From Phytohabitans maris (GTDB taxonomy: Bacteria > Actinomycetota > Actinomycetes > Mycobacteriales > Micromonosporaceae), in contig NZ_JAVHUY010000023.1 of assembly GCF_031085175.1 (NCBI RefSeq), positions 62,001-126,000 of the forward strand: a DNA stretch of 64,000 nt, in the 5' to 3' direction. Made by a program: the position numbers and the translations under genes. Shown piece after piece: positions 1-64,000 of the stretch (position 1 is its first letter; every line of letters begins with the position of its first letter). The notes beneath the pieces are model-generated. The model was not told the origin of the DNA and searched no databases. It worked only from the letters and a program-made list of their open reading frames with translations.

Positions 1-1024
1 ACCCGTCGGGCGGCGGATCGACCGGGTCGTTGTCCAGCAGGTACAGACCGACGACGGCTTCGTGGTTGTCCTCGCCGCAGGCCATGGTGAGCTCGCCAGC
101 GGTGAACAGCCCGGTGTCCGGCTCGATGGCCACGTGGGCCTTGTAGCCGTCCTGGCGGTGGTGCACGGTTTTGTGCGCGTGCCGGGCCTGCGGATCGACG
201 GTGGAGATCACCCGGTCCTCGGCGACCCGATGGGCGATCCGCCACCGCCCATCCGTGCCATCGGAGCCGTCGGCGGGTTCGACGTCCTGACCGGCGACCA
301 GCGCCAACAACGCCAAGGCCTGGGCGGCCGGCTCGTCCAGCTTCGCCTCGGCCAACTCAGCCACGATGGTGTTGGCGTCGTTGACCAGCACCGACACCAG
401 CGCGTCCCGGGCCGCCTTGTCATCCCACGCAATCGAAGGCTTGCCCGGATCATCCCAGTCGTGCGCGTAACACCGCTCGGCAATCAGGTCGGCCGCGGCG
501 GGGACCAAGCGGCGGACCCTTCGCACCGCGGCGATCAACTGGGTGACCGTGTCCTGCGTAGCCACGGCGTCATCCAGGACCACCGAATCCAACGCCCGCC
601 GCGTCTTGCCTTTCAACACACCGGTCTGGGCGACCACCTGGCGAACCGCCTCGAAGATCCGGTCCGGCCGGTTCGAGGCCCGTAGCCGGTTGCGCCACAC
701 CGTCAACGTGGTCGGGTGGAACCCCTCATGATCGATCGGCAGCCCACACGCGGTCTTCCACCGCAGATCACACCGCAACGCGGTCATCGCCTCGCTATCG
801 GAGCGATCCTCCAACGTCTGCAACACCAGCACCGAGGCGATCACCTCGCCCGGTACCGACGGGCGACCCTTCCCAGACGGGAACAGATCCGCGAACAGCC
901 CGTCCGGGAACACATCCAGCCGGTGCTCGGCCAGGAACGCGTACACACTGCCCGCCGGTACCAGATGCCCCACCAAAGCCGCGGCATCCAACAACACACG
1001 GTCCGGATCCGATCGACCCTGCAT
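1..1024 (-). CDS. IS1182-type transposase, cut by left edge of window
   Basis: The reverse strand from the ATG at 1024 stays open to base 1, so the C-terminus lies outside the window. The N-terminal part reads as a classic IS1182/DUF772 transposase: it has the stretch ADLFPSGKGRPSVPGEVI, then VLQTLEDRSDSEAM and LRWKTACGLPID, followed by the helical region with HPTTLTVWRNRLR. Downstream the KTVHHRQDGYKAHVAIEPD segment matches the start of the DDE catalytic core; a DPQARH motif precedes it. The protein would act on the ends of its own element. Upstream of the ATG are direct copies of a 10-bp unit (atcgggtttg) and no clear Shine-Dalgarno; GTG at 1027 is an alternative start. No frameshift is seen in the visible part, so the element may be intact. 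Family assignment is confident; IS boundaries could not be fixed. Confidence 0.88.
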   Translation of the reverse strand, partial: MQGRSDPDRVLLDAAALVGHLVPAGSVYAFLAEHRLDVFPDGLFADLFPSGKGRPSVPGEVIASVLVLQTLEDRSDSEAMTALRCDLRWKTACGLPIDHEGFHPTTLTVWRNRLRASNRPDRIFEAVRQVVAQTGVLKGKTRRALDSVVLDDAVATQDTVTQLIAAVRRVRRLVPAAADLIAERCYAHDWDDPGKPSIAWDDKAARDALVSVLVNDANTIVAELAEAKLDEPAAQALALLALVAGQDVEPADGSDGTDGRWRIAHRVAEDRVISTVDPQARHAHKTVHHRQDGYKAHVAIEPDTGLFTAGELTMACGEDNHEAVVGLYLLDNDPVDPPPDG

Positions 1025-1170
1025 CACCCGATTATCGATCAAACCCGATCAAACCCGATGGACCGCCACACCATTAATCAGCGGTCTCCTAGCTGCCGCT
1101 AGCTGTCAGTGGACCGGTCGGGCCGCCGGAGATGCGTTCGACACCGGGCGACCGTCGCGGACCAGAAGAG

Positions 1171-1392
1171 TCAGCGGACGGACCGGGGTTTTCTCATCGA
1201 CCGAGCCTTCCGGCGGCGGACGTGCCGGCCGGTGTCGGGGGCGTGGTGGGGCACGTACCCCCAGGGCCAGCCCTGCGCGATGCTGTCTGGATCAGCCCGG
1301 CACCAAAGCGCGCCGTCAGCGGCCAGCACAATGTCGCCCGTCTGCCATTGTTCTGCGATCCATCCAAGCCGCCGCGCCAACACGGCCCGCAC
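1171..1392 (-). CDS. Small hypothetical protein (about 73 aa)
   Basis: I do not recognise this protein. The reading has good third-position GC bias and a plausible composition: an amphipathic helix (VLARRLGWIAEQW), then GDIVLAADGALWCRADPDS and GWPWGYVP, and a basic tail. GTG at 1392 or 1383 could be the start. It lies 25 bp downstream of another short reverse-strand frame (1418-1612) and the two may be one operon or the two halves of a single frameshifted gene; the frame does continue upstream across the stop of that gene. No membrane segment or signal peptide is visible. Confidence 0.4.
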   Translation of the reverse strand: MRAVLARRLGWIAEQWQTGDIVLAADGALWCRADPDSIAQGWPWGYVPHHAPDTGRHVRRRKARSMRKPRSVR

Positions 1393-1417
1393 CCCGGTGG
1401 CCCACTCAGGAATTCGC

Positions 1418-1612
1418 TCAGTGCGAGGGTTCGAGATCGTCGAGGCGGACACCCCTGCCTTCGGCGAGGGCGATTCGTATGTCGCCGGCCGGGTCTGGCG
1501 CCATGGGCGCGTCGCCGATCGCGTCGAGCAGCGCGAGCAGTCTGGGGTACGGCGCCTGGCGGATTCGCTCATGGACGCCTCGCTGGCTGGCTTCTCGTAC
1601 CCTTCCACGCAT
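1418..1612 (-). CDS. Small hypothetical protein (64 aa)
   Basis: Short reverse-strand frame with high third-position GC and a convincing C-terminal half (YPRLLALLDAIGDAPMAPD then IRIALAEGRGVRLDDLEP). Its ATG at 1612 abuts the ATG of the divergent gene at 1611, so the two genes would share a very short divergent start region and one of the starts may be further in. Possibly paired with the small frame just downstream. Function unknown. Confidence 0.4.
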   Translation of the reverse strand: MRGRVREASQRGVHERIRQAPYPRLLALLDAIGDAPMAPDPAGDIRIALAEGRGVRLDDLEPSH

Positions 1613-2321
1613 GGCGTCCGAAGAAGAGGGTAGATCGTCCGGCGGAAGCGCCCGAAAGCTGCCGGTCCTGCGGCGGCTATGGGGTTCGGATCGTCAGTGG
1701 ACGATCGCCGATAAATTGACCGCGCTGGGTCTAGTAGTTGCCCTCGGCAGCCTCGCGGTCGCGGTCGTCCAGCTTCGTCAGGGCGGGACGAGCGCCGCAA
1801 CGCCGTCGACCACATCCTCGGCTGATCCGCCAACGCTGTCCCCCGAGAAGAGCCCGACCTCGAGCGTCACGCCGCCACAGCCGAGCCAAGAAGGTGCTTC
1901 ACCATCCGCGCCTGCCGGACCGCCGTCGTTCGGCCCGGCCGGCGTCGACCTCCTCAGCAGCGGTACCGCGCGCGTGGAAGTCGACGACGAGCCAGTGGGG
2001 CTACTGAAACTCAGCACGTGGAGGATCTATTACACCGGTGATCTGTCCGCCTCGCAGAGCGGCATCGTGGGACGCGGGGGAACCGCATTCGCCCTCATCA
2101 ATGCCACCACGGCGACGCTGGACTTCCAAACCTGCCGAACCCAAAAGTCGTGGAGCGCTGTGATCAACTGGAACCAGCTAGAGCAGTGGTCTGTGGTCTG
2201 CATCAAGACCGCCGACAGACGCCGAGGGATCATGCGGATTGACGAAATGCCCGACCTGGACACGCGGCATCCTGAGGTGGTCCTAACCGGCCAAATTTGG
2301 AAGCCGCTCGTGAACGAGTGA
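1611..2321 (+). CDS. Single-pass membrane-anchored extracytoplasmic hypothetical protein
   Basis: 236 aa from the ATG at 1611; an in-frame ATG at 1479 is less likely because the added residues look non-coding. A TACCCT box 7 nt before this ATG fits a leaderless transcript. Residues 1-35 are charged and cytoplasmic, 36-56 form one transmembrane segment (ALGLVVALGSLAVAVVQL), 58-110 are a Ser/Thr/Pro linker typical of wall-spanning stalks, and the C-terminal ~125 residues form a compact domain with two cysteines (in FQTCRTQ and VVCIKT) that could pair outside the cell. The end of the domain (GIMRIDEMPD then VVLTGQIWKPL) looks like a beta-rich ligand-binding fold. I know no family for it. No neighbour suggests its role. 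Confidence 0.65.
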   Translation: MASEEEGRSSGGSARKLPVLRRLWGSDRQWTIADKLTALGLVVALGSLAVAVVQLRQGGTSAATPSTTSSADPPTLSPEKSPTSSVTPPQPSQEGASPSAPAGPPSFGPAGVDLLSSGTARVEVDDEPVGLLKLSTWRIYYTGDLSASQSGIVGRGGTAFALINATTATLDFQTCRTQKSWSAVINWNQLEQWSVVCIKTADRRRGIMRIDEMPDLDTRHPEVVLTGQIWKPLVNE

Positions 2322-2923
2322 TGCCACGCGGCGCTTGACCCCAGCGGAGTCCCCCCGGAACGACCGGCCGTTGACCTGGACTCCCTCACCGATGACGAGC
2401 GTGAGCCGGCGCTGACACCGTCGTGGCAGATCCTGCTGACATCGAGATGGTGCGCGAGCGCTGACATCGACCCGGCACATCTCAGCAGCAAAATCCGCCG
2501 ACATCCATGCATGCGGCAGGCGCGGACTCATTTCATCCTCAACATCGATCCGGAGAGCCGTTTCTCGACAGCCAGGACAACCGGACGATCCGGTCAACGT
2601 TGTCCGCTTCATTTGTGAGGATGCCCCTGTCCAGCAAGGGCCTTGGTCGTCGCCGCAGCGGTGGGTGCGGGCGCGTTCGTGTTCGATGGCGAGGGGTCGT
2701 CGCGGCGGTAGTCGCTGACCCGATGCTCGTCCTTGTGCGCGGCCAACCAGCGGTAGGCCGAATGGCGACGTACGGCTAGGGCTTGTCCCCGGCGGCGGAG
2801 CGAGCCCCTACGATGAATCGGCGTCCTCCAGCCTCTATCGCGCCTGGCGGCAGCGATCCGTGGGCATCGAGACGGCAGCGACCAGTGCCAGGACCGTTGC
2901 CAGGTTCGGTGTGTTGGTGTCGG
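2322..2923. other. Gene-free stretch, about 600 bp
   Basis: Short open frames on both strands here have poor codon bias and odd compositions, and none has a ribosome binding site. I see no RNA gene, repeat or obvious promoter. Confidence 0.5.
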
Positions 2924-3766
2924 TTACTGGCGGGGACGGCCGGCCGGTGGCTGGGTTGTGTGCAGTAGGTGCTGCATCTTCTCCAGGTTGGCTCGATGAC
3001 GGCGGTATTCGGGATGATCGTGTGGGGTCAGGTCCACCAGCGCCGCGAAGGACACGGCCGCCGCGACGAGGTCTGTCGAATCAGGTGTTAGTTCGTCGCG
3101 CGTCATGAGCATCGGGGCGCGAATCTTGTGCGCGCGAATGAGCAGGTCGCGGTCGCCTGCCGCGGCGCTGATGGCCTCGTCGGCCAGTCGGATGCCCTGC
3201 TCCAGATCGCTGAGCGCGCCATGGGGCTCGTGCAGTCGGTAGCGTTGATCGAAGGCCACCGCGAGGTCGAGGAGCCGGGTCGGCCAGTTTGGTACCTCTT
3301 GGCCGGCGACCTCAACGAGTCGTTCGAAGGCACGGACAAAAGTGTCCGCCAGCCCGGAATCGCGCTCGCGCCGCCACGCGGCCCGCACCGCGGATGCATG
3401 CCCCTGCAACGCCCGCAACCGAGCTGTGGGCAGATCGGTGTCCGCTCCGGCTGCGATCGCTCGGCCAATCTCCTCATACGTCTGCGGCGCGACCGCTGCC
3501 GGATCGATCACGTACGCGAGGATCTGCAAGGCGACACAGGCGTGCAGCTCCTCAACCGGATCTCCCAAACCCATAGCACGCACGCGGTGCAGCAGGGAAA
3601 GATCAGCGATCATCCGCGCGGCGGAGCCGCCCAGAGCAGCCGTGTCCGCGAGTACGTCGTCCAGGACAGCCGAGGCCTCCGCCAATGCCATATGCTCAAG
3701 CGCCGGTCGAGCGTCCTGCGCGGCAATACAGCCGTCAAGCCGGCGCCGGAGCCGGACGCCGGCCAC
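2924..3766 (-). CDS. Helical repeat (TPR-like) hypothetical protein
   Basis: About 280 aa from GTG at 3766; the frame stays open to an ATG at 3871, but the extra residues are Arg-rich and overlap the ligase remnant, so I prefer the later start with low certainty. The protein is almost entirely alpha-helical, with paired helices such as ALSDLEQGIRLADEAISA and LLIRAHKIRAPMLM, and a C-terminal HPEYRRHRANLEKMQHLL helix. This resembles the degenerate TPR arrays found in actinobacterial CHAT/TPR and STAND proteins, but no catalytic domain is attached. It would be a cytoplasmic scaffold, if functional. No operon partner. Confidence 0.5.
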   Translation of the reverse strand: MAGVRLRRRLDGCIAAQDARPALEHMALAEASAVLDDVLADTAALGGSAARMIADLSLLHRVRAMGLGDPVEELHACVALQILAYVIDPAAVAPQTYEEIGRAIAAGADTDLPTARLRALQGHASAVRAAWRRERDSGLADTFVRAFERLVEVAGQEVPNWPTRLLDLAVAFDQRYRLHEPHGALSDLEQGIRLADEAISAAAGDRDLLIRAHKIRAPMLMTRDELTPDSTDLVAAAVSFAALVDLTPHDHPEYRRHRANLEKMQHLLHTTQPPAGRPRQ

Positions 3767-3855
3767 CGTCGCGTTGTCCGCCACCGAACGGTCCGCGTGC
3801 CGGTGCCGTTGGCGCGACCTCCACCACCTCACGCCCATCGACGATACTGGCTCCG

Positions 3856-4116
3856 TTAGATCCAGCCACACATCCCGCCGGCCGGCCCGCTAACCGATCG
3901 CGACATCCGGGTGGCCGGCAGGGCGCGTAGCTCGGGGTAGCTGCCGGCGACGTCCCGATCGTTGCGCGACAGCACGTGTACGTTGCCGCGTTCGACGTAC
4001 ACGATGGCGCGGACACCGTCCCACTTGAACTCATAAGACCAGCCGCCGCCGCCTGGGAGCTCGCCCAGGGTGGCCAGCATCGGACGCAGCAGTGCCAGTG
4101 ACCCGACCGCCATCAC
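3856..4116 (-). pseudogene. ATP-dependent DNA ligase N-terminal fragment
   Basis: The 86-aa frame begins MMAVGSLALLRPMLATLGELP and contains YEFKWDGVRAI, the motif I of ATP-dependent ligases in which the lysine of K-x-D-G is adenylated. It is followed by the normal VHVLSRNDRDVAGSYPELRAL. After this point the ligase similarity ends and the frame terminates, so motifs III to V and the OB domain are missing. A complete LigD/LigC-type ligase has about 300 aa or more. I read this as the 5' remnant of a ligase gene of the LigD/actinobacterial non-homologous end-joining class. It cannot ligate DNA by itself. Confidence 0.8.
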
Positions 4117-4335
4117 GTGCTCAGATCCGCGGGCGGCGTGGCTGGGCCAACGCTGGATGGCTGTGTGGGCTCATCCACTGATCATCACCTGCGAGGGCGG
4201 CTGGCGGAACGGTTTCTGCACGGTCAACGGCCGTCTGCGGCGCCGGCTCGCCGTTTGGGTCGCGCCGCGCCGTTGACCAGCCTGCTCTTGTCGGTTCGTC
4301 GGCACTGGTTGTGCGGTTGGTCGCATGATCGAGTC

Positions 4336-4518
4336 GTGTTCGACGTGGCTGACATCCCGCTGGTCGATGGGCCGGCCGATGGCCGCACGGCCACGGTCGA
4401 GCTCGACGAGGACCGGATGCCGCCGCAACGGCTTGAGCTGGAGGAGGGTGTGTACGAGCTGGAACCGGTGGCCGGAACAACAGCGCCGTGGCTGTACCGG
4501 TGGAGTCCCGAGGCCTAG
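4336..4518 (+). CDS. Small acidic hypothetical protein (60 aa)
   Basis: GTG start at 4336 gives VFDVADIPLVDGPADGRTA and then an acidic C-terminal part (ATVELDEDRMPPQRLELEEG). Codon bias is good from this point only. The alternation of hydrophobic and charged residues suggests a small beta-barrel. Function unknown; no strong ribosome binding site. Confidence 0.35.
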   Translation: MFDVADIPLVDGPADGRTATVELDEDRMPPQRLELEEGVYELEPVAGTTAPWLYRWSPEA

Positions 4519-4651
4519 CCATGTCAAACGACACTCGAATTTGCCGTACGACGCTGGCCATCACACGAGCGTGGTGCCGGCGGATTGCGATCACGCCCTT
4601 GCCCGAGTACTGGGCGCCGCCAGCCCGATCGAACGGGCGTACGATTCGATC

Positions 4652-4858
4652 GTGACGGGCGAACGCGTGCTGCTCTCGCTCGGTCCGGCAGCAGGTGGCG
4701 TGGTGGTCGCGGTCGGGCCGACCGTCGTCGTCGGCGCTCACCTGTACGAAGCGACCGCGCATCGAGCCGAGGCGGAATGGGGCCGTTGGCGACCGGTGTA
4801 CCGGCCTGCTACGGACTGCTGCGACCCGCACGGCGGCGACGCGGACGGATGCGAATGA
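4652..4858 (+). CDS. Small hypothetical protein (about 68 aa)
   Basis: GTG at 4652 opens a frame with VLLSLGPAAGGVVVAVGPTV, then HLYEATAHRAEAEWGRWRPVY and a Cys-containing tail (TDCCDPHGG). Codon usage is plausible but the support is only compositional. Unknown function. Confidence 0.25.
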   Translation: MTGERVLLSLGPAAGGVVVAVGPTVVVGAHLYEATAHRAEAEWGRWRPVYRPATDCCDPHGGDADGCE

Positions 4859-4935
4859 CCTTGAACCGACGGCAGCCCCGGGTCAGCGGCGACCTGCTGC
4901 CGGCGTCTACGAACTTGTCGGAGGTCGGCGCCATC

Positions 4936-5163
4936 ATGGAAGCCATGAGCAGCATTCCACCCGTTGACGAGGCGACTGCGGACGGAAAATGCTGCGGCAA
5001 GCAGAGCAAGGGCGCCGGCTTCGCTGGCGAAGGCAACCTACGCACCGCGGCATGCGCGTTGTGCCCGGGATCGCCAAGTTTCTGGCGCAGACCGGAAAAT
5101 CGCGAGAGCGGGCAGCCCTACCAGCCGGTCCCGCCACTGGGCGCAGATGTGCCCGCTGACTGA
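4936..5163 (+). CDS. Small Cys-containing hypothetical protein (75 aa)
   Basis: ATG at 4936 is preceded by GGAGGT at 4920-4925, ten bases upstream. The product has CC and C-x2-C spaced cysteines (KCCGK, ACALCPG), which could bind a metal. Evidence is weak beyond the ribosome binding site and the spacing. Confidence 0.25.
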   Translation: MEAMSSIPPVDEATADGKCCGKQSKGAGFAGEGNLRTAACALCPGSPSFWRRPENRESGQPYQPVPPLGADVPAD

Positions 5164-5353
5164 GGATGTCCAAGGCTTTGGCATCGACGGGCCAGACGCA
5201 CCTACCTCGCGGCGTCTCGGTGTGCGGCCGGCGGACCGCGACGTCGACCGCGTGGCGCCACGACCGCCGAGCATCTGATCGCGGCGCATCTAGCGCCGCG
5301 TCGGGTAGCGGGACACACGGCCCGAAAGGTGCGTTGAAGGGCGATATCCGCTG

Positions 5354-5369
5354 GTCACAGGTCTGTGAC
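5354..5369. promoter_or_regulatory. Perfect palindrome GTCACAG-N2-CTGTGAC
   Basis: Perfect 7-bp arms with a 2-bp spacer, in a locally AT-richer, gene-free stretch (5164-5542). Three further TTGTCAC boxes follow at about 5382, 5435 and 5459. This pattern looks like a transcription factor operator array, but no gene on either strand starts next to it; the only neighbour is the 3' end of the response regulator gene. It may be the promoter of a lost gene. Confidence 0.35.
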
Positions 5370-5542
5370 TTTTAGCCGTACTTGTCACTGCGGTGGCGGT
5401 GCATCCTGATGCGTCGTTCTATCTTTCAGCGGTTGTTGTCACCGACTGTCGGCATTACTTGTCACGTTCGCCCGAGGGGAATGGCATCTGGTTACGTCGA
5501 GCAGGCTTGAGGCCAGGTGGTTCGGTTCGGCGGGCTGCGGTT

Positions 5543-6202
5543 TCATGTGGTCGGTTGGTTGGTGCGGAGCCAGGTGACGACGGCGAGGACGCGGCGGTTG
5601 TCGTCGCTGGCCGGTTCGAGGCCGAGTTTGGTGAAGATGTTGTTGACGTGGGTTTCGATGGTTTTCCGGCCGAGGAACAGTTGTTTGGCGATGGCGGCGT
5701 TGGAGCGGCCTTCGGCCATTCGGCTGAGCACGTCGCGTTCACGGTCGGTGAGGGTGGCTAGGGGGCCGTGTGGGCGGGTGACGCCGACGAGGGAGGCGAT
5801 GACCTCGGGGTCGATGGCGGAGCCGCCGTTGGCGACGCGGTGGAGGGCGTCGAGGAAGTCGTCGAGGTCGGCGATGCGGTCTTTGAGGAGGTAGCCGAGT
5901 CCGGCGCTGGTGGCGGTGAGGAGGTCGAGGGCGTGGCCGGCGTAGACCCATTGGGACAGCAGCAGGATGGCGACGGTGGGTTGTGCGGCGCGGATGGCTC
6001 GGGCGGCCCGTAGCCCTTCGTCGGTGTGGGTGGGTGGCATTCGGATGTCGATGACGGCGGCGTCGGGGCTGTGGTTGGTGACGGCGGTGAGGAGGGCGGG
6101 TGCGGTGCTGACGGTGGCGACGACGTCGATGCCTGCGTCGCGGAGCAGCCCGGCGATTCCTTCGCGCAGGAGCACGCTGTCGTCGGCGATCACGACGCGC
6201 AT
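5543..6202 (-). CDS. NarL/LuxR-type response regulator (system 1)
   Basis: 219 aa. The receiver domain (about 1-120) has the acidic pair in VVIADDS, phospho-acceptor D52 in AVIDIRMPP, the conserved Ser/Thr region LLLSQ and the lysine in YLLKDR. The C-terminal LuxR-type HTH (about 150-210) has LTDRERDVLSRMAEGRSNAAI and RKTIETHVNNIFTKLGL. The start ATG at 6202 overlaps the end of the kinase gene by 13 bp, so the two are translationally coupled and it is surely the partner of that kinase. Probable DNA target: the inverted repeats at 8242-8290 in the divergent promoter (inference). Closely resembles the second regulator at 14532-15191, including the length and the 13-bp overlap. Confidence 0.95.
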   Translation of the reverse strand: MRVVIADDSVLLREGIAGLLRDAGIDVVATVSTAPALLTAVTNHSPDAAVIDIRMPPTHTDEGLRAARAIRAAQPTVAILLLSQWVYAGHALDLLTATSAGLGYLLKDRIADLDDFLDALHRVANGGSAIDPEVIASLVGVTRPHGPLATLTDRERDVLSRMAEGRSNAAIAKQLFLGRKTIETHVNNIFTKLGLEPASDDNRRVLAVVTWLRTNQPTT

Positions 6203-8205
6203 GGCAGTTCCGCGACGAGCGTGGTACCGGCGGCTGGTGGGCTGCGGATCTCGAACCGGCCGCCGATCGCGGCGACGCGGTCGGCGAGTCCTTGCAGGCC
6301 ACCGCCGGGCGCGAGGGTGGCGCCGCCGGCGCCGTCGTCGGTGACCTCGACCCGGACGTGGCCGCTGTGGTGGTGTACGGAGGCGGACAGTTGGCCGGGT
6401 TGGGCGTGTTTGATGGCGTTGGTGAGTCCTTCGTTGACCAGAAACCACACGGTGGCCTCGACGGTGGGCGGTAGCCGGGCGGAGGTGACATCCAGGTCGA
6501 CGGGCAGGGGGAGGCGGGCGGTGACGGTCCGCAGCGCGACGGCGAGGCCTTCGTCGGCCAGGACTGGGGGCAGGACGCCGCGGGCCAGGTTGCGTAACTC
6601 GGCCAGGCAGGTGCGTAGTTCGTTGACGGTGGTATCGAGTTCGGCGACGGTTTGTGGGTCGTGGCCGGCAAGGCGGCGTTCGAGCCGGCGCAACCGGACG
6701 ATGGAGGCGACGAGGCGTTGTTGGGCGCCGTCGTGCAGGTCGCGTTCGATGCGGCGGCGTTCGGCGTCGCCGGCGTCCACGATCCGGCGCCGTGAGTCTT
6801 GGACCTCGGCCAACTGCGTCGCGGCTCGGGCGTGCAGGGCGGCGTTTTCCAAGGGGAGCGCGGCGGTGGACAGGGCTGCCTCGACCAGGCGGGGCTCCGC
6901 CTCGGCGAGCGTTCGGGGCATGTCGACCAGGGCGATCCGCCGCCCGCCGACGGATACGACCTGCGCGAGGCGGTCCGGCCGGTGCGGCTCGGCGGGGTGC
7001 CCGTCGTCGTCGATCAGGCTACCGTCGGGCAGGTAGTACACGACCCGCACGCTCGGGTCTGCTAGCGCGGCTTGCAGCACGCCGGTCAGATTCCGCGGCG
7101 TGGCGGACCCGTCGCGTAGGTGTCGGGTGAATGCCTCCACGGCGGTGATGGCCTGCCAGGTGTGGTGGTCGAATCGGCGGTCGAGTTGGCGTTGCAGCCC
7201 GCGTCGTAGCGGGTTCGCGGCTGCCGCCGCGGCGAGGGTGGCGGCGGCCACCGCGACAGACGCGCCCGCGTCGAAGCCGGCGCCGGCGACCGTACCGATC
7301 CCCAGAGCGAGGGTCGCGAACCCGCCGACGAGCAGCACGGTCAGCGTGATGTAGACAATGGCGCGGCGCAGCAGCCGGTCGGCGTCGAAGAGCCGGTGTC
7401 GGCGCATCGCGATCAGCACACCGGCGACGAGCGGGATGAGTGCGACGAGTTGTACGCCGGGGCCGACGACAACGTAGCCGACGGTCAGGATGAGCACGGT
7501 GCCGCCCAGGCCGAGCAGCGCCCAGGACAGCTGCTGCCGGAGCGTGCCTCGTGCCCGACGGTAGCGGGCTACCAGCGCCGCTAGGCCGACAAGCCAGCCC
7601 AGCTGCAGGACCCGTTCACCCCACACTGCGAACGCGAACCCCGCCGGCGCCGCCGCCAGACTGTCTATATAGGACAGGTGGTAGGCGGACAGGGCGGGGC
7701 CGCGGGCGGTCCACGCCCCGACGGCTTGGACGACGAGCGTCACCGCGGCCACCACGGCGGTGGCCCAGAGGACCGGGCGCCACCGCCCATGTAGGGGTCT
7801 GCCGTCGGGGAACAACAACAGCAGCGGCGGGCCGGCGGCGAACGCGATCATGCCGAGCGTGTTCGCGGCCCATACCCACGTCGCTGCCGGACCGGCCACC
7901 CCGGCTGGGTCGAGCGTGACGGCGAGCCCGTCGCAGAATCCCATCCCGGCCAGCAGCAGGCCGGTGACCGAGATGATCCAGCCGGTGCCGTTGCGTGGCT
8001 GGTGATCGATGATGAGCGCCCCGACCAGCGCCAGCACCGTGCCGTTGACCGCGCCGACAACCGTCGGCGGCTCCGCCGCCACCTGCGGCCACCCGCCCGC
8101 CGTATCCAGCACGAGCGCCGTGACCGCGAGCAGTAGCGAGGGGGCGGCCAGCTGCCACCCCAACACCCTCGCCCGCTGCGCCGTCCACACAGCTCGCATT
8201 GTCAC
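6190..8205 (-). CDS. Membrane sensor histidine kinase, HisKA_3 type (system 1)
   Basis: 671 aa. The first ~330 residues contain about eight to ten hydrophobic segments (for example 60-90, 105-130, 145-165, 225-265, 283-330) with short loops, so the sensor is embedded in the membrane. A linker with a degenerate GAF-like region (VRVVYYLPDGSLIDDDG) leads to the dimerisation helix with ERDLHDGAQQRL, in which His about 491 is phosphorylated, and to a HATPase domain with NEGLTNAIKHA (N box), VTDDGAGG (G1) and GGGLQGLADRVAAIGG. Usual for NarL-family kinases of actinomycetes. Transcribed divergently from 8351 with a 145-bp intergenic region that has two strong inverted repeats. Signal unknown. Confidence 0.95.
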   Translation of the reverse strand: MTMRAVWTAQRARVLGWQLAAPSLLLAVTALVLDTAGGWPQVAAEPPTVVGAVNGTVLALVGALIIDHQPRNGTGWIISVTGLLLAGMGFCDGLAVTLDPAGVAGPAATWVWAANTLGMIAFAAGPPLLLLFPDGRPLHGRWRPVLWATAVVAAVTLVVQAVGAWTARGPALSAYHLSYIDSLAAAPAGFAFAVWGERVLQLGWLVGLAALVARYRRARGTLRQQLSWALLGLGGTVLILTVGYVVVGPGVQLVALIPLVAGVLIAMRRHRLFDADRLLRRAIVYITLTVLLVGGFATLALGIGTVAGAGFDAGASVAVAAATLAAAAAANPLRRGLQRQLDRRFDHHTWQAITAVEAFTRHLRDGSATPRNLTGVLQAALADPSVRVVYYLPDGSLIDDDGHPAEPHRPDRLAQVVSVGGRRIALVDMPRTLAEAEPRLVEAALSTAALPLENAALHARAATQLAEVQDSRRRIVDAGDAERRRIERDLHDGAQQRLVASIVRLRRLERRLAGHDPQTVAELDTTVNELRTCLAELRNLARGVLPPVLADEGLAVALRTVTARLPLPVDLDVTSARLPPTVEATVWFLVNEGLTNAIKHAQPGQLSASVHHHSGHVRVEVTDDGAGGATLAPGGGLQGLADRVAAIGGRFEIRSPPAAGTTLVAELPCAS

Positions 8206-8241
8206 CCGGTACGGCCGGTGGCCGACAGCACACCACGGTGG

Positions 8242-8290
8242 GTTCCGGGTTTTCCCGGAACCTGGCCGGCGTTCCGGGATTTCCCGGATC
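8242..8290. promoter_or_regulatory. Two TTCCGGG-N4-CCCGGAA inverted repeats in a divergent promoter
   Basis: Box 1 at 8242-8261 is a perfect palindrome (GTTCCGGG, TTTT, CCCGGAAC). Box 2 at 8271-8290 repeats it with one arm mismatch (TTCCGGG, ATTT, CCCGGAT). The centres are 29 bp apart, close to three helical turns. They lie between the kinase gene (start 8205) and the membrane protein gene (start 8351). The likely binder is the response regulator of system 1 (inference). Confidence 0.6.
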
Positions 8291-8350
8291 CGCCCGCCAC
8301 CGGATCGAACGGACCATCACAGCGACCCAGCAGAAAAGAAGGGCCCGTTC

Positions 8351-9016
8351 ATGACCGAGAAGATCACCATCGAGACCCTCGACGAGCCGGCTACGACCCG
8401 GCGGCCGGCACACGTGCTGCGACCTGGTTTCGGCCTGCTTGCCGCCGGCGCGGGCGCCGAGGCCGTGGCCCGCGTGCTGTATGTGCCGTGGTGGGACGAC
8501 GCCGACCGGTACATCGGCGACATCGTCGCCCACCGCGGCGTCCACCTCACCGGTGCGGTCCTTTCGTTCGCCGCCGCCATCGTGATCACGGTCGCGATAA
8601 GCCGGCTGTGGGCCGCCGCGAACACCAACCGGACCACCGGCACCGCCCTGACCGCCGCGCTGCTGTTTCCCGTCGGCCTGGCCGCTGGTGCGGCGATCGC
8701 GTTCCTGACCGGCAGCTTCGCCGCCGACGCCGACCGGGCCGCGGCGGTCGCCACCTGGCAGGACGCCTGGACCAGCGCCGGCGCCGACCTCGGCTGGTGG
8801 ACCGCGATGCTCGGCGCACTCGCCCTCACCGTCGCCGTCACCGGCCTAGCCCGCCGCCGCACCGTGCCGCGTATCCCGGCGGCACTCATCGGCCTCGGCG
8901 CACTGGCCACCGCGGTGACCTCAGCCGGGCCGGTCACCGCGATCCTGGTCACCGCCGCGCTCTTACTGGTCGCCGGCGCCGGATGGGCTGCGGCCAAGGC
9001 CACTGTGGCACAGTGA
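8351..9016 (+). CDS. Multi-pass membrane protein, unknown function
   Basis: 221 aa starting MTEKITIETLDEPATTRRP; AAGAAGG lies 8 nt upstream of the ATG. After a ~20-residue cytoplasmic N-terminus there are five or six transmembrane segments (about 25-45, 60-80, 90-110, 137-157, 165-185, 190-213). An extracytoplasmic loop carries WWDDADRY and another has FAADADRAAAVATWQDAW. I know similar proteins only as uncharacterised actinobacterial integral membrane proteins. It is the divergent partner of the system 1 kinase operon and shares its candidate operator, so it may be the regulated output of that system. Confidence 0.75.
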   Translation: MTEKITIETLDEPATTRRPAHVLRPGFGLLAAGAGAEAVARVLYVPWWDDADRYIGDIVAHRGVHLTGAVLSFAAAIVITVAISRLWAAANTNRTTGTALTAALLFPVGLAAGAAIAFLTGSFAADADRAAAVATWQDAWTSAGADLGWWTAMLGALALTVAVTGLARRRTVPRIPAALIGLGALATAVTSAGPVTAILVTAALLLVAGAGWAAAKATVAQ

Positions 9017-9140
9017 CCGATGCGAGGTTCCGTGTCGTGTCGAGGCGCACGGTGTGGCGCCGACACGAAGCTGGAACAGGCGGACGGTCGTGGTGGCGGT
9101 GCGGCCCGCACCGGTTTACCCGCATCGGCCGGCTGGCGGA

Positions 9141-9253
9141 TCGTCGCCGTCCTATGGTGGCAGCACGGTGGCCGCCGTGGCGTCAGTGTCCACCCTGACA
9201 CGACGACTGGTGCCTGCACCGTCGCCACCACCGTGGCCTGGCAGCGAGATTGG
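9141..9253. repeat. Inverted ~100-bp promoter repeat, copy 1
   Basis: This stretch is the reverse complement of 12431-12540 with scattered mismatches. A 23-bp core at 9179-9201 is identical and contains the inverted repeat GTGTC-N6-GACAC. Other shared blocks are GTGGCAGCAC at the left, TGGTGCCTGCACCG in the middle and GGCAGCGAG at the right. It lies just upstream of the membrane protein gene at 9301. The copy at 12431 lies just upstream of the system 2 kinase gene, so both are likely targets of the same regulator. Confidence 0.7.
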
Positions 9254-9300
9254 TCAGTAGCCGGAAACCGGTCCGGACATCTTGTTGACAGGAGCCACAA

Positions 9301-9966
9301 ATGACTACCGAAATCGTCAGCCCACGCCAGACCACTGCCGCCGCCCGGGGGATCGCGTCAGGTGCGTCGATCCTTTTCGCTGTGGCGCTGTTCGCCAGCG
9401 TGGCGAGCGTGGGTGTACCCAGCGATGCGACCGACGCCGAGCTGCTGGCCTGGTGGCAGGATTCGGGCAACCAGACCGCCACCCTGGTGTCGATGTTCTG
9501 TGCCATCACCGCGGCGATCAGCTTCGCCGCCGTCGCCAACCACCTGCGCACCCTCGTTTCGGTGGGGAGCGGCCCGCACCACCTGGCCCGGTTCGCGCAC
9601 GTGATGGCCACCGCCTACACGGTCACGTTGCTGGTCACGGCGGCCGTGCGCGGCGTGATCGGCTACCAGGTGAAGGTGGCCGGCGAACCCGTTCCGGACG
9701 TCAGCGTCCTGCGGTACTCCACCTCGCTGGGCTACACCCTGCTGGACAACGTCACCATGACCACGCTCGCGTTGTCGATCTTCACCCTCTCCCTGGCGAT
9801 CCTCAAGACCGGGGTGCTCAGCCGCTGGGTGGCGATCGGCGGCATCGCCTGCGCGGTCATCATCACCGCCGCGATCACGGCGACCGTGGGCGCGTTCGCC
9901 ATCCCGCTGGCGCTGCTGTGGGCCGTCGGCACCGCGATCGCCGTCTGGCGGCCAGCAGCCGCCTGA
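9301..9966 (+). CDS. Integral membrane protein, unknown function
   Basis: 221 aa; the ATG at 9301 follows AGGAG by 6 nt. About five or six membrane segments: 18-38, 58-80, 100-125, 140-165, 172-190 and 192-215. The first extracytoplasmic loop has SDATDAELLAWWQDSGNQ, a sequence style seen in uncharacterised actinobacterial membrane proteins. It is first in a likely operon with a lipoprotein (10001), a second broken lipoprotein (10888) and a further membrane protein (11387). The inverted promoter repeat just upstream is shared with the system 2 kinase gene, so I infer control by that two-component system. Confidence 0.75.
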   Translation: MTTEIVSPRQTTAAARGIASGASILFAVALFASVASVGVPSDATDAELLAWWQDSGNQTATLVSMFCAITAAISFAAVANHLRTLVSVGSGPHHLARFAHVMATAYTVTLLVTAAVRGVIGYQVKVAGEPVPDVSVLRYSTSLGYTLLDNVTMTTLALSIFTLSLAILKTGVLSRWVAIGGIACAVIITAAITATVGAFAIPLALLWAVGTAIAVWRPAAA

Positions 9967-10000
9967 CCGCCTTCGGAACACGACTCAGAAAGGCACCATC

Positions 10001-10849
10001 ATGCTGCGCTTCCCACCCAGCCTGCGGCTGCCCATCGGCCTGGCCTGCACCGTCGTCCTCGCCGCCGGATGCTCTGCCGACCCCGGCCCGCCCGCCGACG
10101 ACACCTCGGCTTCCGCGTCCAACAACGGCCGGAGCGTCGTGGTGCTCGGCCACTCCGGTGCCACCGGCTACAACTCCGACCCCGCCGACGGCAGCCGGGA
10201 CGCCCGCGGCAACTCGTGGGCCACCGGCACCAACCCTGCCGTCAACAGCATCTACCAGCGCCTGCAGGCCCAGTCCCCGGAGTACACCGGCCACAACATG
10301 AACCTGGCCAAGGACGGCGCCACCGTCGATGACCTGCTCGGCCAGGCCAAGCAGGCGGCCGCGGCGCAGCCACCCGCGGGCATTGTGCTGATCCAGGTCG
10401 TGGACAACGACATCCGCTGCGACGGCACCGACCCCGACAACTATGACCCGTTCGCGCAAACACTGCGCACCGCCCTACAAACCATCACCCAGGCCGCCCC
10501 GCAGGCCAGGATCTACATGCTGAGCCAGTGGGCGACCGTCGCCAACTACACCGAAACCATCGCCGACATGCCCGGCGGCCCCGAAGCCAACACCGGCACC
10601 GGCCCCTGCGACACCTTCGACGCCAACCGCCGGATCCGTCCGAAGGCGGTCGCCTACCTGCAGGACGTCGTCGACCACTACCACCAGCAACTCGCCACCG
10701 TCTGCGCCGCGTTTCCCACCTGCACCTACGACCAAGGCGCCCTGCAGAAGATGACCCTCGTGCCGGCCGACCTCAGCCCCGACCTCAACCACCTGTCCAT
10801 CGACGGCCACCGCAAATACGCCGAACACGCCTGGAACGCACTGTTCTAA
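10001..10849 (+). CDS. SGNH/GDSL-type hydrolase lipoprotein
   Basis: 282 aa. The N-terminus is a lipoprotein signal peptide ending LAAGC (Cys about 24), so the protein is attached to the outer face of the membrane. The mature part has SGNH hydrolase landmarks: VVVLGHSGATGYNS is block I with the nucleophile serine (GHS in place of GDS), HNMNLAKDGATVDDLL corresponds to block II, VVDNDIRCDG to block III with the Asn, and DLNHLSIDGH near the end is block V with the D-x2-H dyad. Likely an esterase or deacylase acting on wall or extracellular substrates; the substrate is not evident. Third position and spacing suggest one operon with the genes on both sides. Confidence 0.8.
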   Translation: MLRFPPSLRLPIGLACTVVLAAGCSADPGPPADDTSASASNNGRSVVVLGHSGATGYNSDPADGSRDARGNSWATGTNPAVNSIYQRLQAQSPEYTGHNMNLAKDGATVDDLLGQAKQAAAAQPPAGIVLIQVVDNDIRCDGTDPDNYDPFAQTLRTALQTITQAAPQARIYMLSQWATVANYTETIADMPGGPEANTGTGPCDTFDANRRIRPKAVAYLQDVVDHYHQQLATVCAAFPTCTYDQGALQKMTLVPADLSPDLNHLSIDGHRKYAEHAWNALF

Positions 10850-10887
10850 ATGGACATACGCAGACACACACGGAGGGTGGTTTATCG

Positions 10888-11390
10888 ATGCGGACACGAC
10901 GCTGGGGACTGCGTATCACGGTCGCGTTGCTGATCGGCCTAGCCAGCGCTGGCTGCGACGACCTCACCGACACCGACCCGGACGCGGGAGCCCCGATCGG
11001 CTGGGAGGAGGGCAACGAGGCTCCGGGCGGGCCGGCCAAGGTGCCGGCCATTTTCCCGCAACGGGCAGGATCTGGCCGGCCCGGACGGCGTCCGGGCCGA
11101 GATCGAACAAAAAGTTCCGGCAGGCGTGCGGGGGCGAGCTCTGCGTGCGGCTGGTGGAGGAGCCGCGTGGCGATCCGGACACGCCCGGGCTGACGAAGTG
11201 CCAGTTCGTCGGACTGGATCCGAAGGCGGGCACCGAGGTAGCCAGAGGGGCCACGGTGGTCATCGTGACCGGTGATCAGGAGTGCGTCTCACCGGACGAG
11301 CAGGACGATCTGGAAACCCCGCAGGAAGAACCCGATCCGCAGCAGAGCGGACCGGAGCCGGACGGCCCCTCGGCGGAGGCGACCGGTTGA
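10888..11390 (+). pseudogene. Lipoprotein with PASTA-like C-terminus, frame disrupted twice
   Basis: ATG at 10888 with GGAGG upstream opens a lipoprotein signal (LIGLASAGC, Cys about 23). The coherent product needs two frame changes: after KVPAIFP near 11056 and at the AAAAA run near 11109-11113, where four As would restore GVRAEIEQKFRQACGGELCV. The last frame ends with CQFVGLDPKAGTEVARGATV and VIVTGD, which resembles a PASTA or PASTA-like repeat, then an acidic tail. Both changes are single-base insertions at short homopolymers, so either the gene is broken or the sequence has errors. The stop at 11388-11390 overlaps the TTG start of the next gene, which argues the C-terminal frame is the real one. 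Confidence 0.6.
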
Positions 11391-12358
11391 GCCAGCGGCC
11401 GGACCCCGCGACATCACCGGCCGGGCAGCCCGACGAGCCGCCCACGTCAGGGCTGTCCCAACTGGCCAGGATCCTCGGCGCGATCATCTCGCCCACCACC
11501 GTGCTGACCGCGTTGTTCTACTACTTCGGGTGGATGTTCTCCTACTGGTTCTTCGACTACTTCGGCGTGAACTCCACCCTGCTCGGCCTGACCACCAGCG
11601 ACTACCTGATCCGCAGCGTGGACGGCCTGTTCGTACCCATGACCGTGCTGGGATGCTTCGGCCTGGTCGCGTTGTGGGGCCACCGGATCCTACGCGCCCG
11701 CATCACGGCCACGGTCCGCCCGGGCGTGGCCCGGGTCGGCATCCCGGTCCTGGCAGGCGCCGGCCTCGCCCTGGTCGTCGCGGGACTGGTCAGCGTGTTC
11801 ACCGCGACCGTCCTGGACCGCTACGTCGCGGCGGCACCGCTCAGCCTGGCCGGCGGCGTCCTGCTCCTCAAATACGTCGTGAGCCTGCGGCGCATACTTC
11901 CCCGGCCGGCAGCCCCGCCGGCAGGTGAAGCAGGCGACACACGCCCGTCCGGGGCGGCGTGGGCCGCCGCCGCGGAGTGGGCGGCCGTGCTGGTCCTCGT
12001 CGGCGCCAGCCTCTTCTGGGCTGCCACCGACTACTCCGGCGCGGTCGGGCGCACCCGGGCCTGCCAGTTCGCGCAGGAACTGCCGACCTACCCCACCGCC
12101 GTGCTGTACAGCGAGCGAAGCCTCAACCTCCACGCCGCCGGCGTCCACGAGACGCGCTGTCCAGACACCGACGCCGCGTACCGGTTCCGGTACGACGGCC
12201 TCAAACTCATGCTCCAGTCCAGCAACCAGTACCTGTTCCTGCCCGAACAGTGGACCCCCGACGACGGCGTGGCGATCCTGCTACCCCGCGCCGAATCGCT
12301 CCGGCTCGAGTTCACACCAGCTGACGCGGACCGATCCCCGTTACACATCGACTGCTGA
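11387..12358 (+). CDS. Membrane protein with C-terminal extracytoplasmic domain
   Basis: 323 aa from TTG at 11387, chosen because GGAGG lies 8 nt upstream and the codon overlaps the TGA of the preceding lipoprotein gene (TTGA). Four or so transmembrane segments precede a last one at about 200-220 (WAAVLVLVGASLFWAATDY), after which ~110 residues face outward. The first hydrophobic region has a striking aromatic run (ALFYYFGWMFSYWFFDYFG), seen in a family of actinobacterial membrane proteins with no assigned function. The outer domain has two cysteines (ACQF and TRCPD) able to pair. Last gene of the 9301-12358 operon. Confidence 0.7.
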   Translation: MSQRPDPATSPAGQPDEPPTSGLSQLARILGAIISPTTVLTALFYYFGWMFSYWFFDYFGVNSTLLGLTTSDYLIRSVDGLFVPMTVLGCFGLVALWGHRILRARITATVRPGVARVGIPVLAGAGLALVVAGLVSVFTATVLDRYVAAAPLSLAGGVLLLKYVVSLRRILPRPAAPPAGEAGDTRPSGAAWAAAAEWAAVLVLVGASLFWAATDYSGAVGRTRACQFAQELPTYPTAVLYSERSLNLHAAGVHETRCPDTDAAYRFRYDGLKLMLQSSNQYLFLPEQWTPDDGVAILLPRAESLRLEFTPADADRSPLHIDC

Positions 12359-12430
12359 CCGCTCCGCTGCGACATCCGCTACGAAGAAAAGCGAGGTGGT
12401 TGTCACGGGCACGTCTTCTGTCACCGAAAC

Positions 12431-12540
12431 CTAGCTCGCTGCCCGGCCACGGTGGCCGGTGCAGGCACCACCGGGTGGTGTCAGGGTGGACACTGACGCC
12501 CGCACGGCCGGTGTGCTGCCACGATGAGACGATGACGGTC
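12431..12540. repeat. Inverted ~100-bp promoter repeat, copy 2
   Basis: Reverse-complement partner of 9141-9253. The identical core is at 12478-12500 and has GTGTC-N6-GACAC. The repeat ends at the ATG of the system 2 kinase gene (12532). When copy 1 is read in the opposite direction, the similarity weakly continues past where a start codon would be, as if it once fronted a kinase gene as well. Confidence 0.7.
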
Positions 12541-14544
12541 CGGACGCCCCCGCTGGTGACGGTGGGCCGTGCGGCCGCGTGGCTGGTGGTGCCCGCGCTG
12601 GTTGCCGGCACGCTGCTGCTGGAGCACTGGATCGCCGCGACCGGATTTCCGTATCCGCGCAGCTTCGAGTCCGCCAGCTCCGGCGCGTATGCGACGGCGA
12701 CGCTGGTCTGTTGGCTCGTCGGTGTGGTGTTGACCTGGCGGGTGGTCGGCAACGTCGTCGGCTGGCTGTTCCTGGCTCTGGCCGCGTCGATCACCGGCGG
12801 CGGCCTCGCCGACGCCTACGGGGTGCTCGCGGTCCGGGCCGACCCGGGCAGCCTGCCGTCCGGCGAGCTCGCGGCGGCGGTGGGCGACGCCGCGTTCGCC
12901 TGGGGGTTCCTGCTCATCGCGCTGTGCCTGCAACTGACCCCGTCGGGACGCCCGATGTCGCCACGGTGGGCTGTGCTGGTGTGGGCGTCGATCGGATCCT
13001 GCGTGGTGTTCGAGGTCGCGGCGCTGCTGCGGTCCACCCCGCTCGGCGGGGCCAACGCGGGGCAGGTCAGCCCCCTCGCCGTGCCCGGGCTGGCCGGCCC
13101 GGCGGCCGCCGTGGCCGCGGCGGCGGTGGTGACGCTCGGGCTGTGCGTGCTGGCCTCGGTCGCCGCGATCGTGGTCCGGTTCCGCGCCAGCCGCGGCACC
13201 GAGCGGCAGCGGATGCTCTGGCTCGTGGTCGGTGTCGCCCCGCTGCCGGTCTGCGTCGTGGTCGCGTTCCTGGCCGCCTACTCCGGGCACGAACCGCTAT
13301 CCGGTTGGGCGTTCGTCGCCGGGCTCACCTGCCTCGCCGTCGGCGTGAGCTTCTCGATCATGAAGTACCGCCTCTACGGGGTGGAAGAGGCGGTCGTCAA
13401 GACCCTCGCGTACCTCACCGCGACCGGCGCCGTCGCAGCCGCCTACGGGCTGGTGGTGCTGGCGGTCACCGGCACCGTCCCCGCCGTGGACTCGGGGTCC
13501 ACGCCGACCACCGTCCTGGCCACCCTCGTCGCCGCCGCTGTCGCGCTGCCTGCCTACCGGTGGGCCCGCGACGCAGTCGACCGGCGGTTCAACCGGCGCC
13601 GCTTCGACGCGGTCCGCATGATCCGCGCCGGCCTGGCCGCGCCGTCGCCGGACCTGGTCGGGCTGATGCGCACCGCTTTGGGCGACCCCGACGTCCGGAT
13701 CGTGTTCCCCGCCGACAACGGCGGCTGGGTCAGCCCCGACGGCCAAACGGTCACGCCGGCCAGCGACGCGGTCGACGTCACCCGGATGGGCGCCACCGCC
13801 GCCAAGGTCGAGTTCGACCCACACCGTACCGACCGCGTGGTCGTCGACGCCGTCGCCAGGGTGGCCGCCGCCGAGATCGACAACCTCGGACTGCGGGCCG
13901 CGCTGGCCCGGCAGCTCCACCTCGTCCGCGAATCCCGGGCCCGGCTGGCCAACGCACACCTCGACGAACGGCGGCGCATGGAACGCGACCTGCACGACGG
14001 CGCCCAACAGCGGCTGCTGGCCATCGCGTTCCAGCTACAGTCCGCCCGGATCAACGGCACACTGCACGTCCTACGCGAGCAGACCAGCCACGCCATCGAA
14101 CAACTCGCCATCGCCGTGCAGGAACTACGCGACCTAGCCAACGGCCTGCAACCACACTCGCTGGCCAGCGGCGGCCTGCGCGCCGCGGTCGAAGACCTGA
14201 CCCTGCGCATCCCACTGCGGCTCACCACCGACGTGACCGAACAGCGGTTCGCGCCCACCGTGGAGTCCGCCGCCTGGTTCGTCATCGCCGAGGCGGTATC
14301 CAACGCGGCCAAGTACGCCACCACCGACGCGGTACACATCGCCGCGGCGGCCACCCCCAACGGCGCGAGCGCCACCGAGCTCCGGGTCACGGTCACCGAC
14401 CACGGCGCCGGCGGAGCCGACCCCGCCGGCCGGGGCCTGCAAGGACTCGCCGACCGGGTCGCCGCACTCGGCGGCCGGCTCACCGTCACGAACTGCCAAC
14501 CACACGGCACCCGGGTGGAGGCGACCCTGCCATGCGAGTCGTGA
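12532..14544 (+). CDS. Membrane sensor histidine kinase, HisKA_3 type (system 2)
   Basis: 670 aa from the ATG at 12532. Eight to ten hydrophobic segments occupy residues 10-350 as in the system 1 kinase. Then come the linker, the phosphorylation helix ERDLHDGAQQRL (His about 488), the N box AEAVSNAAKYA, the G1 box VTDHGAGG and GRGLQGLADRVAALGG. Its last 13 bases overlap the response regulator start, the same overlap as in system 1. Architecture, length and overlap make the two systems clear paralogues. The signal is unknown. The promoter lies in the inverted repeat at 12431-12540. Confidence 0.95.
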   Translation: MTVRTPPLVTVGRAAAWLVVPALVAGTLLLEHWIAATGFPYPRSFESASSGAYATATLVCWLVGVVLTWRVVGNVVGWLFLALAASITGGGLADAYGVLAVRADPGSLPSGELAAAVGDAAFAWGFLLIALCLQLTPSGRPMSPRWAVLVWASIGSCVVFEVAALLRSTPLGGANAGQVSPLAVPGLAGPAAAVAAAAVVTLGLCVLASVAAIVVRFRASRGTERQRMLWLVVGVAPLPVCVVVAFLAAYSGHEPLSGWAFVAGLTCLAVGVSFSIMKYRLYGVEEAVVKTLAYLTATGAVAAAYGLVVLAVTGTVPAVDSGSTPTTVLATLVAAAVALPAYRWARDAVDRRFNRRRFDAVRMIRAGLAAPSPDLVGLMRTALGDPDVRIVFPADNGGWVSPDGQTVTPASDAVDVTRMGATAAKVEFDPHRTDRVVVDAVARVAAAEIDNLGLRAALARQLHLVRESRARLANAHLDERRRMERDLHDGAQQRLLAIAFQLQSARINGTLHVLREQTSHAIEQLAIAVQELRDLANGLQPHSLASGGLRAAVEDLTLRIPLRLTTDVTEQRFAPTVESAAWFVIAEAVSNAAKYATTDAVHIAAAATPNGASATELRVTVTDHGAGGADPAGRGLQGLADRVAALGGRLTVTNCQPHGTRVEATLPCES

Positions 14545-15191
14545 TCGCCGACGACTCCGCGCTGCTGCGCGAGGGCCTGGCCCGGCTGCTACACGAGACC
14601 GGAGTCAACGTCTGCGAAACCGCCCGAGACGCCACCGAACTGACGGGCGCGGTCGAGCGGTGCAAGCCTGATATCGCCATCATCGACATCCGCATGCCCC
14701 CCACGTTCACCCACGAAGGCGCCGCCGCCGCGATCGAACTGCGCCAACGCACGCCCGGACTCGGCATCCTGCTGCTGTCCCAAGGCATCGAGACCCGGTA
14801 CGCCACCCAACTGTTCGAACGGCACGCGGACGGGTTCGGCTACCTGCTCAAGGACCGCGTCGTCGACGTGGACACCCTTACCGGGGCACTGCACACCATC
14901 GCCGCTGGCGGCACCGTCCTCGACCCGCAACTGTTACGCCATCTGATGCGCCGCCAACCCGCCACCAACCCACTCAACTCACTGACCGCACGCGAACGCG
15001 AAGTCCTCACGCTGATGGCCGAAGGGCTCTCCAACACCGCCATCGCCGGCCGGCTCACCGTCACCCTGAAAACCGTCGAAAGCCACATCGCCCGGATCTT
15101 CACCAAGATGGGCCTGAACGACACCCCAGACACCCACCGACGGGTACAAGCCGTCCTCACCGCCCTGCACCTGACCAACGATGCCCCGTAA
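14532..15191 (+). CDS. NarL/LuxR-type response regulator (system 2)
   Basis: 219 aa, ATG at 14532 inside the end of the kinase gene. Receiver domain with IADDS, phospho-acceptor D52 in AIIDIRMPP, LLLSQ and YLLKDR; LuxR HTH with LTAREREVLTLMAEGLSNTAI and KTVESHIARIFTKMGL. Paralogue of the regulator at 5543-6202. Predicted to bind the GTGTC-N6-GACAC core found before its own operon and before 9301 (inference). Followed by a convergent gene, so transcription should end near 15200-15310. Confidence 0.95.
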   Translation: MRVVIADDSALLREGLARLLHETGVNVCETARDATELTGAVERCKPDIAIIDIRMPPTFTHEGAAAAIELRQRTPGLGILLLSQGIETRYATQLFERHADGFGYLLKDRVVDVDTLTGALHTIAAGGTVLDPQLLRHLMRRQPATNPLNSLTAREREVLTLMAEGLSNTAIAGRLTVTLKTVESHIARIFTKMGLNDTPDTHRRVQAVLTALHLTNDAP

Positions 15192-15315
15192 ATGGGCTCT
15201 GCAGGGCGGGTGTTGCCCCGACTCGAACAACGACGTAGCCGAGTGCCAGTGACACCGAGGGTCGGGTCAACCGAACGGCGCGGCGCCACCGTCACAGGCC
15301 CGGCGGTAACCAGGA

Positions 15316-17400
15316 CTATGCGTCTCGGTCGGGTCGCGGGCCGCGCCAGGCATACGCGAGGACGCCTGCGGCGGCGGCGAGCGTCATGGCGGCCAGCAGA
15401 AGCGCCAGGCCACGTACGCCGGCCTGGTTCTCGTGCGTTCCGGTCGCGGCAAGACCGAGCACGACCGACGTGGCCAGCGATGAGGTGATGGCGGCGGCCC
15501 AGCGCAGGTGGCGGCGCCGCAGCGCCGACACTAGCGCCGCGACCGCGGTGGAGAGCAGGGTGAGCCACCCCAGAGACCAGATCGTGGACGCGGCGGCGGC
15601 CCGGTTGGTTTCGATCCACCAGGTGTTGCCGATCCCGACGACGGCGTTGTATGCCTCGTCGAGGCGGGCCGAACCGGCCAGGTCGAAGACCGCGTGATGG
15701 CCGTCGGCCGCGCCGGCGGAAACCGCGACCGCGCCGGCCAACGACAGCGTCGCGGCCGCAGCGGCGGCCAGCAGCAGCGCCGGCCGGTGTCCCCATGCGG
15801 GCAGGTTGGGGCGGGGCCAGCCGGGGCCGCGTAGCGCGTACCAAAATACGCCGGCGGAGCCGGCCAGCAGCCGGACGGTCAGGTCCAGCACATAGGCCGC
15901 AGTGCCGGGCTGGTCGGGGCCTTCGGTGTAGAAACCGACCAGCGCGGCAGGTCCGGCGTTGACGCCCAGGTCCGCGGTCACGAACAGGCCGACCCAGACC
16001 ACCAGGGTGGCGCCCATGCCAACCGTCCAGCTGCGGGCCCGCTGCCGCAGCGATACGACCAGCGCGATCGCCGCCACCACCGGGGCGAGCACGAAGAACG
16101 CGACACCGGACAGGCCGGTCGCGCCGCGAATGTTCAGATCCCCCGCCATCTGCGCGAACTGGATCAACGACACGACGGTGGCCAACGTCAGCGCCGCCAC
16201 CAGGCCGGGATGGGCGATACTCCGACCGCCCGTCGCGGTGGTCTGCGCCGCCGTGGGTCCGGACGCGACGGGTGAGGCGGCCGCGGCTACGACAGCCGCA
16301 GCTGCAGCCGCAGGCTCGGGGGCGGGCGCGCGTCGTGGCCCGCGGGCCACGACGATCCGTTCCGTCAGCCCGAAGACCCACTTCATCGGCACCTGGCCGG
16401 GCGTACGGCGGGCCACCTCACGGCGGGTGTAGTCGAACAGCTCGTCGACGGTGATCTCGCCATCGCCGTCTAGGTCGGCGTCGCCGGTGGCCAGGCCACG
16501 CACCAGTGCGCCGGTGAACACCGACGGGCTGGCGTCGCTTTCGGACAGCACGTCTCCGTCGAAGGAGTACTCCGTGGCGTTGGTCGCGGTCAGCACGATC
16601 TTCCCGGCGCCGCCGCCGAACTCGTCCGCCAGATGCACGCCCCGGTCGCCGCGTACCAGGGACCCCCGCGCGAACGCGCCGCTGTAGCAGCAGTCCAACA
16701 CCAGAATGACCCGCGCCGACGCGGTCTCGGCCATCAGGTCGTTGATCAACGACGCTGGCACCGCCGTGGTCGACAGCCGGCCCAGCTCAGTGTCCCGGGC
16801 GGCCAGATGCAGCCGCCCGCGCGCGTCCTTGAGCCCATGGCACGAAAAGTGCAGCAACAGCAGATCTTCGCTGTCGCGGCCCGCGAAGAACTCGGCCACC
16901 CGCCGTCGCACGGTCCGCTCGTCCGCGTCGGTGAGCAAGTCCACGGCGAAGCCACCCAACGCGGGGTCACCCAGCACCCGGGCCAGTGCGTTGGCGTCAT
17001 GGACCGGAGACCGCAGCGCTCTCAACGCGGAATCCTCATACGTCGCGTTCGCCACGACCAGCGCGTCCCGGCCCGTCACTCGCGCACGCGGTGCCGGCCC
17101 GTCCGCCTCCGCCACGTCCAGGTGGACGGCCTGGCTGCGGTCTTGCCGTTGCCGCCACCGCTCCACGAGCTCGGCCAGCTGCACGACTGTCCCGGCCGTG
17201 CCCACCACCGTCGCCACCAACTCCAGCGTGCCGACCACATCCACCCGCGTGCCCGGCGGGGCCGGACCGGCCGTCACCCGCTCGACCCGCTCCGCACCGA
17301 GGTCGAGCAACTCCTGCCGCAGCCGCAGCACCAGCGACTCCGCCTCGCCGGCCGCTAACCGCTGTCCCGGCGCAGCTGACAACCGGATCGTGAACCGCAT
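15316..17400 (-). CDS. Caspase-like (C14) peptidase with N-terminal adaptor and membrane C-terminus
   Basis: 694 aa from ATG at 17400. Residues 1-95 form a small alpha/beta domain with a hydrophobic helix (ELVATVVGTAGTVVQLAELV), which matches my memory of the effector-associated constant component (EACC1) domain of actinobacterial conflict proteins. Residues 110-350 are a caspase domain: HFSCHG holds the catalytic His (about 188) and VLDCCYSG the catalytic Cys (about 238). An EF-hand loop DADLDGDGEITVDEL (about 307-321) suggests calcium dependence. After an Ala/Pro linker, the last ~300 residues contain about eight transmembrane segments. The protease would thus sit at the inner membrane face and be switched on by a partner that recognises the N-terminal domain. 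Convergent with the system 2 operon; no partner adjacent. Confidence 0.9.
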   Translation of the reverse strand: MRFTIRLSAAPGQRLAAGEAESLVLRLRQELLDLGAERVERVTAGPAPPGTRVDVVGTLELVATVVGTAGTVVQLAELVERWRQRQDRSQAVHLDVAEADGPAPRARVTGRDALVVANATYEDSALRALRSPVHDANALARVLGDPALGGFAVDLLTDADERTVRRRVAEFFAGRDSEDLLLLHFSCHGLKDARGRLHLAARDTELGRLSTTAVPASLINDLMAETASARVILVLDCCYSGAFARGSLVRGDRGVHLADEFGGGAGKIVLTATNATEYSFDGDVLSESDASPSVFTGALVRGLATGDADLDGDGEITVDELFDYTRREVARRTPGQVPMKWVFGLTERIVVARGPRRAPAPEPAAAAAAVVAAAASPVASGPTAAQTTATGGRSIAHPGLVAALTLATVVSLIQFAQMAGDLNIRGATGLSGVAFFVLAPVVAAIALVVSLRQRARSWTVGMGATLVVWVGLFVTADLGVNAGPAALVGFYTEGPDQPGTAAYVLDLTVRLLAGSAGVFWYALRGPGWPRPNLPAWGHRPALLLAAAAAATLSLAGAVAVSAGAADGHHAVFDLAGSARLDEAYNAVVGIGNTWWIETNRAAAASTIWSLGWLTLLSTAVAALVSALRRRHLRWAAAITSSLATSVVLGLAATGTHENQAGVRGLALLLAAMTLAAAAGVLAYAWRGPRPDRDA

Positions 17401-18058
17401 ACCCCAAATGCTCCCAGATGGACAGTCACCAGCGACACACCCACTTCGGGCTTGCAGCCATCGCGGCCGATCGGAGCACGGCTGATCTCGCACTGGGCCT
17501 GCAACACATAATGTTTATGGTTCTCGATGCACCGTCGCCGCGGCCAACACACCGAACGTGCGGGGCCCATCCGCGACCGCCGCCAACAGGGACTCGGCAC
17601 AAGGGACGGTGGGTGATCCGCCGCGACGCGCGCGATGCCCGGACCGTGTTCTTCCAGGACCCGAAGACGCACGACTGGCACCCTCTGCGCTGGGTCGTCT
17701 CCGTCAGCAGTTGGGAATCAGTGCGGCGTACATGGCATATGGGGAGCTCCAGTGGGCCGAGGCCGGCGCCGAGACAGCCATCGTTGCCGCGGCGACCGCG
17801 AACGCTGAAGCGATCGAGGCGACCCTGGTGAGCTACCTGGCCCATGTCCGCCGCCGTCATGGGGGGCTCGTAGCGCCCGTGGGTGAGCCCTCCGGCCACG
17901 GTGCTTGGGCAGGGGCCGGGGGCGCCGGGTCCGCAATGGTCGGCCATGGCCGAGGTCGTCGGACACGGGCAGGCCGGATCTTGAGGCGCCTGGTCCCCTC
18001 CGGGAGCGCGAACGACGCACTGCCCGGTGCGGCGCGGCGCCACCCACTCGCGCCACTC
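17401..18058. other. Intergenic stretch holding a transposase remnant
   Basis: No intact gene. The only recognisable content is a ~100-bp tnsB-like remnant at 17598-17698. The open frame running into the TnsA-like gene from upstream (17558) has weaker codon bias before 18059. Confidence 0.5.
17598..17698 (+). pseudogene. Remnant of a TnsB-like transposase C-terminus
   Basis: 101 bp aligned without gaps to 20608-20708 in the tnsB-like gene, with about six mismatches. It encodes KGRWVIRRDARDARTVFFQD and then PKTHDWHPLRWV, part of the C-terminal barrel of the transposase. The similarity ends sharply on both sides. Because the copies differ at several sites, this is likely debris of a related element that lay next to the present one, not a fresh duplication. 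Confidence 0.75.
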
Positions 18059-18934
18059 ATGCGCTTCGATGAGGTTGTGGCGGTCGAGCAGGACCGGTGC
18101 ACTACTGGCCCGGTCGGCGTGGTTGACCGGCCGGTGCTGTGGTCGCACCGGTGCGGGTGGGACGAGCTGGCCGCGCCCGGCGTTGACCTGCATGACGTAC
18201 GCGGCGCGGTGGATGTCGGGCGGGGCTGGACCAGTCGTTGGACGGCGGTCTGGCGGTACGCCGGTGACGAGGTCGTCTGTCCGGTGCGGGCGCTGGACTC
18301 GATGCCGGTGGCAGGGTGTGAGCCGGTGCGGCGGTTCTCGTGGCGGCGGGGTCAGCGGCATCGGCCCGGGTTGCAGTTTCTGGTGAGCACCGGCCGGCAT
18401 CACGGGTTCGAGTCGTTGGCGGAGGCGCTGGTGTTGCTGGCGTTGGATTTCGCCGGTGATCTGGTTGATGTGCTCGCCCAGCCGCTGAGGTTGCGGTATT
18501 GGACGCCTGATGGTCCGCGGGAGCACGTGCCGGACGTCCTCGCCTACACCAGGACGGGTCGGTGGTTGATCGATGTGCGGCCCGCAGCACGGGTCGCCGC
18601 CGCCGATCGGGTGGCGTTCGCCGCCACGGCTGAGGTGGCGGTGCTGTTGGGCTGGCGTTACACGGTGGTGACCGGCTGGCAGCCGCATGTGATGTCCACG
18701 TTGGACGCCATGTCCGCGCAGCGGCGCCCGCTGACCGACCGGTTGGGGCTGGCCGAGGCCCTGTCGGCGGCGGTCGCGGACGGGCCGCGCCCGTTCGGCG
18801 AGCTGGCCGCATCGACGGTGGCGCCGGCGGTGGCCCGGGCCTGGCTGCTGCACCTGTTGTGGCACCGCCGCCTCGGCGTGCAGCTTGGCGCGCCGCTCGG
18901 CGACGCCACCTTGGTGTACACGGGCCCGCGATGA
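18059..18934 (+). CDS. TnsA-like transposon endonuclease
   Basis: About 291 aa from ATG at 18059 (MRFDEVVAVEQD); no clear ribosome binding site, so the start is tentative. The core FSWRRGQRHRPGLQFLVSTG, GFESLAEALVLLALDF and EHVPDVLAYTRTGRWLIDV matches the TnsA restriction-enzyme-like fold: catalytic Glu in FES, Asp in PDVL and the following beta strand LIDVRP, where the usual lysine of the E-x-K site appears to be replaced by Arg. The C-terminal part is a winged-helix-like region (PRPFGELAASTVAPAVARAW) seen in these proteins. It cuts the 5' ends of the transposon together with the TnsB-like protein. The stop overlaps the next start (ATGA). Confidence 0.85.
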   Translation: MRFDEVVAVEQDRCTTGPVGVVDRPVLWSHRCGWDELAAPGVDLHDVRGAVDVGRGWTSRWTAVWRYAGDEVVCPVRALDSMPVAGCEPVRRFSWRRGQRHRPGLQFLVSTGRHHGFESLAEALVLLALDFAGDLVDVLAQPLRLRYWTPDGPREHVPDVLAYTRTGRWLIDVRPAARVAAADRVAFAATAEVAVLLGWRYTVVTGWQPHVMSTLDAMSAQRRPLTDRLGLAEALSAAVADGPRPFGELAASTVAPAVARAWLLHLLWHRRLGVQLGAPLGDATLVYTGPR

Positions 18935-21213
18935 ACGTGACGCCTGCGCCGCTGGACCTGGCACCCGGTGCGGCGATCGTGCTCGACGGAACCCAGTGGG
19001 TGGTGGAGCGGGCCGACCCGCAGTACGGGCGGGTGGTGCTGGTGTCGGCTGGCGGTGATCGGATGCCGGTGACGTTCCGGTTCCTGGCCAACCACCCGGG
19101 CTGCCGGCCCTCGACCCGCACGCCCGAGGTGCCGGCCTCCGGGCGTGGCCGGCAGAGCGCGGTGGCCGGTGATCTGACGGCGCGGCAGCGGGAGTTGCTG
19201 GCGTTGCGGGTGGCGCACCTGCTGGAGGTCGAGACCGGCTACCGCGGCGGGGATCCGCTGCACCCCGGGTCGGGCGAGCCGAGGCCGGGCTACGACCCGG
19301 CGACCACGACGCTGTCGCAGCGGCGGCAGGCCAAGGCCGCCGAGTTGGCCGGCCTGGACCGCGCTCAGGCCCGGCTGCTCGGGCTGGAGCGGGTCGGGGT
19401 GCGCACGCTGATCCGGTGGGAGGTCGGCCGTCGCCGGTTCGGGCCGGTCGGCTGCGCCGATCAGCGGTGGCTGCGCCCGCGGGCGGGGCACCCGAGCGTC
19501 GGTGAGCCGGTCCGGGAGGCGATCCACGCCGTGCACCAGGAAACGATGCACCGTTCCCGGGTCAGCATGCGTACCCGCGAACGGATGATCCACCAGTACG
19601 TCCGCGAGCAGTTCGGCCCGGAGGCGGAGGCGGCGATCCCGAGCTACGGCACGCTGCGGCTGGTCTGGAGGGAGTGGTTCGGGCCCGGCGGAGCCCGCCA
19701 GCACTACGCCCGCACCGCAGACCTTCCGACAAGTGGCGGGCACGTGGTGGTGCACCGGCCGGGCCAGGTCGTCGCCCTGGACACGACGATCCTGCCGGTC
19801 AAGGTTCGAGAGACCGTGTTCGGCGAGCCGGTGTCGACACATTTGACTCTTGCGTTGGATGTGTACACGCATTCGCTGGTCGCGTTCCGGTTGACGCTGG
19901 TGTCGGACAGCGCGGTCGATGTGGCGATGCTGTTGCGGGATGTGACGATGCCGCTGCCGATGCGGCCAGATTGGGGCGAGGACATGGCCTGGCCCTACCC
20001 GGGCCTGCCGGCCGCGGTGGTGGCCGAGTTCGCCGGCTACGAGGTGGCCGGGTTGCCGTTTTTCGCGCCGGAGACGGTCACCACGGATCACGGCGGCCCG
20101 TATCGCAACCATCATCTGGTCGAGGTGCAGCGGGTGCTGGGCGCCAACATTCTGCCCAGTCGCGTGCTGCGTCCCACGGACAAGCAGGCGGTCGAGCGCG
20201 TATTTGGCGCCATACGGTCGCTGCTGTTCGAGCACCTGCTCGGCTACACCGGCGTCGATGTCGCCGACCGCGGCGTCGACCCGGAGGCCGACGCCGTGTT
20301 GACCATCGACGCGATGGAACACCTGGTCGCCACCTGGACCGTGAAGATCTGGCAGAACAGGCGACTCGGCGAACACGCCCCGTGCTGGGATCCGGTCGGC
20401 GACCACAGCCCGAACACCCTGTTCGCCGCGGCGATGGCCCAGGGCGGCTTCGCCCTGCAGATCCCCAGCCCGGAGTTGTATTACCAGCTGCTGCCGGCGC
20501 ACCACCTGGCCATCCACGGCCGGCGCGGGGTGAAGGTACGCGGACTGTGGTACGACGGGCCAGCACTCGACGACTACCGCGACGGGCCGTCCACACGCGG
20601 CGGCCGACACAAGGGACGGTGGGTTATCCGGCGCGACCCGCGCGATGCCCGGATCGTGTTCTTCCAGGACCCGAAGACGCACGACTGGCACCCGCTGCGC
20701 TGGGTCGGGCTACCGCCAGAGGGCGAGGTGCCCGCGTTCTCCGATGCCCGGGTCCGCGACCTGCTGGCCGCAGCCCGGCGGGCCGGGCTGCGGCCCCGCA
20801 CGGACACCGAGCTGCTGCCGCTGCTGCTGGACCTGATCGGCGGGCACATCCCGGTCGAGGCGTGGCCCACCCGGATGGGCAAGACCGAACGCACCGCCCA
20901 CGCCCGCGACACCTTGCAAGGGCAGGCCGCCGCAGCGGATCGCCCGATCAGCCAGTCGTCGTCGCGGACGCAACCAGCCCGCCCGGACGCCGCGGCCTCG
21001 CCATGGCCGCCCGAACAGGGCGGCTGGCGCGAGCCGGCCCGGCAGACACAGCGGGCCGTTGACGGCGAGCGCCGCCACCGCCGCCACCAAGCCCTCGCCG
21101 ACACCCGGCTCGCCGTGCCGGCCCGGTTGGGCGACGGCTTCCGACGCCGCAACCTGTTCCTGCTGCCCACCGACGACAGCGACGGCGACGCGTCCGGGTC
21201 GGAGGCGTCGTGA
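18931..21213 (+). CDS. TnsB/TniA-like DDE transposase
   Basis: 760 aa. An N-terminal helical DNA-binding region (with LSQRRQAKAAELAGLDRAQA and an HTH near RLLGLERVGVRTLIRWEVG) precedes an integrase core. The catalytic triad is visible: Asp in VVALDTTILPVK (about 282), Asp in TTDHGGPYRNHH (about 385) and Glu in DKQAVERVFGAIR (about 422). The C-terminal barrel has KGRWVIRRDPRDARIVFFQD. This is the protein that joins the 3' ends to the target. It starts at the ATGA overlap with the TnsA-like gene and its own end overlaps the tnsC-like gene. Intact by reading frame. Confidence 0.9.
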   Translation: MNVTPAPLDLAPGAAIVLDGTQWVVERADPQYGRVVLVSAGGDRMPVTFRFLANHPGCRPSTRTPEVPASGRGRQSAVAGDLTARQRELLALRVAHLLEVETGYRGGDPLHPGSGEPRPGYDPATTTLSQRRQAKAAELAGLDRAQARLLGLERVGVRTLIRWEVGRRRFGPVGCADQRWLRPRAGHPSVGEPVREAIHAVHQETMHRSRVSMRTRERMIHQYVREQFGPEAEAAIPSYGTLRLVWREWFGPGGARQHYARTADLPTSGGHVVVHRPGQVVALDTTILPVKVRETVFGEPVSTHLTLALDVYTHSLVAFRLTLVSDSAVDVAMLLRDVTMPLPMRPDWGEDMAWPYPGLPAAVVAEFAGYEVAGLPFFAPETVTTDHGGPYRNHHLVEVQRVLGANILPSRVLRPTDKQAVERVFGAIRSLLFEHLLGYTGVDVADRGVDPEADAVLTIDAMEHLVATWTVKIWQNRRLGEHAPCWDPVGDHSPNTLFAAAMAQGGFALQIPSPELYYQLLPAHHLAIHGRRGVKVRGLWYDGPALDDYRDGPSTRGGRHKGRWVIRRDPRDARIVFFQDPKTHDWHPLRWVGLPPEGEVPAFSDARVRDLLAAARRAGLRPRTDTELLPLLLDLIGGHIPVEAWPTRMGKTERTAHARDTLQGQAAAADRPISQSSSRTQPARPDAAASPWPPEQGGWREPARQTQRAVDGERRHRRHQALADTRLAVPARLGDGFRRRNLFLLPTDDSDGDASGSEAS

Positions 21214-21910
21214 CCACCGAACCGCGCCAACCACCAGCGGACGGCACGCTATCGTTCGTGTTGCCCGGACCGGTCGCTGACCGGCAGACCGTGCAAGGGT
21301 GGCGGCGATGGCGGCTGACCCGCCACGCGTTCGTCCCCGCACCCGCGTTGAGCATCGCGCAGTACCGGACGTTGAGCCCACGCAAGCGGCATCTGCACGA
21401 CCTGCACCGCGCCGCCACCCACGCGAACCTGCCGTTGCAGGACACCCCGATGAGCCTGGCGGTCACCCGCATCATGCGGTCCCGGCTGCAGACCAACGCG
21501 CTCAAGCACAAGCCGACCACCCGCGCCGGGCTGATGATCACCGGCGGCGGGTATCAGGGCAAGACCGAGACCGCGTGCGAGATCGCCGCCGGCTTCGAGG
21601 ACGCCTGGCTGGACCTGCACCACCAGCTCAACCCGAACGCGATTCCGGGAACCCGGGACCTGCACGCCACGGTCGCCTACGTACAAACCCCGGTGACCGC
21701 CAAGCCGAAGAGCACCTGCGAGGCGATCCTGGACTTCTTCGGCGCCGACCACCACAAAATGACCCTCCCGCAGCTGACCCGCGCGGTGCGCACATCGTTG
21801 CATGACCACGGCGTACGGGCACTGCTGCTAGACGACATCACCCGGCTGAAGATGCACCGCGCCGACGACCAGGACAGCCTGGACCTGCTGCGCGCGTTCA
21901 TGAGCATGAA
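21210..21910 (+). pseudogene. TnsC/TniB-like AAA ATPase, 3' truncated
   Basis: The N-terminal ~234 residues match transposition ATPases of the TniB type: PMSLAVTRIMRSRLQTNALK, Walker A GGGYQGKTE (about 111-119), and Walker B ALLLDDITRLKMHRADDQ. Similarity ends at LLRAFMSMN; the next residues (SSQTKATRATAAG) read through the antisense strand of the neighbouring membrane gene, and the frame runs on to 22112 without meaning. Sensor and C-terminal ATPase elements are therefore missing. The breakpoint is at 21910/21911. Confidence 0.85.
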
Positions 21911-22423
21911 CTCCAGCCAGACGAAGGCGACCAGGGCGACGGCGGCAGGCCAGTACCCGCACCGTGGCGGCAGAGTCATCAGCCCCTGCTCCGGTGCCTG
22001 GCCCACCAGACGGGACAGACCCATGTGCAGGGTGCGGAGCGGACTGATTCGCTTCCACACCGGACCGATCAGTGCCGACAGTAGGGGGACGCAGACCCAG
22101 ATCCAGACGTAGAGCACGCCGGGCGCGGGGTTGTCCCGGCCGAGCGCGGGCCCGAACAGCAACACCGCGATCACCCAGCCGGCAAGCACCACACCGAACA
22201 TGCGTGACGCGACGCCAACCGCGCGGGCGTCGAGTATTTGGGTCAGGAACCGGGGCAGCGGCCTACCAGCCGTAGCGCCGTGGAACCGCGACCGTGGCCA
22301 GGCGCGGGTGAGGATCACGAAGGTCGCTGCCAGCGCGACGACCGCACCGCCCACGGCGTAGTCGAACGGGATCGGCAGATCCTGCCGGCCGCCGATGCCG
22401 TGCGCCAGGATCGGGCCGCTCAC
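21911..22423 (-). pseudogene. Multi-pass membrane protein, 3' truncated
   Basis: Reverse-strand frame from ATG at 22423. Four or five membrane segments are visible: residues 25-40, 75-95, 105-122 and 145-165, with the C-terminus of the true protein ending at WPAAVALVAFVWLEF. Beyond that the frame enters the antisense of the tnsC-like gene. The start overlaps the stop of the cupredoxin lipoprotein gene by 4 bp, so the two were one operon and the deletion has destroyed the membrane partner. The role of the pair in actinomycetes is not known to me. Confidence 0.75.
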
Positions 22424-22890
22424 CGTACGAGTAGCTGGGTCAGCAGCATGCCGGTCTCATGGGTCTCCACCTCGAACAGGCCTGTCTGGTCGGCGACGAA
22501 CTCAATGGTTGCATCGTGGCCCGGCCCGACCGCAGCCTCCCGGTCGTAGCCGTGCACGTGTACCTCGTCGGCGACATCGCTGTGGACGACCAGGCGAACC
22601 CTTTCTCCCTTGCGGACAGTGACCCGCCCAGGTGCCGGGTCGACTTCGCCACCCCTGACGGTGACCTCGACAAGGCGGGCGTCGGTGGCAGGCGAGGAGC
22701 CCGATAGTGATGGCCCAGCCGACGCGCCCTCCACCGACGACGCACCGGCAGACGGTGACCCGGCTCCCGACCGGGTCGAGCGTGGCTGCGACACGTCCCG
22801 GCCGCGCTCGCACCCGGTGGCGGTCAACAACATGGTTGCGACGGCTACCGCCAGCAGCGGCCGGCAGGACTTGCGGAGCAGGGGGCTCAT
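22420..22890 (-). CDS. Cupredoxin-fold lipoprotein
   Basis: 156 aa. Signal peptide with lipobox LTATGC (Cys about 27), a Ser/Gly/Ala linker, and a C-terminal cupredoxin-like domain (about 70-156) with EVTVRGGEVDPAPGRVTVRK, DEVHVHGYD and FEVETHETGML. The order of His, His and Met fits a cupredoxin, but the cysteine of the type 1 copper site is absent (Glu in its place), as in the EfeO-type cupredoxin_1 domains, so copper binding is uncertain. It would sit on the outer membrane face next to the membrane protein encoded immediately downstream. That partner is truncated here. Confidence 0.8.
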   Translation of the reverse strand: MSPLLRKSCRPLLAVAVATMLLTATGCERGRDVSQPRSTRSGAGSPSAGASSVEGASAGPSLSGSSPATDARLVEVTVRGGEVDPAPGRVTVRKGERVRLVVHSDVADEVHVHGYDREAAVGPGHDATIEFVADQTGLFEVETHETGMLLTQLLVR

Positions 22891-22986
22891 GGTCCATTAG
22901 TCGCCGCCCGCCCCTGCCTGGTTCCGGCTATCTATGCGGCCACCAGCCGCGTGCCCGAGAGGCCGATGAGGACCTAGGCAGTCCGG

Positions 22987-23439
22987 TTATCGTCCCCGCG
23001 ACGGTCGGGTCCGCGGCGACGGGCTCGGCGGTCGGGGCGTGAGGTCCGGTAGCCGCCGGCTGGGACGGCGCCGGCGTGCTGGGCGCACGGGGGTGCACCA
23101 CTGGGCTGTACGTCCGCTCATGGTGGCGGGAGTCGGTCCGGGGCCTGTCTGTAGCTGCAGTAGTGCGCGGATCAGCGGCGAGGTGCCGCAGACCGCCAGG
23201 GCGACGCCTGCCACCGCGCATGCACGGTTGGCCGCGGCAAGGCAGCCGACGCCGGCCTGATCCACATGCACAACGCCGGTGAAATCCACCACGATGCAAC
23301 GGGGGCGCGGCAGGCTTCCAGCCTCAGCGGTGATCGCCGCCTGCAGGTCGGCGGCTGTCCGGTGGTCAAGCGTTCCGCGCAGGTCGAGGATGACCGACTC
23401 GCTGTCATGCCAATAGACGTGGGCGATCGATAGCGTCAC
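22987..23439 (-). CDS. STAS-domain protein lacking the phospho-serine
   Basis: 150 aa from GTG at 23439 (VTLSIAHVYWHDSESVILDL). The STAS fold covers residues 1-95: SVILDLRGTLDHRTAADLQA, then CIVVDFTGVVHVDQAGVGCL and ACAVAGVALAVCG. In anti-sigma-factor antagonists the loop after VVDF has D-S-[ST]-G, where the serine is phosphorylated; here it is D-Q-A-G, so control by a serine kinase is unlikely. The C-terminal ~50 residues are Pro/Arg-rich. One of five STAS proteins between 23 and 33.7 kb. Partner unknown. Confidence 0.75.
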   Translation of the reverse strand: MTLSIAHVYWHDSESVILDLRGTLDHRTAADLQAAITAEAGSLPRPRCIVVDFTGVVHVDQAGVGCLAAANRACAVAGVALAVCGTSPLIRALLQLQTGPGPTPATMSGRTAQWCTPVRPARRRRPSRRLPDLTPRPPSPSPRTRPSRGR

Positions 23440-23721
23440 GACAGGCCCTGACCAGCGGTGTGGTGCGACGCCTGTGCGTCTCGTCGCTGCGTGCGTGGCA
23501 TGGTCAGTCTCCTTCCGGACCGCCGACCAGCTTTCCCAGCACACCCACGGCCGCGCATGCGGCGACAGCCGCCGCAACGCTCATCGGCGACGTCTGGGGT
23601 GGCTGCGTCGGTCCATGGGCTCGTCGCGGGGCCGGCACCCGGCGGGCACATGGCCGGCAGCGTGCGGGTCGCCAGTCGCGGCACGGCCCGCCCAACCCGC
23701 CTGTCGCCGTGTCCCGTCCAT

Positions 23722-24312
23722 CTACGGGCCAGCGAGCAGGCTCGCGTAGTCGGCAGCCGTGGCCGGCGCATCAGCCAGCGACCCGTCGGCACGCGGCACA
23801 CCGACGACCTGGCCGTCCCGGGTGAACGAGACTGCCGTGATGGCGTCCTTGGCGGTGAGCGTGCAGACGATCTGGGCGAAGGCGAGGATCTGGTCGGTGC
23901 GGCCGCTCTCGTCCAACCCGGCCGTGAGCTCGACGGTGGCTCGCCCGTCATCCAGCTGGACGCCGACGACGATGTCGTTGCCGAGCAGGGCGCTGGTCAG
24001 GCCGTCGCGTTGCTCCGCGTCGGTGGGTCCGGCGAGCAGGTCGTCGACGAGCTCGTCCACGCTGGGCTGGGCGTCGAGGTTGCGGGTGACGGCGACCAGT
24101 TCGCCGTCCTGTACGAAGTAGAGGCGTTCCTGGATGGGGCCGGCGCCGGGTCCGGGGTCTGGCGGTGTCTGGGTCGCCCAGGCGTGCGAGATGCCGTTGG
24201 GTGGGTTCGCTTCGCGGGGGATGTTTTCGGCTTGGACGCCGCAGCCGGTGGCGGCGGCTACGAGCAGCAGAGTCAGCGCGGCAACGCCCCGGCGACGGCG
24301 GGGCGTGGTCAC
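23722..24312 (-). CDS. GerMN-like lipoprotein of a two-component operon
   Basis: 196 aa from GTG at 24312; GTGA overlaps the kinase stop. Lipobox VAAATGC (Cys about 24), then a single domain with RLYFVQDGELVAVTRNLDA, PSVDELVDDLLAGPTDAEQ and ATVELTAGLDESGRTDQILA, which reads as a GerMN domain like that of LpqB. In mycobacteria LpqB binds the sensor MtrB from outside; by layout this protein is likely to modulate the adjacent kinase (inference). Last gene of the response regulator, kinase, lipoprotein operon. Confidence 0.8.
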   Translation of the reverse strand: MTTPRRRRGVAALTLLLVAAATGCGVQAENIPREANPPNGISHAWATQTPPDPGPGAGPIQERLYFVQDGELVAVTRNLDAQPSVDELVDDLLAGPTDAEQRDGLTSALLGNDIVVGVQLDDGRATVELTAGLDESGRTDQILAFAQIVCTLTAKDAITAVSFTRDGQVVGVPRADGSLADAPATAADYASLLAGP

Positions 24313-25664
24313 GGGTTCGCCCTGGGCAGTTCGACCCGGAAGCGGGCGCCGCCGCCGGGCCGGTCGGTCACGCTCACACGACCGCCGTGTGCGCTGGCGT
24401 GCCGGGCCACGAGTGCCAGGCCGAGGCCGGTGCCGTCGCTGTCGCCGCGGGCGCTGGCGGCGCGGCCGCGCACGAACCTGTCGAAGATGGCCTCGCGGTC
24501 TTCCGGTCGCACGCCGGGCCCCTCGTCGTCCACCTCCAGCACGAACGCGTCGGGCATCTGGCTGAGGGACACGGCGGTCGCGCCGCCGCCGTGCCGGTCG
24601 GCGTTGTCCAGCAGGTTGCCCAGGATCTGGATGAAGCGGCGACGGTCGACCGACCACCTCGCGGTGCTCCCCTCGGCCACCCGCACCACCTGTTCGGGCA
24701 GGCCGCGTGCGCGGCATTCCTCGCGGGCCATGGCGGCGACGTCAACCGGTGTGCGCTGGATCGGTTGATCGTCGCGGGCCAGCTCCAGCAGGTCGGCGAC
24801 CAGCCGCTGGAACCGGTCCACCTCCTCGGACAGCAGGGTGACGGCGGTGGCGGCCCGGCCGCCCAGTTGGGGTCGGTGCCGGTCCAGCACGCTGGTCGCC
24901 GCGGACAGCGTCTGCAGGGGTGAGCGCAGCTCGTGGCTGACGTCGGCGGCGAACCGGCGGTCCCGTTCCAGCCGGGCCGAAAGCTGGTCCACCATTTCGT
25001 TGAACGAGGTCGTCAAGCGTTCCAGGTCGGGTTCGGTGGCCGGGTCGAGGCGTGCGTTGAGGTCTCCGGCGGTGATCTCGCGGGCGGCGGCGGTGACCGT
25101 GTCGAGGGGGCGTAGCACGCGGCGGGTCAGGTACCAGCCGAAGCCCGCGCCGGCCGCGGTCGTGCCCGCGGCGACCAGGGTGAGCACGAGGGCGAGGGTG
25201 CGTAGGGTCTGGTCGAGCTCGCGCATCGAGTCGATGACGTAGAAGCCGCTGTTGGACGGGAGCGGCACGCCGACGACGACGGCCGGGCCGCTGTCGGTGT
25301 GGACGCGCTGTTTGCTGAGCTTGCCCTGCTCGACCATGCCTTGCAGGGCGGGTGGGATGGCGTCGGTCAGGCCGGCGTCGGCGGCGCGGGCGTACCAACG
25401 TCCGTCGCGGTGCAGCAGAGCACGGCGGGTGTTTCCGGTGTTGAGGGTGCTGAGCACCGCGGAGACGTCGGGCCGCTCGGTGGCCAGCCCGGCGTGCACC
25501 ACGCCCGCGTCCAGGTACGCCGAACGTAGGGCGCTGCGTTCTCGGCCGGCCATCAGCGCCCGCTCGGTGAGCTCGTACGACAGCGCCGCCATCGACGCGG
25601 ACAGCGCGAACGCGCCCGCCGCGAACGCGGCGGCGACCCGGGTGCGCAGGCCAGGACGTCTCAT
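24309..25664 (-). CDS. Membrane sensor histidine kinase, HisKA type
   Basis: 451 aa. First transmembrane segment at residues 7-30 (VAAAFAAGAFALSASMAAL), an extracytoplasmic sensor domain to about 160, a second membrane segment (ALVLTLVAAGTTAAGAGFGWYL), a HAMP domain (LRPLDTVTAAAREITAGDLN), the HisKA helix with FAADVSHELRSPL (phosphorylated His), and a HATPase domain with NLLDNADRHG, EVDDEGPGV, FDRFVRG and GTGLGLALV. MtrB/CseC-like architecture. The start ATG at 25664 overlaps the end of the response regulator gene by 4 bp. It probably senses envelope state with the downstream lipoprotein. Confidence 0.95.
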   Translation of the reverse strand: MRRPGLRTRVAAAFAAGAFALSASMAALSYELTERALMAGRERSALRSAYLDAGVVHAGLATERPDVSAVLSTLNTGNTRRALLHRDGRWYARAADAGLTDAIPPALQGMVEQGKLSKQRVHTDSGPAVVVGVPLPSNSGFYVIDSMRELDQTLRTLALVLTLVAAGTTAAGAGFGWYLTRRVLRPLDTVTAAAREITAGDLNARLDPATEPDLERLTTSFNEMVDQLSARLERDRRFAADVSHELRSPLQTLSAATSVLDRHRPQLGGRAATAVTLLSEEVDRFQRLVADLLELARDDQPIQRTPVDVAAMAREECRARGLPEQVVRVAEGSTARWSVDRRRFIQILGNLLDNADRHGGGATAVSLSQMPDAFVLEVDDEGPGVRPEDREAIFDRFVRGRAASARGDSDGTGLGLALVARHASAHGGRVSVTDRPGGGARFRVELPRANP

Positions 25665-26341
25665 CGCTGCAGCTTGTAGCCCATGCCGCGGACGGTGACC
25701 AGGTGCCGGGGCGCGGTCGGGTCGTCCTCGATCTTCTGCCGCAGGCGTCCGATGTGGACGTCGACGAGTCGTTCGTCGCCGTAGGCGTACTCCCAGACCC
25801 GTTCCAGCAGCTGCGCCCGGGACAGCACCCGCCCGGGGTGTTCGGCCAGTTCGCACAGCAGCCGGAACTCGGTGCGGGTGACCGCCACCGGCTTGCCGCG
25901 CAGCGCGACCTCGCCGGCTTCGGGCCGGATCTCGAGGTCGTCGAAGACCAGCGCGGGTACGGCGGCGGCCGCAGTGGCGGTCCGGGCGCGGCGCCGCAAC
26001 GCGCGCAGCCGCGCGGACAGCTCCTTCACGGCGATCGGCTTGACTACGTAGTCGTCCGCGCCGGCTTCGAGGGCGGCGACGATGTCGTGGGTGTCGTCGC
26101 GGGCGCTGACGACCACGATCGGCACGTCGTCGCGGGCCCGCAGCTGGCGGATGCACTCGTAGCCGTCGATGCCGGGCAGCATCAGGTCGACCAGGACCGT
26201 GTCGGCCGGCGCGCGCTTCTGCTCCCGCAGGCCCTCCTCGGCGGTGGCAGCTCCCCTTACCGTGTAGCCCTCGTCTTCGAGGCCGAGCGTCAACGACAGC
26301 CGGATCCGGTCGTCGTCCTCGATCAGCAACACCTGCTCCAT
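25661..26341 (-). CDS. OmpR/PhoB-type response regulator
   Basis: 226 aa from ATG at 26341 (MEQVLLIEDDDRIR); an ATG seven codons earlier is possible. Receiver with IEDDD, phospho-acceptor Asp in VLVDLMLPGIDGYE, VVVSARDD and the Lys in DYVVKPIAV. The winged helix at the C-terminus has VTRTEFRLLCELAEHPGRVL, LLERVWEYAYGDERLVDVHI and VRGMGYKLQ. First gene of a three-gene operon with a kinase and GerMN lipoprotein, a layout like mtrA-mtrB-lpqB or cseB-cseC. Confidence 0.95.
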   Translation of the reverse strand: MEQVLLIEDDDRIRLSLTLGLEDEGYTVRGAATAEEGLREQKRAPADTVLVDLMLPGIDGYECIRQLRARDDVPIVVVSARDDTHDIVAALEAGADDYVVKPIAVKELSARLRALRRRARTATAAAAVPALVFDDLEIRPEAGEVALRGKPVAVTRTEFRLLCELAEHPGRVLSRAQLLERVWEYAYGDERLVDVHIGRLRQKIEDDPTAPRHLVTVRGMGYKLQR

Positions 26342-26501
26342 CGCTAAATCATGCCCAGCCACACCGCCGATTAGGCAGCCCGGGCGGGCACCCGGAGCGG
26401 TTTGTCATGGGACTGTCACGAGACCGCGGACGGACCGCCATACCACGTCAAGAGGCTGGACAGGCCCCAGATCACCACGACCGGCACGCGGAGGTTCGCA
26501 C

Positions 26502-26906
26502 GTGAGTACCCCAGCCCTGGCCGAACAGCCGCTACGGCCGGGCCGAGTGCCACTGGTCGAGGTCGTCATCACCGAGCCGATCGACGCACAGTCCGCGCCC
26601 CACGTGCGGGCCCTGCTCGACGAGGCTCTGGCACTTCGCCCGGAGCACCTCGTGGTGGATCTCGCCGGCTGTCCGAGTATCGACGCGTCCGGGGTCGCCG
26701 CCCTACTGGAGACCCACCGTCAGGCGATGCGCGATGGTGGGCGGCTCAGCCTGCGGGCGCCGTCCGTCGGTGTACACCGCAACCTTCGCCTGGCCCGCGT
26801 GGCGAACGTGCTGCACATCGTCTTGCCTGAGGTCACGCTGCCGGCCGAGGAGTGGTCCGCCGCGGCCGGCAGCGGCGCACTCGTGGACCCGCGGCCGGCG
26901 CGGTGA
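26502..26906 (+). CDS. STAS-domain protein (anti-sigma antagonist type)
   Basis: 134 aa from GTG at 26502. The STAS fold is clear: VVITEPIDAQSAPHVRALLD, HLVVDLAGCPSIDASGVAAL and GGRLSLRAPSVGVHRNLRLA. The phosphorylation loop has D-A-S-G with the serine present, so it may be controlled by an RsbW-like kinase; none is encoded nearby. C-terminal ~25 residues are probably disordered. Closely resembles the STAS protein at 32245-32613, including the RVANVLHIVLPEV stretch. A terminator hairpin follows. Confidence 0.85.
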   Translation: MSTPALAEQPLRPGRVPLVEVVITEPIDAQSAPHVRALLDEALALRPEHLVVDLAGCPSIDASGVAALLETHRQAMRDGGRLSLRAPSVGVHRNLRLARVANVLHIVLPEVTLPAEEWSAAAGSGALVDPRPAR

Positions 26907-26924
26907 CGACGGCGCCCTCGAGCC

Positions 26925-26966
26925 CCTCACCCCGCCCTTCCCATCCCCCCGACGGGCGGGGTGAGG
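26925..26966 (+). terminator. Perfect 13-bp inverted repeat between STAS and TPS-like genes
   Basis: CCTCACCCCGCCC at 26925-26937 pairs perfectly with GGGCGGGGTGAGG at 26954-26966 across a 16-nt loop. It lies 19 bp after the STAS stop codon. No T-run follows, as is common for actinomycete terminators. It could also act in the leader of the TPS-like gene that starts 31 bp further on. Confidence 0.55.
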
Positions 26967-26997
26967 CAGGCGCCACAACCGTCCACATCGGAGTATC

Positions 26998-28446
26998 ATG
27001 ACCGCGTCCCATGGCCCGCACCAGCACGACCTGGTGGTGGTCTCGCACCGGCTGCCGGTTGCGGTCGACGAGGCCGGGCCGAGGTGGGCGGACCGGATCG
27101 GTGACGGCACAGCGGCCCTGGGCCCGGCCGTAGCCGCCCGCGGCGGCGTCTGGCTCGGTTGGGCCGCACGCGCCAACGTATCGACCGCTTCGTTCGCGCA
27201 CGCGGGCCTGCGCCTGCACCCGGTCGCCCTGTCCGATCGCGATGTCATGGACTACGAGCGGGGATACTGCGCCGGCACGCTCGCCCCGCTCTACCACGGG
27301 CGGGTCGAGACGCCCGAGTTCCGCGACCAGTGGCGCCTGGCCTACCAGCGAGTCAACCAGCGGTTCGCGGACGCCGCCGCCACCCTGGCCGCCCCAGGCG
27401 GCGTCGTCTGGGTGCACGACTACCACCTACAGGCCGTACCTGCCCTGCTGCGCCGGCGCCGACCCGACCTGCGCATCGGCATGTCCCTGCACGCACCGTT
27501 TCCCCCGGCCGAACTGTTCGTACAGCTGCCGACCCGGGCGCAGACCCTGTACGGACTGCTCGGCGCCGACCTGATCAGCGTGCCGCACCCGCGGGCGGCC
27601 GCCACCGTGCTCGAGCTCGCCGCGGATCTACTGCACCTGCCGGTGCGCGGCGGTACGGTGACCGTCGACGGCCGGCGGGTCATGGTCGGCGCCTTTCCGG
27701 TGTCGATCGACGCGGCCGCTGTCGAACAGCTGGCCGCGGCCGATGCGATACGTGCACGGGCGGCCGGTATCCGGGCGAATCTGCACGGCGCCCGCACTGT
27801 CCTGCTGGCCGTCAACCGGCTGGATCCGGCCGAGGGAACCGAGCAACGCCTCGACGCCTACGCCACCTTGCTCGGCACCGGACGCTTGGACCCCGGCCGC
27901 ACCGTCCTGGTCGAGGTCGCCGCCCCTGACGGGCCGGACACCCCTCGCCGGGAACGGACCCGCGCACGGATCGACCGCCGGGTCGCGCAGATCAACGGCG
28001 AACACGCCCGCATCGGACACCCGGTCATCCACTACCTACGCCGCAGCCCGCCGCTGCCGGAACGGGTAGCGCTCTACCTGGCCGCGGATGTCCTGCTCGC
28101 CACACCGCTGAGCGCCGGCACCCCGACCACCGCCAAAGAGTTCCTCGTCACACGCACCGACGACACCGCCCGTCTGGTGCTCAGCGAGTTCACCGCCGAG
28201 CAGCTGCCCGGGGTCGCCACCGTCAACCCCAACGACCCGGACGCCCTCCTCGACGCGATCGCGGCGGCCGCGGCCGCGGCCGAGACCGGGGTCCGTTCCG
28301 CCGATCTGAACGCCGCCCGGCAACGGCTGCAGGGGCAGGACGTGGACAGCTGGGTCGAAGGTCTTCTGCACACGCTCGCCGCCCCGCCACCGCTAACCGA
28401 CGCCGGCGGCGATCCACGCTACGTCGCCATCGGAACCCCGCCCTGA
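26998..28446 (+). CDS. Trehalose-6-phosphate synthase-like GT20 protein with altered active site
   Basis: 482 aa, GT-B fold of family GT20. Conserved elements: VVVSHRLPVAV (N-terminal Arg loop), GGVVWVHDYHLQAVP (Asp equivalent of E. coli OtsA D130), LRIGMSLHAPFPPAELF (H154 equivalent) and TAKEFLV (E369 equivalent). Two motifs are changed: the UDP-phosphate-binding R-L-D-Y-x-K-G reads NRLDPAEG, so the K267 equivalent is Glu, and TPLRDGMNLVAKE reads TPLSAGTPTTAKE, so the D361 equivalent is Ala. In OtsA these residues bind UDP-glucose. The protein therefore may use another donor, or be a regulatory TPS. Usual length. Downstream a HesB-like gene follows after 75 bp. Confidence 0.85.
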   Translation: MTASHGPHQHDLVVVSHRLPVAVDEAGPRWADRIGDGTAALGPAVAARGGVWLGWAARANVSTASFAHAGLRLHPVALSDRDVMDYERGYCAGTLAPLYHGRVETPEFRDQWRLAYQRVNQRFADAAATLAAPGGVVWVHDYHLQAVPALLRRRRPDLRIGMSLHAPFPPAELFVQLPTRAQTLYGLLGADLISVPHPRAAATVLELAADLLHLPVRGGTVTVDGRRVMVGAFPVSIDAAAVEQLAAADAIRARAAGIRANLHGARTVLLAVNRLDPAEGTEQRLDAYATLLGTGRLDPGRTVLVEVAAPDGPDTPRRERTRARIDRRVAQINGEHARIGHPVIHYLRRSPPLPERVALYLAADVLLATPLSAGTPTTAKEFLVTRTDDTARLVLSEFTAEQLPGVATVNPNDPDALLDAIAAAAAAAETGVRSADLNAARQRLQGQDVDSWVEGLLHTLAAPPPLTDAGGDPRYVAIGTPP

Positions 28447-28521
28447 CCCCCCTGACCCCCGGCCGCGCCCGCGCAGACGGCAGCACCTGAACCCGACAGG
28501 AAGGCAAGGAGTCCCACACGA

Positions 28522-28803
28522 ATGGTCACCCTCACCGACAACGCGATCGGCCTCATCCGCCGCCTCACCGACCGGCCCGGCATTCCCCATGAGGCCGGCC
28601 TTCGCATCGCGACCGGATCAGAACCCGGCGCGCTCACCGCCGGGGTCGTCAGCGGCCCGGTGACCGGCGACCACGTGCTCGACTCCGCCGGCGCCCGGGT
28701 GTTCCTCGACCCGCAGGCAGTGCGTGCCCTGGACGACAAAGCCATCGACGCGGCCATCAAGGACGGCACCGTCACCTTCACCATCACCGACCAGCCCGGA
28801 TGA
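28522..28803 (+). CDS. HesB/IscA-like protein without the iron-sulfur cysteines (copy 1)
   Basis: 93 aa; AAGGCAAGGAG lies upstream of the ATG. The sequence follows the HesB/A-type carrier pattern (LTDNAIGLIRRLTDRPG, AGLRIATGSEPGAL, DSAGARVFLDPQAVRALDDK, AIDAAIKDGTVTFTI), but there is no cysteine at all, whereas A-type carriers use three. It therefore cannot carry a cluster in the usual way. Paralogue of 40457-40729. Such cysteine-free relatives are frequent in actinomycetes and have no established role known to me. Confidence 0.8.
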   Translation: MVTLTDNAIGLIRRLTDRPGIPHEAGLRIATGSEPGALTAGVVSGPVTGDHVLDSAGARVFLDPQAVRALDDKAIDAAIKDGTVTFTITDQPG

Positions 28804-29190
28804 CCACCTCGTCTGGCACCACCCGCCGGGGGCGCGCCCCCCCGCGCCCCGCGGCCCCCCCCCCCCCCCCCACCCCCCCCCCCACCTTACCAAAACCCGC
28901 CGCCAAAAGGCCCCGCCCGGCCCCCCCCCGCGGGGCGCCCCCCCCCGCGCCCCCGGCGGCCCCCATGACCGACTGACACTGCCCCATAGCGTTCCGAAAC
29001 CGCTCCGGAAAATGGCCCCGAGCGGCATTCTGGCATTCACGGAAAATGAATTGTAGCGGCGCCATGTCGTCCATTTGGTCGGCGCGCCCGGTTCAACGAA
29101 CGAATGCAATTCTTTCTTAAGAAACTGCTATTTGACTTCTTAAAACGGACCGCTTTAGCCTCGACAAGAGAAATGGTTCGGTCGACTCTC
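28804..29190. repeat. Long C-tracts and low-complexity stretch
   Basis: Gene-free stretch of about 390 bp. Between 28855 and 28883 there is a run of 17 Cs, one A and 11 Cs, with further C-runs at 28921 and 28937-28966. Its composition is unlike any other part of the window. From about 29040 the sequence turns AT-richer (for example a cttaagaaactgctatttga stretch at about 29116), which probably holds the promoter of the DUF4142 gene. The C-tracts may be a sequencing artefact. Confidence 0.6.
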
Positions 29191-29199
29191 GGAGGTGAT
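29191..29199 (+). promoter_or_regulatory. Full-length Shine-Dalgarno GGAGGTGAT
   Basis: GGAGGTGAT complements the whole anti-Shine-Dalgarno sequence at the 16S 3' end and lies 6 nt before GTG at 29206. It fixes the start of the DUF4142 gene, against an ATG at 29173. Confidence 0.8.
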
Positions 29200-29205
29200 T
29201 TCGCG

Positions 29206-29919
29206 GTGATCCGCCGACGCCTTGTCGCCGTCCTTGTCGGGCTGGCACTCGCACTGGCCACGCCAGCGGCCGCGGCCAACGCCCAGCCCGCAGCCCCCGC
29301 ACAGCTCGGCGCGACCGACCTCGCCCTGCTCAACGGCGTGCGGCTGGCCGGGCTCTGGGAAATGCCGGCCGGGCAGATGGCCGCCGAGCGAGGCAGCGCC
29401 CAGCGGGTCCGCGAGGTCGGTGCGCAGATCGCCGCCGAGCACGCCGAGCTCGACCAGATCGTCGTCGACGCCGCGAACAAGCTCGGTGTGCAGCTGCCGA
29501 CACAGCCCAACGACGACCAGAAAAAGTGGCTCAACGAGATGCGCGGCGCGGCCTCCGACCGGGAGTTCGACCGCATTTTCGTCCACCGGCTCCGGGCCGC
29601 GCACGGCAAAATCTTCCCCGTCATCGGCGCGGTCCGCTCCGGCACCCGAAACAACACCGTGCGCCAGGTCGCCCAAGAGGCGAACAAGTTCGTGCTCAAC
29701 CACCTCACCCTGCTGGAGAGCACCGGCCTGGTCCGCTACGCCGAGCTGCCACCCGCGGTCCTACCCGCCGACCAGCCGAAGGTCGACTCGCTCCAAGAGG
29801 CCGCCCTCGCCCGCACAGCAGCGGGCAGCGGCTTCAACGCGACCGTCATCTGGATCGTCGTCCTCGTCGCCCTCGTGCTCGGCATCGGCGGCACCTGGCG
29901 TCTGTTCAAGCCCCGCTAG
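29206..29919 (+). CDS. Secreted, membrane-anchored DUF4142 protein
   Basis: 237 aa from GTG at 29206, set by the strong ribosome binding site. A signal peptide (VIRRRLVAVLVGLALALATPA) is cleaved near AAAANA. The four-helix DUF4142 domain spans about 35-180: ATDLALLNGVRLAGLWEMPA, QIAAEHAELDQIVVDAANKL, FDRIFVHRLRAAHGKIFPVI and LNHLTLLESTGLVRY. A C-terminal transmembrane segment (ATVIWIVVLVALVLGIGGTW) with a short basic tail anchors it to the membrane. DUF4142 is a ferritin-like/predicted extracytoplasmic domain of unknown function. An elaborate hairpin region follows the stop. Confidence 0.85.
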   Translation: MIRRRLVAVLVGLALALATPAAAANAQPAAPAQLGATDLALLNGVRLAGLWEMPAGQMAAERGSAQRVREVGAQIAAEHAELDQIVVDAANKLGVQLPTQPNDDQKKWLNEMRGAASDREFDRIFVHRLRAAHGKIFPVIGAVRSGTRNNTVRQVAQEANKFVLNHLTLLESTGLVRYAELPPAVLPADQPKVDSLQEAALARTAAGSGFNATVIWIVVLVALVLGIGGTWRLFKPR

Positions 29920-30013
29920 TGCGCTGGCCACTAACCTTTGCCGGCTTCGCCGGCCCGGGTGACCAGCGGCCGAAGGCCGCCGGTCACCCGGTGAACGTTA
30001 GTGGCCACCGCAC
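29919..30013. terminator. Nested inverted repeats between convergent genes
   Basis: Outer arms of about 18 bp (AGTGCGCTGGCCACTAAC near 29919 and GTTAGTGGCCACCGCACT near 29996) enclose two inner hairpins: CCGGCTTCGCCGG and CCGGGTGACC...GGTCACCCGG with a GGCC-GAA-GGCC tip. The block fills exactly the space between the DUF4142 stop and the BON gene stop, so it is a bidirectional terminator. The outer palindromic ends would also suit a small non-autonomous element. Confidence 0.7.
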
Positions 30014-30306
30014 TAGACCCGATCAGACACGGTGAGCGTGTTGCAGACGTCGACGACGCCGGGGCTCCGCCACGCCAGATCACCGGCGAGGATCACCACC
30101 TCGAGGCAGTCCACCACACCGGCGAGGATCGCCACCCGGTTCTGCACCACCACGCCGATGTTTTGGTCGCCGGTCATGTCGTGGCCCAGCAGCCGGGCCA
30201 CAACCCCCTCTGCCACCGCCTGGTCGACCTCCTCGCGCTCGACCGGGCGGCCCCGCTGTGGGTGGTGGAAGAAGCCGTCGTCCGGATCCGGCCACGGGAT
30301 CGTCAT
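30013..30306 (-). CDS. BON-domain protein (copy 1)
   Basis: 97 aa from ATG at 30306, which shares one base with the stop of the STAS gene (TGATG). After an N-terminal acidic and aromatic stretch (WPDPDDGFFHHP), residues 30-97 match a BON domain: VDQAVAEGVVARLLG, NIGVVVQNRVAILAGVVDCL and AWRSPGVVDVCNTL. BON domains bind membranes or lipids and are usually exported; no signal peptide is visible here, so the protein is cytoplasmic. Same family and layout as 31949-32251; both follow a STAS gene. Confidence 0.8.
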   Translation of the reverse strand: MTIPWPDPDDGFFHHPQRGRPVEREEVDQAVAEGVVARLLGHDMTGDQNIGVVVQNRVAILAGVVDCLEVVILAGDLAWRSPGVVDVCNTLTVSDRV

Positions 30307-30722
30307 CACGCGCTCTTTTCGATGTGCCGGGCCAGGACCCCGTCGTCGTGGTACTGGTCGGCCAGGCCGAACAGGCCGAGCAGACCAGTCGCCCACAGCT
30401 GCCGGCGGGGGAAAGGGGCGAGGTTTTCCACCGTCAGGACGCTGCCGGACACGGCCGCAGCCCGGTGGCATCGCACCAGCTCGCCGATGCCGGTCGAGTC
30501 GATGAACGACACATGCTGCAGGTCCAGGGCGATCGCCGCCGGGTTGTCCCGGGCCAGCACGGCGATGATCGCGTCGCGCACCTGCCCGACAGTGGCCAGG
30601 TCGATCTCACCGAACGGGAGCAGCCGGACCGCGGATTCGGTGTGCAGCTCGGTGATCAACATGCTGGTCTCGGATCTCGGGTCGTCGTTCATGCTGGTCT
30701 CGGATGTCGGGTCGTCGTTCAT
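30306..30722 (-). CDS. STAS-domain anti-sigma antagonist with canonical DSTG loop
   Basis: 138 aa if the first of three in-frame ATGs (30722) is used; that ATG overlaps the stop of the monooxygenase gene (ATGA), so I chose it. Others are at 30692 and 30662. The N-terminus is a twofold 10-residue repeat (MNDDPTSETS, MNDDPRSETS). The STAS fold follows: VRLLPFGEIDLATVGQVRDA, AIALDLQHVSFIDSTGIGEL and GSVLTVENLAPF. This is the only one of the five STAS proteins with a canonical D-S-T-G phospho-loop, so it is the best candidate for a true RsbV-type switch. Confidence 0.85.
   Translation of the reverse strand: MNDDPTSETSMNDDPRSETSMLITELHTESAVRLLPFGEIDLATVGQVRDAIIAVLARDNPAAIALDLQHVSFIDSTGIGELVRCHRAAAVSGSVLTVENLAPFPRRQLWATGLLGLFGLADQYHDDGVLARHIEKSA
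30661..30720 (-). repeat. Two tandem 30-bp repeats carrying start codons
   Basis: 30661-30690 and 30691-30720 differ at one base. Each encodes ten residues beginning with Met, so the STAS gene has three possible starts 30 bp apart. A change in repeat number would change the N-terminus without breaking the frame. Confidence 0.85.
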
Positions 30723-31903
30723 GCCGCTCGCGCCTTTCCTGGCCGCTCCACGACGCTGTCCTGCATCGGGCGGAAGGCGGCACGCAGCACCGCGGTGGCG
30801 CCGGGAAGACGCGCGGCGGCCAGGACCATCCGGCGGGTGGTCATCCGCCAATGCTGGCTGGGCACCAACCAGCGCGCGGTCTTTCGTCCGGTCCGCTGCC
30901 GGACCTGTACGAATGGGCGCATCCGCCGCTCATACGCGTTGAACGCCCGGCCGACACCGGCGCCCGCACGCAGCTCATCGGCCAACACATAGGCGCCACC
31001 CATAGCCAGCGAGGCACCCTGCCCAGCCATCAACGAAACGGCATAACAGGCGTCACCGACCAGCACGACCGACCCGCGACTCCAGTAGTCCATCTCGACC
31101 TGCGCGACCTGGTCGTAGAAGACCGCGCCGTCCTCGGGCATCTGCCGCAGCGTCCACCGCACCAGGCCGCCGAGGTTGCCGTAGAGCCTGCGCAGCGCCT
31201 GCCGCGGATCCTGCGGCACGCCGCGGTCCGGGCTGGCGTGGATGAACGACGCGGCCAACCGGCCGTCGCTGGTCGGATACAGCCCGGCCTGCCGGCCCGG
31301 CACACCGACCATCAGGAAGCGGTCCCCGACCCGGCGGCCGAGGTCGTCGTCGCTGATGACGTAGGCGGCGGTGTGATAACCCAGGTAGCGCAGATACCGC
31401 TCCTGCGCCCCGAAGATCAGCTCCCGTACCCGCGAGTGCACGCCGTCCGCGCCGACCAGCAGGTCACCCTGTTCCACGGTGCCGTCGGTCAGCCTGACCG
31501 TGACGCCGCTGCCGTTGCCGACCTGCTTGATACTCGTGCCGTACCGGATGTGGACCCGCCCCTTGACCGCGTCGAGCAGCGCCTGCTCCAGGTCGCCGCG
31601 CATAAACGACAGGATCCGTCCGTCGAAGACCGACGCGACCCGCGAATAGGCGATACCACCCTCACCGTGCTCGTTGTGGTCTACATAGGACAGCTCCGCG
31701 ACCCTGGTGTGAGCGGTGCGCAGCGCGGGCAACAGCCCCATCATCTCGGCCACGTCGTAGCCCGAGCCGAACAAGTCAATCATGTATCCACCGGCCCGCG
31801 GGCCGTCGTCCCGCTCGACCAGGACCACGTCCCAGCCGTCCCGCTTCAGCCACCAGGCCAGCGTGAGCCCAGCAATACCCGCACCACAGATGATCGCTTT
31901 CAC
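30719..31903 (-). CDS. FAD-dependent monooxygenase (PHBH/aromatic hydroxylase-like)
   Basis: 394 aa from GTG at 31903, with GGAGGA 5 nt upstream. N-terminal Rossmann motif VKAIICGAGIAGLTLAWWLK with Glu at the end of strand 2 (VVLVERDD), the DG motif GDLLVGADGVHSRVREL, and the FAD-binding GD motif VVLVGDACYAVSLMAGQGAS. The C-terminal helix is rich in Arg. Family members hydroxylate aromatic rings or oxidise polyketides and tetracycline-type compounds with NAD(P)H and O2; the substrate is not predictable. It lies between two STAS-BON pairs with overlapping or close junctions, an unusual place for a hydroxylase, and may serve stress protection (inference). Confidence 0.9.
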   Translation of the reverse strand: MKAIICGAGIAGLTLAWWLKRDGWDVVLVERDDGPRAGGYMIDLFGSGYDVAEMMGLLPALRTAHTRVAELSYVDHNEHGEGGIAYSRVASVFDGRILSFMRGDLEQALLDAVKGRVHIRYGTSIKQVGNGSGVTVRLTDGTVEQGDLLVGADGVHSRVRELIFGAQERYLRYLGYHTAAYVISDDDLGRRVGDRFLMVGVPGRQAGLYPTSDGRLAASFIHASPDRGVPQDPRQALRRLYGNLGGLVRWTLRQMPEDGAVFYDQVAQVEMDYWSRGSVVLVGDACYAVSLMAGQGASLAMGGAYVLADELRAGAGVGRAFNAYERRMRPFVQVRQRTGRKTARWLVPSQHWRMTTRRMVLAAARLPGATAVLRAAFRPMQDSVVERPGKARAA

Positions 31904-31948
31904 AGTTCCTCCCTGACACCAGCAGCGGCCCACGCCCGCAGACTCGGG

Positions 31949-32251
31949 TCAGATGCCGGCCAGATCGTCCCCATCGGACGGTTCGAGTGCGTTGCAGACG
32001 TCGCGCACACCCGGCGTCTGCCACGCCAGGCCTCCAGCGACGAACATCAGCTCCGGCGTGTCAACGGGGCCGGTGAGGATGGCGACACCGTTCTGCACCT
32101 CGACCGCGATGTTCTGCAGACGCGTCCGCTCGTCCGCGGCCAGCCGTGCCACGACCTCGTCGGCCAGGATCTCGTCCGAACTCGCACGTCGCGCCCGACG
32201 GCGGATCGGCTGCCCGGAACCGTCGTCGGGCATCGGCCACGGCGTCAGCAC
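31949..32251 (-). CDS. BON-domain protein (copy 2)
   Basis: 100 aa. N-terminus MLTPWPMPDDGSGQPIRRRA, then the BON domain with DEILADEVVARLAADE, NIAVEVQNGVAILTGPVDTP and LAWQTPGVRDVCNALEPS. Clear paralogue of 30013-30306 (shared VEVQNxVAIL and PGVxDVCN). The start overlaps the stop of the upstream STAS gene by 7 bp. No signal peptide. Confidence 0.8.
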   Translation of the reverse strand: MLTPWPMPDDGSGQPIRRRARRASSDEILADEVVARLAADERTRLQNIAVEVQNGVAILTGPVDTPELMFVAGGLAWQTPGVRDVCNALEPSDGDDLAGI

Positions 32252-32613
32252 GGCGCGTTCCCGATCGTGGCCCGCCCGGACAGCGGCACCTCCTCCGGCA
32301 CCACGTGCAGCACCTGCTCCACCCGGGCGATCCGCAAAATCCGCCGCAGCCGCGGTGACGGCGCGCGAAGTGTCAGGCCCGCACCGACCCGCAGCAGCTC
32401 GCGGTGCACATCAAGCAGCAAAGCGACACCTGCCGCGTCGATCCCGACGCATCCGGCCATATCCACCACCAGCCGGTCCGGGCGCAGCCGCACCGCCGTG
32501 TCCAGTGCCGACCGCACCGGAGCCAGACAGGTCAGATCGAAGCGGCCAGTCAGGTAGATCTCCACCACCGGCACCGACACCGGGCCGGCTACCGGTTGGG
32601 CAACCGCACTCAC
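32245..32613 (-). CDS. STAS-domain protein lacking the phospho-serine
   Basis: 122 aa from GTG at 32613, with GGAGGG 7 nt upstream. STAS fold: VVEIYLTGRFDLTCLAPVRS, RLVVDMAGCVGIDAAGVALL and GAGLTLRAPSPRLRRILRIA. The phospho-loop is D-A-A-G, without serine, in contrast to D-A-S-G in its close relative at 26502-26906. First gene of a likely five-gene operon: STAS, BON, monooxygenase, STAS, BON. Confidence 0.8.
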   Translation of the reverse strand: MSAVAQPVAGPVSVPVVEIYLTGRFDLTCLAPVRSALDTAVRLRPDRLVVDMAGCVGIDAAGVALLLDVHRELLRVGAGLTLRAPSPRLRRILRIARVEQVLHVVPEEVPLSGRATIGNAPC

Positions 32614-32707
32614 GCCGCACCCTCCTCACGTCGACCGGTACGCAACCAGACTGGTGGGGGCATGTGGAGGCGCCTTCGCGGAACCATGACAGTCCCGTGA
32701 CAACCAG

Positions 32708-32929
32708 CTACGACAGCGCCTCGTCCGGCACGGTCGCCCCGGCGCAGGTGCCGCAGAAGTGGGTGCCGAACGGCTTCGGCTCACCGCTCCAGCCGGCCCG
32801 GACGGCCACCGGCCACACCACGTACCAGTCCCGCAGGTGAACCGCCGACCCGAACTCGGTGCCGCAGCGGTCGCACACAAGGCTGACGAACCCCGGCTGT
32901 CCTGGGCCCGGCCTTGGCCTCATGCTCAT
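32708..32929 (-). CDS. Zinc-ribbon-like small protein
   Basis: 73 aa from ATG at 32929 (an ATG at 32923 is also possible). Two C-x2-C knuckles, CDRCG and CGTCAG, separated by about 36 residues, form a probable zinc ribbon. A short frame MNAARRLPA ends on this start codon with an ATGA overlap and may be a leader peptide. A GCAA-N3-TTGC-type palindrome is centred about 37 bp upstream, shared with the MarR and channel genes. Confidence 0.6.
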   Translation of the reverse strand: MSMRPRPGPGQPGFVSLVCDRCGTEFGSAVHLRDWYVVWPVAVRAGWSGEPKPFGTHFCGTCAGATVPDEALS

Positions 32930-32959
32930 GCCGGCAACCGCCGCGCCGCGTTCATCTCG

Positions 32960-32973
32960 ACAATCTTTGCACA
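32960..32973 (-). promoter_or_regulatory. GCAA-N3-TTGC-type palindrome, site A
   Basis: Forward strand ACAA-TCT-TTGC-ACA; on the gene strand TGTGCAA-AGA-TTGT. One mismatch from the consensus. About 31 bp upstream of the zinc-ribbon gene start. Confidence 0.5.
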
Positions 32974-33309
32974 AGTACACGCTGTCTGCGCACCGCGAGG
33001 GCGTGGGACGTGGCCACGACACCTGGGCCGCCGCGCTGTCAGCCGGACCAACCCAGCCACTGACCGGAGGCGTGACGTGCTCGCTGCGTCGATCCGCGGC
33101 TGCCACCGTGGCCGAACGTCGCTGGCCAGCTCCACCGGCCCGAGCGCACGGTCCGCATCTCCCTGTCGTCCGCGATCGGCAGGGTTCGCCTGCCATCGCG
33201 GCTGGCTGTGACTGGCTCAGGAACCCGATCCGGGTGAGCCACGCCCCGGCCGGGCTGGCGGGGGCCGGGGTTCGTCGCCGCACGGCATGCTCCGCCGTTC
33301 CCGCCCCAG

Positions 33310-33639
33310 CTACACCCGCACCGGCGCGTCCGACAGCTGGGTGAGTCCACTGTGCCGAAGCAGCTCCCGCACCCGCGGGTCCGGGTCGGCCAGCACCAGG
33401 CGCGCCCCCTGAGCGGAGGCCACATCCTGCACCGCCCGAAGGGCGTCGACGCCGGCCTCGTCGATGGACGGCACAGCGCGCAGATCCACGACGATGCGTT
33501 GCGGGCGGGTGGCCGCCAGCACGGCGATGACCCGCTCGTGGAGCATGTGGGCGTTTTCCGAACTGATTGCACCTTGTGGGGTAATCGCGATCGTCATCGA
33601 CGGTTCGGGTAAACGATGAGTGGTGATCACGAGAGTCAT
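33310..33639 (-). CDS. STAS-domain protein lacking the phospho-serine
   Basis: 109 aa from ATG at 33639, with GGAG 7 nt upstream. STAS fold: MTIAITPQGAISSENAHMLH, RIVVDLRAVPSIDEAGVDAL and QGARLVLADPDPRVRELL. The loop is D-E-A-G with no serine. The Pro after IAIT and the HERVIAVLAATRPQ helix are typical. Monocistronic, next to the MarR gene. Confidence 0.8.
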   Translation of the reverse strand: MTLVITTHRLPEPSMTIAITPQGAISSENAHMLHERVIAVLAATRPQRIVVDLRAVPSIDEAGVDALRAVQDVASAQGARLVLADPDPRVRELLRHSGLTQLSDAPVRV

Positions 33640-33812
33640 CACGTCTCCGTCCGATCGGGAGGCGGCACGCCTCCGGCAGGGCTCTGACACCCTCCACGCT
33701 TGCCGCCGTTTATGGCGATCACCGATCAGGATTGCCGCGCTCCGATGACAGTTCCCTCCGACGAAGGGATCACCAAGGACCTCGTACCCTTTCCGCCGTC
33801 GCCGGCGGTAGG

Positions 33813-34343
33813 TCAGGCCGGCACCGTGTCAGCGGGCCGGGTCGTGGACGAGCGCCACTGGCGCCACCACAGCTGCTCGGAGGCCTCCCCCGCAGCCGCC
33901 GCGAACTCCTCCAGCGCACGTGCGAGGCCCTGCGGATCCGCGACCTGCAGGCCGCGCACCAGCTTGGCGATCGCCCGCCGGCGGTGCCGCATGACCGCCC
34001 CCACCAGGTCACGTCCCGCCGGGGTCAGCATCACCCAGGCCGCCCGGCGGTCGTCACCGCGCCGGAACCGCTCCGCCAGCCCTTTGCGCACCAGGCGGTC
34101 GGACATCCGCGTCGCGGTGGACGGGGCCACCTCCAGCTCGGCGGCCAGGTCGGTCGTGCGCTGCGGGCCGCGCGAGGCGAGCACGACCAGCGCCCGGTAC
34201 TGTACGAGCGTCACCTCGGCGTCCACCTGTGCCAGCGAACGCGCGGACAGCGCGACCAACGCCCGGCTGGCACCGAGGAGGCCGTCAACGAGCGCGGCGG
34301 TTTCTGGCGCCGTCCGGCGGCCACGCACCGTGGAATTTGCCAT
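33813..34343 (-). CDS. MarR-family transcriptional regulator
   Basis: 176 aa from ATG at 34343; the open frame extends further upstream but with non-coding composition. The winged helix has VTLVQYRALVVLASRGPQRT, TDLAAELEVAPSTATRMSDR, LVRKGLAERFRRGDDRRAAW and VMLTPAGRDL, the standard MarR order. No Shine-Dalgarno is seen; a perfect GCAA-TGT-TTGC palindrome lies 2-17 bp before the ATG, so autoregulation by steric block of the start is likely (inference). Similar palindromes precede neighbouring genes. Decayed ABC-transporter remnants upstream suggest it once controlled an efflux system. Confidence 0.9.
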   Translation of the reverse strand: MANSTVRGRRTAPETAALVDGLLGASRALVALSARSLAQVDAEVTLVQYRALVVLASRGPQRTTDLAAELEVAPSTATRMSDRLVRKGLAERFRRGDDRRAAWVMLTPAGRDLVGAVMRHRRRAIAKLVRGLQVADPQGLARALEEFAAAAGEASEQLWWRQWRSSTTRPADTVPA

Positions 34344-34344
34344 C

Positions 34345-34360
34345 GGGCAATGTTTGCACA
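34345..34360 (-). promoter_or_regulatory. GCAA-N3-TTGC palindrome, site B (MarR gene)
   Basis: Forward strand GGGCAA-TGT-TTGCACA, a perfect 4+4 palindrome with a 3-bp spacer, directly before the MarR start codon at 34343. Confidence 0.6.
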
Positions 34361-34524
34361 TCCAACGAGCAGACCGTGGCCCGCTTGAGGCATGGCGGCG
34401 TTGCCGCGCAGCCCCCACGCACGTGGGGTACCCGCTCGGGGGTAACGGGGTCCTCGCCGCCCGAGTCGAGCCGGCGGTAGCGGGGTCGGGTCTGCGCGTG
34501 CAAAGCCGGTGGCGAGCGCACGCC

Positions 34525-34740
34525 GGGGCGCCGGAGTCGAGGATCCGGCCGCGTCCATGCCGGCGACCCGGTCGCAGGAATGCGCCGACCTCGTCCACGT
34601 CGTGGGTAGTGGGCCCGACGGTGCGGCCCTGCCGGTTGATCTCGCGTGGGACGTCCCGGAGGCTGCGCCGGCCGGCGGGTCAGGTCTGACCTCGGCTCGT
34701 CCAGCAATACCAGGTCGGGACCATGGGCGAGCGCGCTTGT
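34525..34740 (-). pseudogene. Decayed ABC-transporter ATP-binding protein
   Basis: On the reverse strand, pieces of an ABC ATPase appear in order but in different frames: ALAHGPDLVLLDEP (Walker B and following Glu-Pro) near 34735-34691, then REINRQGRTVG and THDVDEV (the H-loop His) near 34650-34590, and GRGRILDSGAP near 34555-34529. No start, Walker A or signature motif remains. At least two frame changes separate the pieces. I read this as the 3' half of a DrrA-type drug-export ATPase gene, upstream of the MarR gene. Confidence 0.6.
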
Positions 34741-34892
34741 GCAGAGCGGTAACCGTGATGGTGTCCCGCCATCACCCTGCTCTCAATGGCTCGTTTCACC
34801 GCCGACCCAGCCGCCCGGAAACTCACCAATCGGGCTCAAGGTCAACCAGGTCTTCCGCCCGCAGCTTAGCCATCTCCCGGGAGATCTTTCAC

Positions 34893-35654
34893 TCAGGAAG
34901 GGCTGCGCAGCTGGTTGACCTCGGCCCGGAGCGCGGCCAACTCGGCGAGCACGGCCTCGATGTCGGCCTTGGTGGCGTCCTGCGGGCGGTCGGCGGTGGA
35001 GACCCGGTCGACGATCCAGCTGGCCAGGGTGCCGGTCACGAAACCGATCAGCCCGATGCCGCCAACCATGAGCCCGAGCGCCACCCACTTGCCGGCGACG
35101 GTCACTGGGAAGTGGTCGCCGTACCCGACCGTCGTGATCGTGACTGCCGCCCACCACAACGCGTCCGGATACGAGCCGATGTTGCTGTCCGGGTGCCCCC
35201 GCTCGGCGTCCAGCACCGCCAGCGCGGCGACGACCACCAGCAGCACGGTGGTGCCACCGACGTAGACCGCGAGCCTGCCGCGGGCCCAGGCGCCGCCGCG
35301 GCGGCCGAGCGCGAGCACCGCGGTCACCACCCGCAGGGCGCGCAGCGGGCGCAGCACCGGCAGCAGCAGTACGGCCAGATCGAACAGGTGGGTTCGGACG
35401 AACGCCCACCGGCGCGGGTGGATGGCGATACGGATCGCGAAGTCGGCCGCGAACGCGGCCCAGATCAGCACGTTGGCGACCTCGCACCGACTCCGCCAGC
35501 CGGCGGGCAGGTCGGGCCAGAGGATCGGGATCGCGTACACCGCGAGGAACAGCACGGCCAGCCCGGTCAACGCAAGCGCCGTGCGAGCTTCCCAGGCCCG
35601 CACCCTCGCCTCGCTCCGCCACGGCCCAACCGATGAACGGCTCTCTATGCGCAT
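34893..35654 (-). CDS. Voltage-gated-type potassium channel
   Basis: 253 aa from ATG at 35654 (MRIESRSSVGP). Six-segment channel layout: S1 at about 25-45, S2 near 60-80 (VANVLIWAAFAADFAIRIAI), an S4-like Arg-bearing helix (LLPVLRPLRALRVVTAVLAL), S5, a pore helix with the selectivity filter TTVGYGDHFP, and S6 (GLMVGGIGLIGFVTGTLAS). The C-terminus is a short coiled coil (DIEAVLAELAALRAEVNQL) that may tetramerise. The filter TVGYGD is diagnostic for K+. A perfect GCAA-CCT-TTGC palindrome lies 3-16 bp upstream of the start. Confidence 0.92.
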   Translation of the reverse strand: MRIESRSSVGPWRSEARVRAWEARTALALTGLAVLFLAVYAIPILWPDLPAGWRSRCEVANVLIWAAFAADFAIRIAIHPRRWAFVRTHLFDLAVLLLPVLRPLRALRVVTAVLALGRRGGAWARGRLAVYVGGTTVLLVVVAALAVLDAERGHPDSNIGSYPDALWWAAVTITTVGYGDHFPVTVAGKWVALGLMVGGIGLIGFVTGTLASWIVDRVSTADRPQDATKADIEAVLAELAALRAEVNQLRSPS

Positions 35655-35656
35655 CC

Positions 35657-35670
35657 GCAACCTTTGCACA
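35657..35670 (-). promoter_or_regulatory. GCAA-N3-TTGC palindrome, site C (channel gene)
   Basis: Forward strand GCAA-CCT-TTGC-ACA, perfect palindrome, directly before the channel start codon at 35654. Same position relative to the start as at the MarR gene. Confidence 0.6.
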
Positions 35671-35799
35671 GATGCACGGTCCGGACGGCCCGGCGGGACC
35701 AGCCCCATCCGGTCCGCTAAGTGCCCTCGGCGTGCGGAGCTGCGGGCCGCTGCAACCCCCTTGCCGGTCTTGTCGCATCCGGCCAGATCACCACACCGC

Positions 35800-36090
35800 C
35801 CCTGCTCGTCGGCCCCTCCGATCCACCAGCAGCAGCGCGGTCCGGGACCGACGACCCGGGCCGCCCGCGCGGCACGATGTGGGGTGAGGATGACGATCAT
35901 GCAACGCTTCCTCAGCCCCACCCATCGAGTCCCGGATCCGGGACGTCGAGACCGGATCGAGCGACGAGCAGGTTCGTGCATCAGGACCGCGTGCGGCTCG
36001 ACCGCCCGGCACCGGGCGATGCACAGCGGCTGCGGTGGCCGCCGGAGAGCTCGGACGCGCCATCCCAGATCCGGTCCCTTAACCACGACG
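35800..36090 (-). pseudogene. Decayed PstB-like phosphate transporter ATPase
   Basis: Reverse-strand pieces in the order of PstB: DRIWDGASELSGGHRS (ABC signature LSGG) near 36085-36041, LCIARCRAVEPHAVLMHEP (Walker B region) near 36030-35976, LDPVSTSRIRDSM (PstB-typical) near 35962-35928, and MIVILTPHRAARAARV (from VVIVTHNMQQAARV) near 35900-35850. They fall in three frames and no intact gene remains; the Walker A half is gone. This is a genuinely decayed gene, because substitutions have also hit conserved residues (His for Asp in Walker B). Confidence 0.65.
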
Positions 36091-36271
36091 AGCCCAAACA
36101 CCAGGTGCGCGGGCCGCGGCCACGCTTGGGCGGGCGGATCCGGCGCGAGGTGCCGCGCGAGCGGGCCGGATCTCGCCCTTGGCGCGGCGTGGCGCGGCTG
36201 CCGGCCGCCGCCTGCGGTAGCGGAATTTGTGTTGGCTCATCCCGCACCGGTGGAGCGGTCCGCACGGCGTC

Positions 36272-36775
36272 TCATGACCGGCGTGCGTCCAGGCTCAACT
36301 CGACCATGGGCAGCGCGGTGTTGTGTGCGTCTATTGTCGTGCCGAGGGTGTTTTCCAGGATGTTCTTGAACCGTTTCCAGGCGCGGGGATGCCGGCGCAC
36401 GTAGTCCGCCAGCACCGCATCGGCCTCGGCTGTCGGCAGCCGCCGAGCGGTCGCGGTCCGGGGCCCATGCCGCGAGACCGAGACGCGGGCGCGCGGGTGG
36501 GCCATCAGGTTGCGGAACCATTGGGCGCGCACGCCGAATCCGGACACGACGACGTAGGTGTCGGGCCTGGGGTGGCCAACGACCTCGAGCACGACGTAGC
36601 GCTTCGCCCCGGACCTGCGGCCAATGTGCTCGAGCATCAGGATCCGCGAGCCGAACAGAAATCCGAGCCGAGCCCGGTAGAGCCAGATGGGCGCGCGCAT
36701 CAGGGCGCGGTTGCCAAGTATCCGGGCGCCCACGCGGCCGATCGCCGTGGAGCGGATCGGCGACGTGTCGGACAC
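36272..36775 (-). CDS. F420-dependent nitroreductase-family (Ddn-like) protein
   Basis: 167 aa from GTG at 36775, chosen for GAGGAGG about 8 nt upstream; a GTG at 36793 would place the start over that site. Matches the deazaflavin-dependent nitroreductase/quinone reductase family (PF04075): ILMLEHIGRRSGAKRYVVLE, GHPRPDTYVVVSGFG, RAQWFRNLMAHPRARVSVSR and a C-terminal FKNILENTLG helix. Members use F420H2 to reduce quinones or nitro compounds at the membrane, and protect against oxidative stress. Fits the surrounding stress genes. Confidence 0.9.
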   Translation of the reverse strand: MSDTSPIRSTAIGRVGARILGNRALMRAPIWLYRARLGFLFGSRILMLEHIGRRSGAKRYVVLEVVGHPRPDTYVVVSGFGVRAQWFRNLMAHPRARVSVSRHGPRTATARRLPTAEADAVLADYVRRHPRAWKRFKNILENTLGTTIDAHNTALPMVELSLDARRS

Positions 36776-37153
36776 GATCCTTTGCCTCCTCACCGCCGCG
36801 AGCGCCGGGGCCTAGCGCTGGCTGCGCGGCAGCCCACGTCGACCAGCGCCCGCCCAGAGTACGCCGGCGCGTTAGGACCGCCGGCTCCGTTGCCCCGGAT
36901 CGACGCCAGCGCCGGGGCGCCGGATCTCGGCGGGTTCCACGTCGAGCCCGGCCAGTGCGGTGGTCTGCCAGCCGGGGCTCACCGACCGCGCGCATATCCA
37001 GTCGGCCGCACTCACATGACCACCACAGGCCACGTGAGGATGTTCACACACTAGCCAAACTTTGCAGAGATACAAATACCGCGCCGGGACGGTCGGCGGT
37101 TTCGCCGGCGGGCCCGGCGCACTGGCAATGCCGAAGACTGCGAGGGTGGACAG
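36776..37153. other. Intergenic stretch with one palindrome
   Basis: About 380 bp without a convincing gene. A small reverse-strand frame at 36872-37015 (VSAADWICARSVSPGWQTTA...) has modest coding character. The GCAA-N3-TTGC-type site D is at 37054-37068. Confidence 0.4.
37054..37068 (-). promoter_or_regulatory. GCAA-N3-TTGC-type palindrome, site D
   Basis: Forward strand CCAA-ACT-TTGC-AGA, one mismatch. Either serves the small reverse frame at 37015 or the YetF-like gene 86 bp downstream on the forward strand. Confidence 0.35.
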
Positions 37154-37696
37154 ATGCGCCTGGGCCTGGGATGGGCGGACGCCATAGCGGTTGTCGTGGC
37201 GGCCGTCGTCAGCTATGCCGCGCTGCTGCTGCTGATCCGGCTTACCGGCCGGCGGCTGCTGGCGCGGCTGTCCGTGCCGGACCATGCGGCGGGCGTCGCG
37301 GTGGGCGCGGTCATGGGCCGGGCCATCCTCGGCCACACGCCGACATTGCTCGCCGGCGTGGTCGGGTTGGCCACGTTGTTCGGGCTGCATTGCGCCGCCG
37401 TGTACGGGCGCGGTCGCCGGCTCCACCGGCTTGTGCGTACGCCGCCGGTTCTGCTCGTCGCGGACGGCACCGTTCTGCCGGCGCAGCTTCGCCGAGCTGG
37501 GATCAGCCAGGACGAGTTGCGGCAGCGGATCCGCCTGGCCGGGGTCGGCTGCTACCGCGACGTGGCGGCCGTGGTACTGGAAACGACCGGGGCGATCAGC
37601 GTGCTGCGCCACGGGGCCACCGTCGCCGAGGACGTCTTCGGTGACGTGCGGGGCAAGGAACACATACGCGGGCTGTCAACCGGCGAGGGCCAGTGA
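37154..37696 (+). CDS. YetF/DUF421-family membrane protein
   Basis: 180 aa. Two or three transmembrane segments at about 8-30, 45-60 and 62-82 are followed by a cytoplasmic domain with RTPPVLLVADGTVLPAQLRR, ISQDELRQRIRLAGVG and VAAVVLETTGAISVLRHG, the pattern of the DUF421 (YetF C-terminal) domain. Function is unknown; relatives are linked to sporulation or stress in Bacillus. ATG at 37154 has GAGGGTGG upstream. Confidence 0.8.
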   Translation: MRLGLGWADAIAVVVAAVVSYAALLLLIRLTGRRLLARLSVPDHAAGVAVGAVMGRAILGHTPTLLAGVVGLATLFGLHCAAVYGRGRRLHRLVRTPPVLLVADGTVLPAQLRRAGISQDELRQRIRLAGVGCYRDVAAVVLETTGAISVLRHGATVAEDVFGDVRGKEHIRGLSTGEGQ

Positions 37697-37750
37697 CGGT
37701 CGCACGCCTGTCACCGCGCGACGACCGGAACATACGGTCCGCGCGGGCGG

Positions 37751-38131
37751 TCAACCCCGGCGACGGTCGCCTTGACGGCCCACCCCTGGAGCCAATCGGA
37801 CGGCGGCCACTGCAACGGCCGCGCCGGCCAGGACGAGACCGAGGCTGACGGCCCGCGTGCCCGATACACCGAGCGCGTCGGCGAACGGGACACGCAGGCC
37901 GATCAGGGTGGAGCAGGAGATGCTGGAATCGTCACACTCGCGTGGGATCGAGCCCGGAACACAGATGGGCATCGGCAGCACGCGGCAGCGGACCGGCACC
38001 AGCAGCACCGTCCCGGCTACCATGACGCCGATGAGCGCGGGCCAGCGCAGCCGGCCGCGCACCGCGCGAAGGACCACCGCGCCGGCGGCCAGATAGCCGA
38101 CTGCCACCAGCCAGTACAGCATCGTTGCCAC
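37751..38131 (-). CDS. Small membrane protein with Cys-rich outer loop
   Basis: 126 aa from GTG at 38131 (ATG at 38122 is an alternative). Three membrane segments: 5-25, 32-48 and 90-112. The loop between the second and third has four cysteines (VRCRVLPMPICVPG, ECDDSSISCS) and probably two disulfides outside the cell. Unknown family. Confidence 0.55.
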   Translation of the reverse strand: MATMLYWLVAVGYLAAGAVVLRAVRGRLRWPALIGVMVAGTVLLVPVRCRVLPMPICVPGSIPRECDDSSISCSTLIGLRVPFADALGVSGTRAVSLGLVLAGAAVAVAAVRLAPGVGRQGDRRRG

Positions 38132-38180
38132 GACCTACATTCTCGCCCTGCTGTCTGCCGTCGTCATCTGCTGTGGCCGG

Positions 38181-39459
38181 TCAGGGCACGCTCTGGAGTG
38201 TGAGATCCTGCTGGACCAGGGCGGCGATGAGGTTGACGTTGAATACTCGCCAGGAACAGATGCGGTCGCCGAGTCCCTGGCAGGTCGTCTGGGTGTCCAG
38301 GTCGCCGAGCGTGATCACGCCGATGCCGTTCAGGCCACTGCCGGTGCTGCCGGCCAGCACCGGCCCGCCGCTGTCGCCCTGCCCGGCCGGCGCCTGCTGG
38401 GCGGCGTCCTCGGTCCAGAAGCCCGGGCCGATCCCGTCCTCGTACGCCAGGATCGTGGTGACGTAACTGTTGCAGGAGGCTCCGGAGAATCCGCCCTCGT
38501 AGCAGACGAGGGTGCCCTCGGTCGGGATGACGTAGCCGTTGATCGCGACGCCGCTGCTGGAGTTGTTCGGCCCAACGTAGACGGTCGCGCCGTAGTCGCG
38601 TCCGCTGATGTAGGCACCGTCGACGTCTGCGACGCCGGAGGACGTGTTGCCCAGGGTGAGTCCGCCTTCGGGGGTGTGCCACTCCTGGCTGGTGCCGCAG
38701 TGGTAGGACAGCGTCATCGCCTCGACGTTGTCCGAGTCGCGGCGGGCGGCGAACCCGGCGGTGCAGTACGAGTAGGAGTAGAACGGCCAGATCCCGCTGC
38801 GGTGCTCGACCACACCGCCACCCCAGAATGGTTCGGTGTCGTCCCAGCGCCAGGCCAGCGGTGTTGCCTCGCCCTTGACACGTGGGACGATCTTGACAGC
38901 GCTGGCCAGCTTCTCGGCGTTGCGGGCCGCGGCGGTGTCGCTGACGCCCACCCACACTCCGCTGAAGTCGGACAGTGCGCCAGCGCCGTTGACGCCGGGC
39001 AGTTGGGACAGGCGTTTCGCCTCTGCCGCCAGGACAGAGGCGGGATAGGGCGCCGCTCGGACCGTGATGGGTATCGTGCGGCCGTGTGCGCTGACGGCGG
39101 CGGCGACAGCCGATGGCAGCTTGCCGTGCCAGTAGAGCACGAGCGTGTCGTCTTCGATGGCCGTGCCGGTAAAACCATCGAAGCCTCGTTCTGAAGCGAG
39201 CTGCTGGATCCTCGTCGCCGCCTCCAGCAGCGGCGCCTGCGCGCGCATCGTCTTGGCCGCCGCACCGCCCGTCTGCGGAACGACTTTGCGGTCGGTGTCG
39301 GCCGGGGCGTTCGGCCCGGTGTGGTCGCTGCTCGTGGTGAACGCGAACGCTCTGGATCCGGTGTGCGGGCCGGCGTCGGTCGCGGTGGTGATCGGGATGG
39401 TTGTCGCCGCGAGGGCGCCCCAGCGCGAGCGCGACCGTCCGCGCCCGTGGCAGATTCAT
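38181..39459 (-). CDS. Secreted S1-family serine protease, frame change in the signal peptide
   Basis: About 425 aa when the frame is corrected. ATG at 39459 follows GGAGGT. The start frame gives MNLPRARTVALALG and then breaks; dropping one G of the GGGG run at 39418-39421 restores the signal peptide and pro-region up to KTMRAQAPLLEAATRIQQL. The mature chymotrypsin-like domain has VEAMTLSYHCGTSQ (catalytic His), VADVDGAYISGRDY (Asp) and GQGDSGGPVLAG (Ser), and six cysteines. The pro-region of ~150 residues may assist folding. Either the gene is inactivated by one inserted base or there is a base-calling error. Confidence 0.8.
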
Positions 39460-39721
39460 GGTCGTGACCTCCCCCATTGGTCGACCGTCTCGATCAGGGC
39501 GATGATCGAGCGACGTGTGACATCCAGAACCGTCCTACGCCGCCGAATACACACAAGTCAATCGAACATTGCGAATTGCGAGGTAATGAACCTTCTGCAA
39601 TATGTGCACATGGGCACACATCGCATGGCCGCCGGGGTCGGTTGGACGCGGCGCGGGGCTCAGTCGACGCCGTTCAGGAGGTGGTAGGCGCGGGTACCCC
39701 GTTCGGTCAGCAGAGCGGTGA

Positions 39722-40135
39722 TCACGTGCGACATGCCGGGCCGCGCCTCACCCTCTGAAGTGCGATGTGGGCGGCGGCCATAAGCACCCGGCACGACCCC
39801 CGGGTCAACGCGGGCGCTGAGGGTGCCGGTCGGCTCTGCGTGCCGGGTAGACGACGCAGGATCTCAGCCGTATCGACGCCGCACATCCGGAGCACCGACA
39901 CGCCGCGCTCGTCACGGCACGCCGCCCAAAAAAGATCATCGGTGCCGGTGCTCAGACTGCCACCCTCGCCGGCACGCCGGACGGCCAGCTCGAGCATCGC
40001 TCTGGCGTCGCGGTCAAGCAGACGGCCCAGATCGGCGTCGGCACGTCCACTGCGCGGCGCCGCCGCCAGAACGCGGCCGAACAGTCCCTCGCCGTACTCG
40101 GCGGCATCCGGATCGAATCGCTCCACGTCGCCCAT
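39722..40135 (-). CDS. Clp N-domain protein (single-domain)
   Basis: 137 aa from ATG at 40135 with GGAGGT 3 nt upstream; an in-frame ATG at 40174 lies within a palindrome that I take to be regulatory. Residues 20-110 follow the Clp N repeat pattern: ARAMLELAVRRAGEGGSLST, DDLFWAACRDERGVSVLRMC and GVDTAEILRRLPG. No ATPase follows. Stand-alone Clp-N proteins are common in actinomycetes and could present substrates or adaptors to ClpC (inference). Confidence 0.75.
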   Translation of the reverse strand: MGDVERFDPDAAEYGEGLFGRVLAAAPRSGRADADLGRLLDRDARAMLELAVRRAGEGGSLSTGTDDLFWAACRDERGVSVLRMCGVDTAEILRRLPGTQSRPAPSAPALTRGSCRVLMAAAHIALQRVRRGPACRT

Positions 40136-40161
40136 CCCACCTCCAGCCCGATCCGGCCGCC

Positions 40162-40175
40162 GCGATGTTTGCATC
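40162..40175 (-). promoter_or_regulatory. GCAA-N3-TTGC-type palindrome, site E (Clp-N gene)
   Basis: Forward strand GCGA-TGT-TTGC-ATC; on the gene strand GATGCAA-ACA-TCGC. One mismatch. About 27 bp upstream of the Clp-N start at 40135. Confidence 0.45.
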
Positions 40176-40456
40176 CTGGCACGCAGCGTCGGCCGCGAGC
40201 CATCCTGCGTGCGGCCTCACTGGCAATCGTTCCGGCCGGCATCGCGTCGTGTCGTCTCGTCGCAGGCCCCGTGCGTTCCTGTCGGTTTGTCACAGAACCG
40301 TCATGGATCCGCGCGGGTACCGCCACACCGCTAGGCCAGGCTCGGAGTGGCCCAGACCGCTGGAGACCGTGGGAGGTTGCCGATGCGCAGCCCTGTGGCA
40401 CGGACGGCCAGGCAATCCGCTGCCGGCGCGACGGCCCGAGACGGGAGGCGTGGATC

Positions 40457-40729
40457 GTGGTGACGTTGACCGAGAACGCGATCGGAGTGATACGCCAGCT
40501 CACCGGCCAACGCGGTATGTCCGATGAGGCTGGCGTTCGGTTCGCGAGTGGTTCCTCGCCGGGGAAACTGGCCGTCGACGTGACCGAGCAGCCGCACGAC
40601 GGCGACGAGGTGGTGGACACCTCAGGCGCCCGGCTGTTTCTGGACAGAATGGCCGCACGGATCCTCGAAGGCAAAACCCTCGACGCGTCCACAGTGAACG
40701 GTAGCGTCCGGTTCGCCATCTCAGACTGA
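40457..40729 (+). CDS. HesB/IscA-like protein without cysteines (copy 2)
   Basis: 90 aa from GTG at 40457, with GGGAGG 9 nt upstream. Begins VVTLTENAIGVIRQLTGQRG and shares AGVRFASGSSPGKL, DTSGARLFLDRMAARILEGK and SVRFAISD with the protein at 28522. No cysteine. The two paralogues flank the STAS/MarR island. Confidence 0.8.
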   Translation: MVTLTENAIGVIRQLTGQRGMSDEAGVRFASGSSPGKLAVDVTEQPHDGDEVVDTSGARLFLDRMAARILEGKTLDASTVNGSVRFAISD

Positions 40730-41032
40730 ATTGGCCGGCCGGACAAGCCCTGAGCTGACACCTCCCCGATGGGGGTCAGGCAGATGCGCCACCGTCGCTG
40801 CCACCGCGACTCCGACCCGTCCACTGCCGCCGCTTGGACAACGGAGTCCACAGGCGCGGTCAGGCCTTGGGGTCGCCGACCCAGCGGTGGCGTCCCAGCC
40901 GCCTGATCGCACGGCGACGGTGGCGCATCCTCCACCGAAAGGCTTCTCCCACCGGGTCAAGGCCCGGGCCACAGCTGAGCGCGGTTCGCAGAGGTCAGCG
41001 CGGGCGCGAAAACCCCTGAGCCCGTGCGGCGA
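40730..41032. other. Gene-free stretch
   Basis: No coding frame with acceptable codon bias. Some weakly coding forward and reverse frames overlap here but none has a start signal. Confidence 0.4.
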
Positions 41033-41270
41033 TCACCCAGTGACCCGCATACCGCCGTGGCGCAGATTCCCTGACGCTACAACGTCGAACGACACGGTCT
41101 GCGTGCCATGAGCCTGCGGCGGCGTAGCGGATAGCAAACTCAGCCCCCCGCCACCATTGCCGACGACGACGGTGGCCCCGGCACCCCACGACAGCACCGC
41201 CGGCGGACAACGCTCCACCGGTCAACAGCCCGCGGCGGCTGACCGGCACGCAGGTACTCGGATCAGTCAT
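41033..41270 (-). pseudogene. Tat-signal secreted protein, frame disrupted
   Basis: ATG at 41270 overlaps the stop of the reverse-strand frame upstream (ATGA). The start frame gives VSRRGLLTGGALSAGGAV, a twin-arginine signal peptide. The coherent continuation (VLSWGAGATVVVGNGGGG, then HGTQTVSFDVVASGNLRHGG) is in another frame, so one frame change near 41185 is needed. Short for a Tat substrate. Function unknown. Confidence 0.4.
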
Positions 41271-41655
41271 GCCGGCTCCCAACACCCCCCGTACTCATGC
41301 TCGGGCTCAACGACACAGATATGCCCGGCATCTGCGGCCAGTAACGCCAGCTGCCGCCAGCGAATTCCGTGCCCAGCGTGGTAGAGGCCATCGTCTAGCC
41401 GTCCGCGAACGTCACCGTGATGGTGACCTCCGTGCCTGCGGCGACCCACACGCGGGTCCAGAGAACGTCAAATGCCACAAGGGCCGACCGTCGATGCCTG
41501 GGTTGGAAACGCCCGCGTCGTCGGCCAGTTCTTGCGGCCCGAGGTTCGGACACGCAGGAAGCTGCTGGCCGCCGTCGTCGCTATTCGTCCCACGTGCGGG
41601 TGACCGGTTGAGACTTGAGACCAGCTCAAGATCGTCTAATGAGGAGGGGAGTTGG
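41267..41655 (-). pseudogene. Disrupted hypothetical gene, three frames
   Basis: Reverse-strand pieces with coding character: SDDGGQQLPACPNLGPQELA and GVSNPGIDGRPLWHLTFSGP in one frame, RVWVAAGTEVTITVTFADG in a second, and GLYHAGHGIRWRQLALLAAD and EPEHEYGGCWEPA in a third. Joining them needs two frame changes near 41460 and 41397. No start codon was found at the 5' end. The last piece ends on the Tat-protein start (ATGA), so the two were an operon. No family recognised. Confidence 0.35.
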
Positions 41656-41739
41656 CTGTCACAGCGTCAGGAGCAATTGCCCGCGGCCGGAATGCCAAGC
41701 TGGCGAGGTGACGGCACTCGAGACTCAGCCGGAGTGCCG

Positions 41740-44700
41740 ATGAGACACTCTGCGAACGGACACCTTGACAGACCACATAACAGCCGTAAACGAGCCCGTT
41801 TCGAAGCCCCGCCGTTGGTCCGCGCAAGAGGGGTGGTGCCGTACGCGGAGCTGCACTGCCACTCCAACTTCTCCTTCCTGGACGGGGCGTCCCATCCGGA
41901 GGAACTCGTGCTGGAGGCGGCCCGGCTCGGCTTGGACGCGGTCGCGATCACCGACCACGATGGCCTCTACGGGGTGGTCCGGTTCGCCGTCGCGGCCGGC
42001 GAGGTCGGCATCCCCACCGTCTACGGCGCCGAGCTGTCCCTGGACCTGCCCTCCGGGCAGACCGGGATCCCGGATCCGGTCGGAAGCCATCTGGTGGTGT
42101 TGGCGCGGGGGCAGGAGGGCTACCACCGGCTCGCCGCCGTGCTCGGCGACGCCCACCTCGCCGGCGGACAGAAAGGGCGCCCGGTCTACGACCTGGAGGA
42201 CGCGGCGGCCCGCCTGGCCGGTGAGGTGGTGGTGTTGACCGGCTGCCGCAAAGGCACCGTCCCCGCCGCCCTCGCCCTCCACGGCGTCGACGCCGCACGG
42301 GGCGAGCTCGACCGCCTGACCGCGCTGTTCGGTGCGGACAGTGTTGCGGTGGAGTTGGTCGACCACGGCGACCCCAGGGATCGGGACCGTAACGACGCCC
42401 TCGCCGACCTCGCCAAGTCCACGGGTCTGCCGGTGGTGGCGACGAACAACGTGCACTACCACGCACCGCGGCGGCGGAGGCTGGCGACCGTCGTGGCCGC
42501 CGTCCGGGCCCGCTCCAGCCTCGACGACCTTGACCCCTGGCTGCCCGCCGCTGGCACCGCCCATTTGCGGTCCGGGGCGGAGATGGCGGCTCGGATGGCC
42601 CTCTACCCGACCGCCGTCCCTACCGCCGCCCGGCTGGCCGCCGAGTGCGCGTTCGATCTGCGGCTGATCGCTCCACGGCTGCCGCCGTTCGACGTCCCCG
42701 ACGGCCACACGGAGGCGTCGTGGCTGCGGGAGCTCACGGACAGCGGAGCCACCGCCCGGTACGGGCCCCGACAAGCCCATCCGCAGGCGTGGGCGCAGAT
42801 CGACCACGAGCTGGCCCTGATCGAGCAGCTGGACTTTCCTGGCTATTTCCTCGTGGTGTGGGATATCACCCGGTTCTGCCGGCAGCAGGACATCTACTGC
42901 CAGGGCCGCGGGTCGGCGGCGAACTCGGCGGTCTGCTACGCGCTGCGGATCACCAACGTCGACTCCGTCGCGCATGGGTTGTTGTTCGAGCGGTTCCTCG
43001 CGCCGGAGCGGGACGGGCCGCCGGATATCGACGTGGACATCGAGTCCGACCGCCGCGAAGAAGTCATCCAATACGTGTACCGAAAGCACGGACGTCGGCA
43101 CACCGCGCAGGTCGCCAACGTCATCTCCTACCGGCCTAGGTCCGCGGTCCGGGATGTGGCGCGGGCGTTCGGGTTCTCGCCCGGGCAGCAGGATGCGTGG
43201 AGCAAGCAGTTGGACCGGTGGCATGACCTGAGCCCCGACACAGTGGAGGGGATCCCGGAACCGGTTGTGGAGCACGCGAGCGCGTTGCTGACCGCGCCGC
43301 GGCATTTGGGCATCCATTCCGGTGGCATGGTGATCTGCCACCGCCCGGTCACCGAGGTCGTCCCGGTCGAGCGGGCCCGCATGCCAGGCCGCACTGTGTT
43401 GCAGTGGGACAAGGACGACTGCGCCGAGATCGGGCTGACCAAGTTCGACCTGCTCGGCCTGGGCATGCTGTCCGCGTTGCACTACGCGGTGGATTTCCTC
43501 GGCTTCCACCTGGATCTCGGTGATCTGGACTGTTCCGACCCGCAGGTCTACGACGACCTGGTGGTTGAGGTCGCGTTGATCCGGCCCGGGCCGATCCAGG
43601 GCGGCTCGGTCCACCCCTACATCCGCCGCAAGAACGGCTTGGACCAGCCCATCTACGGGCATCCGCTGATGCGGCCAGCATTGGAGAAAACGCTTGGTGT
43701 GCCACTGTTCCAGGAACAGATGATGCAGCTGGCCATCGACTGCGCCGGCTTCAGCCCCTCGGAAGCCGACCAGCTGCGCCGGGCGATGGGCTCCAAACGC
43801 AGCAGCGAACGCATGGAACGCCTCAAGGACCGCCTGTACGAGGGCATGGCGGCCAACGGCATCCCATCGGACGTGTGTGACGACATCTACCTGAAGTTGG
43901 CCGCGTTCGCCAACTACGGCTTCCCCGAGAGCCACGCCATGAGCTTCGCGTACCTGGTCTACGTGTCCGCGTGGCTCAAGCGATACCACCCGGCGGCGTT
44001 CACCGCCGCGTTGCTCGGGGCACAACCGATGGGGTTCTACTCGCTACAGTCGCTTGTGGACGATGCGCGACGGCACGGCGTCGAGGTCCGCCGGCCCGAC
44101 ATCAACGCCTCTGGTGTCAAGGCCACACTGGAGTCCACACCGGACACCCATTGGGGTGCCCAACCCAGCACGCCGCCGCATACCTGGGGATGTAATGGAC
44201 CAGCGGTGCGGCTCGGGCTGGACCAGGTCCGGACCATCACCACCGACACCGCCACTCGAATCGTTACTGCCCACGACGCCGACGGCCCCTACACCAGCCT
44301 CACCGATCTGGCGCGCCGCGCCGACCTATCCACCCATCAGCTGGAGGCGCTCGCTACCGCCGACGCGTTCGCCGGCCTCGGCCTGAGCCGCCGCCAGGCA
44401 CTATGGGCCGCCGGCGCTGCAGCGTTGGACAAACCCGACCGACTGCCGGACACCGTCCCGGTTAGCGCGCCGATGTTGCCCGGAATGGACGCTGTGGACC
44501 GGCTCGTCGCCGACGTCTGGGCCACCGGCCTATCACCCACCGACCACCCCATTCGCCTCGTCCGTGCCCACCTCGACGCTGTAGGGGCAATCCGCATCGA
44601 CCAGCTCAGCCAGGTGCCGGACAAGACCCGAATCCTGGTGGGTGGCCTGGTCACCCACCGGCAACGGCCGGCCACCGCACGCGGAGTCACCTTCCTGAAC

Positions 44701-44898
44701 CTGGAAGACGAGACAGGCATGCTCAACGTGGTGGTATCCGAGGGCGCGTGGAACCGGTACCGGAAACTACTCAGGAACAGCCCGGCCCTGCTCGTGCGCG
44801 GCCGCCTCGAAGCGGCCAGCGGCGTGATCAACCTCGTCGCCGACCAGATCCAGTCCTTGCCGATCGCGGCAACACTGACATCGCGGGACTTCCGGTGA
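41740..44898 (+). CDS. dnaE2: Error-prone DNA polymerase III alpha subunit
   Basis: 1052 aa from ATG at 41740 (GGAG 6 nt upstream); the frame is open further 5' but without coding character. N-terminal PHP domain (VPYAELHCHSNFSFLDGASH), the polymerase palm with catalytic aspartates in PDIDVDIESDRREEVI, HLGIHSGGMVICHRPV, FDLLGLGMLSALHYAVD, the fingers (PLFQEQMMQLAIDCAG) and the helix-hairpin-helix and OB region (VLVRGRLEAASGVINLVADQ) at the end. Length and the short linker match DnaE2/ImuC rather than DnaE1. It performs damage-tolerant synthesis with ImuA' and ImuB; neither is encoded nearby. No LexA box was recognised in the upstream 100 bp. Confidence 0.93.
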   Translation: MRHSANGHLDRPHNSRKRARFEAPPLVRARGVVPYAELHCHSNFSFLDGASHPEELVLEAARLGLDAVAITDHDGLYGVVRFAVAAGEVGIPTVYGAELSLDLPSGQTGIPDPVGSHLVVLARGQEGYHRLAAVLGDAHLAGGQKGRPVYDLEDAAARLAGEVVVLTGCRKGTVPAALALHGVDAARGELDRLTALFGADSVAVELVDHGDPRDRDRNDALADLAKSTGLPVVATNNVHYHAPRRRRLATVVAAVRARSSLDDLDPWLPAAGTAHLRSGAEMAARMALYPTAVPTAARLAAECAFDLRLIAPRLPPFDVPDGHTEASWLRELTDSGATARYGPRQAHPQAWAQIDHELALIEQLDFPGYFLVVWDITRFCRQQDIYCQGRGSAANSAVCYALRITNVDSVAHGLLFERFLAPERDGPPDIDVDIESDRREEVIQYVYRKHGRRHTAQVANVISYRPRSAVRDVARAFGFSPGQQDAWSKQLDRWHDLSPDTVEGIPEPVVEHASALLTAPRHLGIHSGGMVICHRPVTEVVPVERARMPGRTVLQWDKDDCAEIGLTKFDLLGLGMLSALHYAVDFLGFHLDLGDLDCSDPQVYDDLVVEVALIRPGPIQGGSVHPYIRRKNGLDQPIYGHPLMRPALEKTLGVPLFQEQMMQLAIDCAGFSPSEADQLRRAMGSKRSSERMERLKDRLYEGMAANGIPSDVCDDIYLKLAAFANYGFPESHAMSFAYLVYVSAWLKRYHPAAFTAALLGAQPMGFYSLQSLVDDARRHGVEVRRPDINASGVKATLESTPDTHWGAQPSTPPHTWGCNGPAVRLGLDQVRTITTDTATRIVTAHDADGPYTSLTDLARRADLSTHQLEALATADAFAGLGLSRRQALWAAGAAALDKPDRLPDTVPVSAPMLPGMDAVDRLVADVWATGLSPTDHPIRLVRAHLDAVGAIRIDQLSQVPDKTRILVGGLVTHRQRPATARGVTFLNLEDETGMLNVVVSEGAWNRYRKLLRNSPALLVRGRLEAASGVINLVADQIQSLPIAATLTSRDFR

Positions 44899-45069
44899 CC
44901 ACCGTGGAGCGAACACTGAGGGCTTGGCAACCCGAACGGGAGCAGGTCATCAGCCAGCTTCCTACGACCCAACGCCGGCCCATGCGCCGACCGAACGGCG
45001 GAATTCTCAACGGATACATCCGTTCGTCACTGCCAAAGTCCGTCCCGGCGGCGCTGGATTCGGTCCGGT

Positions 45070-45888
45070 CTACTTGAATGCGACGCCGGCCAGCGCGCCA
45101 GACTGGTTGGGCTGTTCGAAGTCGCTGGAGTCGTCTGGCCCGGGCCGCCACTGCGGCAGCCACACGAGTCCCGGCTCGACGAGTTCGAAACCAGCGAAGA
45201 ACTCCATGATCTGATCACGAGTTCGTCTTCCGACGGCTGCAGACCTGCGCTGATAGACGTCCGCCACCGCATCGGCGACCTCCGTGTCGACCCCGCCAAC
45301 GGCACCATGGCTGATTACCAGCCAACTACCGGGCGGCAGGGAACGGGTCATCGCACGCACGGCACCGAAAGCCTCGTTGTCATCCCGCACCCACAGCAGC
45401 ACCGAGGTCAAGATCAGCGCGACTGGCTCGCCCAGGTCGATGACCGAGGCATACTCCGGCGACTCAATCTGCTCCAAGATGCTCGCCGGTTGACGAATAT
45501 CGCCCTGCAACATTCCCACCAGATCGTTGCCCTCCAGCAGCCGCCGGCCATGAAGAACGGCGACTGGCTCGACGTCGACGTATAGCACGCGGGCGTCGGG
45601 CGCCAACGCCTGCGCAACCTCGTGCGTATTGCCCATCGTCGGAAGCCCGGATCCGATGTCGAGGAACTGCCGGACACCGGCATCAACCAGGAACCGCACC
45701 GCACGCTGCAGGAACGCCCTGTTGGACCGCGCCATGAGCCGGATAAGTGGCATTCGTTCGATCACTTCTTCCGCCGCGGCCTGATCCACCGGCAGATGAT
45801 CATTTCCCCCGAGGTAGTAGTCATACATCCGGGCGACCGACGCCACCGGCCCGCGCTCGCGACCCGCATCAGGACTTCCCGTAGTCAC
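45070..45888 (-). CDS. SAM-dependent methyltransferase, PF04672 type
   Basis: 272 aa from GTG at 45888, set by GGAGG with a 5-nt spacer. The family hallmarks are present: VARMYDYYLGGNDHLPVDQA at the N-terminus, motif I FLDIGSGLPT, VLYVDVEPVAVLHGRRLLEG, and MEFFAGFELVEPGLVWLPQW at the end. This family is greatly expanded in actinomycetes; substrates are unknown. Convergent with dnaE2. Confidence 0.9.
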   Translation of the reverse strand: MTTGSPDAGRERGPVASVARMYDYYLGGNDHLPVDQAAAEEVIERMPLIRLMARSNRAFLQRAVRFLVDAGVRQFLDIGSGLPTMGNTHEVAQALAPDARVLYVDVEPVAVLHGRRLLEGNDLVGMLQGDIRQPASILEQIESPEYASVIDLGEPVALILTSVLLWVRDDNEAFGAVRAMTRSLPPGSWLVISHGAVGGVDTEVADAVADVYQRRSAAVGRRTRDQIMEFFAGFELVEPGLVWLPQWRPGPDDSSDFEQPNQSGALAGVAFK

Positions 45889-46441
45889 GAGCACCTCCCG
45901 GCGTTCAAGTCTCCTTGCGCAGACGACCCACAGGGACCTTGCGGAAATCCGGCGGCGGACCAGACGTGCCTCAAGGTGATCGTAGTGGACCCAAACCTGG
46001 AAGCCGAAGCGGGACTCAGCCCAACCAGGCAGAGATCGCGACGGGCGGCTTTCGACCCGAGCGGCTAAAGACGCAGATCAAGGATCTCAACCGGGGCGTC
46101 TTCCTTTCCCTGTACGGCCGTTGGGGCGCTGCTACGTGCACGATTCGTTGACAGGAGGAAATGGTCGGCGACGGGGCAGTCGTGGTGCTGGTTTGGTTTC
46201 CTCGTCCAGCGGCCAACGGGGCCGTGCACGTCGCCGTACCCGCAGCACATCAACGGAGCGGAATCCAGGTCGGTGGATCGCCACGTTGAGGCCGGTTGGC
46301 CCCGACCGGATTCGAGGCGTACGGCGAGATCAGGGTGGCCGTACCGCGGCCGAGGTGATCGCGGAGCTGGACCGAATGCCCACCGCCGGGCGGTAGACGC
46401 GGGCCATGACGGGCAGGCCGAACCCCGCCGCCGATGGTGAC
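45889..46441. other. Gene-free stretch, about 550 bp
   Basis: No frame with good codon bias and a start signal was found on either strand. It should hold the promoter of the reverse-strand methyltransferase gene; no clear -10/-35 pair is visible. Confidence 0.45.
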
Positions 46442-48628
46442 CTACCCCGCCGGGCCGTCAGACTTGGTCCGGCGGGTGGATGAGGGCAACGGCCAGTAGC
46501 CGACCGTCCGATGCCCGTCGCGGGCACGTACCAGCGTGTCCTCGCCTACCTGCAGTACCGGGGCGCAGCGCGCCACCTGCGCGGGCGCCGCCGGGCCACC
46601 GGCCTCCCAGCCGGAGATGACTGGCGCGGGCAGCACGGCGGCCTCGGCGACCTGCGCCAGGCTGAGGCCCAGCTCGGCGCGGCGATGCCGCAGGAACGCG
46701 GCCAGGGTGGTGAGTGTGGCCAGGTGCCGGGCGCGGGCGGCCAGCGCCGGCACCAGTCCGGGGTCGACCGGCGGCGGGGTTTCGTTGATCGGGTCGAACA
46801 GCAGCTCAGGGCCGCCGGTGGTATAGGTGGTGACGACCTTCGCGGCCAGGTCGGTGAGCATCCGTATCGTCCACAGTCGGGCGTCACCGTCGCTGAGGTC
46901 GGCGTTTAGCCTCCACGCGGCTGTCTGCCCGTCGATGCAGAAGTCCGTGTCGACGATGAGCATCTCGCCGGCGACGGTGGCCCGCTGGCCGGACATCCAT
47001 ACCCGGGCCGGGTGCAGCGTGGGCGTGTCGATGAACGCGACGAGCAGGTCGTGCAGGGCGCGGGCCATTCCCACCGCACATGCGCGGTCGAAGAAGCGGT
47101 GCTGCGCGAGACCGACGAACACCTCGAACCGCTCGTCGAGCAGGTCCGGCGCCGGAGCCGGCTCCGGAAGGTCCGCGGTCTGCGCGGTGGATGCGGCGAA
47201 CCGCAACGCCGGGGAGTGCTCCCGCAGCGCCGCCAGCACCCCTGCGGGGTAGCCGCGATCGGCTGGGCGGGGTCGCAGGTTCGCGAACGTGTCGAACCAG
47301 GACGGGGGACGCAGGTCCCCGGTGTGCAGCCACTGCGCCACCGGATGGTCTGGGTCGTCGACCGCGTCGGCCAGCACCATGTCGTAGGCCATCAGGACGT
47401 CCTCGTCCTGGAAGAACACCTCCCGCATGAGGTCGAACTGCCGGTGCCGGGGCGACCACGCCGGCTGCGGCGGTAGACCCAGGTCGGCGAAGTACGCGGT
47501 GTCGTCGGCCTCGTCCAGCAGCGCCGCCGCCTCACACAGGATGAGGTGCAGGGCAACCTCTTCGGCGTTGCAGCGCGGCAGCGGCGCCCGCCGCTCGCGG
47601 AGGTCATCGGCCAGGTCGCCGACGGCCCGTACCATCGCCAGCCGCCACGCCTGGCTCTGCCGGTCACACAACGAGGGCAGGTTGACCAGGAACCTGCCGG
47701 TCTCGTACCAGCCGCCGTCGTTGTCCTCCTCGCGCACCAGAGGCGCGTCGCCGTATCGGACCACCTCGTCGTAGCCGACGCCAGCCAACTGCTCGGCCGC
47801 CACACGCAGCAGGGCAGCGGCCTGCGGGGTCAGCACCTCGGCCAGCACCCGGTACTCCACCACACCCCGGTATTCGTCGGTATAGGCAGCCCACGGATCG
47901 ACCCGCGCGGTGTAGCCGAGCAGGTCCGCAGCCCTTGCGAAGCCGCCGTCGGGCTCGGCGGACCCGCCGCCGAGACGCTCGCCCACCCATCGGGGATGCC
48001 CGCGTTGCGGGTCGCGGGCGGTGGTGATCGTGTACGGCGAGTACCAGTATCGCGGTGCGTCCCATCCCTCAGCGGGCTCCCGGGCCTGGTCTTCGTCTTC
48101 CGTGGCGGCTTCGCTGATGCTGTAGTGCGCGTCGTGGACGACGAACGCCTCGAACGCGGTCTCCCAGCACGGCGGCCGGTAGCGCTCCTCGTCGGTGGCC
48201 ACGCGAATGCCTAACTCGGCGAGCTGCGCGTCCGAGCAGGCCAGAAGGTGCGCGGCCCGGTCGAGCATGATCTGCAGTGCCCACCGCTCCCCGGTGCACC
48301 GCGGTAGCGGAGCCAGGCCTGCTTCCAGGTCAGCGGCCAGATCGTCAAAGCAGCGGGCCCACGCCAGCCGCCACGTCCGGTCCTGCCGGTCGCACATCGT
48401 GGGCAGGTGCGCGAAGACCGTTCCGGTGGCCTTCTTCGAACGCCGGTTCAGGGGCTTGTCTCCAAGGGTGAACGCGTCCCGGTAGGCCAGCACCGCCAAC
48501 TGCCGGCCCGCGACCGCCACCATCCGCGCCGCGAAACCCGGCAACACCTCGTCCAAGTCGCGGTTGTCGTAGTCGTAATCCTCGACATGCTGCGTGTAGG
48601 CCGCGTATGCATCCACCATCACCGCCAT
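46442..48628 (-). CDS. Tandem repeats of an unrecognised domain plus C-terminal HTH
   Basis: About 728 aa from ATG at 48628 (GTG at 48646 is possible). Two copies of a ~50-residue core are obvious: LPTMCDRQDRTWRLAWARCF...DLEAGLAPLPRC (about 75-122) and LPSLCDRQSQAWRLAMVRAV...DLRERRAPLPRC (about 317-364). Both are followed by ExxALxxxL and preceded by a hydrophobic ALL/VAxEQLAGVGY-type helix. A further divergent unit may lie at about 510-630. Residues 650-710 form an XRE-type HTH (FLRHRRAELGLSLAQVAEAA). The second unit is homologous to the protein at 59125-60048. No catalytic motif or membrane segment. It probably is a cytoplasmic DNA-binding protein with two or more ligand or partner modules. 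Confidence 0.75.
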   Translation of the reverse strand: MAVMVDAYAAYTQHVEDYDYDNRDLDEVLPGFAARMVAVAGRQLAVLAYRDAFTLGDKPLNRRSKKATGTVFAHLPTMCDRQDRTWRLAWARCFDDLAADLEAGLAPLPRCTGERWALQIMLDRAAHLLACSDAQLAELGIRVATDEERYRPPCWETAFEAFVVHDAHYSISEAATEDEDQAREPAEGWDAPRYWYSPYTITTARDPQRGHPRWVGERLGGGSAEPDGGFARAADLLGYTARVDPWAAYTDEYRGVVEYRVLAEVLTPQAAALLRVAAEQLAGVGYDEVVRYGDAPLVREEDNDGGWYETGRFLVNLPSLCDRQSQAWRLAMVRAVGDLADDLRERRAPLPRCNAEEVALHLILCEAAALLDEADDTAYFADLGLPPQPAWSPRHRQFDLMREVFFQDEDVLMAYDMVLADAVDDPDHPVAQWLHTGDLRPPSWFDTFANLRPRPADRGYPAGVLAALREHSPALRFAASTAQTADLPEPAPAPDLLDERFEVFVGLAQHRFFDRACAVGMARALHDLLVAFIDTPTLHPARVWMSGQRATVAGEMLIVDTDFCIDGQTAAWRLNADLSDGDARLWTIRMLTDLAAKVVTTYTTGGPELLFDPINETPPPVDPGLVPALAARARHLATLTTLAAFLRHRRAELGLSLAQVAEAAVLPAPVISGWEAGGPAAPAQVARCAPVLQVGEDTLVRARDGHRTVGYWPLPSSTRRTKSDGPAG

Positions 48629-49318
48629 GGCCAACCCCGCATGCACATGTCATCGGCACTGGGAACGCGCCTGAACGAACCGGGCCGCGCTGGCGCCGCG
48701 ATCGCGTCGCAGGTCGTGCGCCGACCCGGCCGGGGCCGAGATGAGGTGCTCCCACCGACCGTCAGGTACCGGCACGGCTCGACCGGGCGGCCGCTGGTAC
48801 TACCAGAGCGTCCAGCGCCACCGCCCGGACTCCACGAACCGTGCATGGGCAGGCGCGGCGACCCGGCTACCGCAACGGCCCTCACTCGATCGAGACAGGC
48901 GACCCCGCCGACAACTGTCGCGGACAACAGATGAGCGTCCATATCCGGCACGACCCCATCCTTCCCCACGGCCCCAGGCCGCGCCTCACCACACAACGAC
49001 CTGGCCCGCCACGGGCAACGGCACCGCACGCACCGCACGCACCGCACGGACGCGGCGATCGGGCGTAACCCGCATGCACGATCACCGTAGTCGCGCCCCG
49101 GACGACGAACCGCGCGAGCGCGCCGAAGATATCGACGCCGCGACTTCGGCCAGGCCGACCGCCACGACGGCCACACAACACGCTGGAGAAACGCGCCGAA
49201 AACGCCCCAGTTCACCGGCACGGTCCTCAGTTCGGCACCACCTCGGGTCAACGGTCACCGAGATCCGGCTGACGACGTGGACCGACCCCGAAAGCCATAC
49301 GGACACTTGAGGCGGCCA
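48629..49318. other. Gene-free stretch with a short GC-rich tandem repeat
   Basis: About 690 bp. Three copies of caccgcacg lie near 49023-49050. Open frames here are Arg/Pro/His-rich and do not look coding. The 3' part may encode remnants of the small gene at 49319. Confidence 0.4.
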
Positions 49319-49504
49319 TCAAGATCTTCGGGACCGACCCAAGAAATGAGCCAACTGATCCGTTGTCCCGCCTTCGCCGGCGCCGACGCCCGAGTAGGAG
49401 TCGAACCAATGTGGCAGCGGGTGCGGCATCGGATCGGCACCGGCCAACCATGCTGCGGTGTGCTCGTCCCAGAAATCGGCAACCCGCTGCCTGGGATCGG
49501 TCAT
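49319..49504 (-). CDS. Small hypothetical protein, probably 3' truncated
   Basis: 61 aa from ATG at 49504, overlapping the upstream stop (ATGA). Starts MTDPRQRVADFWDEHTAAWL and AGADPMPHPLPHWFDSYSG, an N-terminus I associate with longer actinobacterial hypothetical proteins. After SGVGAG the composition changes, so the end may be a broken one. Function unknown. Confidence 0.5.
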   Translation of the reverse strand: MTDPRQRVADFWDEHTAAWLAGADPMPHPLPHWFDSYSGVGAGEGGTTDQLAHFLGRSRRS

Positions 49505-50385
49505 GACGGCACGGTAGTCGCGGTTAAAGGAGCCCACCTTAGTCCGACCTGCACGTCATAGCCGAGCGCGGCGTCGATGTGATGGTGCAGGCTCAGGTCG
49601 ACGATCCGGTCGTCGTGCGGGTGGAACGGCCGGCCGGGGTGTTCACCGAGGAGGGGTCCAAGCGAGTCGATCAGTGGCTTCCACAGGTTGGCCCAGTTGC
49701 GGGCCGGCCCGGTGCCAATCGTGACGTGCAGCGCGAGCGGACCCGCGGGTGCGGGTGTGACGCCATCGCGGATCAGGAGGTCTCGTAGGGCCCGCTTCCA
49801 TTCCGGGCGGACGTAGGAGCCAGTGAGCCGGGCGGTGAACCGTGGCGCGGTCGCCGGTTTCGTGTCGGGTACCGCTGGTCCGGTGGCAAGCCAGGACCGG
49901 CCGCGGGTCTTGCGGCCGAACACCGCGGCGAAACGGGTAGCGCCCAGGTGTTGCGCCAGCGGGTACAGGTAGTTGTCCAGATCCCGACCATCGGTGTCCA
50001 GCGCGGTCCCGTCCGGCAGGCCGACGGTGAGCTCCACCGCGAACGGCCCGTCGCCGGTCAGCAGCGCCGACGTGCTGGCGTCGGCGTGGGCCAGAAATTG
50101 CGCGAGCCGCAGCTGGCTCGGCGCGCCGGTCCGGTCCCAGCTCGCCAGCTGCGGCGCCCAGGTCAGCCACACCCGGTTGCCGGGCCGCCGATACACCACC
50201 ATCATCGCATCGTCGCCGTCACGCCCAACGACAGTGATCGGCCAACTGGCCAGTTCCGCGGCCGCGGCTGGGGTGGGCCGCTTGGGTACCTGTCCCCGGC
50301 CGGGTGAGGCTGAATGCTCCAGCGGCACAGGGAGGAGCGGGCGGGTCCGCGGCGGCCAGGCCGCAGTTGCTTGGCGTCCTACCAT
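49501..50385 (-). CDS. Hypothetical protein with RusA-like acidic motifs
   Basis: 294 aa from ATG at 50385, only 6 bp from the ATG of the divergent gene. Two stretches recall RusA-type Holliday junction nucleases: DGRDLDNYLYPLAQHLG (D-x-D-N) and, in the C-terminal half, LWKPLIDSLGPLLG with PHDDRIVDLSLHHHID. The similarity is by motif only and spread over two halves of the protein, so I treat it as a hint. The ending DVQVGLRW is beta-type. An overlapping small gene follows. Since its start nearly touches that of the neighbouring PD-(D/E)xK gene, the pair may be co-evolved. Confidence 0.5.
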   Translation of the reverse strand: MVGRQATAAWPPRTRPLLPVPLEHSASPGRGQVPKRPTPAAAAELASWPITVVGRDGDDAMMVVYRRPGNRVWLTWAPQLASWDRTGAPSQLRLAQFLAHADASTSALLTGDGPFAVELTVGLPDGTALDTDGRDLDNYLYPLAQHLGATRFAAVFGRKTRGRSWLATGPAVPDTKPATAPRFTARLTGSYVRPEWKRALRDLLIRDGVTPAPAGPLALHVTIGTGPARNWANLWKPLIDSLGPLLGEHPGRPFHPHDDRIVDLSLHHHIDAALGYDVQVGLRWAPLTATTVPS

Positions 50386-50391
50386 CGCTTC

Positions 50392-51225
50392 ATGGCCGTT
50401 GACCCTGCCGCGCTGCACGGCGATCACCAGACCCTGTTCGCGGCACTTGCCCCCGACGGAACGACGACAAGCAACCCGACCTTGCAGAGGCGGCTCGGCT
50501 GGGACTCCGACCGGTACTTCCGCTCACGTGACGCGCTGGTCGACATGGGCCTGGTCGTGCGGGGCCGCGGCCGCGGCGGCGTCGTGCGGCGTGTCCTGGC
50601 TACGACGGCGGTCGAGGAGCGCACCGTCGCAGTGGTCGTCGACGCCGGAGCCGACGCGCTCACCACGGCCGCCACGGTCGAGGCAGTCATCAAGAACGAA
50701 CTCGCCCTGTACGAGCCGATGCGTCGGGTGATCGCGCATGACTGGGCCAAAGACCACCGCCGTGACCCCCTCGCCGTGGAGGTCACCGCGTTGCAGGGCC
50801 GCCGAGTTACCGGTGGCACCTGGTCGCGGCCGGACATTGTCAGCGTCGAGGTCCGCACCTTCGCCTACGTGCCCGGCAAATACCTCGAGGTCGCCACCTT
50901 CGAGGTCAAGGCGGCCAACGCCATCAACGTTCAGGCGGTCTACGAAGCGCTCGCGCACCGTCGGGCCGCCACCCACTCCTACGTGCTGTTACACGTGCCA
51001 GCCGACCAGGCGGACAACCTCGAAGACGACGTCGCCGACGTCGCCGAAGCAGCGCGGGCCCACGGTATCGGCGTGGTCACCGCTGCGGATCCCCAGGATT
51101 ACGACACGTGGGAGGAGCGCGAGGAAGCCCGCCGCGTCGAACCTGACCCAGAACGCCTCAACGCGTTCGTCGCCACCCAGCTCAACGACACCACCCGCGA
51201 CCTCATCTCCCGGCGACTGCGGTAG
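50392..51225 (+). CDS. Winged-helix protein with PD-(D/E)xK nuclease-like domain
   Basis: 277 aa from ATG at 50392. Residues 1-70 form a winged helix: DHQTLFAALAPDGTTTSNPT, LQRRLGWDSDRYFRSRDALV and DMGLVVRGRGRGGVVRRV. The centre has RPDIVSVEVRTFAYVP and EVATFEVKAANAINVQAVYE, which fits a PD-(D/E)xK core: Asp in PDI and Glu and Lys in F-E-V-K. The rest is helical (HVPADQADNLEDDVADVAEA). Likely a DNA-binding nuclease of the restriction or anti-plasmid type (inference); no methylase or helicase adjoins it. Confidence 0.7.
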   Translation: MAVDPAALHGDHQTLFAALAPDGTTTSNPTLQRRLGWDSDRYFRSRDALVDMGLVVRGRGRGGVVRRVLATTAVEERTVAVVVDAGADALTTAATVEAVIKNELALYEPMRRVIAHDWAKDHRRDPLAVEVTALQGRRVTGGTWSRPDIVSVEVRTFAYVPGKYLEVATFEVKAANAINVQAVYEALAHRRAATHSYVLLHVPADQADNLEDDVADVAEAARAHGIGVVTAADPQDYDTWEEREEARRVEPDPERLNAFVATQLNDTTRDLISRRLR

Positions 51226-51474
51226 CTGGAACCCTGGCTTCCACCCAGCGGGCGTAGCCGATACCCAGCACCACCCCGGGTGTTACCGGTTCACCCATAC
51301 TGCAGCGACTAGCGCCGCTCGCGGTTCGATTTGCCGGCACGGGTGGCTCAGGTGGGCACCAGACCCGCGTCGGCGGTGGCACCGCGGCGGGCGGACACGA
51401 TGCGGCGGAATCTCGGTCGCAGACACGGGTCGAATCTGTGGGATGCCGGCACGGCCGTATGTGTCTGGCAGGGT
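51226..51474. other. Intergenic stretch before the kinase locus
   Basis: No gene seen. Holds the promoter for the leader peptide and kinase genes. Confidence 0.4.
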
Positions 51475-51480
51475 TAGGCT
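51475..51480 (+). promoter_or_regulatory. TAGGCT -10 box for a leaderless transcript
   Basis: TAGGCT ends 7 nt before the ATG at 51488, the spacing at which transcription would begin at or next to the start codon. No convincing -35 box. Confidence 0.5.
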
Positions 51481-51487
51481 CGACGCC

Positions 51488-51580
51488 ATGTCGGACTTGG
51501 TGGATCCGGAGCAGAACTCCCTACACGAGAACCACGAGCTCGCGGTCGCGCTCCAGGTCGACCATGACATTCCCGTCTGA
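51488..51580 (+). CDS. 30-aa peptide overlapping the kinase gene start
   Basis: Encodes MSDLVDPEQNSLHENHELAV and then ALQVDHDIPV. It sits right after a leaderless-type -10 box and its stop lies 17 bp inside the kinase gene. It could be a leader that couples translation of the kinase gene, or a real small protein. Confidence 0.45.
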   Translation: MSDLVDPEQNSLHENHELAVALQVDHDIPV

Positions 51581-54475
51581 GGGCGAAGCCAGCGTGGTGA
51601 GCGTTGATAGCTCCACCGCCGACCACGATCAGCCAGGACTGGTCGTCCGGTACGGACAGTTGAACGACGCCGAGCTACCCGAGGCTGGGCGAGCCGACCG
51701 GCTGGCGGACATGCTGGTGGAACTTGTGGCTGAGGCGGGCGTCGAGGGGCGCCGCGCCGTGTCCGTACTCGGCTCGCATCCGGCCGTGGCGCTGCATGTT
51801 GGCGGCGTGGCTTACCTCGTCACCGTCACGTGGTTTGCGGAGCCGGCGACACCTGCGCACGTGCGAGAACTTCAGCAGGCCGCGGCACGGCCTGGGGTAC
51901 GGCTCGTCCTGCTGTCCATGTCGGGATTCACCGCCCCGCAGGAGGCCCAGCACGACAACGATCCCACCGTCGTGCTGCTGGATCGCTTCCACGTGGAGGC
52001 GATGCTATGCGGGCTGGCCACCGTTGCGGCAATTCTAGGGCGGGCTGGTGACCGGGCGCTGTTCGACCGGATCGGATACAGCAGCCTGACGGACCTGCTC
52101 GTCGACGCCGGACGGTCGGCACCGCCGGGGTTCCTCACACCCGATCGGCTGCCAGCTCCCTGGGACCTGCGCGCGGGCGCGGCCGCCGGTGTGCAGGTGC
52201 GGCACCTGCTCAGCGGTGAGGAGGGGTGGGGCGAACCGGTTGGCTTCGCCGTAACCGACGCCGCACAGCTGTTGGTCACCACGGCCGAGGGCATCGTCGA
52301 AGTCGACCCCAAGCGCGGCACTGCCCGGTGGCTGCTGCCGCTGGCCGGCTGCCGCGGCAACCCGCTACCCCGCCCGGCCGGCGGTGTGCTGACCCTATGC
52401 GGGCCGGCCGTCGTCGAGTGGAAGGATGGCGTACTCGTTCCGGTCGCGGGTGATCTCGGTGACGCCCGCGCGCTGCTCGCAGGCCCGGGCGGTGACCCGT
52501 GGGTGCTGTCCGGGTACGGCGCCGACTTCGGCTCGGGCATCGCGACCCTCGCGCTGACCCGCCTGGGCCGTCGCGCCGGTCAGCAGCAGCGCCGCAGCGT
52601 GGTCTTCAACGCCGACGTCCACACCGCTGGATGGCTCGGTGATCTACGGTTTTTCCTGGCCGCGGCTGGGCATTCCGCCGTGGTCGACCTGGCCCGCAGT
52701 AGCAGGGTTCGGCGGGAAGACTGGATAGAGACCCCACACCACAGCCCCGACCACCTCGTCGTCGCGGGCCCGCAGGTGGTCATCACCGCCTCGCCCAACG
52801 GTCGGGGAGTACACGCCACGGTGTACGGCACCGACCTCACTACCGGCACGAGCGAACTCATCGCCGAGGTCGCCAGTAACCGCGTCCACGGCCTGGCCTC
52901 ATCGGGACCAGATGGCGAGCTGCTGATGCTCGGCGATGTGCGCGGCAACGACGTCCGCGTGCCGCGCCCAGTGATCGTCGCGATCGGCGATACGACGCCA
53001 ACGCCCGCCCGCGCCGACGATGTGCCCGTCCAGAAACGTACGTCCGCATCAGTCGCGGGCCGCGTAGCGATCACGCCGGCCACACCGGATCCTGCTACCA
53101 CGGCCGGACCATCCGAGCCGGCGTCATCGCCGGCGGCGCTCCCCGGACCGGCCGACCCGTTCGACCCGGTCCGTGTCGCCGCACGAGGACTCCGCACGGA
53201 TTACCGCCTCGACCCGAGACCGATAGCCACAGGCGGGCAAGCCGTCGTGTTCGGTGCCGTCCACAAGCCGACGAACCTGCGGGTCGCGTTCAAGAAGCTG
53301 ACCGTCCGCGGCCCGGACCAGGTTGCCCGGATGCGGCGCGAGGTCGAGGCCGCGCAGCTGTTCGGCTCTCATCCTCACGTGATGCCCATCCTCGACTTCA
53401 GCCCCGGCTACGACTGGTTCGTCATGCCCCTGGCCGACGACTCCGCACAGACGAGAGCGTCGCAGCTTGCCAGCCCGCAACGGCTGCGCGAACTGGTCAC
53501 CGCCGTCTGCGAGGCCCTGCGCGAACCCCACCAACTTGGTTGGATACACCGCGACCTCAAGCCGGACAACATCCTCACTCACGACGGTCGGTGGATGGTC
53601 GCGGACTGGGGACTGGGCCGGCGCCCCCGCGGCCAGACCACCGACCCACACCGAACCCGCCTTGGCGGCCCGTTCGGCACCGAAGGGTTCGCCGCGCCAG
53701 AGCTGGGCGTCAACGCGCACATCGTTGGCCCGCGGGCCGATCTCTACAGCATCGGACAGATCATCGGCTGGGCACTGACCCAGAGGTGGCCGCAAGCCAA
53801 CGTCCCACTTCTGCCACTGGCCGGGCCGTGGCGCATGATCATCAAGGCCATCACCGACCTCAATCCCGACCGGCGCCTCGGCAGCGTCGACGACCTCCTC
53901 ACCCTTATGGCCCGCGAACTCGACGAGCCTCCGGCCTACCCGTCAACCAGGGAAAAGCACTCCTGGCGACCGCGGCCGGAGGCGACCAAGTGGCGCTCAG
54001 GGCGCTTCTGCAACTCGCCGCCCGCGCGCACGCCGACTACGAGCTGTACATGGATGTGCTGGTCAGCCTCGACGACGAGCAGACCCGCGCCGCCGTCTCC
54101 GCCGACGTACCGGCCGCCCGCGACGTGGTGCAGGCGGTACAGGACCTGCACACCGGTGGCCACGTCACACTGGAGTACAGCGACGTCGATCGACTCGTCA
54201 CATGGCTGCTCGTCGTGGCCTACCACGCCGAGCAGATCGAAGAGTGGGACCTGCTCGAAGACACCGCCCAGGCCATCCTGTACCTGGACCGTTGGGACCG
54301 CTGGGACGTCCAACGCGACATCCACGCCTGGCTCGCTTCACGAACGGGACACGGCGCCGCGATCGTCGCCAACGTCCTACGACGCAACCCCGAAGTTCTC
54401 TCGCACTTCAGGAGTCTCGCCAGCAACGCAGCGGCCGACCATCGGATCCGATCGGCGATACGGGGGTCGGCCTAG
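51564..54475 (+). CDS. Soluble Ser/Thr protein kinase with large N-terminal sensor region, frame change near the C-terminus
   Basis: About 970 aa if the frame change is corrected. Residues 30-190 look like an inactive Mrr-type nuclease fold (VAYLVTVTWFAEPATPAHVR, LVLLSMSGFTAPQEAQ, PTVVLLDRFHVEAMLCG); 200-470 are beta-rich, perhaps a propeller; a Pro/Ala linker follows. The kinase domain (about 540-790) has IATGGQAVVFGAV, VAFKKL (Lys), WIHRDLKPDNIL (catalytic loop), VADWGLG (DFG variant DWG) and APELG. Near 53935-53960 the sense moves to another frame that runs to 54475 with a helical domain (LLQLAARAHADYELYMDVLV, VDRLVTWLLVVAYHAEQIEE). No membrane segment, so unlike PknB-type receptors it acts in the cytoplasm. 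Defence role possible but unproven. Confidence 0.8.
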
Positions 54476-54782
54476 CTATTCGGGGTTCGGATTGCGTCGG
54501 GGCACACGCTTCAACCCGCGACTGGTCGACGAACCGGTCGCGCTCGTTCCGAGCGGCATCGGCAGCAACGCCATTGCGATCTTCCGGCCAAAGTCGCCGG
54601 TGGCCGGATGGGCGGCCTGGCTGTGTGGCCGCACGGGGAGAGACACCGGACGAGGAGACTGCGTCAGCCCGGCCGAGCGTGGATGTCGGTCGCCCACGCC
54701 GGGGCGTCTCACTCCTTGATCGTTGGTACCGGCATGCCGGCCCTCGCCCGCCGAGTTGACTGTGCCCAGGCGGGCGTTGCGG

Positions 54783-54788
54783 TACGGT
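54783..54788 (+). promoter_or_regulatory. TACGGT -10 box for a leaderless transcript
   Basis: Eight nucleotides separate TACGGT from the ATG at 54797. Same geometry as the boxes at 51475 and 59113. Confidence 0.4.
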
Positions 54789-54796
54789 GGTCGCCC

Positions 54797-55048
54797 ATGA
54801 CTGGTCCGCAAGGCCCAATGCCTTCCCCGCCATTTCCCGATCCTGACTCGTCAGTGCTGAGAATGATCATCGAGAATGCGGTCAACGCGATGCGATCGGG
54901 CGAGGCAACCGCGGAAGCGGCGATCCTTCACGCCGCCGTACATGGCTGGTACGAAGGCCATATCCAGGGCGAGGACGCGTGCCCTGGGTGCGACTTCAGA
55001 GGCGACCTGCCGAAGCAGCAGGGACCGGGACATCCGAGGCGGGGCTGA
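54797..55048 (+). CDS. Small protein with a CxxC motif (83 aa)
   Basis: A Pro-rich N-terminus, then a helix (VLRMIIENAVNAMRSGEATA, EAAILHAAVHGWYEGHIQGE) and CPGCDF. The composition is clearly coding. No family recognised. Probably starts leaderless at the ATG. Confidence 0.5.
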   Translation: MTGPQGPMPSPPFPDPDSSVLRMIIENAVNAMRSGEATAEAAILHAAVHGWYEGHIQGEDACPGCDFRGDLPKQQGPGHPRRG

Positions 55049-55132
55049 TGCGCTCAGCCATTGCTTCCACCGCCGGAAGGGCGCCGAGAGCGTGGGCGTG
55101 CCGTCCTTCTTGCCTCGACGTGAATACTTGAT

Positions 55133-55930
55133 GTGGTGAGTGAGATAGTCCCGCGTGGGGCTGCGGTTGTGGGCCGGGCAGTTAACAGTGGAGCAGTGGC
55201 GCCTGGAGTGGCGGCGCTGTTCACGATGGCCGGAATCGGATTCGGCGACCCTGCCGTTGCAGCTCTGGGTGTACCCGCCGGCGCGGCGGTCGGTGCGGTC
55301 GCGGAGGAGATGGTGGACGTGGTCCACAGGCTGTTTTCGTCGCGCCGCGCGAACGTAGAGCGGTTCGCAGCGACCGTCGCCGACGAGGCAGGCGCGCCGC
55401 TGGAGGATCTGCTGCGGGCGGCGAGCCCGCGGGCGCTGGAGTTCTTGGCGCAGACGGTTGGGGCTGCGTCTCAGGCCGTTGACGACTGGAAGGTCGATGT
55501 GCTCGCTGCGGTCTGGGCACAGTCGATCGATGACGACGCGGCCGTCGATGATGGCCTGCTCGGCGTTGACGCGCTGCGACAGCTTGAGGTGTCGCACCTG
55601 CGGCTGCTGCGTATCCTCGAAACCGTCCGGTACGCCGTGGGGTGGGGTCCCGCCAGCCAAGCCAATCCGGAGCGGAAAGTCCTTCCGAGGCTCTTCATCG
55701 TCCGTCAGGATCCCGGGCTGGACCGCGCGTTTGATGTCTTGGCGGGCAAGCTGGTGAGTCTTGGTATGGCCAACTGGGAGTCTCTTAGGCTCAGTCAGCC
55801 CTCCCGGGTCCGTGGGATGGGTACGGAGGGCTTGACCGTAACAGGCGTTTGGTTCCCAATGCGCCGCCTACCTGGTTCGCCGGAACGAGAGCGCCGACGC
55901 TGGTACGCGGTGAGCGTTGGGAGACGCTGA
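55133..55930 (+). CDS. Hypothetical protein with N-terminal hydrophobic segments
   Basis: 265 aa from GTG at 55133 or 55136. Residues 15-60 are hydrophobic and Gly/Ala-rich (AVAPGVAALFTMAGIGFG, AALGVPAGAAVGAVAEEMVD), enough for a membrane-inserting helical hairpin. The central part is helical (VERFAATVADEAGAPLEDLL, LEFLAQTVGAASQAVDDWKV, GVDALRQLEVSHLRLLRILE). The C-terminal part is more beta (EGLTVTGVWFPMRRLPGS). A pore-former-like N-terminus joined to a helical domain is reminiscent of conflict effectors, but that is only a guess. Confidence 0.6.
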   Translation: MVSEIVPRGAAVVGRAVNSGAVAPGVAALFTMAGIGFGDPAVAALGVPAGAAVGAVAEEMVDVVHRLFSSRRANVERFAATVADEAGAPLEDLLRAASPRALEFLAQTVGAASQAVDDWKVDVLAAVWAQSIDDDAAVDDGLLGVDALRQLEVSHLRLLRILETVRYAVGWGPASQANPERKVLPRLFIVRQDPGLDRAFDVLAGKLVSLGMANWESLRLSQPSRVRGMGTEGLTVTGVWFPMRRLPGSPERERRRWYAVSVGRR

Positions 55931-56150
55931 CCCCACTGGCATCGGAGCAACGTTCGGCGACAGGGGCGGCTCGGGTGGAGGCGGCTGGTGGCGTGCGTCG
56001 CCGGCCTCGCCGAGTCGGTGGCATCGAAGGCAGACCCGCAGCCCGCTGATCGGGTCCGCCGGCACCTCGGGATCCGGCTTGAAGTCGCGGGGAGCGACCT
56101 TCGACGGCCGCGCGGATAGGCGTAACTCGGGCGGTGATTACCGTGCAGGA
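55868..56150 (-). pseudogene. Possible fragment with a CxxC knuckle
   Basis: Reverse-strand reading RDFKPDPEVPADPISGLRVC, LRCHRLGEAGDARHQPP looks like a piece of a phage- or plasmid-type gene. It continues upstream only after a frame change at about 56090 (TARVTPIRAAVEGRSP). No start is evident. Confidence 0.25.
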
Positions 56151-56206
56151 CCTGCCCGCCCGGGGGCGGCGGAAGATGTGGTCGGCCGCCTCCGACCCGC
56201 AGATTC

Positions 56207-56620
56207 GTGATCGATTCATATGATCAGCTCGAATTCGCGTCGGATCAACCGACGGCCCATGGAATCAGCTGGCTCTACAGTGTCCCGGTGCCAGAGAAGT
56301 TCGAGGTCGACCGTGTGGATCGCATAGCCGACATCCTCTTCGGAGTTGCTACTGCCAAAGGCGTGATCGGCTACGGCCCTCTCGCGAGGCGGGTCGACAC
56401 CAGGCCGGACTTCCTCAGCCAGCCCTTGGACCAGGTGTCCCGCAGGGCTGCCGAGCAAGGGGAACCACTGTGGAGCGCGCTGGTGGTAGCGCGCGACAGC
56501 GGGCAGCCCAACTCCGGTTTCTACGGCAGGGCTCGCCGGATACGCCCCGAGTATGCCGACTTAGGCGACGACGAGATCTCGGCGAAAGAACGGGACCGGT
56601 GTTACGACGCGGCTTCGTAG
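56207..56620 (+). CDS. Hypothetical protein (137 aa)
   Basis: GTG start at 56207; the next in-frame candidates are internal. Contains FEVDRVDRIADILFGVATAK, GVIGYGPLARRVDTRPDFLS, LSQPLDQVSRRAAEQGEPLW and NSGFYGRARRIRPEYADLG. The conserved feel and codon bias support a real alpha/beta protein, and it resembles the small alpha/beta HTH-like proteins (GYGxLA) that sit near mobile genes. No family assigned. Confidence 0.6.
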   Translation: MIDSYDQLEFASDQPTAHGISWLYSVPVPEKFEVDRVDRIADILFGVATAKGVIGYGPLARRVDTRPDFLSQPLDQVSRRAAEQGEPLWSALVVARDSGQPNSGFYGRARRIRPEYADLGDDEISAKERDRCYDAAS

Positions 56621-56878
56621 TCGGTGACCAAGACGAAGGCGCCGCATCCGCACAAGGTGGCCGCTCGGCCGTTCGCCGGCGGGCCGGGCCACCTGCTCCG
56701 CTCCGGATGCCACAAGCGCCGCTGGCTGCCGTTGCGAAAGCCGCCCGGCGAGGGCCGGTGGCGGCGGTCCCGTCCGACTGGCGATGATGATGGGCGCTGA
56801 CAGCCCGTTGCAGGGCCGGTACTCGCGGCCGGCGTCGAGCCGGCGTCCGACGGCCACCCGACTGGTCGGCTGAGGGCC

Positions 56879-58947
56879 GTGCGGCGCGGGACTGTCTATC
56901 CGGTGTTGCTGTGGCTGGTCCTGACACTCGGCGTTGCCGGGATCTGGGCCCGCTTCGGTGAGGGTACGGTCACAACGATCGTCGGACTGCTCTCGGCGCT
57001 GATCGCGATGTTTCCGTTGTCCGCGGTCTGGAAGCAGCGCTGGTTCTCCACCGGCCGGCCGAGCACGCCCCGACAGGTGCTCCAGGCATCGCGCGAGCTG
57101 CGCCGAGCGATCCTTGCGTTGTGGGAGGAGGAGGCGGCTCGACGCCGGTTCCGGCATAGCCACGACCAGATCTCCGTCCGGTGGACGCGCGACACCAGCT
57201 CTGCGGGGCGGGTCGGCGAAGGGCTGTCCCTCGACGGCGCGCTGGATTCGCTCAGGGGTACGCGCAGAGCCCGACCGGCCTCGTCGTGGTTGGGGATCCC
57301 GGCTCCGGAAAGAGCAGCCTCTGTGTCCTGCTGACACTTCGCCTGTTGCACGACTCGCCGGCCGAACGGCTACCAGTCCTGCTCCAGATCGGCTCCTGGG
57401 ATCCTCGGGAGAGCCTGCGCACCTGGATGGTGCGCGCGATGGAGTTGGACTACGACCTGCTCCGTGACGAGCAGCGGTTCGGCTCGAGCGCCGCCGAGGA
57501 GCTGATCAGGCAGGGCCGGGTGCTGCCGATCCTGGACGGGCTCGACGAGCTCGCCGACGAGCGGCGGACGGCCGCCCTGGAGGCGATCTACAGTGATCCG
57601 ATCTCCGCCCGGCCGTTCGTGCTCACCTGCCGCAGCAAGGAGTATGCAAGCGCCGGCGCCAACCGCCTCGGCCAGCTGGCGACCGTGGTACACCTGCGTT
57701 CGGTCGCGCACACCGCTGTTGCGGACTACCTCGCTGCGAGTGCGGATCCGGGACGGTGGGAGCCGCTTCTGGGCGAGTTGGCACGGCGACCCGACGGCCC
57801 GCTGGCGACAACGCTGGCCAACCCGCTAATGCTCTTCCTGGCCCGCGCGGCGTACGAGCCGGCGACGACGGTGCCGATGGAGCTGCTCGACGAGGACCGG
57901 TTCGACGAACCCGACCGCATCCGGCAGCACCTGCTGGACAGCTTCGTACCCACCGTCTTCCGACAACCCGCACCGCATGGCGGCCGCGGGCCGGGCGTGC
58001 CTTCACGACAGTGGGATCCCCGCCGCGCCGAGCATTGGCTGGCTTACCTTGCCGCATGGGTGCGGGACGCCGGAACCGGCGAAAACCTGGACTGGTGGAG
58101 GCTACAGAACGTGGTGCCCCGACGCGTCTTCGTGGCGATCGGCGCCGTGCTCGGTCCTGCGTTCTGCGGCCCGCTGGGCCTACTGGCCTTCGGCCTGTTC
58201 GGCGCGGGCCGCTTCGGGCTGTTCTTCGGCGTCGCCATCGGGGCTGTCGGCGGGATCGGGTCCGCCGGCGTCCGCCTGGCAGCACCGCGCCGGTTCAGAC
58301 CGCGAATCATCCTGCGGGACGAGGTCACGTCCGGCCGGATCGTGGAGGACATCGGCTTCGTCGTGGTCGGTGTTCTCGTCGGTGCGGTGCCAGTTGGCCT
58401 GTTATATGGCCCGCTGCCCGCGATCATTATCGGCATTCTCTGGGGCCTCGTGTTCGTCGCCGTTCGCCGATTCATCGCGCCAACAGCACCCCGAGAGGCA
58501 GTCAGCCCTGGCGGCGTGGCCCGCAGCGACCGGGACACAGTGGTTTATACCGTCGCGCTCGGCGGGATCGTTGGCCTTCTCGTAGGGGGCTTCCTCAGCA
58601 GCTTCCTGAATAGCACCTACACGGCCGGGTTCGTCACCCGGCTGAGCCCCGTCGAACGGGGCATCCTTGGCGCCGCGACCGGGCTACTCCTTGGCGCCTG
58701 CGGGCTCGGAGTGCTGATCCTCGCGACCAGTTCGTGGGGCCGGTTCGTCACCACCCGCATCTACCTGGCGATCCACGGCAGCACTCCGCTACGGTTAATG
58801 ACCTTTCTGGACGACGCCCACCGGCTCGGCGTCCTGCGCCAGGTCGGCCCGCACTACCAGTTTCGCCACGTGTTCCTCCGAGACCGCCTCGCACGCTTAG
58901 GCCTGCAGAACGCGTCTACCCACAGATCTCAACCCGGCAACCGCTAA
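56879..58947 (+). CDS. Membrane NACHT-type NTPase, frame change after residue ~124
   Basis: About 690 aa if corrected. GTG at 56879 opens two transmembrane segments (VYPVLLWLVLTLGVAGIWA and TTIVGLLSALIAMFPLSAV) and a helical linker. The sense changes frame near 57247-57260: SLDGALDSL continues as FAQGYAQSPTGLVVV. Then follows the NACHT domain: Walker A VGDPGSGKSS, LPVLLQIGSWDPRESL, Walker B VLPILDGLDELADE, FVLTCRSKEY and LANPLMLFLARAAYE. The C-terminal half holds about six transmembrane segments, then FRHVFLRDRLARLGL. Multi-pass NACHT proteins of this type are candidate immune or conflict NTPases in actinomycetes. Downstream is the tandem-domain paralogue. Confidence 0.8.
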
Positions 58948-59112
58948 CCCGGCCTTCCTCGGACAGGGCCGCGATCTTCCGCTAAGCCCACAAGCAACCT
59001 AACGACGATGGCGGGTAGCGGACCGGTCGTGGTCGGCACGCACATGTACCCCGCCTGGCTGATGCGAGTTCTATCCGGGCCGCCTCTGCTGCGGACGGGG
59101 CGGAGCGATGAA

Positions 59113-59118
59113 TAGGCT
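59113..59118 (+). promoter_or_regulatory. TAGGCT -10 box for a leaderless transcript
   Basis: TAGGCT followed by 6 nt and the ATG at 59125. Identical hexamer to the one before 51488. Confidence 0.5.
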
Positions 59119-59124
59119 CTGCGG

Positions 59125-60048
59125 ATGGACAGCGGCCACAAACACAACCGGCGGGCGAAGGTAACAGCCGAGGCCATCATCGAGATTACGGATGAGGCCG
59201 CGCTGATCAAGGCAGCCATCGCTGATATGGAGAACGCCGAGTTCGCCGTCGACGGCGAAGGCGAGGGGTACCGAGCCAAGATCGAAGCTGACCCGGTCGC
59301 CGCGGTCGGCTGGCTTGCCGATGCGCACGGTCTGCTCCTGGACGTACCGGGTGCGCAGATCATCCGTGCCGAGGACAAGACGGTCGAAGTCGATGAGGTC
59401 GGCCTAGAGGTGTCCGGCGGGCCAGACTTCGCGGCGCTGTTCCCTATCTGCCGGTGCGGACGGGACTCGTGCGACACTTGCGCCGGTTACCAGCTGACGC
59501 CACGCACCGCGGCCGTGCTGTGGACAGTCGCGCAGATCCTCGCCGACCAGGGGTACGACGATGTGATCGAGCATGGCGACCAGCCAGCCGTCGACGACAA
59601 CAGCTGGGCCTTGTTCGACCGGTACCCGCGGATCACCTGGCAGCAGGACGCGGTGTGGCGCAGGCAGGCTGCCCGCGCCTATGACGACCTGACCGAGGAC
59701 CTTGAGGCAGGCCGGCCTCCGCGCCCGACCTGCCCGGCCGAGGAGATGGCGCTACATCTGATCCTCGAGGACGCGCCGACCGCGGTCGACGACGGCTGGG
59801 CTGGGCTGGAAGAGACGCTGCCGCACCTGCCCGAGCATCCCGACGACTGCGATTGGGACCTGGCAGGTGACGTGCTCTTCCAGGACAACGACATCCTTGG
59901 CCTGTTCGAGATCGAGATGGACGGCATCGAAGATCCCGACGGTGATCACAACCGGGCGATCGGGATGGGTGACTATCGGCCACAAGCCTGGTTCCGCACC
60001 TTCCTGAACATGCATCCGCGAGACGGACGCAGACCGTTCCGGCGATAG
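59125..60048 (+). CDS. Single-unit paralogue of the tandem-domain HTH protein
   Basis: 307 aa from ATG at 59125. Residues 1-125 are unique and acidic ([36 protein letters not shown]) and include a cysteine cluster [15 protein letters not shown] that may bind zinc. From about 127 the sequence parallels the second unit of the 46442-48628 protein: [75 protein letters not shown] and [17 protein letters not shown]. Thus the unit is ~180 residues long and ends with the PPSW/PQAWF motif. No HTH. Function unknown. Confidence 0.75.
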
Positions 60049-60146
60049 ACCGACACCTCCAACCGCCCACAAACCTCACGATCGCACGGAACCTGGTGAC
60101 CAGCTGACCGCTGCTGGCGCTTGCGCGGGCAGCCGCGCATCGACAG

Positions 60147-60500
60147 TTACCGGATCTGGTCAACCGCTGCGATCATGATCTGCAGCTGTTGCGCGGTCTC
60201 CAGGTTGCCGCGCTCGGTGAGCGTGCGCAGCGCGTCCTGGACAACCTGCATCGTCGTGCACGGTGTACAGGGCTACCCCGGTGGCAGCCACCAAGACGAG
60301 GTCGTCGGTGTCGACCGCCTCGCTCAGCCAGGTGCGCATGACGTCCAGGTGCCCGGAGCGGGCCAGCGGAAGTGCCATCGCGCCCAGCGGGGTCTTGTTC
60401 CCGGCGTCGGCGGCGGCCCCGAATGCCGCGTGCAGAGTCTCGGTGTCCCCCGCCTCGGCGTAAAGGCGGCCACGGCCTCGCGATACTGTCCAATCGGGTG
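60147..60500 (-). pseudogene. Helical hypothetical gene with frame change
   Basis: Reverse strand: YAEAGDTETLHAAFGAAADA, PLGAMALPLARSGHLDVMRT and LVLVAATGVALYTVHDDA in one frame continue as VVQDALRTLTERGNLETAQQ and LQIMIAAVDQIR in another, with one surplus base near 60257. No start codon fits the 5' end, where other frames take over. The product resembles short TPR/HEAT-like proteins. Either a remnant or a sequencing indel. Confidence 0.4.
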
Positions 60501-60651
60501 CACGGTCTGTCCATCGTGTTGAGTGGTTGGGCGAACATCTCGGTCGGTTCGACCGGATCATCCGATGAGACGGATACGTTTCGTCGAATCCGACCCCACG
60601 GGGCCGTTGCTATTGTCGCGCAAAAGTCGAATCACAGTTCGATGGGGTCGT

Positions 60652-61158
60652 ATGCGCGACAGACTGTACGACGCGGTGTTGCATGCTCTTCTTGAGGAGA
60701 TATCTGTCCAGTTCCTCGAACGGCGTAAAGACGCCATAGGGCTGGTCACCCTCGAAGACGTATCCGCGCACGCCCAGAGGTCCGCGCCGGTTTCCGAGGG
60801 CGCCCAAGAGGAGCCAACCCGGCGGCGGATGCTGGTCCTCGTTCGCTATCTCGTCATGGCGCATGGCGACGTCTTCGGATTGGAGGCCGGCGCCTTGGCG
60901 CTGCGAGCCACGGTTACCCGCGACCGCAGCGCTGTTCGCTGGGTCGTGCAGTCGTTCGGGAGCAGGGTTCATCGGCAACTCGCGCGGATCACCGGTCGGG
61001 TCGACGACAACAGTGGCGAATGTCCGTATTCGTTACCGATGTCGCCGCCCTCCGGCGAGTCCGCCGACGGCGGAGCACCTCCGCTTGAGGATTTCTTCCG
61101 GGGTTTCGAAGAGGAGATAGCGCGCATGCGACTCGGTGGAGCGGCGGACTTCAGATGA
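60652..61158 (+). CDS. Helical protein, first gene of the Rca/STAND cassette
   Basis: 168 aa from ATG at 60652 (GGGG 4-7 nt upstream). Mainly helical: RLYDAVLHALLEEISVQFLE, RRMLVLVRYLVMAHGDVFGL and RSAVRWVVQSFGSRVHRQLA, with an acidic/Ser-rich C-terminal region and a last helix (LEDFFRGFEEEIARMRLGG). No family recognised. Its stop overlaps the start of the AAA+ gene by 4 bp (ATGA), which ties it to the cassette. Confidence 0.65.
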   Translation: MRDRLYDAVLHALLEEISVQFLERRKDAIGLVTLEDVSAHAQRSAPVSEGAQEEPTRRRMLVLVRYLVMAHGDVFGLEAGALALRATVTRDRSAVRWVVQSFGSRVHRQLARITGRVDDNSGECPYSLPMSPPSGESADGGAPPLEDFFRGFEEEIARMRLGGAADFR

Positions 61159-62009
61159 ATGGGATCGTCGTACCTCCGCGATTCGCCCGGCAGATCCGCC
61201 TGCACCTCGTCGGGAACTTTCTCGACCTCGCCTTAAGCCCGGTCATCTGCGGCATCTTCGGCCGTGCCGGAGACGGGAAGTCCGCGCAGCTCGCCGTCTG
61301 CCTGGCGCATGCGGAGACGCAGGTGTACCGGATAAACGCCAGTGACCTGGAGAGCGGGCTGGCGGGCGAGCCGGGAAAGCTCATCGCCCGTACCTACGCC
61401 GCCGCCTCGTTGGGGGTGGCCAAGAGCAAGCCGGCCGCGCTCGTCATTGAGGACGTCGACACCACCGTGGGTGAGTGGGAGCAGAATACCGGGACCGTGA
61501 ATCATCAGCAGGTCCTCGCGGAGTTGATGCACATTGCCGACCGGCCGGTCGATCACGAGCGAAACAGCCCGGCCCGGGTGCCGATCTTCGTCACGGGCAA
61601 CAACCTGGGCCGCCTGTATCCGCCGCTACGCCGACCCGGGCGAATGGTGGTGTTCGGCTGGCGGCCAACCGTCGACGAGCTACACGGGGTGGTCAGCCGG
61701 ATATTCGCCGAAGTGGCCGCCCCACAGGTGATCGACGCCCTGGTGCGGGAGTTCCGCGACGAGCCGGTCGCCTTCTTCGCCGAGGTCCGGCGGCGCCTGC
61801 ATACGGAGGCGGCGGCAGCGCTTCTCGGCGATCTGCCCCGTGACATGTGTGAGGTGCTCCAGATGAAAGCGCGCATGCGCGAACTGCTGGACCGCGGCTC
61901 GCCGGCAGACGGCTACGAGGTGCTCCGCGCGGCCAAGGAGGTTCGCGACGACCGGGAGTTGGCGTCACGTGACTTCCTTGACGGGACGGCGCGAGGAGGA
62001 CGTCGATGA
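61155..62009 (+). CDS. RuBisCO-activase-type AAA+ ATPase
   Basis: 284 aa. The residue pattern follows RuBisCO activase closely over the core: Walker A IFGRAGDGKSAQ (36-43), RINASDLESGLAGEPGKLIA (Rca has ELESGNAGEPAKLI), Walker B ALVIEDVDTTV (95-100), VNHQQVLAELMHIADRP (Rca VNNQ...TLMNIADNP), RVPIFVTGNNLGRLYPPLRR (sensor 1) and PGRMVVFGWRPT with the arginine finger. No RuBisCO or photosynthetic gene is in the window. The enzyme therefore probably remodels another target, most likely a product of this cassette. Starts at ATGA with the upstream gene and ends in a 4-bp overlap with the next. Confidence 0.88.
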   Translation: MNGIVVPPRFARQIRLHLVGNFLDLALSPVICGIFGRAGDGKSAQLAVCLAHAETQVYRINASDLESGLAGEPGKLIARTYAAASLGVAKSKPAALVIEDVDTTVGEWEQNTGTVNHQQVLAELMHIADRPVDHERNSPARVPIFVTGNNLGRLYPPLRRPGRMVVFGWRPTVDELHGVVSRIFAEVAAPQVIDALVREFRDEPVAFFAEVRRRLHTEAAAALLGDLPRDMCEVLQMKARMRELLDRGSPADGYEVLRAAKEVRDDRELASRDFLDGTARGGRR

Positions 62010-62542
62010 GCGTACGGACGTACACCTGGACGCAGACCCGTCTGGAGACGGTGCAGGACCAGTTCCGGTACCTTCTGGTGTACGGGTCGGTCGACGAGAG
62101 CAAGGCGGACAAGCTGCTTCTCGGGATCCACCGCCAAGAGTTCGAGGCGGTCGGCATCTTCGGGACCAATGCCTCCGGTCAGCGGGTCGTCGAGGTTGAG
62201 CTGGAGGTCGACTGGGAGCGGCACGGTCTGCTGACGCTCAGCGTGCCCACGCTGGTGGGCGAGCTGCCGGGGTGGCAGGAGCGGCAGGCACCCGAGATCC
62301 GGGTCGCGGGTCGCCGCTTCGCCGAGGTCGTCAAGCTCTTGGAGCTGACGACCTCCTTCTGGGTCCGGTTCGTGCCACAGGTCACCGAGGATCCGGCACT
62401 CCACGAGCAGCGTTGCGTTTTCTACGGCTTGGGCTTCCGAAGCGGCGTACCCGAGTGGGAGTCCACGCCGGAGGAACGGACCGAGACTTTCCTCGACCTG
62501 GGTGAGCTCGACGTGACAATCAGGCGTGCCAGTAATCCGTAG
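62006..62542 (+). CDS. Beta-rich partner of the AAA+ ATPase, unknown family
   Basis: 178 aa, overlapping the AAA+ gene (ATGA). A beta strand and long helix open the protein (VRTYTWTQTRLETVQDQFRY), then LLGIHRQEFEAVGIFG, RVVEVELEVDWERHGLLTLS and FAEVVKLLELTTSFWVRFV. The order strand, long helix and meander, next to a remodelling AAA+ ATPase, recalls HORMA proteins paired with TRIP13-type ATPases, but I see no diagnostic residue and the ATPase is not TRIP13. I consider it the likely substrate or adaptor of the ATPase (inference). Confidence 0.65.
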   Translation: MSVRTYTWTQTRLETVQDQFRYLLVYGSVDESKADKLLLGIHRQEFEAVGIFGTNASGQRVVEVELEVDWERHGLLTLSVPTLVGELPGWQERQAPEIRVAGRRFAEVVKLLELTTSFWVRFVPQVTEDPALHEQRCVFYGLGFRSGVPEWESTPEERTETFLDLGELDVTIRRASNP

Positions 62543-62565
62543 GTCGACCACGAGAGGTGCATGGG

Positions 62566-62874
62566 ATGCCCCGATGGGTTCTGGCAGTGGTCTGCGCCGC
62601 CACCGGTGCCGCAGCGTCGCTACTCGTCGTCTGGCTTCTCGGCCAGAGCCTATCCCGGGCGGCGGAGTGGGTCGCGATCTTCGGCGTGGCCGTCTCGGTC
62701 GCGGCCCTCGTGGTCGCCGTCCTGACCTGGCGCCGTCCGGTTTCCCCGACGCCGAGATCCAAAAGTCCCCGCGGGGGCGCTCCCGGCACGCAGAACCGCT
62801 CCGTCCGTAACGTGCGGGGGAGCACGGTGGTGACCGGTGACGACAACAATCTCCGGGTCGATGGCGAGCGATGA
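62566..62874 (+). CDS. Two-TM protein with C-terminal VTGDxN motif
   Basis: 102 aa from ATG at 62566 (AGAGG upstream; GTG at 62557 possible). Transmembrane segments at about 5-25 (LAVVCAATGAAASLLVVWLL) and 35-55 (EWVAIFGVAVSVAALVVAVL), a basic linker, and a cytoplasmic tail with VRNVRGSTVVTGDDNNLRVD. The motif recurs at the N-terminus of the next protein. Last four bases overlap that gene. Confidence 0.7.
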   Translation: MPRWVLAVVCAATGAAASLLVVWLLGQSLSRAAEWVAIFGVAVSVAALVVAVLTWRRPVSPTPRSKSPRGGAPGTQNRSVRNVRGSTVVTGDDNNLRVDGER

Positions 62875-64000
62875 GGGGGTCCGACCGGCACGTCGAGCAT
62901 GTGCACGACAGCGTCGTGGTCACCGGCGACGGCAATGTCGTGCTGTTCGTCAGCGGTCGCGAGTTCGCGCGCGTGCCGATACCGCGCTCGGGCGACGGAG
63001 TGGAGCAACTGCTGTTCGGCCGGCACCGCTCGCGCGGGTCCGCGGTGTTTGGATCATGGCTGCGGCCGGACGCCGGCGTACTCGAGCCGCAGCCGCGGCC
63101 TGAGCTCGCGGAGCTCGCGGCGTGGTGCGCGGACGACCAGGCGCCCGTCGTCCGCCTGGTCTGCGGGGCGGGCGGCCAAGGCAAGACGTTTCTCGCGGCG
63201 CGGCTGTGCGAGCGGGTACGCGGTGAGGGGTGGCTGGCGGGCTTCGTTACCATGCCCCCGGCGAACTGGCGGGCCCTGTCCTCCCCGGACACGGCCGGTG
63301 TCGCGCTCCGGCGTGAACTGCTCCGGCTGCCGGAGCTGACCGCGGGCATCCACGCGGCCGTAGCGACAGGAACGCGGACGCTTCTCGTCGTGGACTATGC
63401 CGAGAACGTGGCACCAGTCGTCGCCGAGCTCCTGAACGCCGTCGCCGACGTGGACGGGTTCGCCTCCGTACGGATGCTGCTGCTGGCCCGCTCGGCCGAC
63501 ACCTGGTGGGATGAGCTGACCGTGGAACACCGCCACTACCGCTCTGTTCAGTCTGAGCCGGTCAAGCTGGAATCGCTCACCCGGAGCTTGACCCCGAGCC
63601 AGGTCGGCGATATCTGGCACCGTGCCGTCGAGACGTTCACTCAACGGGCGGCGGAACGCGGCCTCAAGCCTTCCCCCGCCGAACGCACGAGTGGTCCCCC
63701 GGCCACCCTCTCCACCACGCTCGACCTCTACGCGGGCGCGCTGCTGCAGGTGATTGATCCGATCGGAGGCACGGCGGCCAGGGGCGGGGACGCGCTGGCT
63801 CGCGTACTCGAACACGAGCGCCGGCAGGTCGCGCACGCATTCCGCGCGCAGCAGGTCGAGCTCAGCCCGCTTCGTCGTGATTGGGCCATGCTCACGGCGG
63901 CGCTGCGGCCGGCCGCTACGCTCAAGGAAGCCGCGCGGGCGCTCGGCTCGGTGCCCGCGCTGCACGGCCTCGACGACGCGGCGCTGCTCGGAGTCGCCGA
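62871..64000 (+). CDS. STAND-type NTPase with N-terminal VTGDxN motif, cut by right edge
   Basis: At least 376 aa; the frame is open to the window end. Begins MRGSDRHVEHVHDSVVVTGD and GNVVLFVSG, matching the tail of the upstream protein, so the two may associate through a shared beta structure. A P-loop NTPase follows: Walker A VCGAGGQGKTFLAARL (about 101-107), Walker B TRTLLVVDYAENV (about 167-175), LLLARSADTWWDEL. The region after 240 is helical and may be the start of superstructure-forming repeats. STAND proteins oligomerise on sensing a ligand. This is probably the switch of the cassette. Confidence 0.8.
   Translation, partial: MRGSDRHVEHVHDSVVVTGDGNVVLFVSGREFARVPIPRSGDGVEQLLFGRHRSRGSAVFGSWLRPDAGVLEPQPRPELAELAAWCADDQAPVVRLVCGAGGQGKTFLAARLCERVRGEGWLAGFVTMPPANWRALSSPDTAGVALRRELLRLPELTAGIHAAVATGTRTLLVVDYAENVAPVVAELLNAVADVDGFASVRMLLLARSADTWWDELTVEHRHYRSVQSEPVKLESLTRSLTPSQVGDIWHRAVETFTQRAAERGLKPSPAERTSGPPATLSTTLDLYAGALLQVIDPIGGTAARGGDALARVLEHERRQVAHAFRAQQVELSPLRRDWAMLTAALRPAATLKEAARALGSVPALHGLDDAALLGVA

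Follow-up and report, generated by a model that had tools for sequence, protein, structure and literature searches.

The HORMA-TRIP13 module of type III CBASS was reportedly described by Ye et al. 2020, and to our knowledge TRIP13/Pch2 is the only ATPase lineage to which HORMA switching has been linked. The module is also presented in the portion of PMC9122588 considered here. Two further kinds of system are relevant. According to the parts of Kaur et al. 2020 (PMC7159879) that bear on them, the MoxR-vWA ternary/iSTAND conflict systems, which occur mainly in multicellular prokaryotes, use a chaperone/co-chaperone pair to set the threshold of an effector. In BASS amyloid signalling (NLR/BELL), as outlined in a part of PMC7889193, a short motif at the C-terminal end of a small membrane protein recurs at the N-terminal end of the STAND/NLR protein encoded next to it.

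We analysed a 64,000-nucleotide stretch of DNA from Phytohabitans maris (the window), near whose end a predicted HORMA-domain protein is encoded next to an AAA+ ATPase of the RuBisCO-activase (Rca) type. As in type III CBASS, the HORMA gene lies beside that of what appears to be a dedicated AAA+ remodeller, the genes being tightly packed and having a defence context, and the N-terminal tail of the HORMA protein is TY-rich like that of CBASS HORMA. Unlike type III CBASS, the ATPase of this core is Rca-type rather than TRIP13, a CD-NTase was not found at the loci searched, the putative client slot holds a helical or TIR protein, and the HORMA protein is unmatched by Pfam HORMA models. The core shares with the MoxR-vWA/iSTAND systems, insofar as the part of PMC7159879 considered describes them, the concept of a threshold-setting chaperone/co-chaperone pair; it differs in its ATPase clade and in its peptide-binding co-chaperone. 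The words "activase" and "rubisco" have 0 occurrences in the main text of that paper, and a Rca-HORMA pair is not described among the titles listed from the open-licence literature.

Arrangement of the locus

The features, all on the + strand, are as follows.

60652-61158, +, helical ORF, 168 aa, proposed HORMA client or adaptor; homologues lie upstream of the AAA+ gene in 14/23 loci, window included
61090-61131, +, conserved C-terminal tail DFFRGFEEEIARMR of the helical protein, candidate closure motif (alignment of 13 helical proteins)
61155-62009, +, AAA+ ORF, 284 aa, Rca-type ATPase (profile, tree, Foldseek), proposed HORMA remodeller
61260-61283, +, GRAGDGKS, which we take to be the Walker A motif; G36, G39, G41 and K42 are invariant in 22 sequences
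62006-62542, +, ORF of the predicted HORMA-domain protein, 178 aa (AF2 model, pLDDT 94.1, pTM 0.88; Foldseek)
62006-62041, +, conserved N-terminal tail of the HORMA protein, predicted ATPase handle (residue conservation, AF2 model)
62566-62874, +, two-TM (2TM) protein, proposed to act at the membrane as effector of the STAND module; alternative start at GTG 62557; C-terminal VTGDDN at 62830-62847
62871-64000, +, N-terminal part of a STAND-like NTPase whose ORF runs past the window end; VTGDGN at 62919-62936; C-terminal TPRs in the full ORF

The ORF coordinates confirm the tight packing of five genes noted in the preliminary description, with overlaps of 4, 4 and 4 bp and a 23-bp gap ahead of ATG 62566. 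The start of the helical ORF is unproven because its frame is already open from GTG 60523. The full STAND ORF comprises 1015 aa, with its stop at L002:8919, equivalent to window position 65918.

An ATPase of the RuBisCO-activase type

The preliminary description had placed the AAA+ protein with RuBisCO activase on the basis of motifs, and these are indeed found in the sequence. Searched against the PDB with phmmer, the protein matched RuBisCO activases with E values of 1e-35 to 1e-33, the next match being at 0.0026. A profile of 22 AAA+ relatives matched Rca at 4.8e-71 (243 bits), followed by proteins of the VAT/p97 type at 2.4e-22 (83 bits), and TRIP13/Pch2 was absent among the best 60 of its 261 PDB matches. 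A grouping with MoxR/ClpX instead of Rca was likewise not seen among these best 60 of 261 matches; the tree held no MoxR or ClpX rows. As a yardstick, a CBASS TRIP13 gave Pch2 as its best PDB match (3.5e-30), with no Rca among the best 60 of 273. In a tree of ATPases from 21 of the 23 loci collected (L024 and L025 left out), with three Rca sequences and with TRIP13/Pch2 and p97-type rows as the only others, the HORMA-linked ATPases grouped with Rca against TRIP13 and p97 with support of 100/100. Foldseek with the AAA+ model returned Rca chains as all of its first 8 matches, with TM-scores of at most 0.82 on the query. By profile, fold and tree, the AAA+ protein is of the Rca type and not TRIP13 or p97.

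The resemblance is to the AAA+ module of green-type Rca (Nostoc 6z1d/6z1f, Arabidopsis 4w5w, tobacco 3t15). It extends to an ES..AG.P stretch after what we take to be the second strand and a D-x-D at the presumed Walker B position. The window protein differs from plant Rca in that its match to the Arabidopsis chain begins only at residue 71, and thus it would have no plant N-domain. It also differs from Rca in having a HORMA partner, in coming from a genome without a detected RuBisCO large chain, and in scoring below the cut-off with the Pfam Rca helical model (14.9 bits versus 27), which matched 8/22 AAA+ members at E<=1 (best 2.5e-7).

Because the partner is a predicted HORMA protein, and PADLOC gives the AAA+ protein a single match, a weak one to TRIP13 (E 6.9e-6), one could suppose that the ATPase is a TRIP13 orthologue resembling Rca and that the module is a diverged accessory of type III CBASS. 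Grouping the system ATPases with TRIP13 was, however, rejected (p-AU 9e-5), and the PDB rankings also argue against it. In addition, phmmer with two queries (E<=1e-4) found a CD-NTase in 0/23 loci while recovering both control CBASS loci; a remote CD-NTase could be missed, since both queries are alphaproteobacterial and some loci are short. A second pair of queries, for TRIP13, likewise matched in 0/23 loci at E<=1e-4. TRIP13 orthology was rejected on the tree, the AU test and the PDB rankings, and we consider this explanation highly improbable.

The sequence and fold class would also fit a RuBisCO activase with a housekeeping role, or a chaperone that repairs some metabolic enzyme. The earlier remark that no RuBisCO gene is present nevertheless holds even genome-wide for the large chain, as PF00016 had no match at E<=0.01 in the window's genome (97.3% complete), with a control in which it matched in 6/14 genomes. 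The ATPase is also patchily distributed (5/354 family genomes) and has a constant HORMA neighbour, and we give almost no credence to a housekeeping role. Relatives of the ATPase were not found on plasmids, phages or IMG/VR contigs.

A neighbouring gene at 59125-60045 matched RuBisCO_small far below threshold (12.5 bits versus 27), which we take as chance.

The partner protein and the conserved core

The protein previously called beta-rich is newly identified here, by its predicted fold, as a HORMA domain. Foldseek with the AF2 model gave 59 PDB matches at E<=1e-3 (best E 2.2e-5), and the 50 of these that were listed all came from HORMA-containing entries (Mad2, Rev7 or CBASS-HORMA), chain identity within multi-protein entries being inferred. 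The CBASS HORMA structures 6p8v, 6p8r, 6p8s and 6u7b were among the matches listed. TM-scores were modest, at 0.36-0.53 on the query with an rmsd of 5-14 Å. Profile-profile comparison with CBASS HORMA gave P 0.0015 and an hhalign probability of 17% over 72 columns, with the N-termini in register. Searches by sequence with this protein yielded no usable match. Pfam HORMA models matched none of the 22 members at E<=1, and PDB sequence-profile searches with the 62006 protein did not find HORMA; their matches included two leukocidins (E 6.6-6.7) and 8cyk HALC1_878 (E 0.023), which is presumably a designed protein. PF18138 (bacHORMA_1) was found in 0/149 phylum genomes, its controls likewise giving 0.

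The model contains the C-terminal strands E155-161 and E168-175. At the other end, residues 3-12 have a mean top-residue frequency of 0.65 versus 0.46 protein-wide and residues 1-8 are modelled without secondary structure, suggesting that this tail may serve as a handle for the ATPase.

We collected 23 loci via the ATPase, near-copies included (L018/L025 and L021/L026), from Actinomycetota, Bacillota and Acidobacteriota. The AAA+ and HORMA genes are adjacent in all 23, with a gap of -20 to +17 nt. Within the window's family, the AAA+ search found 5 of 354 genomes, and a separate HORMA search found the identical 5, of 345. The distance matrices of the two proteins are correlated (r 0.94, Mantel 0/5000, 19/22 loci kept). 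The idea that the ATPase is tied to its beta-rich partner is borne out by this adjacency and by the agreement of the separate searches. Single-sequence ATPase searches of 298 order genomes and 394 class genomes returned 2 and 1 (the own genome), respectively, and among 245 genomes sampled from the class to which the Ruminococcus locus belongs, just the already known locus turned up. The closest cores, L013 and L028, the latter from Sphaerisporangium, have AAA+ identities of 52 and 54%.

The conserved core consists of the AAA+ and HORMA genes (23/23), mostly with the helical gene (14/23). Genes related to STAND and 2TM adjoin it at one locus of the 23, the window. Thus, the earlier interpretation is partly supported: the ATPase lineage and the tie to the partner stand, and the neighbourhood of AAA+ and HORMA is conserved, but conservation of the five genes as one unit is not supported.

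The third slot, the STAND pair and a proposed switch

Across the 23 loci the third slot is occupied by a helical protein (14), a ThsB-type TIR (7) or a transmembrane protein (2), and helical and ThsB proteins occur together in 0/23. This exclusivity may reflect a single event, since the AAA+ proteins of the TIR-type loci present in the tree (5/7) form one clade. In the alignment of 13 helical proteins, the highest-scoring 14-column window is the C-terminal tail, with the consensus FFxGFEEEIxxxR. A simple regular expression for the tail missed 2/14 (L016 and L030), and in L031 the motif sits 23 residues before the end. We suggest, from its conservation, that this tail is a closure motif.

A recognised defence-type gene lies close by in 9/22 other loci (raw count): the 7 with a ThsB-type TIR, L022 and L027. 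Neighbours picked by eye were ThsB_TIR, SLOG, patatin, TIR_2, caspase, 2TM and MkoA. The proposal of a conflict system accords with these neighbours, but several loci (e.g., L014, L015 and L028) have by eye no obvious adjacent effector; a defence role may hold for some loci rather than generally, and an anti-phage role would be an extrapolation.

Of the proteins encoded downstream, the 2TM protein carries a pair of strongly hydrophobic stretches that begin at aa 5 and aa 36, in agreement with its earlier designation. The naming of the STAND NTPase holds in part: TPR_10 is above its cut-off, but AAA_22 (20.1 bits versus 27) and nSTAND5 (18.7 versus 34) are sub-threshold. VTGDDN at the 2TM C-terminus and VTGDGN at the STAND N-terminus, in adjacent genes, follow the BASS motif pattern; VTGDxN was not assigned to BASS1-10 from the part of PMC7889193 considered. 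Longer motif pairs occur in L045 and L046; the STAND start of L050 is similar, yet falls outside the motif expression, and L051 is without the motif. The BASS likeness is limited to the 2TM-STAND pair, whose membrane member is a 2TM protein instead of an established BELL-domain protein. Judged by sequence, the pair appears to be a module of its own, its two proteins sharing motifs in a BASS-like manner.

It is conceivable, though rather unlikely, that the five genes form one system, with a STAND sensor, a 2TM pore and a Rca-HORMA-helical trio gating the signal between them. The tight packing in the window, with its 23-bp gap and 4-bp overlaps, favours this, as does the Bacillota locus L022, where a 2TM protein (CyanoTRADDas_TM) directly follows HORMA and precedes an MkoA-like kinase-helicase. 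However, STAND/2TM relatives lie beside the core in 1/23 loci, the nearest cores (L013 and L028) are without them, and motif-pair STAND genes are found without the core in other family genomes, one relative (L044) apparently being a single fused ORF.

A somewhat better, still doubtful, case can be made for the trio as a complete defence unit, in which the helical or TM protein is a membrane effector released or assembled on a HORMA change and the 2TM-STAND pair is a chance defence-island neighbour. In several loci the trio stands, by eye, without an evident adjacent effector, many helical proteins have hydrophobic N-terminal stretches, and two Micromonospora-type versions (L005 and L010) reach TM level. 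Against this, none of the helical proteins measured, 10 of the 14, has a TM-level segment.

We consider it probable that the core is a chaperone/co-chaperone switch, in which a HORMA protein and its dedicated Rca-lineage remodeller gate an immune-type client or effector. HORMA-TRIP13 serves here as the analogue: HORMA would most likely close its C-terminal "safety belt" round the peptide tail of a client. For the window this client is probably the helical protein, clamped via FFxGFEEEIxxxR; in other loci it would be the ThsB-type TIR or the transmembrane protein. The Rca-type ring would then most likely grip the TYTYT-like N-terminal tail, pull, and re-open HORMA in an ATP-driven reset. We infer physical interaction of the three proteins, such that the client would stay inactive, or the complex be dismantled, until a trigger exceeds the ATPase, which would give an immune-type effector its threshold. 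Output would be of an immune or conflict type and locus-dependent. In the window, the BASS-like 2TM-STAND pair, which follows immediately in what looks like the same operon but lies outside the conserved core, may act as executioner.

From the sequences, Rca appears to lie within or beside the HORMA-linked family. In the best tree Rca falls among the HORMA-linked ATPases, and 0% of 200 bootstrap trees unite the latter in one group; the backbone branches are weakly supported, and holding these ATPases together was not rejected (p-AU 0.057). Rca as sister to L029/L030/L031 was likewise not rejected (p-AU 0.497). This placement makes an immune origin of Rca testable. Tentatively, Rca might descend from a bacterial immune-type, HORMA-re-opening ATPase, the HORMA-linked family being older and broader and cyanobacterial and plant Rca one branch recruited for RuBisCO repair. 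The HORMA-linked ATPases provide a close Rca relative in a genome without detectable RuBisCO. A second lineage, that of Rca, acting as HORMA remodeller would mean that ATPases were recruited to this task on more than one occasion, and the bacterial core would offer a minimal system for studying HORMA remodelling.

Layout of the window and the Rca-type ATPase

The source genome is 9.87 Mb, and the window is part of its contig C16. Our reading of the open reading frames (ORFs) bore out the layout given in the preliminary description:

60652-61158, helical protein
61155-62009, AAA+ ATPase of the RuBisCO activase (Rca) type
62006-62542, 'beta-rich' protein, assigned below to the HORMA fold from its model
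62566-62874, protein with two transmembrane segments (2TM)
62871 to beyond the window end, STAND NTPase (1015 aa once read beyond that end)

The AAA+ protein carries the Rca motifs quoted in that description; in the PDB it is matched best by RuBisCO activases (E 1e-35), with anything else far behind from 0.0026 on. RuBisCO itself had been reported absent; its large chain was indeed not found in the genome by a search that was positive in 6 of 14 control genomes. Neither MoxR nor ClpX, the alternative grouping considered at the outset, was among the matches listed by the PDB profile search (best 60 of 261) or by Foldseek.

One scan of a species-genome collection gave 21 relatives of the ATPase, and a profile search found it in 5 of 354 Micromonosporaceae genomes, P. 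maris included. Three of these five loci were already among the 21, leaving 23 distinct loci spread over Actinomycetota, Bacillota and Acidobacteriota. Against the PDB, a profile from 22 ATPases scored 243 bits with Rca, the VAT/p97 type being second at 83 bits; CBASS TRIP13, our yardstick, gave Pch2 on top and no Rca among the best 60 of 273 matches. In Foldseek, the top eight matches of the AF2 model (pLDDT 88.6) were all Rca chains, with TM up to 0.82, ahead of Vps4 and p97. In a tree of 21 system ATPases (those of loci L024 and L025 left out), three Rca, three TRIP13/Pch2 and two p97-type sequences, and none of MoxR/ClpX, a branch with the system and Rca on one side had 100/100 support. 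Grouping of the system with TRIP13 was rejected in the same tree (p-AU 9e-5). The boldest possibility is that Rca was recruited from this HORMA-linked ATPase family, a reading that our tree neither establishes nor rejects.

The HORMA partner

The 'beta-rich' protein, proposed earlier as the partner of the ATPase, proved to be its constant neighbour, and its identity is corrected here: Foldseek on the AF2 model indicates that it is a HORMA protein. No HORMA match was found in the sequence libraries searched. With the model built from 22 relatives (pLDDT 94.1, pTM 0.88) as Foldseek query, 59 PDB matches passed E<=1e-3, the best 50 of 59 all lying in entries with Mad2, Rev7 or CBASS HORMA proteins. 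TM-scores were modest (0.36-0.53) and rmsd large, as the mobility of the HORMA safety belt may lead one to expect; it is therefore the agreement among the hits that carries the assignment. When the family was compared, profile to profile, with six CBASS HORMA proteins, the TY-rich N-terminal tails aligned in register (P 0.0015, although the probability over 72 columns was only 17%). This tail is conserved, with a mean top-residue frequency of 0.65 for residues 3-12 vs 0.46 overall.

The HORMA gene directly follows the ATPase gene in all 23 loci, at a gap of -20 to +17 nt with start codons as chosen (in L027, the usual start codon is absent at the aligned position). A profile of 15 HORMA proteins recovered the left-out members from L015, L018, L024, L025, L027 and L028 at E<=2.1e-53 and that from L010 at E 5e-5; those from L005 and L033 were not recovered at 1e-3. 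A separate HORMA search of the family was positive in 5 of 345 genomes, the identical five that carry the ATPase, both profiles including family members. Distance matrices of the two proteins correlated at r 0.94 over 19 loci (three near-copies of 22 dropped).

A variable third gene and other neighbours

A helical homologue lies upstream of the ATPase in 14 of the 23 loci, and a profile of these 14 members gave no match in the remaining nine. The most conserved 14-column window of the helical proteins is the C-terminal tail, F/I-F-x-x-F/L-D/E-E-E-I-x3-R (L026 dropped from the alignment as a near-copy; two tails fall outside this simple expression). Seven other loci have a ThsB-type TIR protein, accompanied by a SLOG protein in six and, by eye, by a second TIR-like protein in five (the piece from L017 is without a Pfam match). 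The Micromonospora-type loci L005 and L010 encode a protein with one TM-level segment. Helical and ThsB proteins occurred together in none of the 23 loci. By eye, the ThsB-type proteins downstream of HORMA in L017, L018, L019, L023, L024 and L032 share a tail, GSTxxLxxNxxxC. It may represent another type of tail by which HORMA holds a client; its conservation may also be kinship, because the ATPases of those loci form one clade.

Other neighbours of the ATPase-HORMA core, chosen by eye
L018: KAP/QatA-like NTPase
L019: patatin
L022:8364-12261 (Ruminococcus genome): CyanoTRADDas 2TM protein, then MkoA-like kinase-helicase (Mokosh), directly after HORMA
L027: TIR and caspase

Upstream of the helical-ATPase-HORMA trio we also observed by eye, in Clostridia, a Macro-domain/TIR-like protein and serine recombinases (L026:354-1340 and L021:1764-3748), a setting that reads as a mobile or defence island, and in Ornithinimicrobium a Vsr-like endonuclease and a restriction-type protein (L020:3830-5691).

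The 2TM-STAND pair and the proposed mechanism

The preliminary description had treated the five genes as one system. The ATPase-HORMA pairing stood, and the larger unit did not: relatives of the STAND pair occur without ATPase or HORMA (seven loci of about 4 kb each, L044-L047 and L050-L052), and the best reading of the cassette is therefore a pair of adjacent modules. Among window ORFs of 60 aa or more, VTGDxN is found only where the 2TM protein ends and near the start of the STAND protein. The STAND ORF has a P-loop region, with STAND/AAA models matched below cut-offs only, and TPR repeats. STAND matches at E<=1e-15 were found in 7 of 200 family genomes, P. maris included, with relatives of 43-51% identity in genomes G937, G683 and G193. 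A longer form, GDRSVG...VITGDxN, stands at the STAND start and at the end of the overlapping small upstream protein in L045 and L046; L050 and L052 have it in the upstream protein, and the STAND start of L050 is similar. No motif match was found in L051, and the more distant L047 has, by eye, a different matching pair (GGVNIFGINN / GGSNVFGIRN). A single 794-aa ORF, L044:556-2940 (-), holds hydrophobic N-terminal segments, VITGDGN and the STAND part; here the two partners appear to be naturally fused. The layout resembles the BASS amyloid-signalling pairs outlined in PMC7889193.

Nearby, a further P-loop ORF of 588 aa (window 57181-58947) shows, by eye, several hydrophobic segments as well as a stretch of NACHT/STAND-like sequence (GDPGSGKSSLCVLLTLRLL), and this region may form an island of conflict systems. 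Ahead of the cassette, the acidic protein of 307 aa encoded at 59125-60045 matches RuBisCO_small far below threshold (12.5 bits vs a cut-off of 27), which we take as chance. Outside the window, a reverse-transcriptase-like ORF of group II intron type (by eye) lies beyond the STAND gene, ~1.4 kb further downstream (L002:10315-11292, -).

Neither CD-NTase nor TRIP13 was found in the 23 loci with queries that recover both control CBASS loci. Since a CD-NTase in the operon and a TRIP13-type ATPase are two defining features of type III CBASS, we do not file the module there. Among the matches listed, no title in the open-licence literature describes an Rca-HORMA pair.

HORMA proteins are opened by TRIP13; the N-terminal region of Mad2 is required, and which end is pulled is disputed (PMC5717197). 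The module would work in a manner analogous to HORMA-TRIP13. Because the HORMA N-tail is conserved, the simplest proposal is that the Rca-type ring would pull it; the proposed client is either the tail of the helical protein or the TIR protein. We infer that ATPase, HORMA protein and client would interact, with HORMA clamping the client and the ATPase resetting HORMA, and that the module would act against phage.
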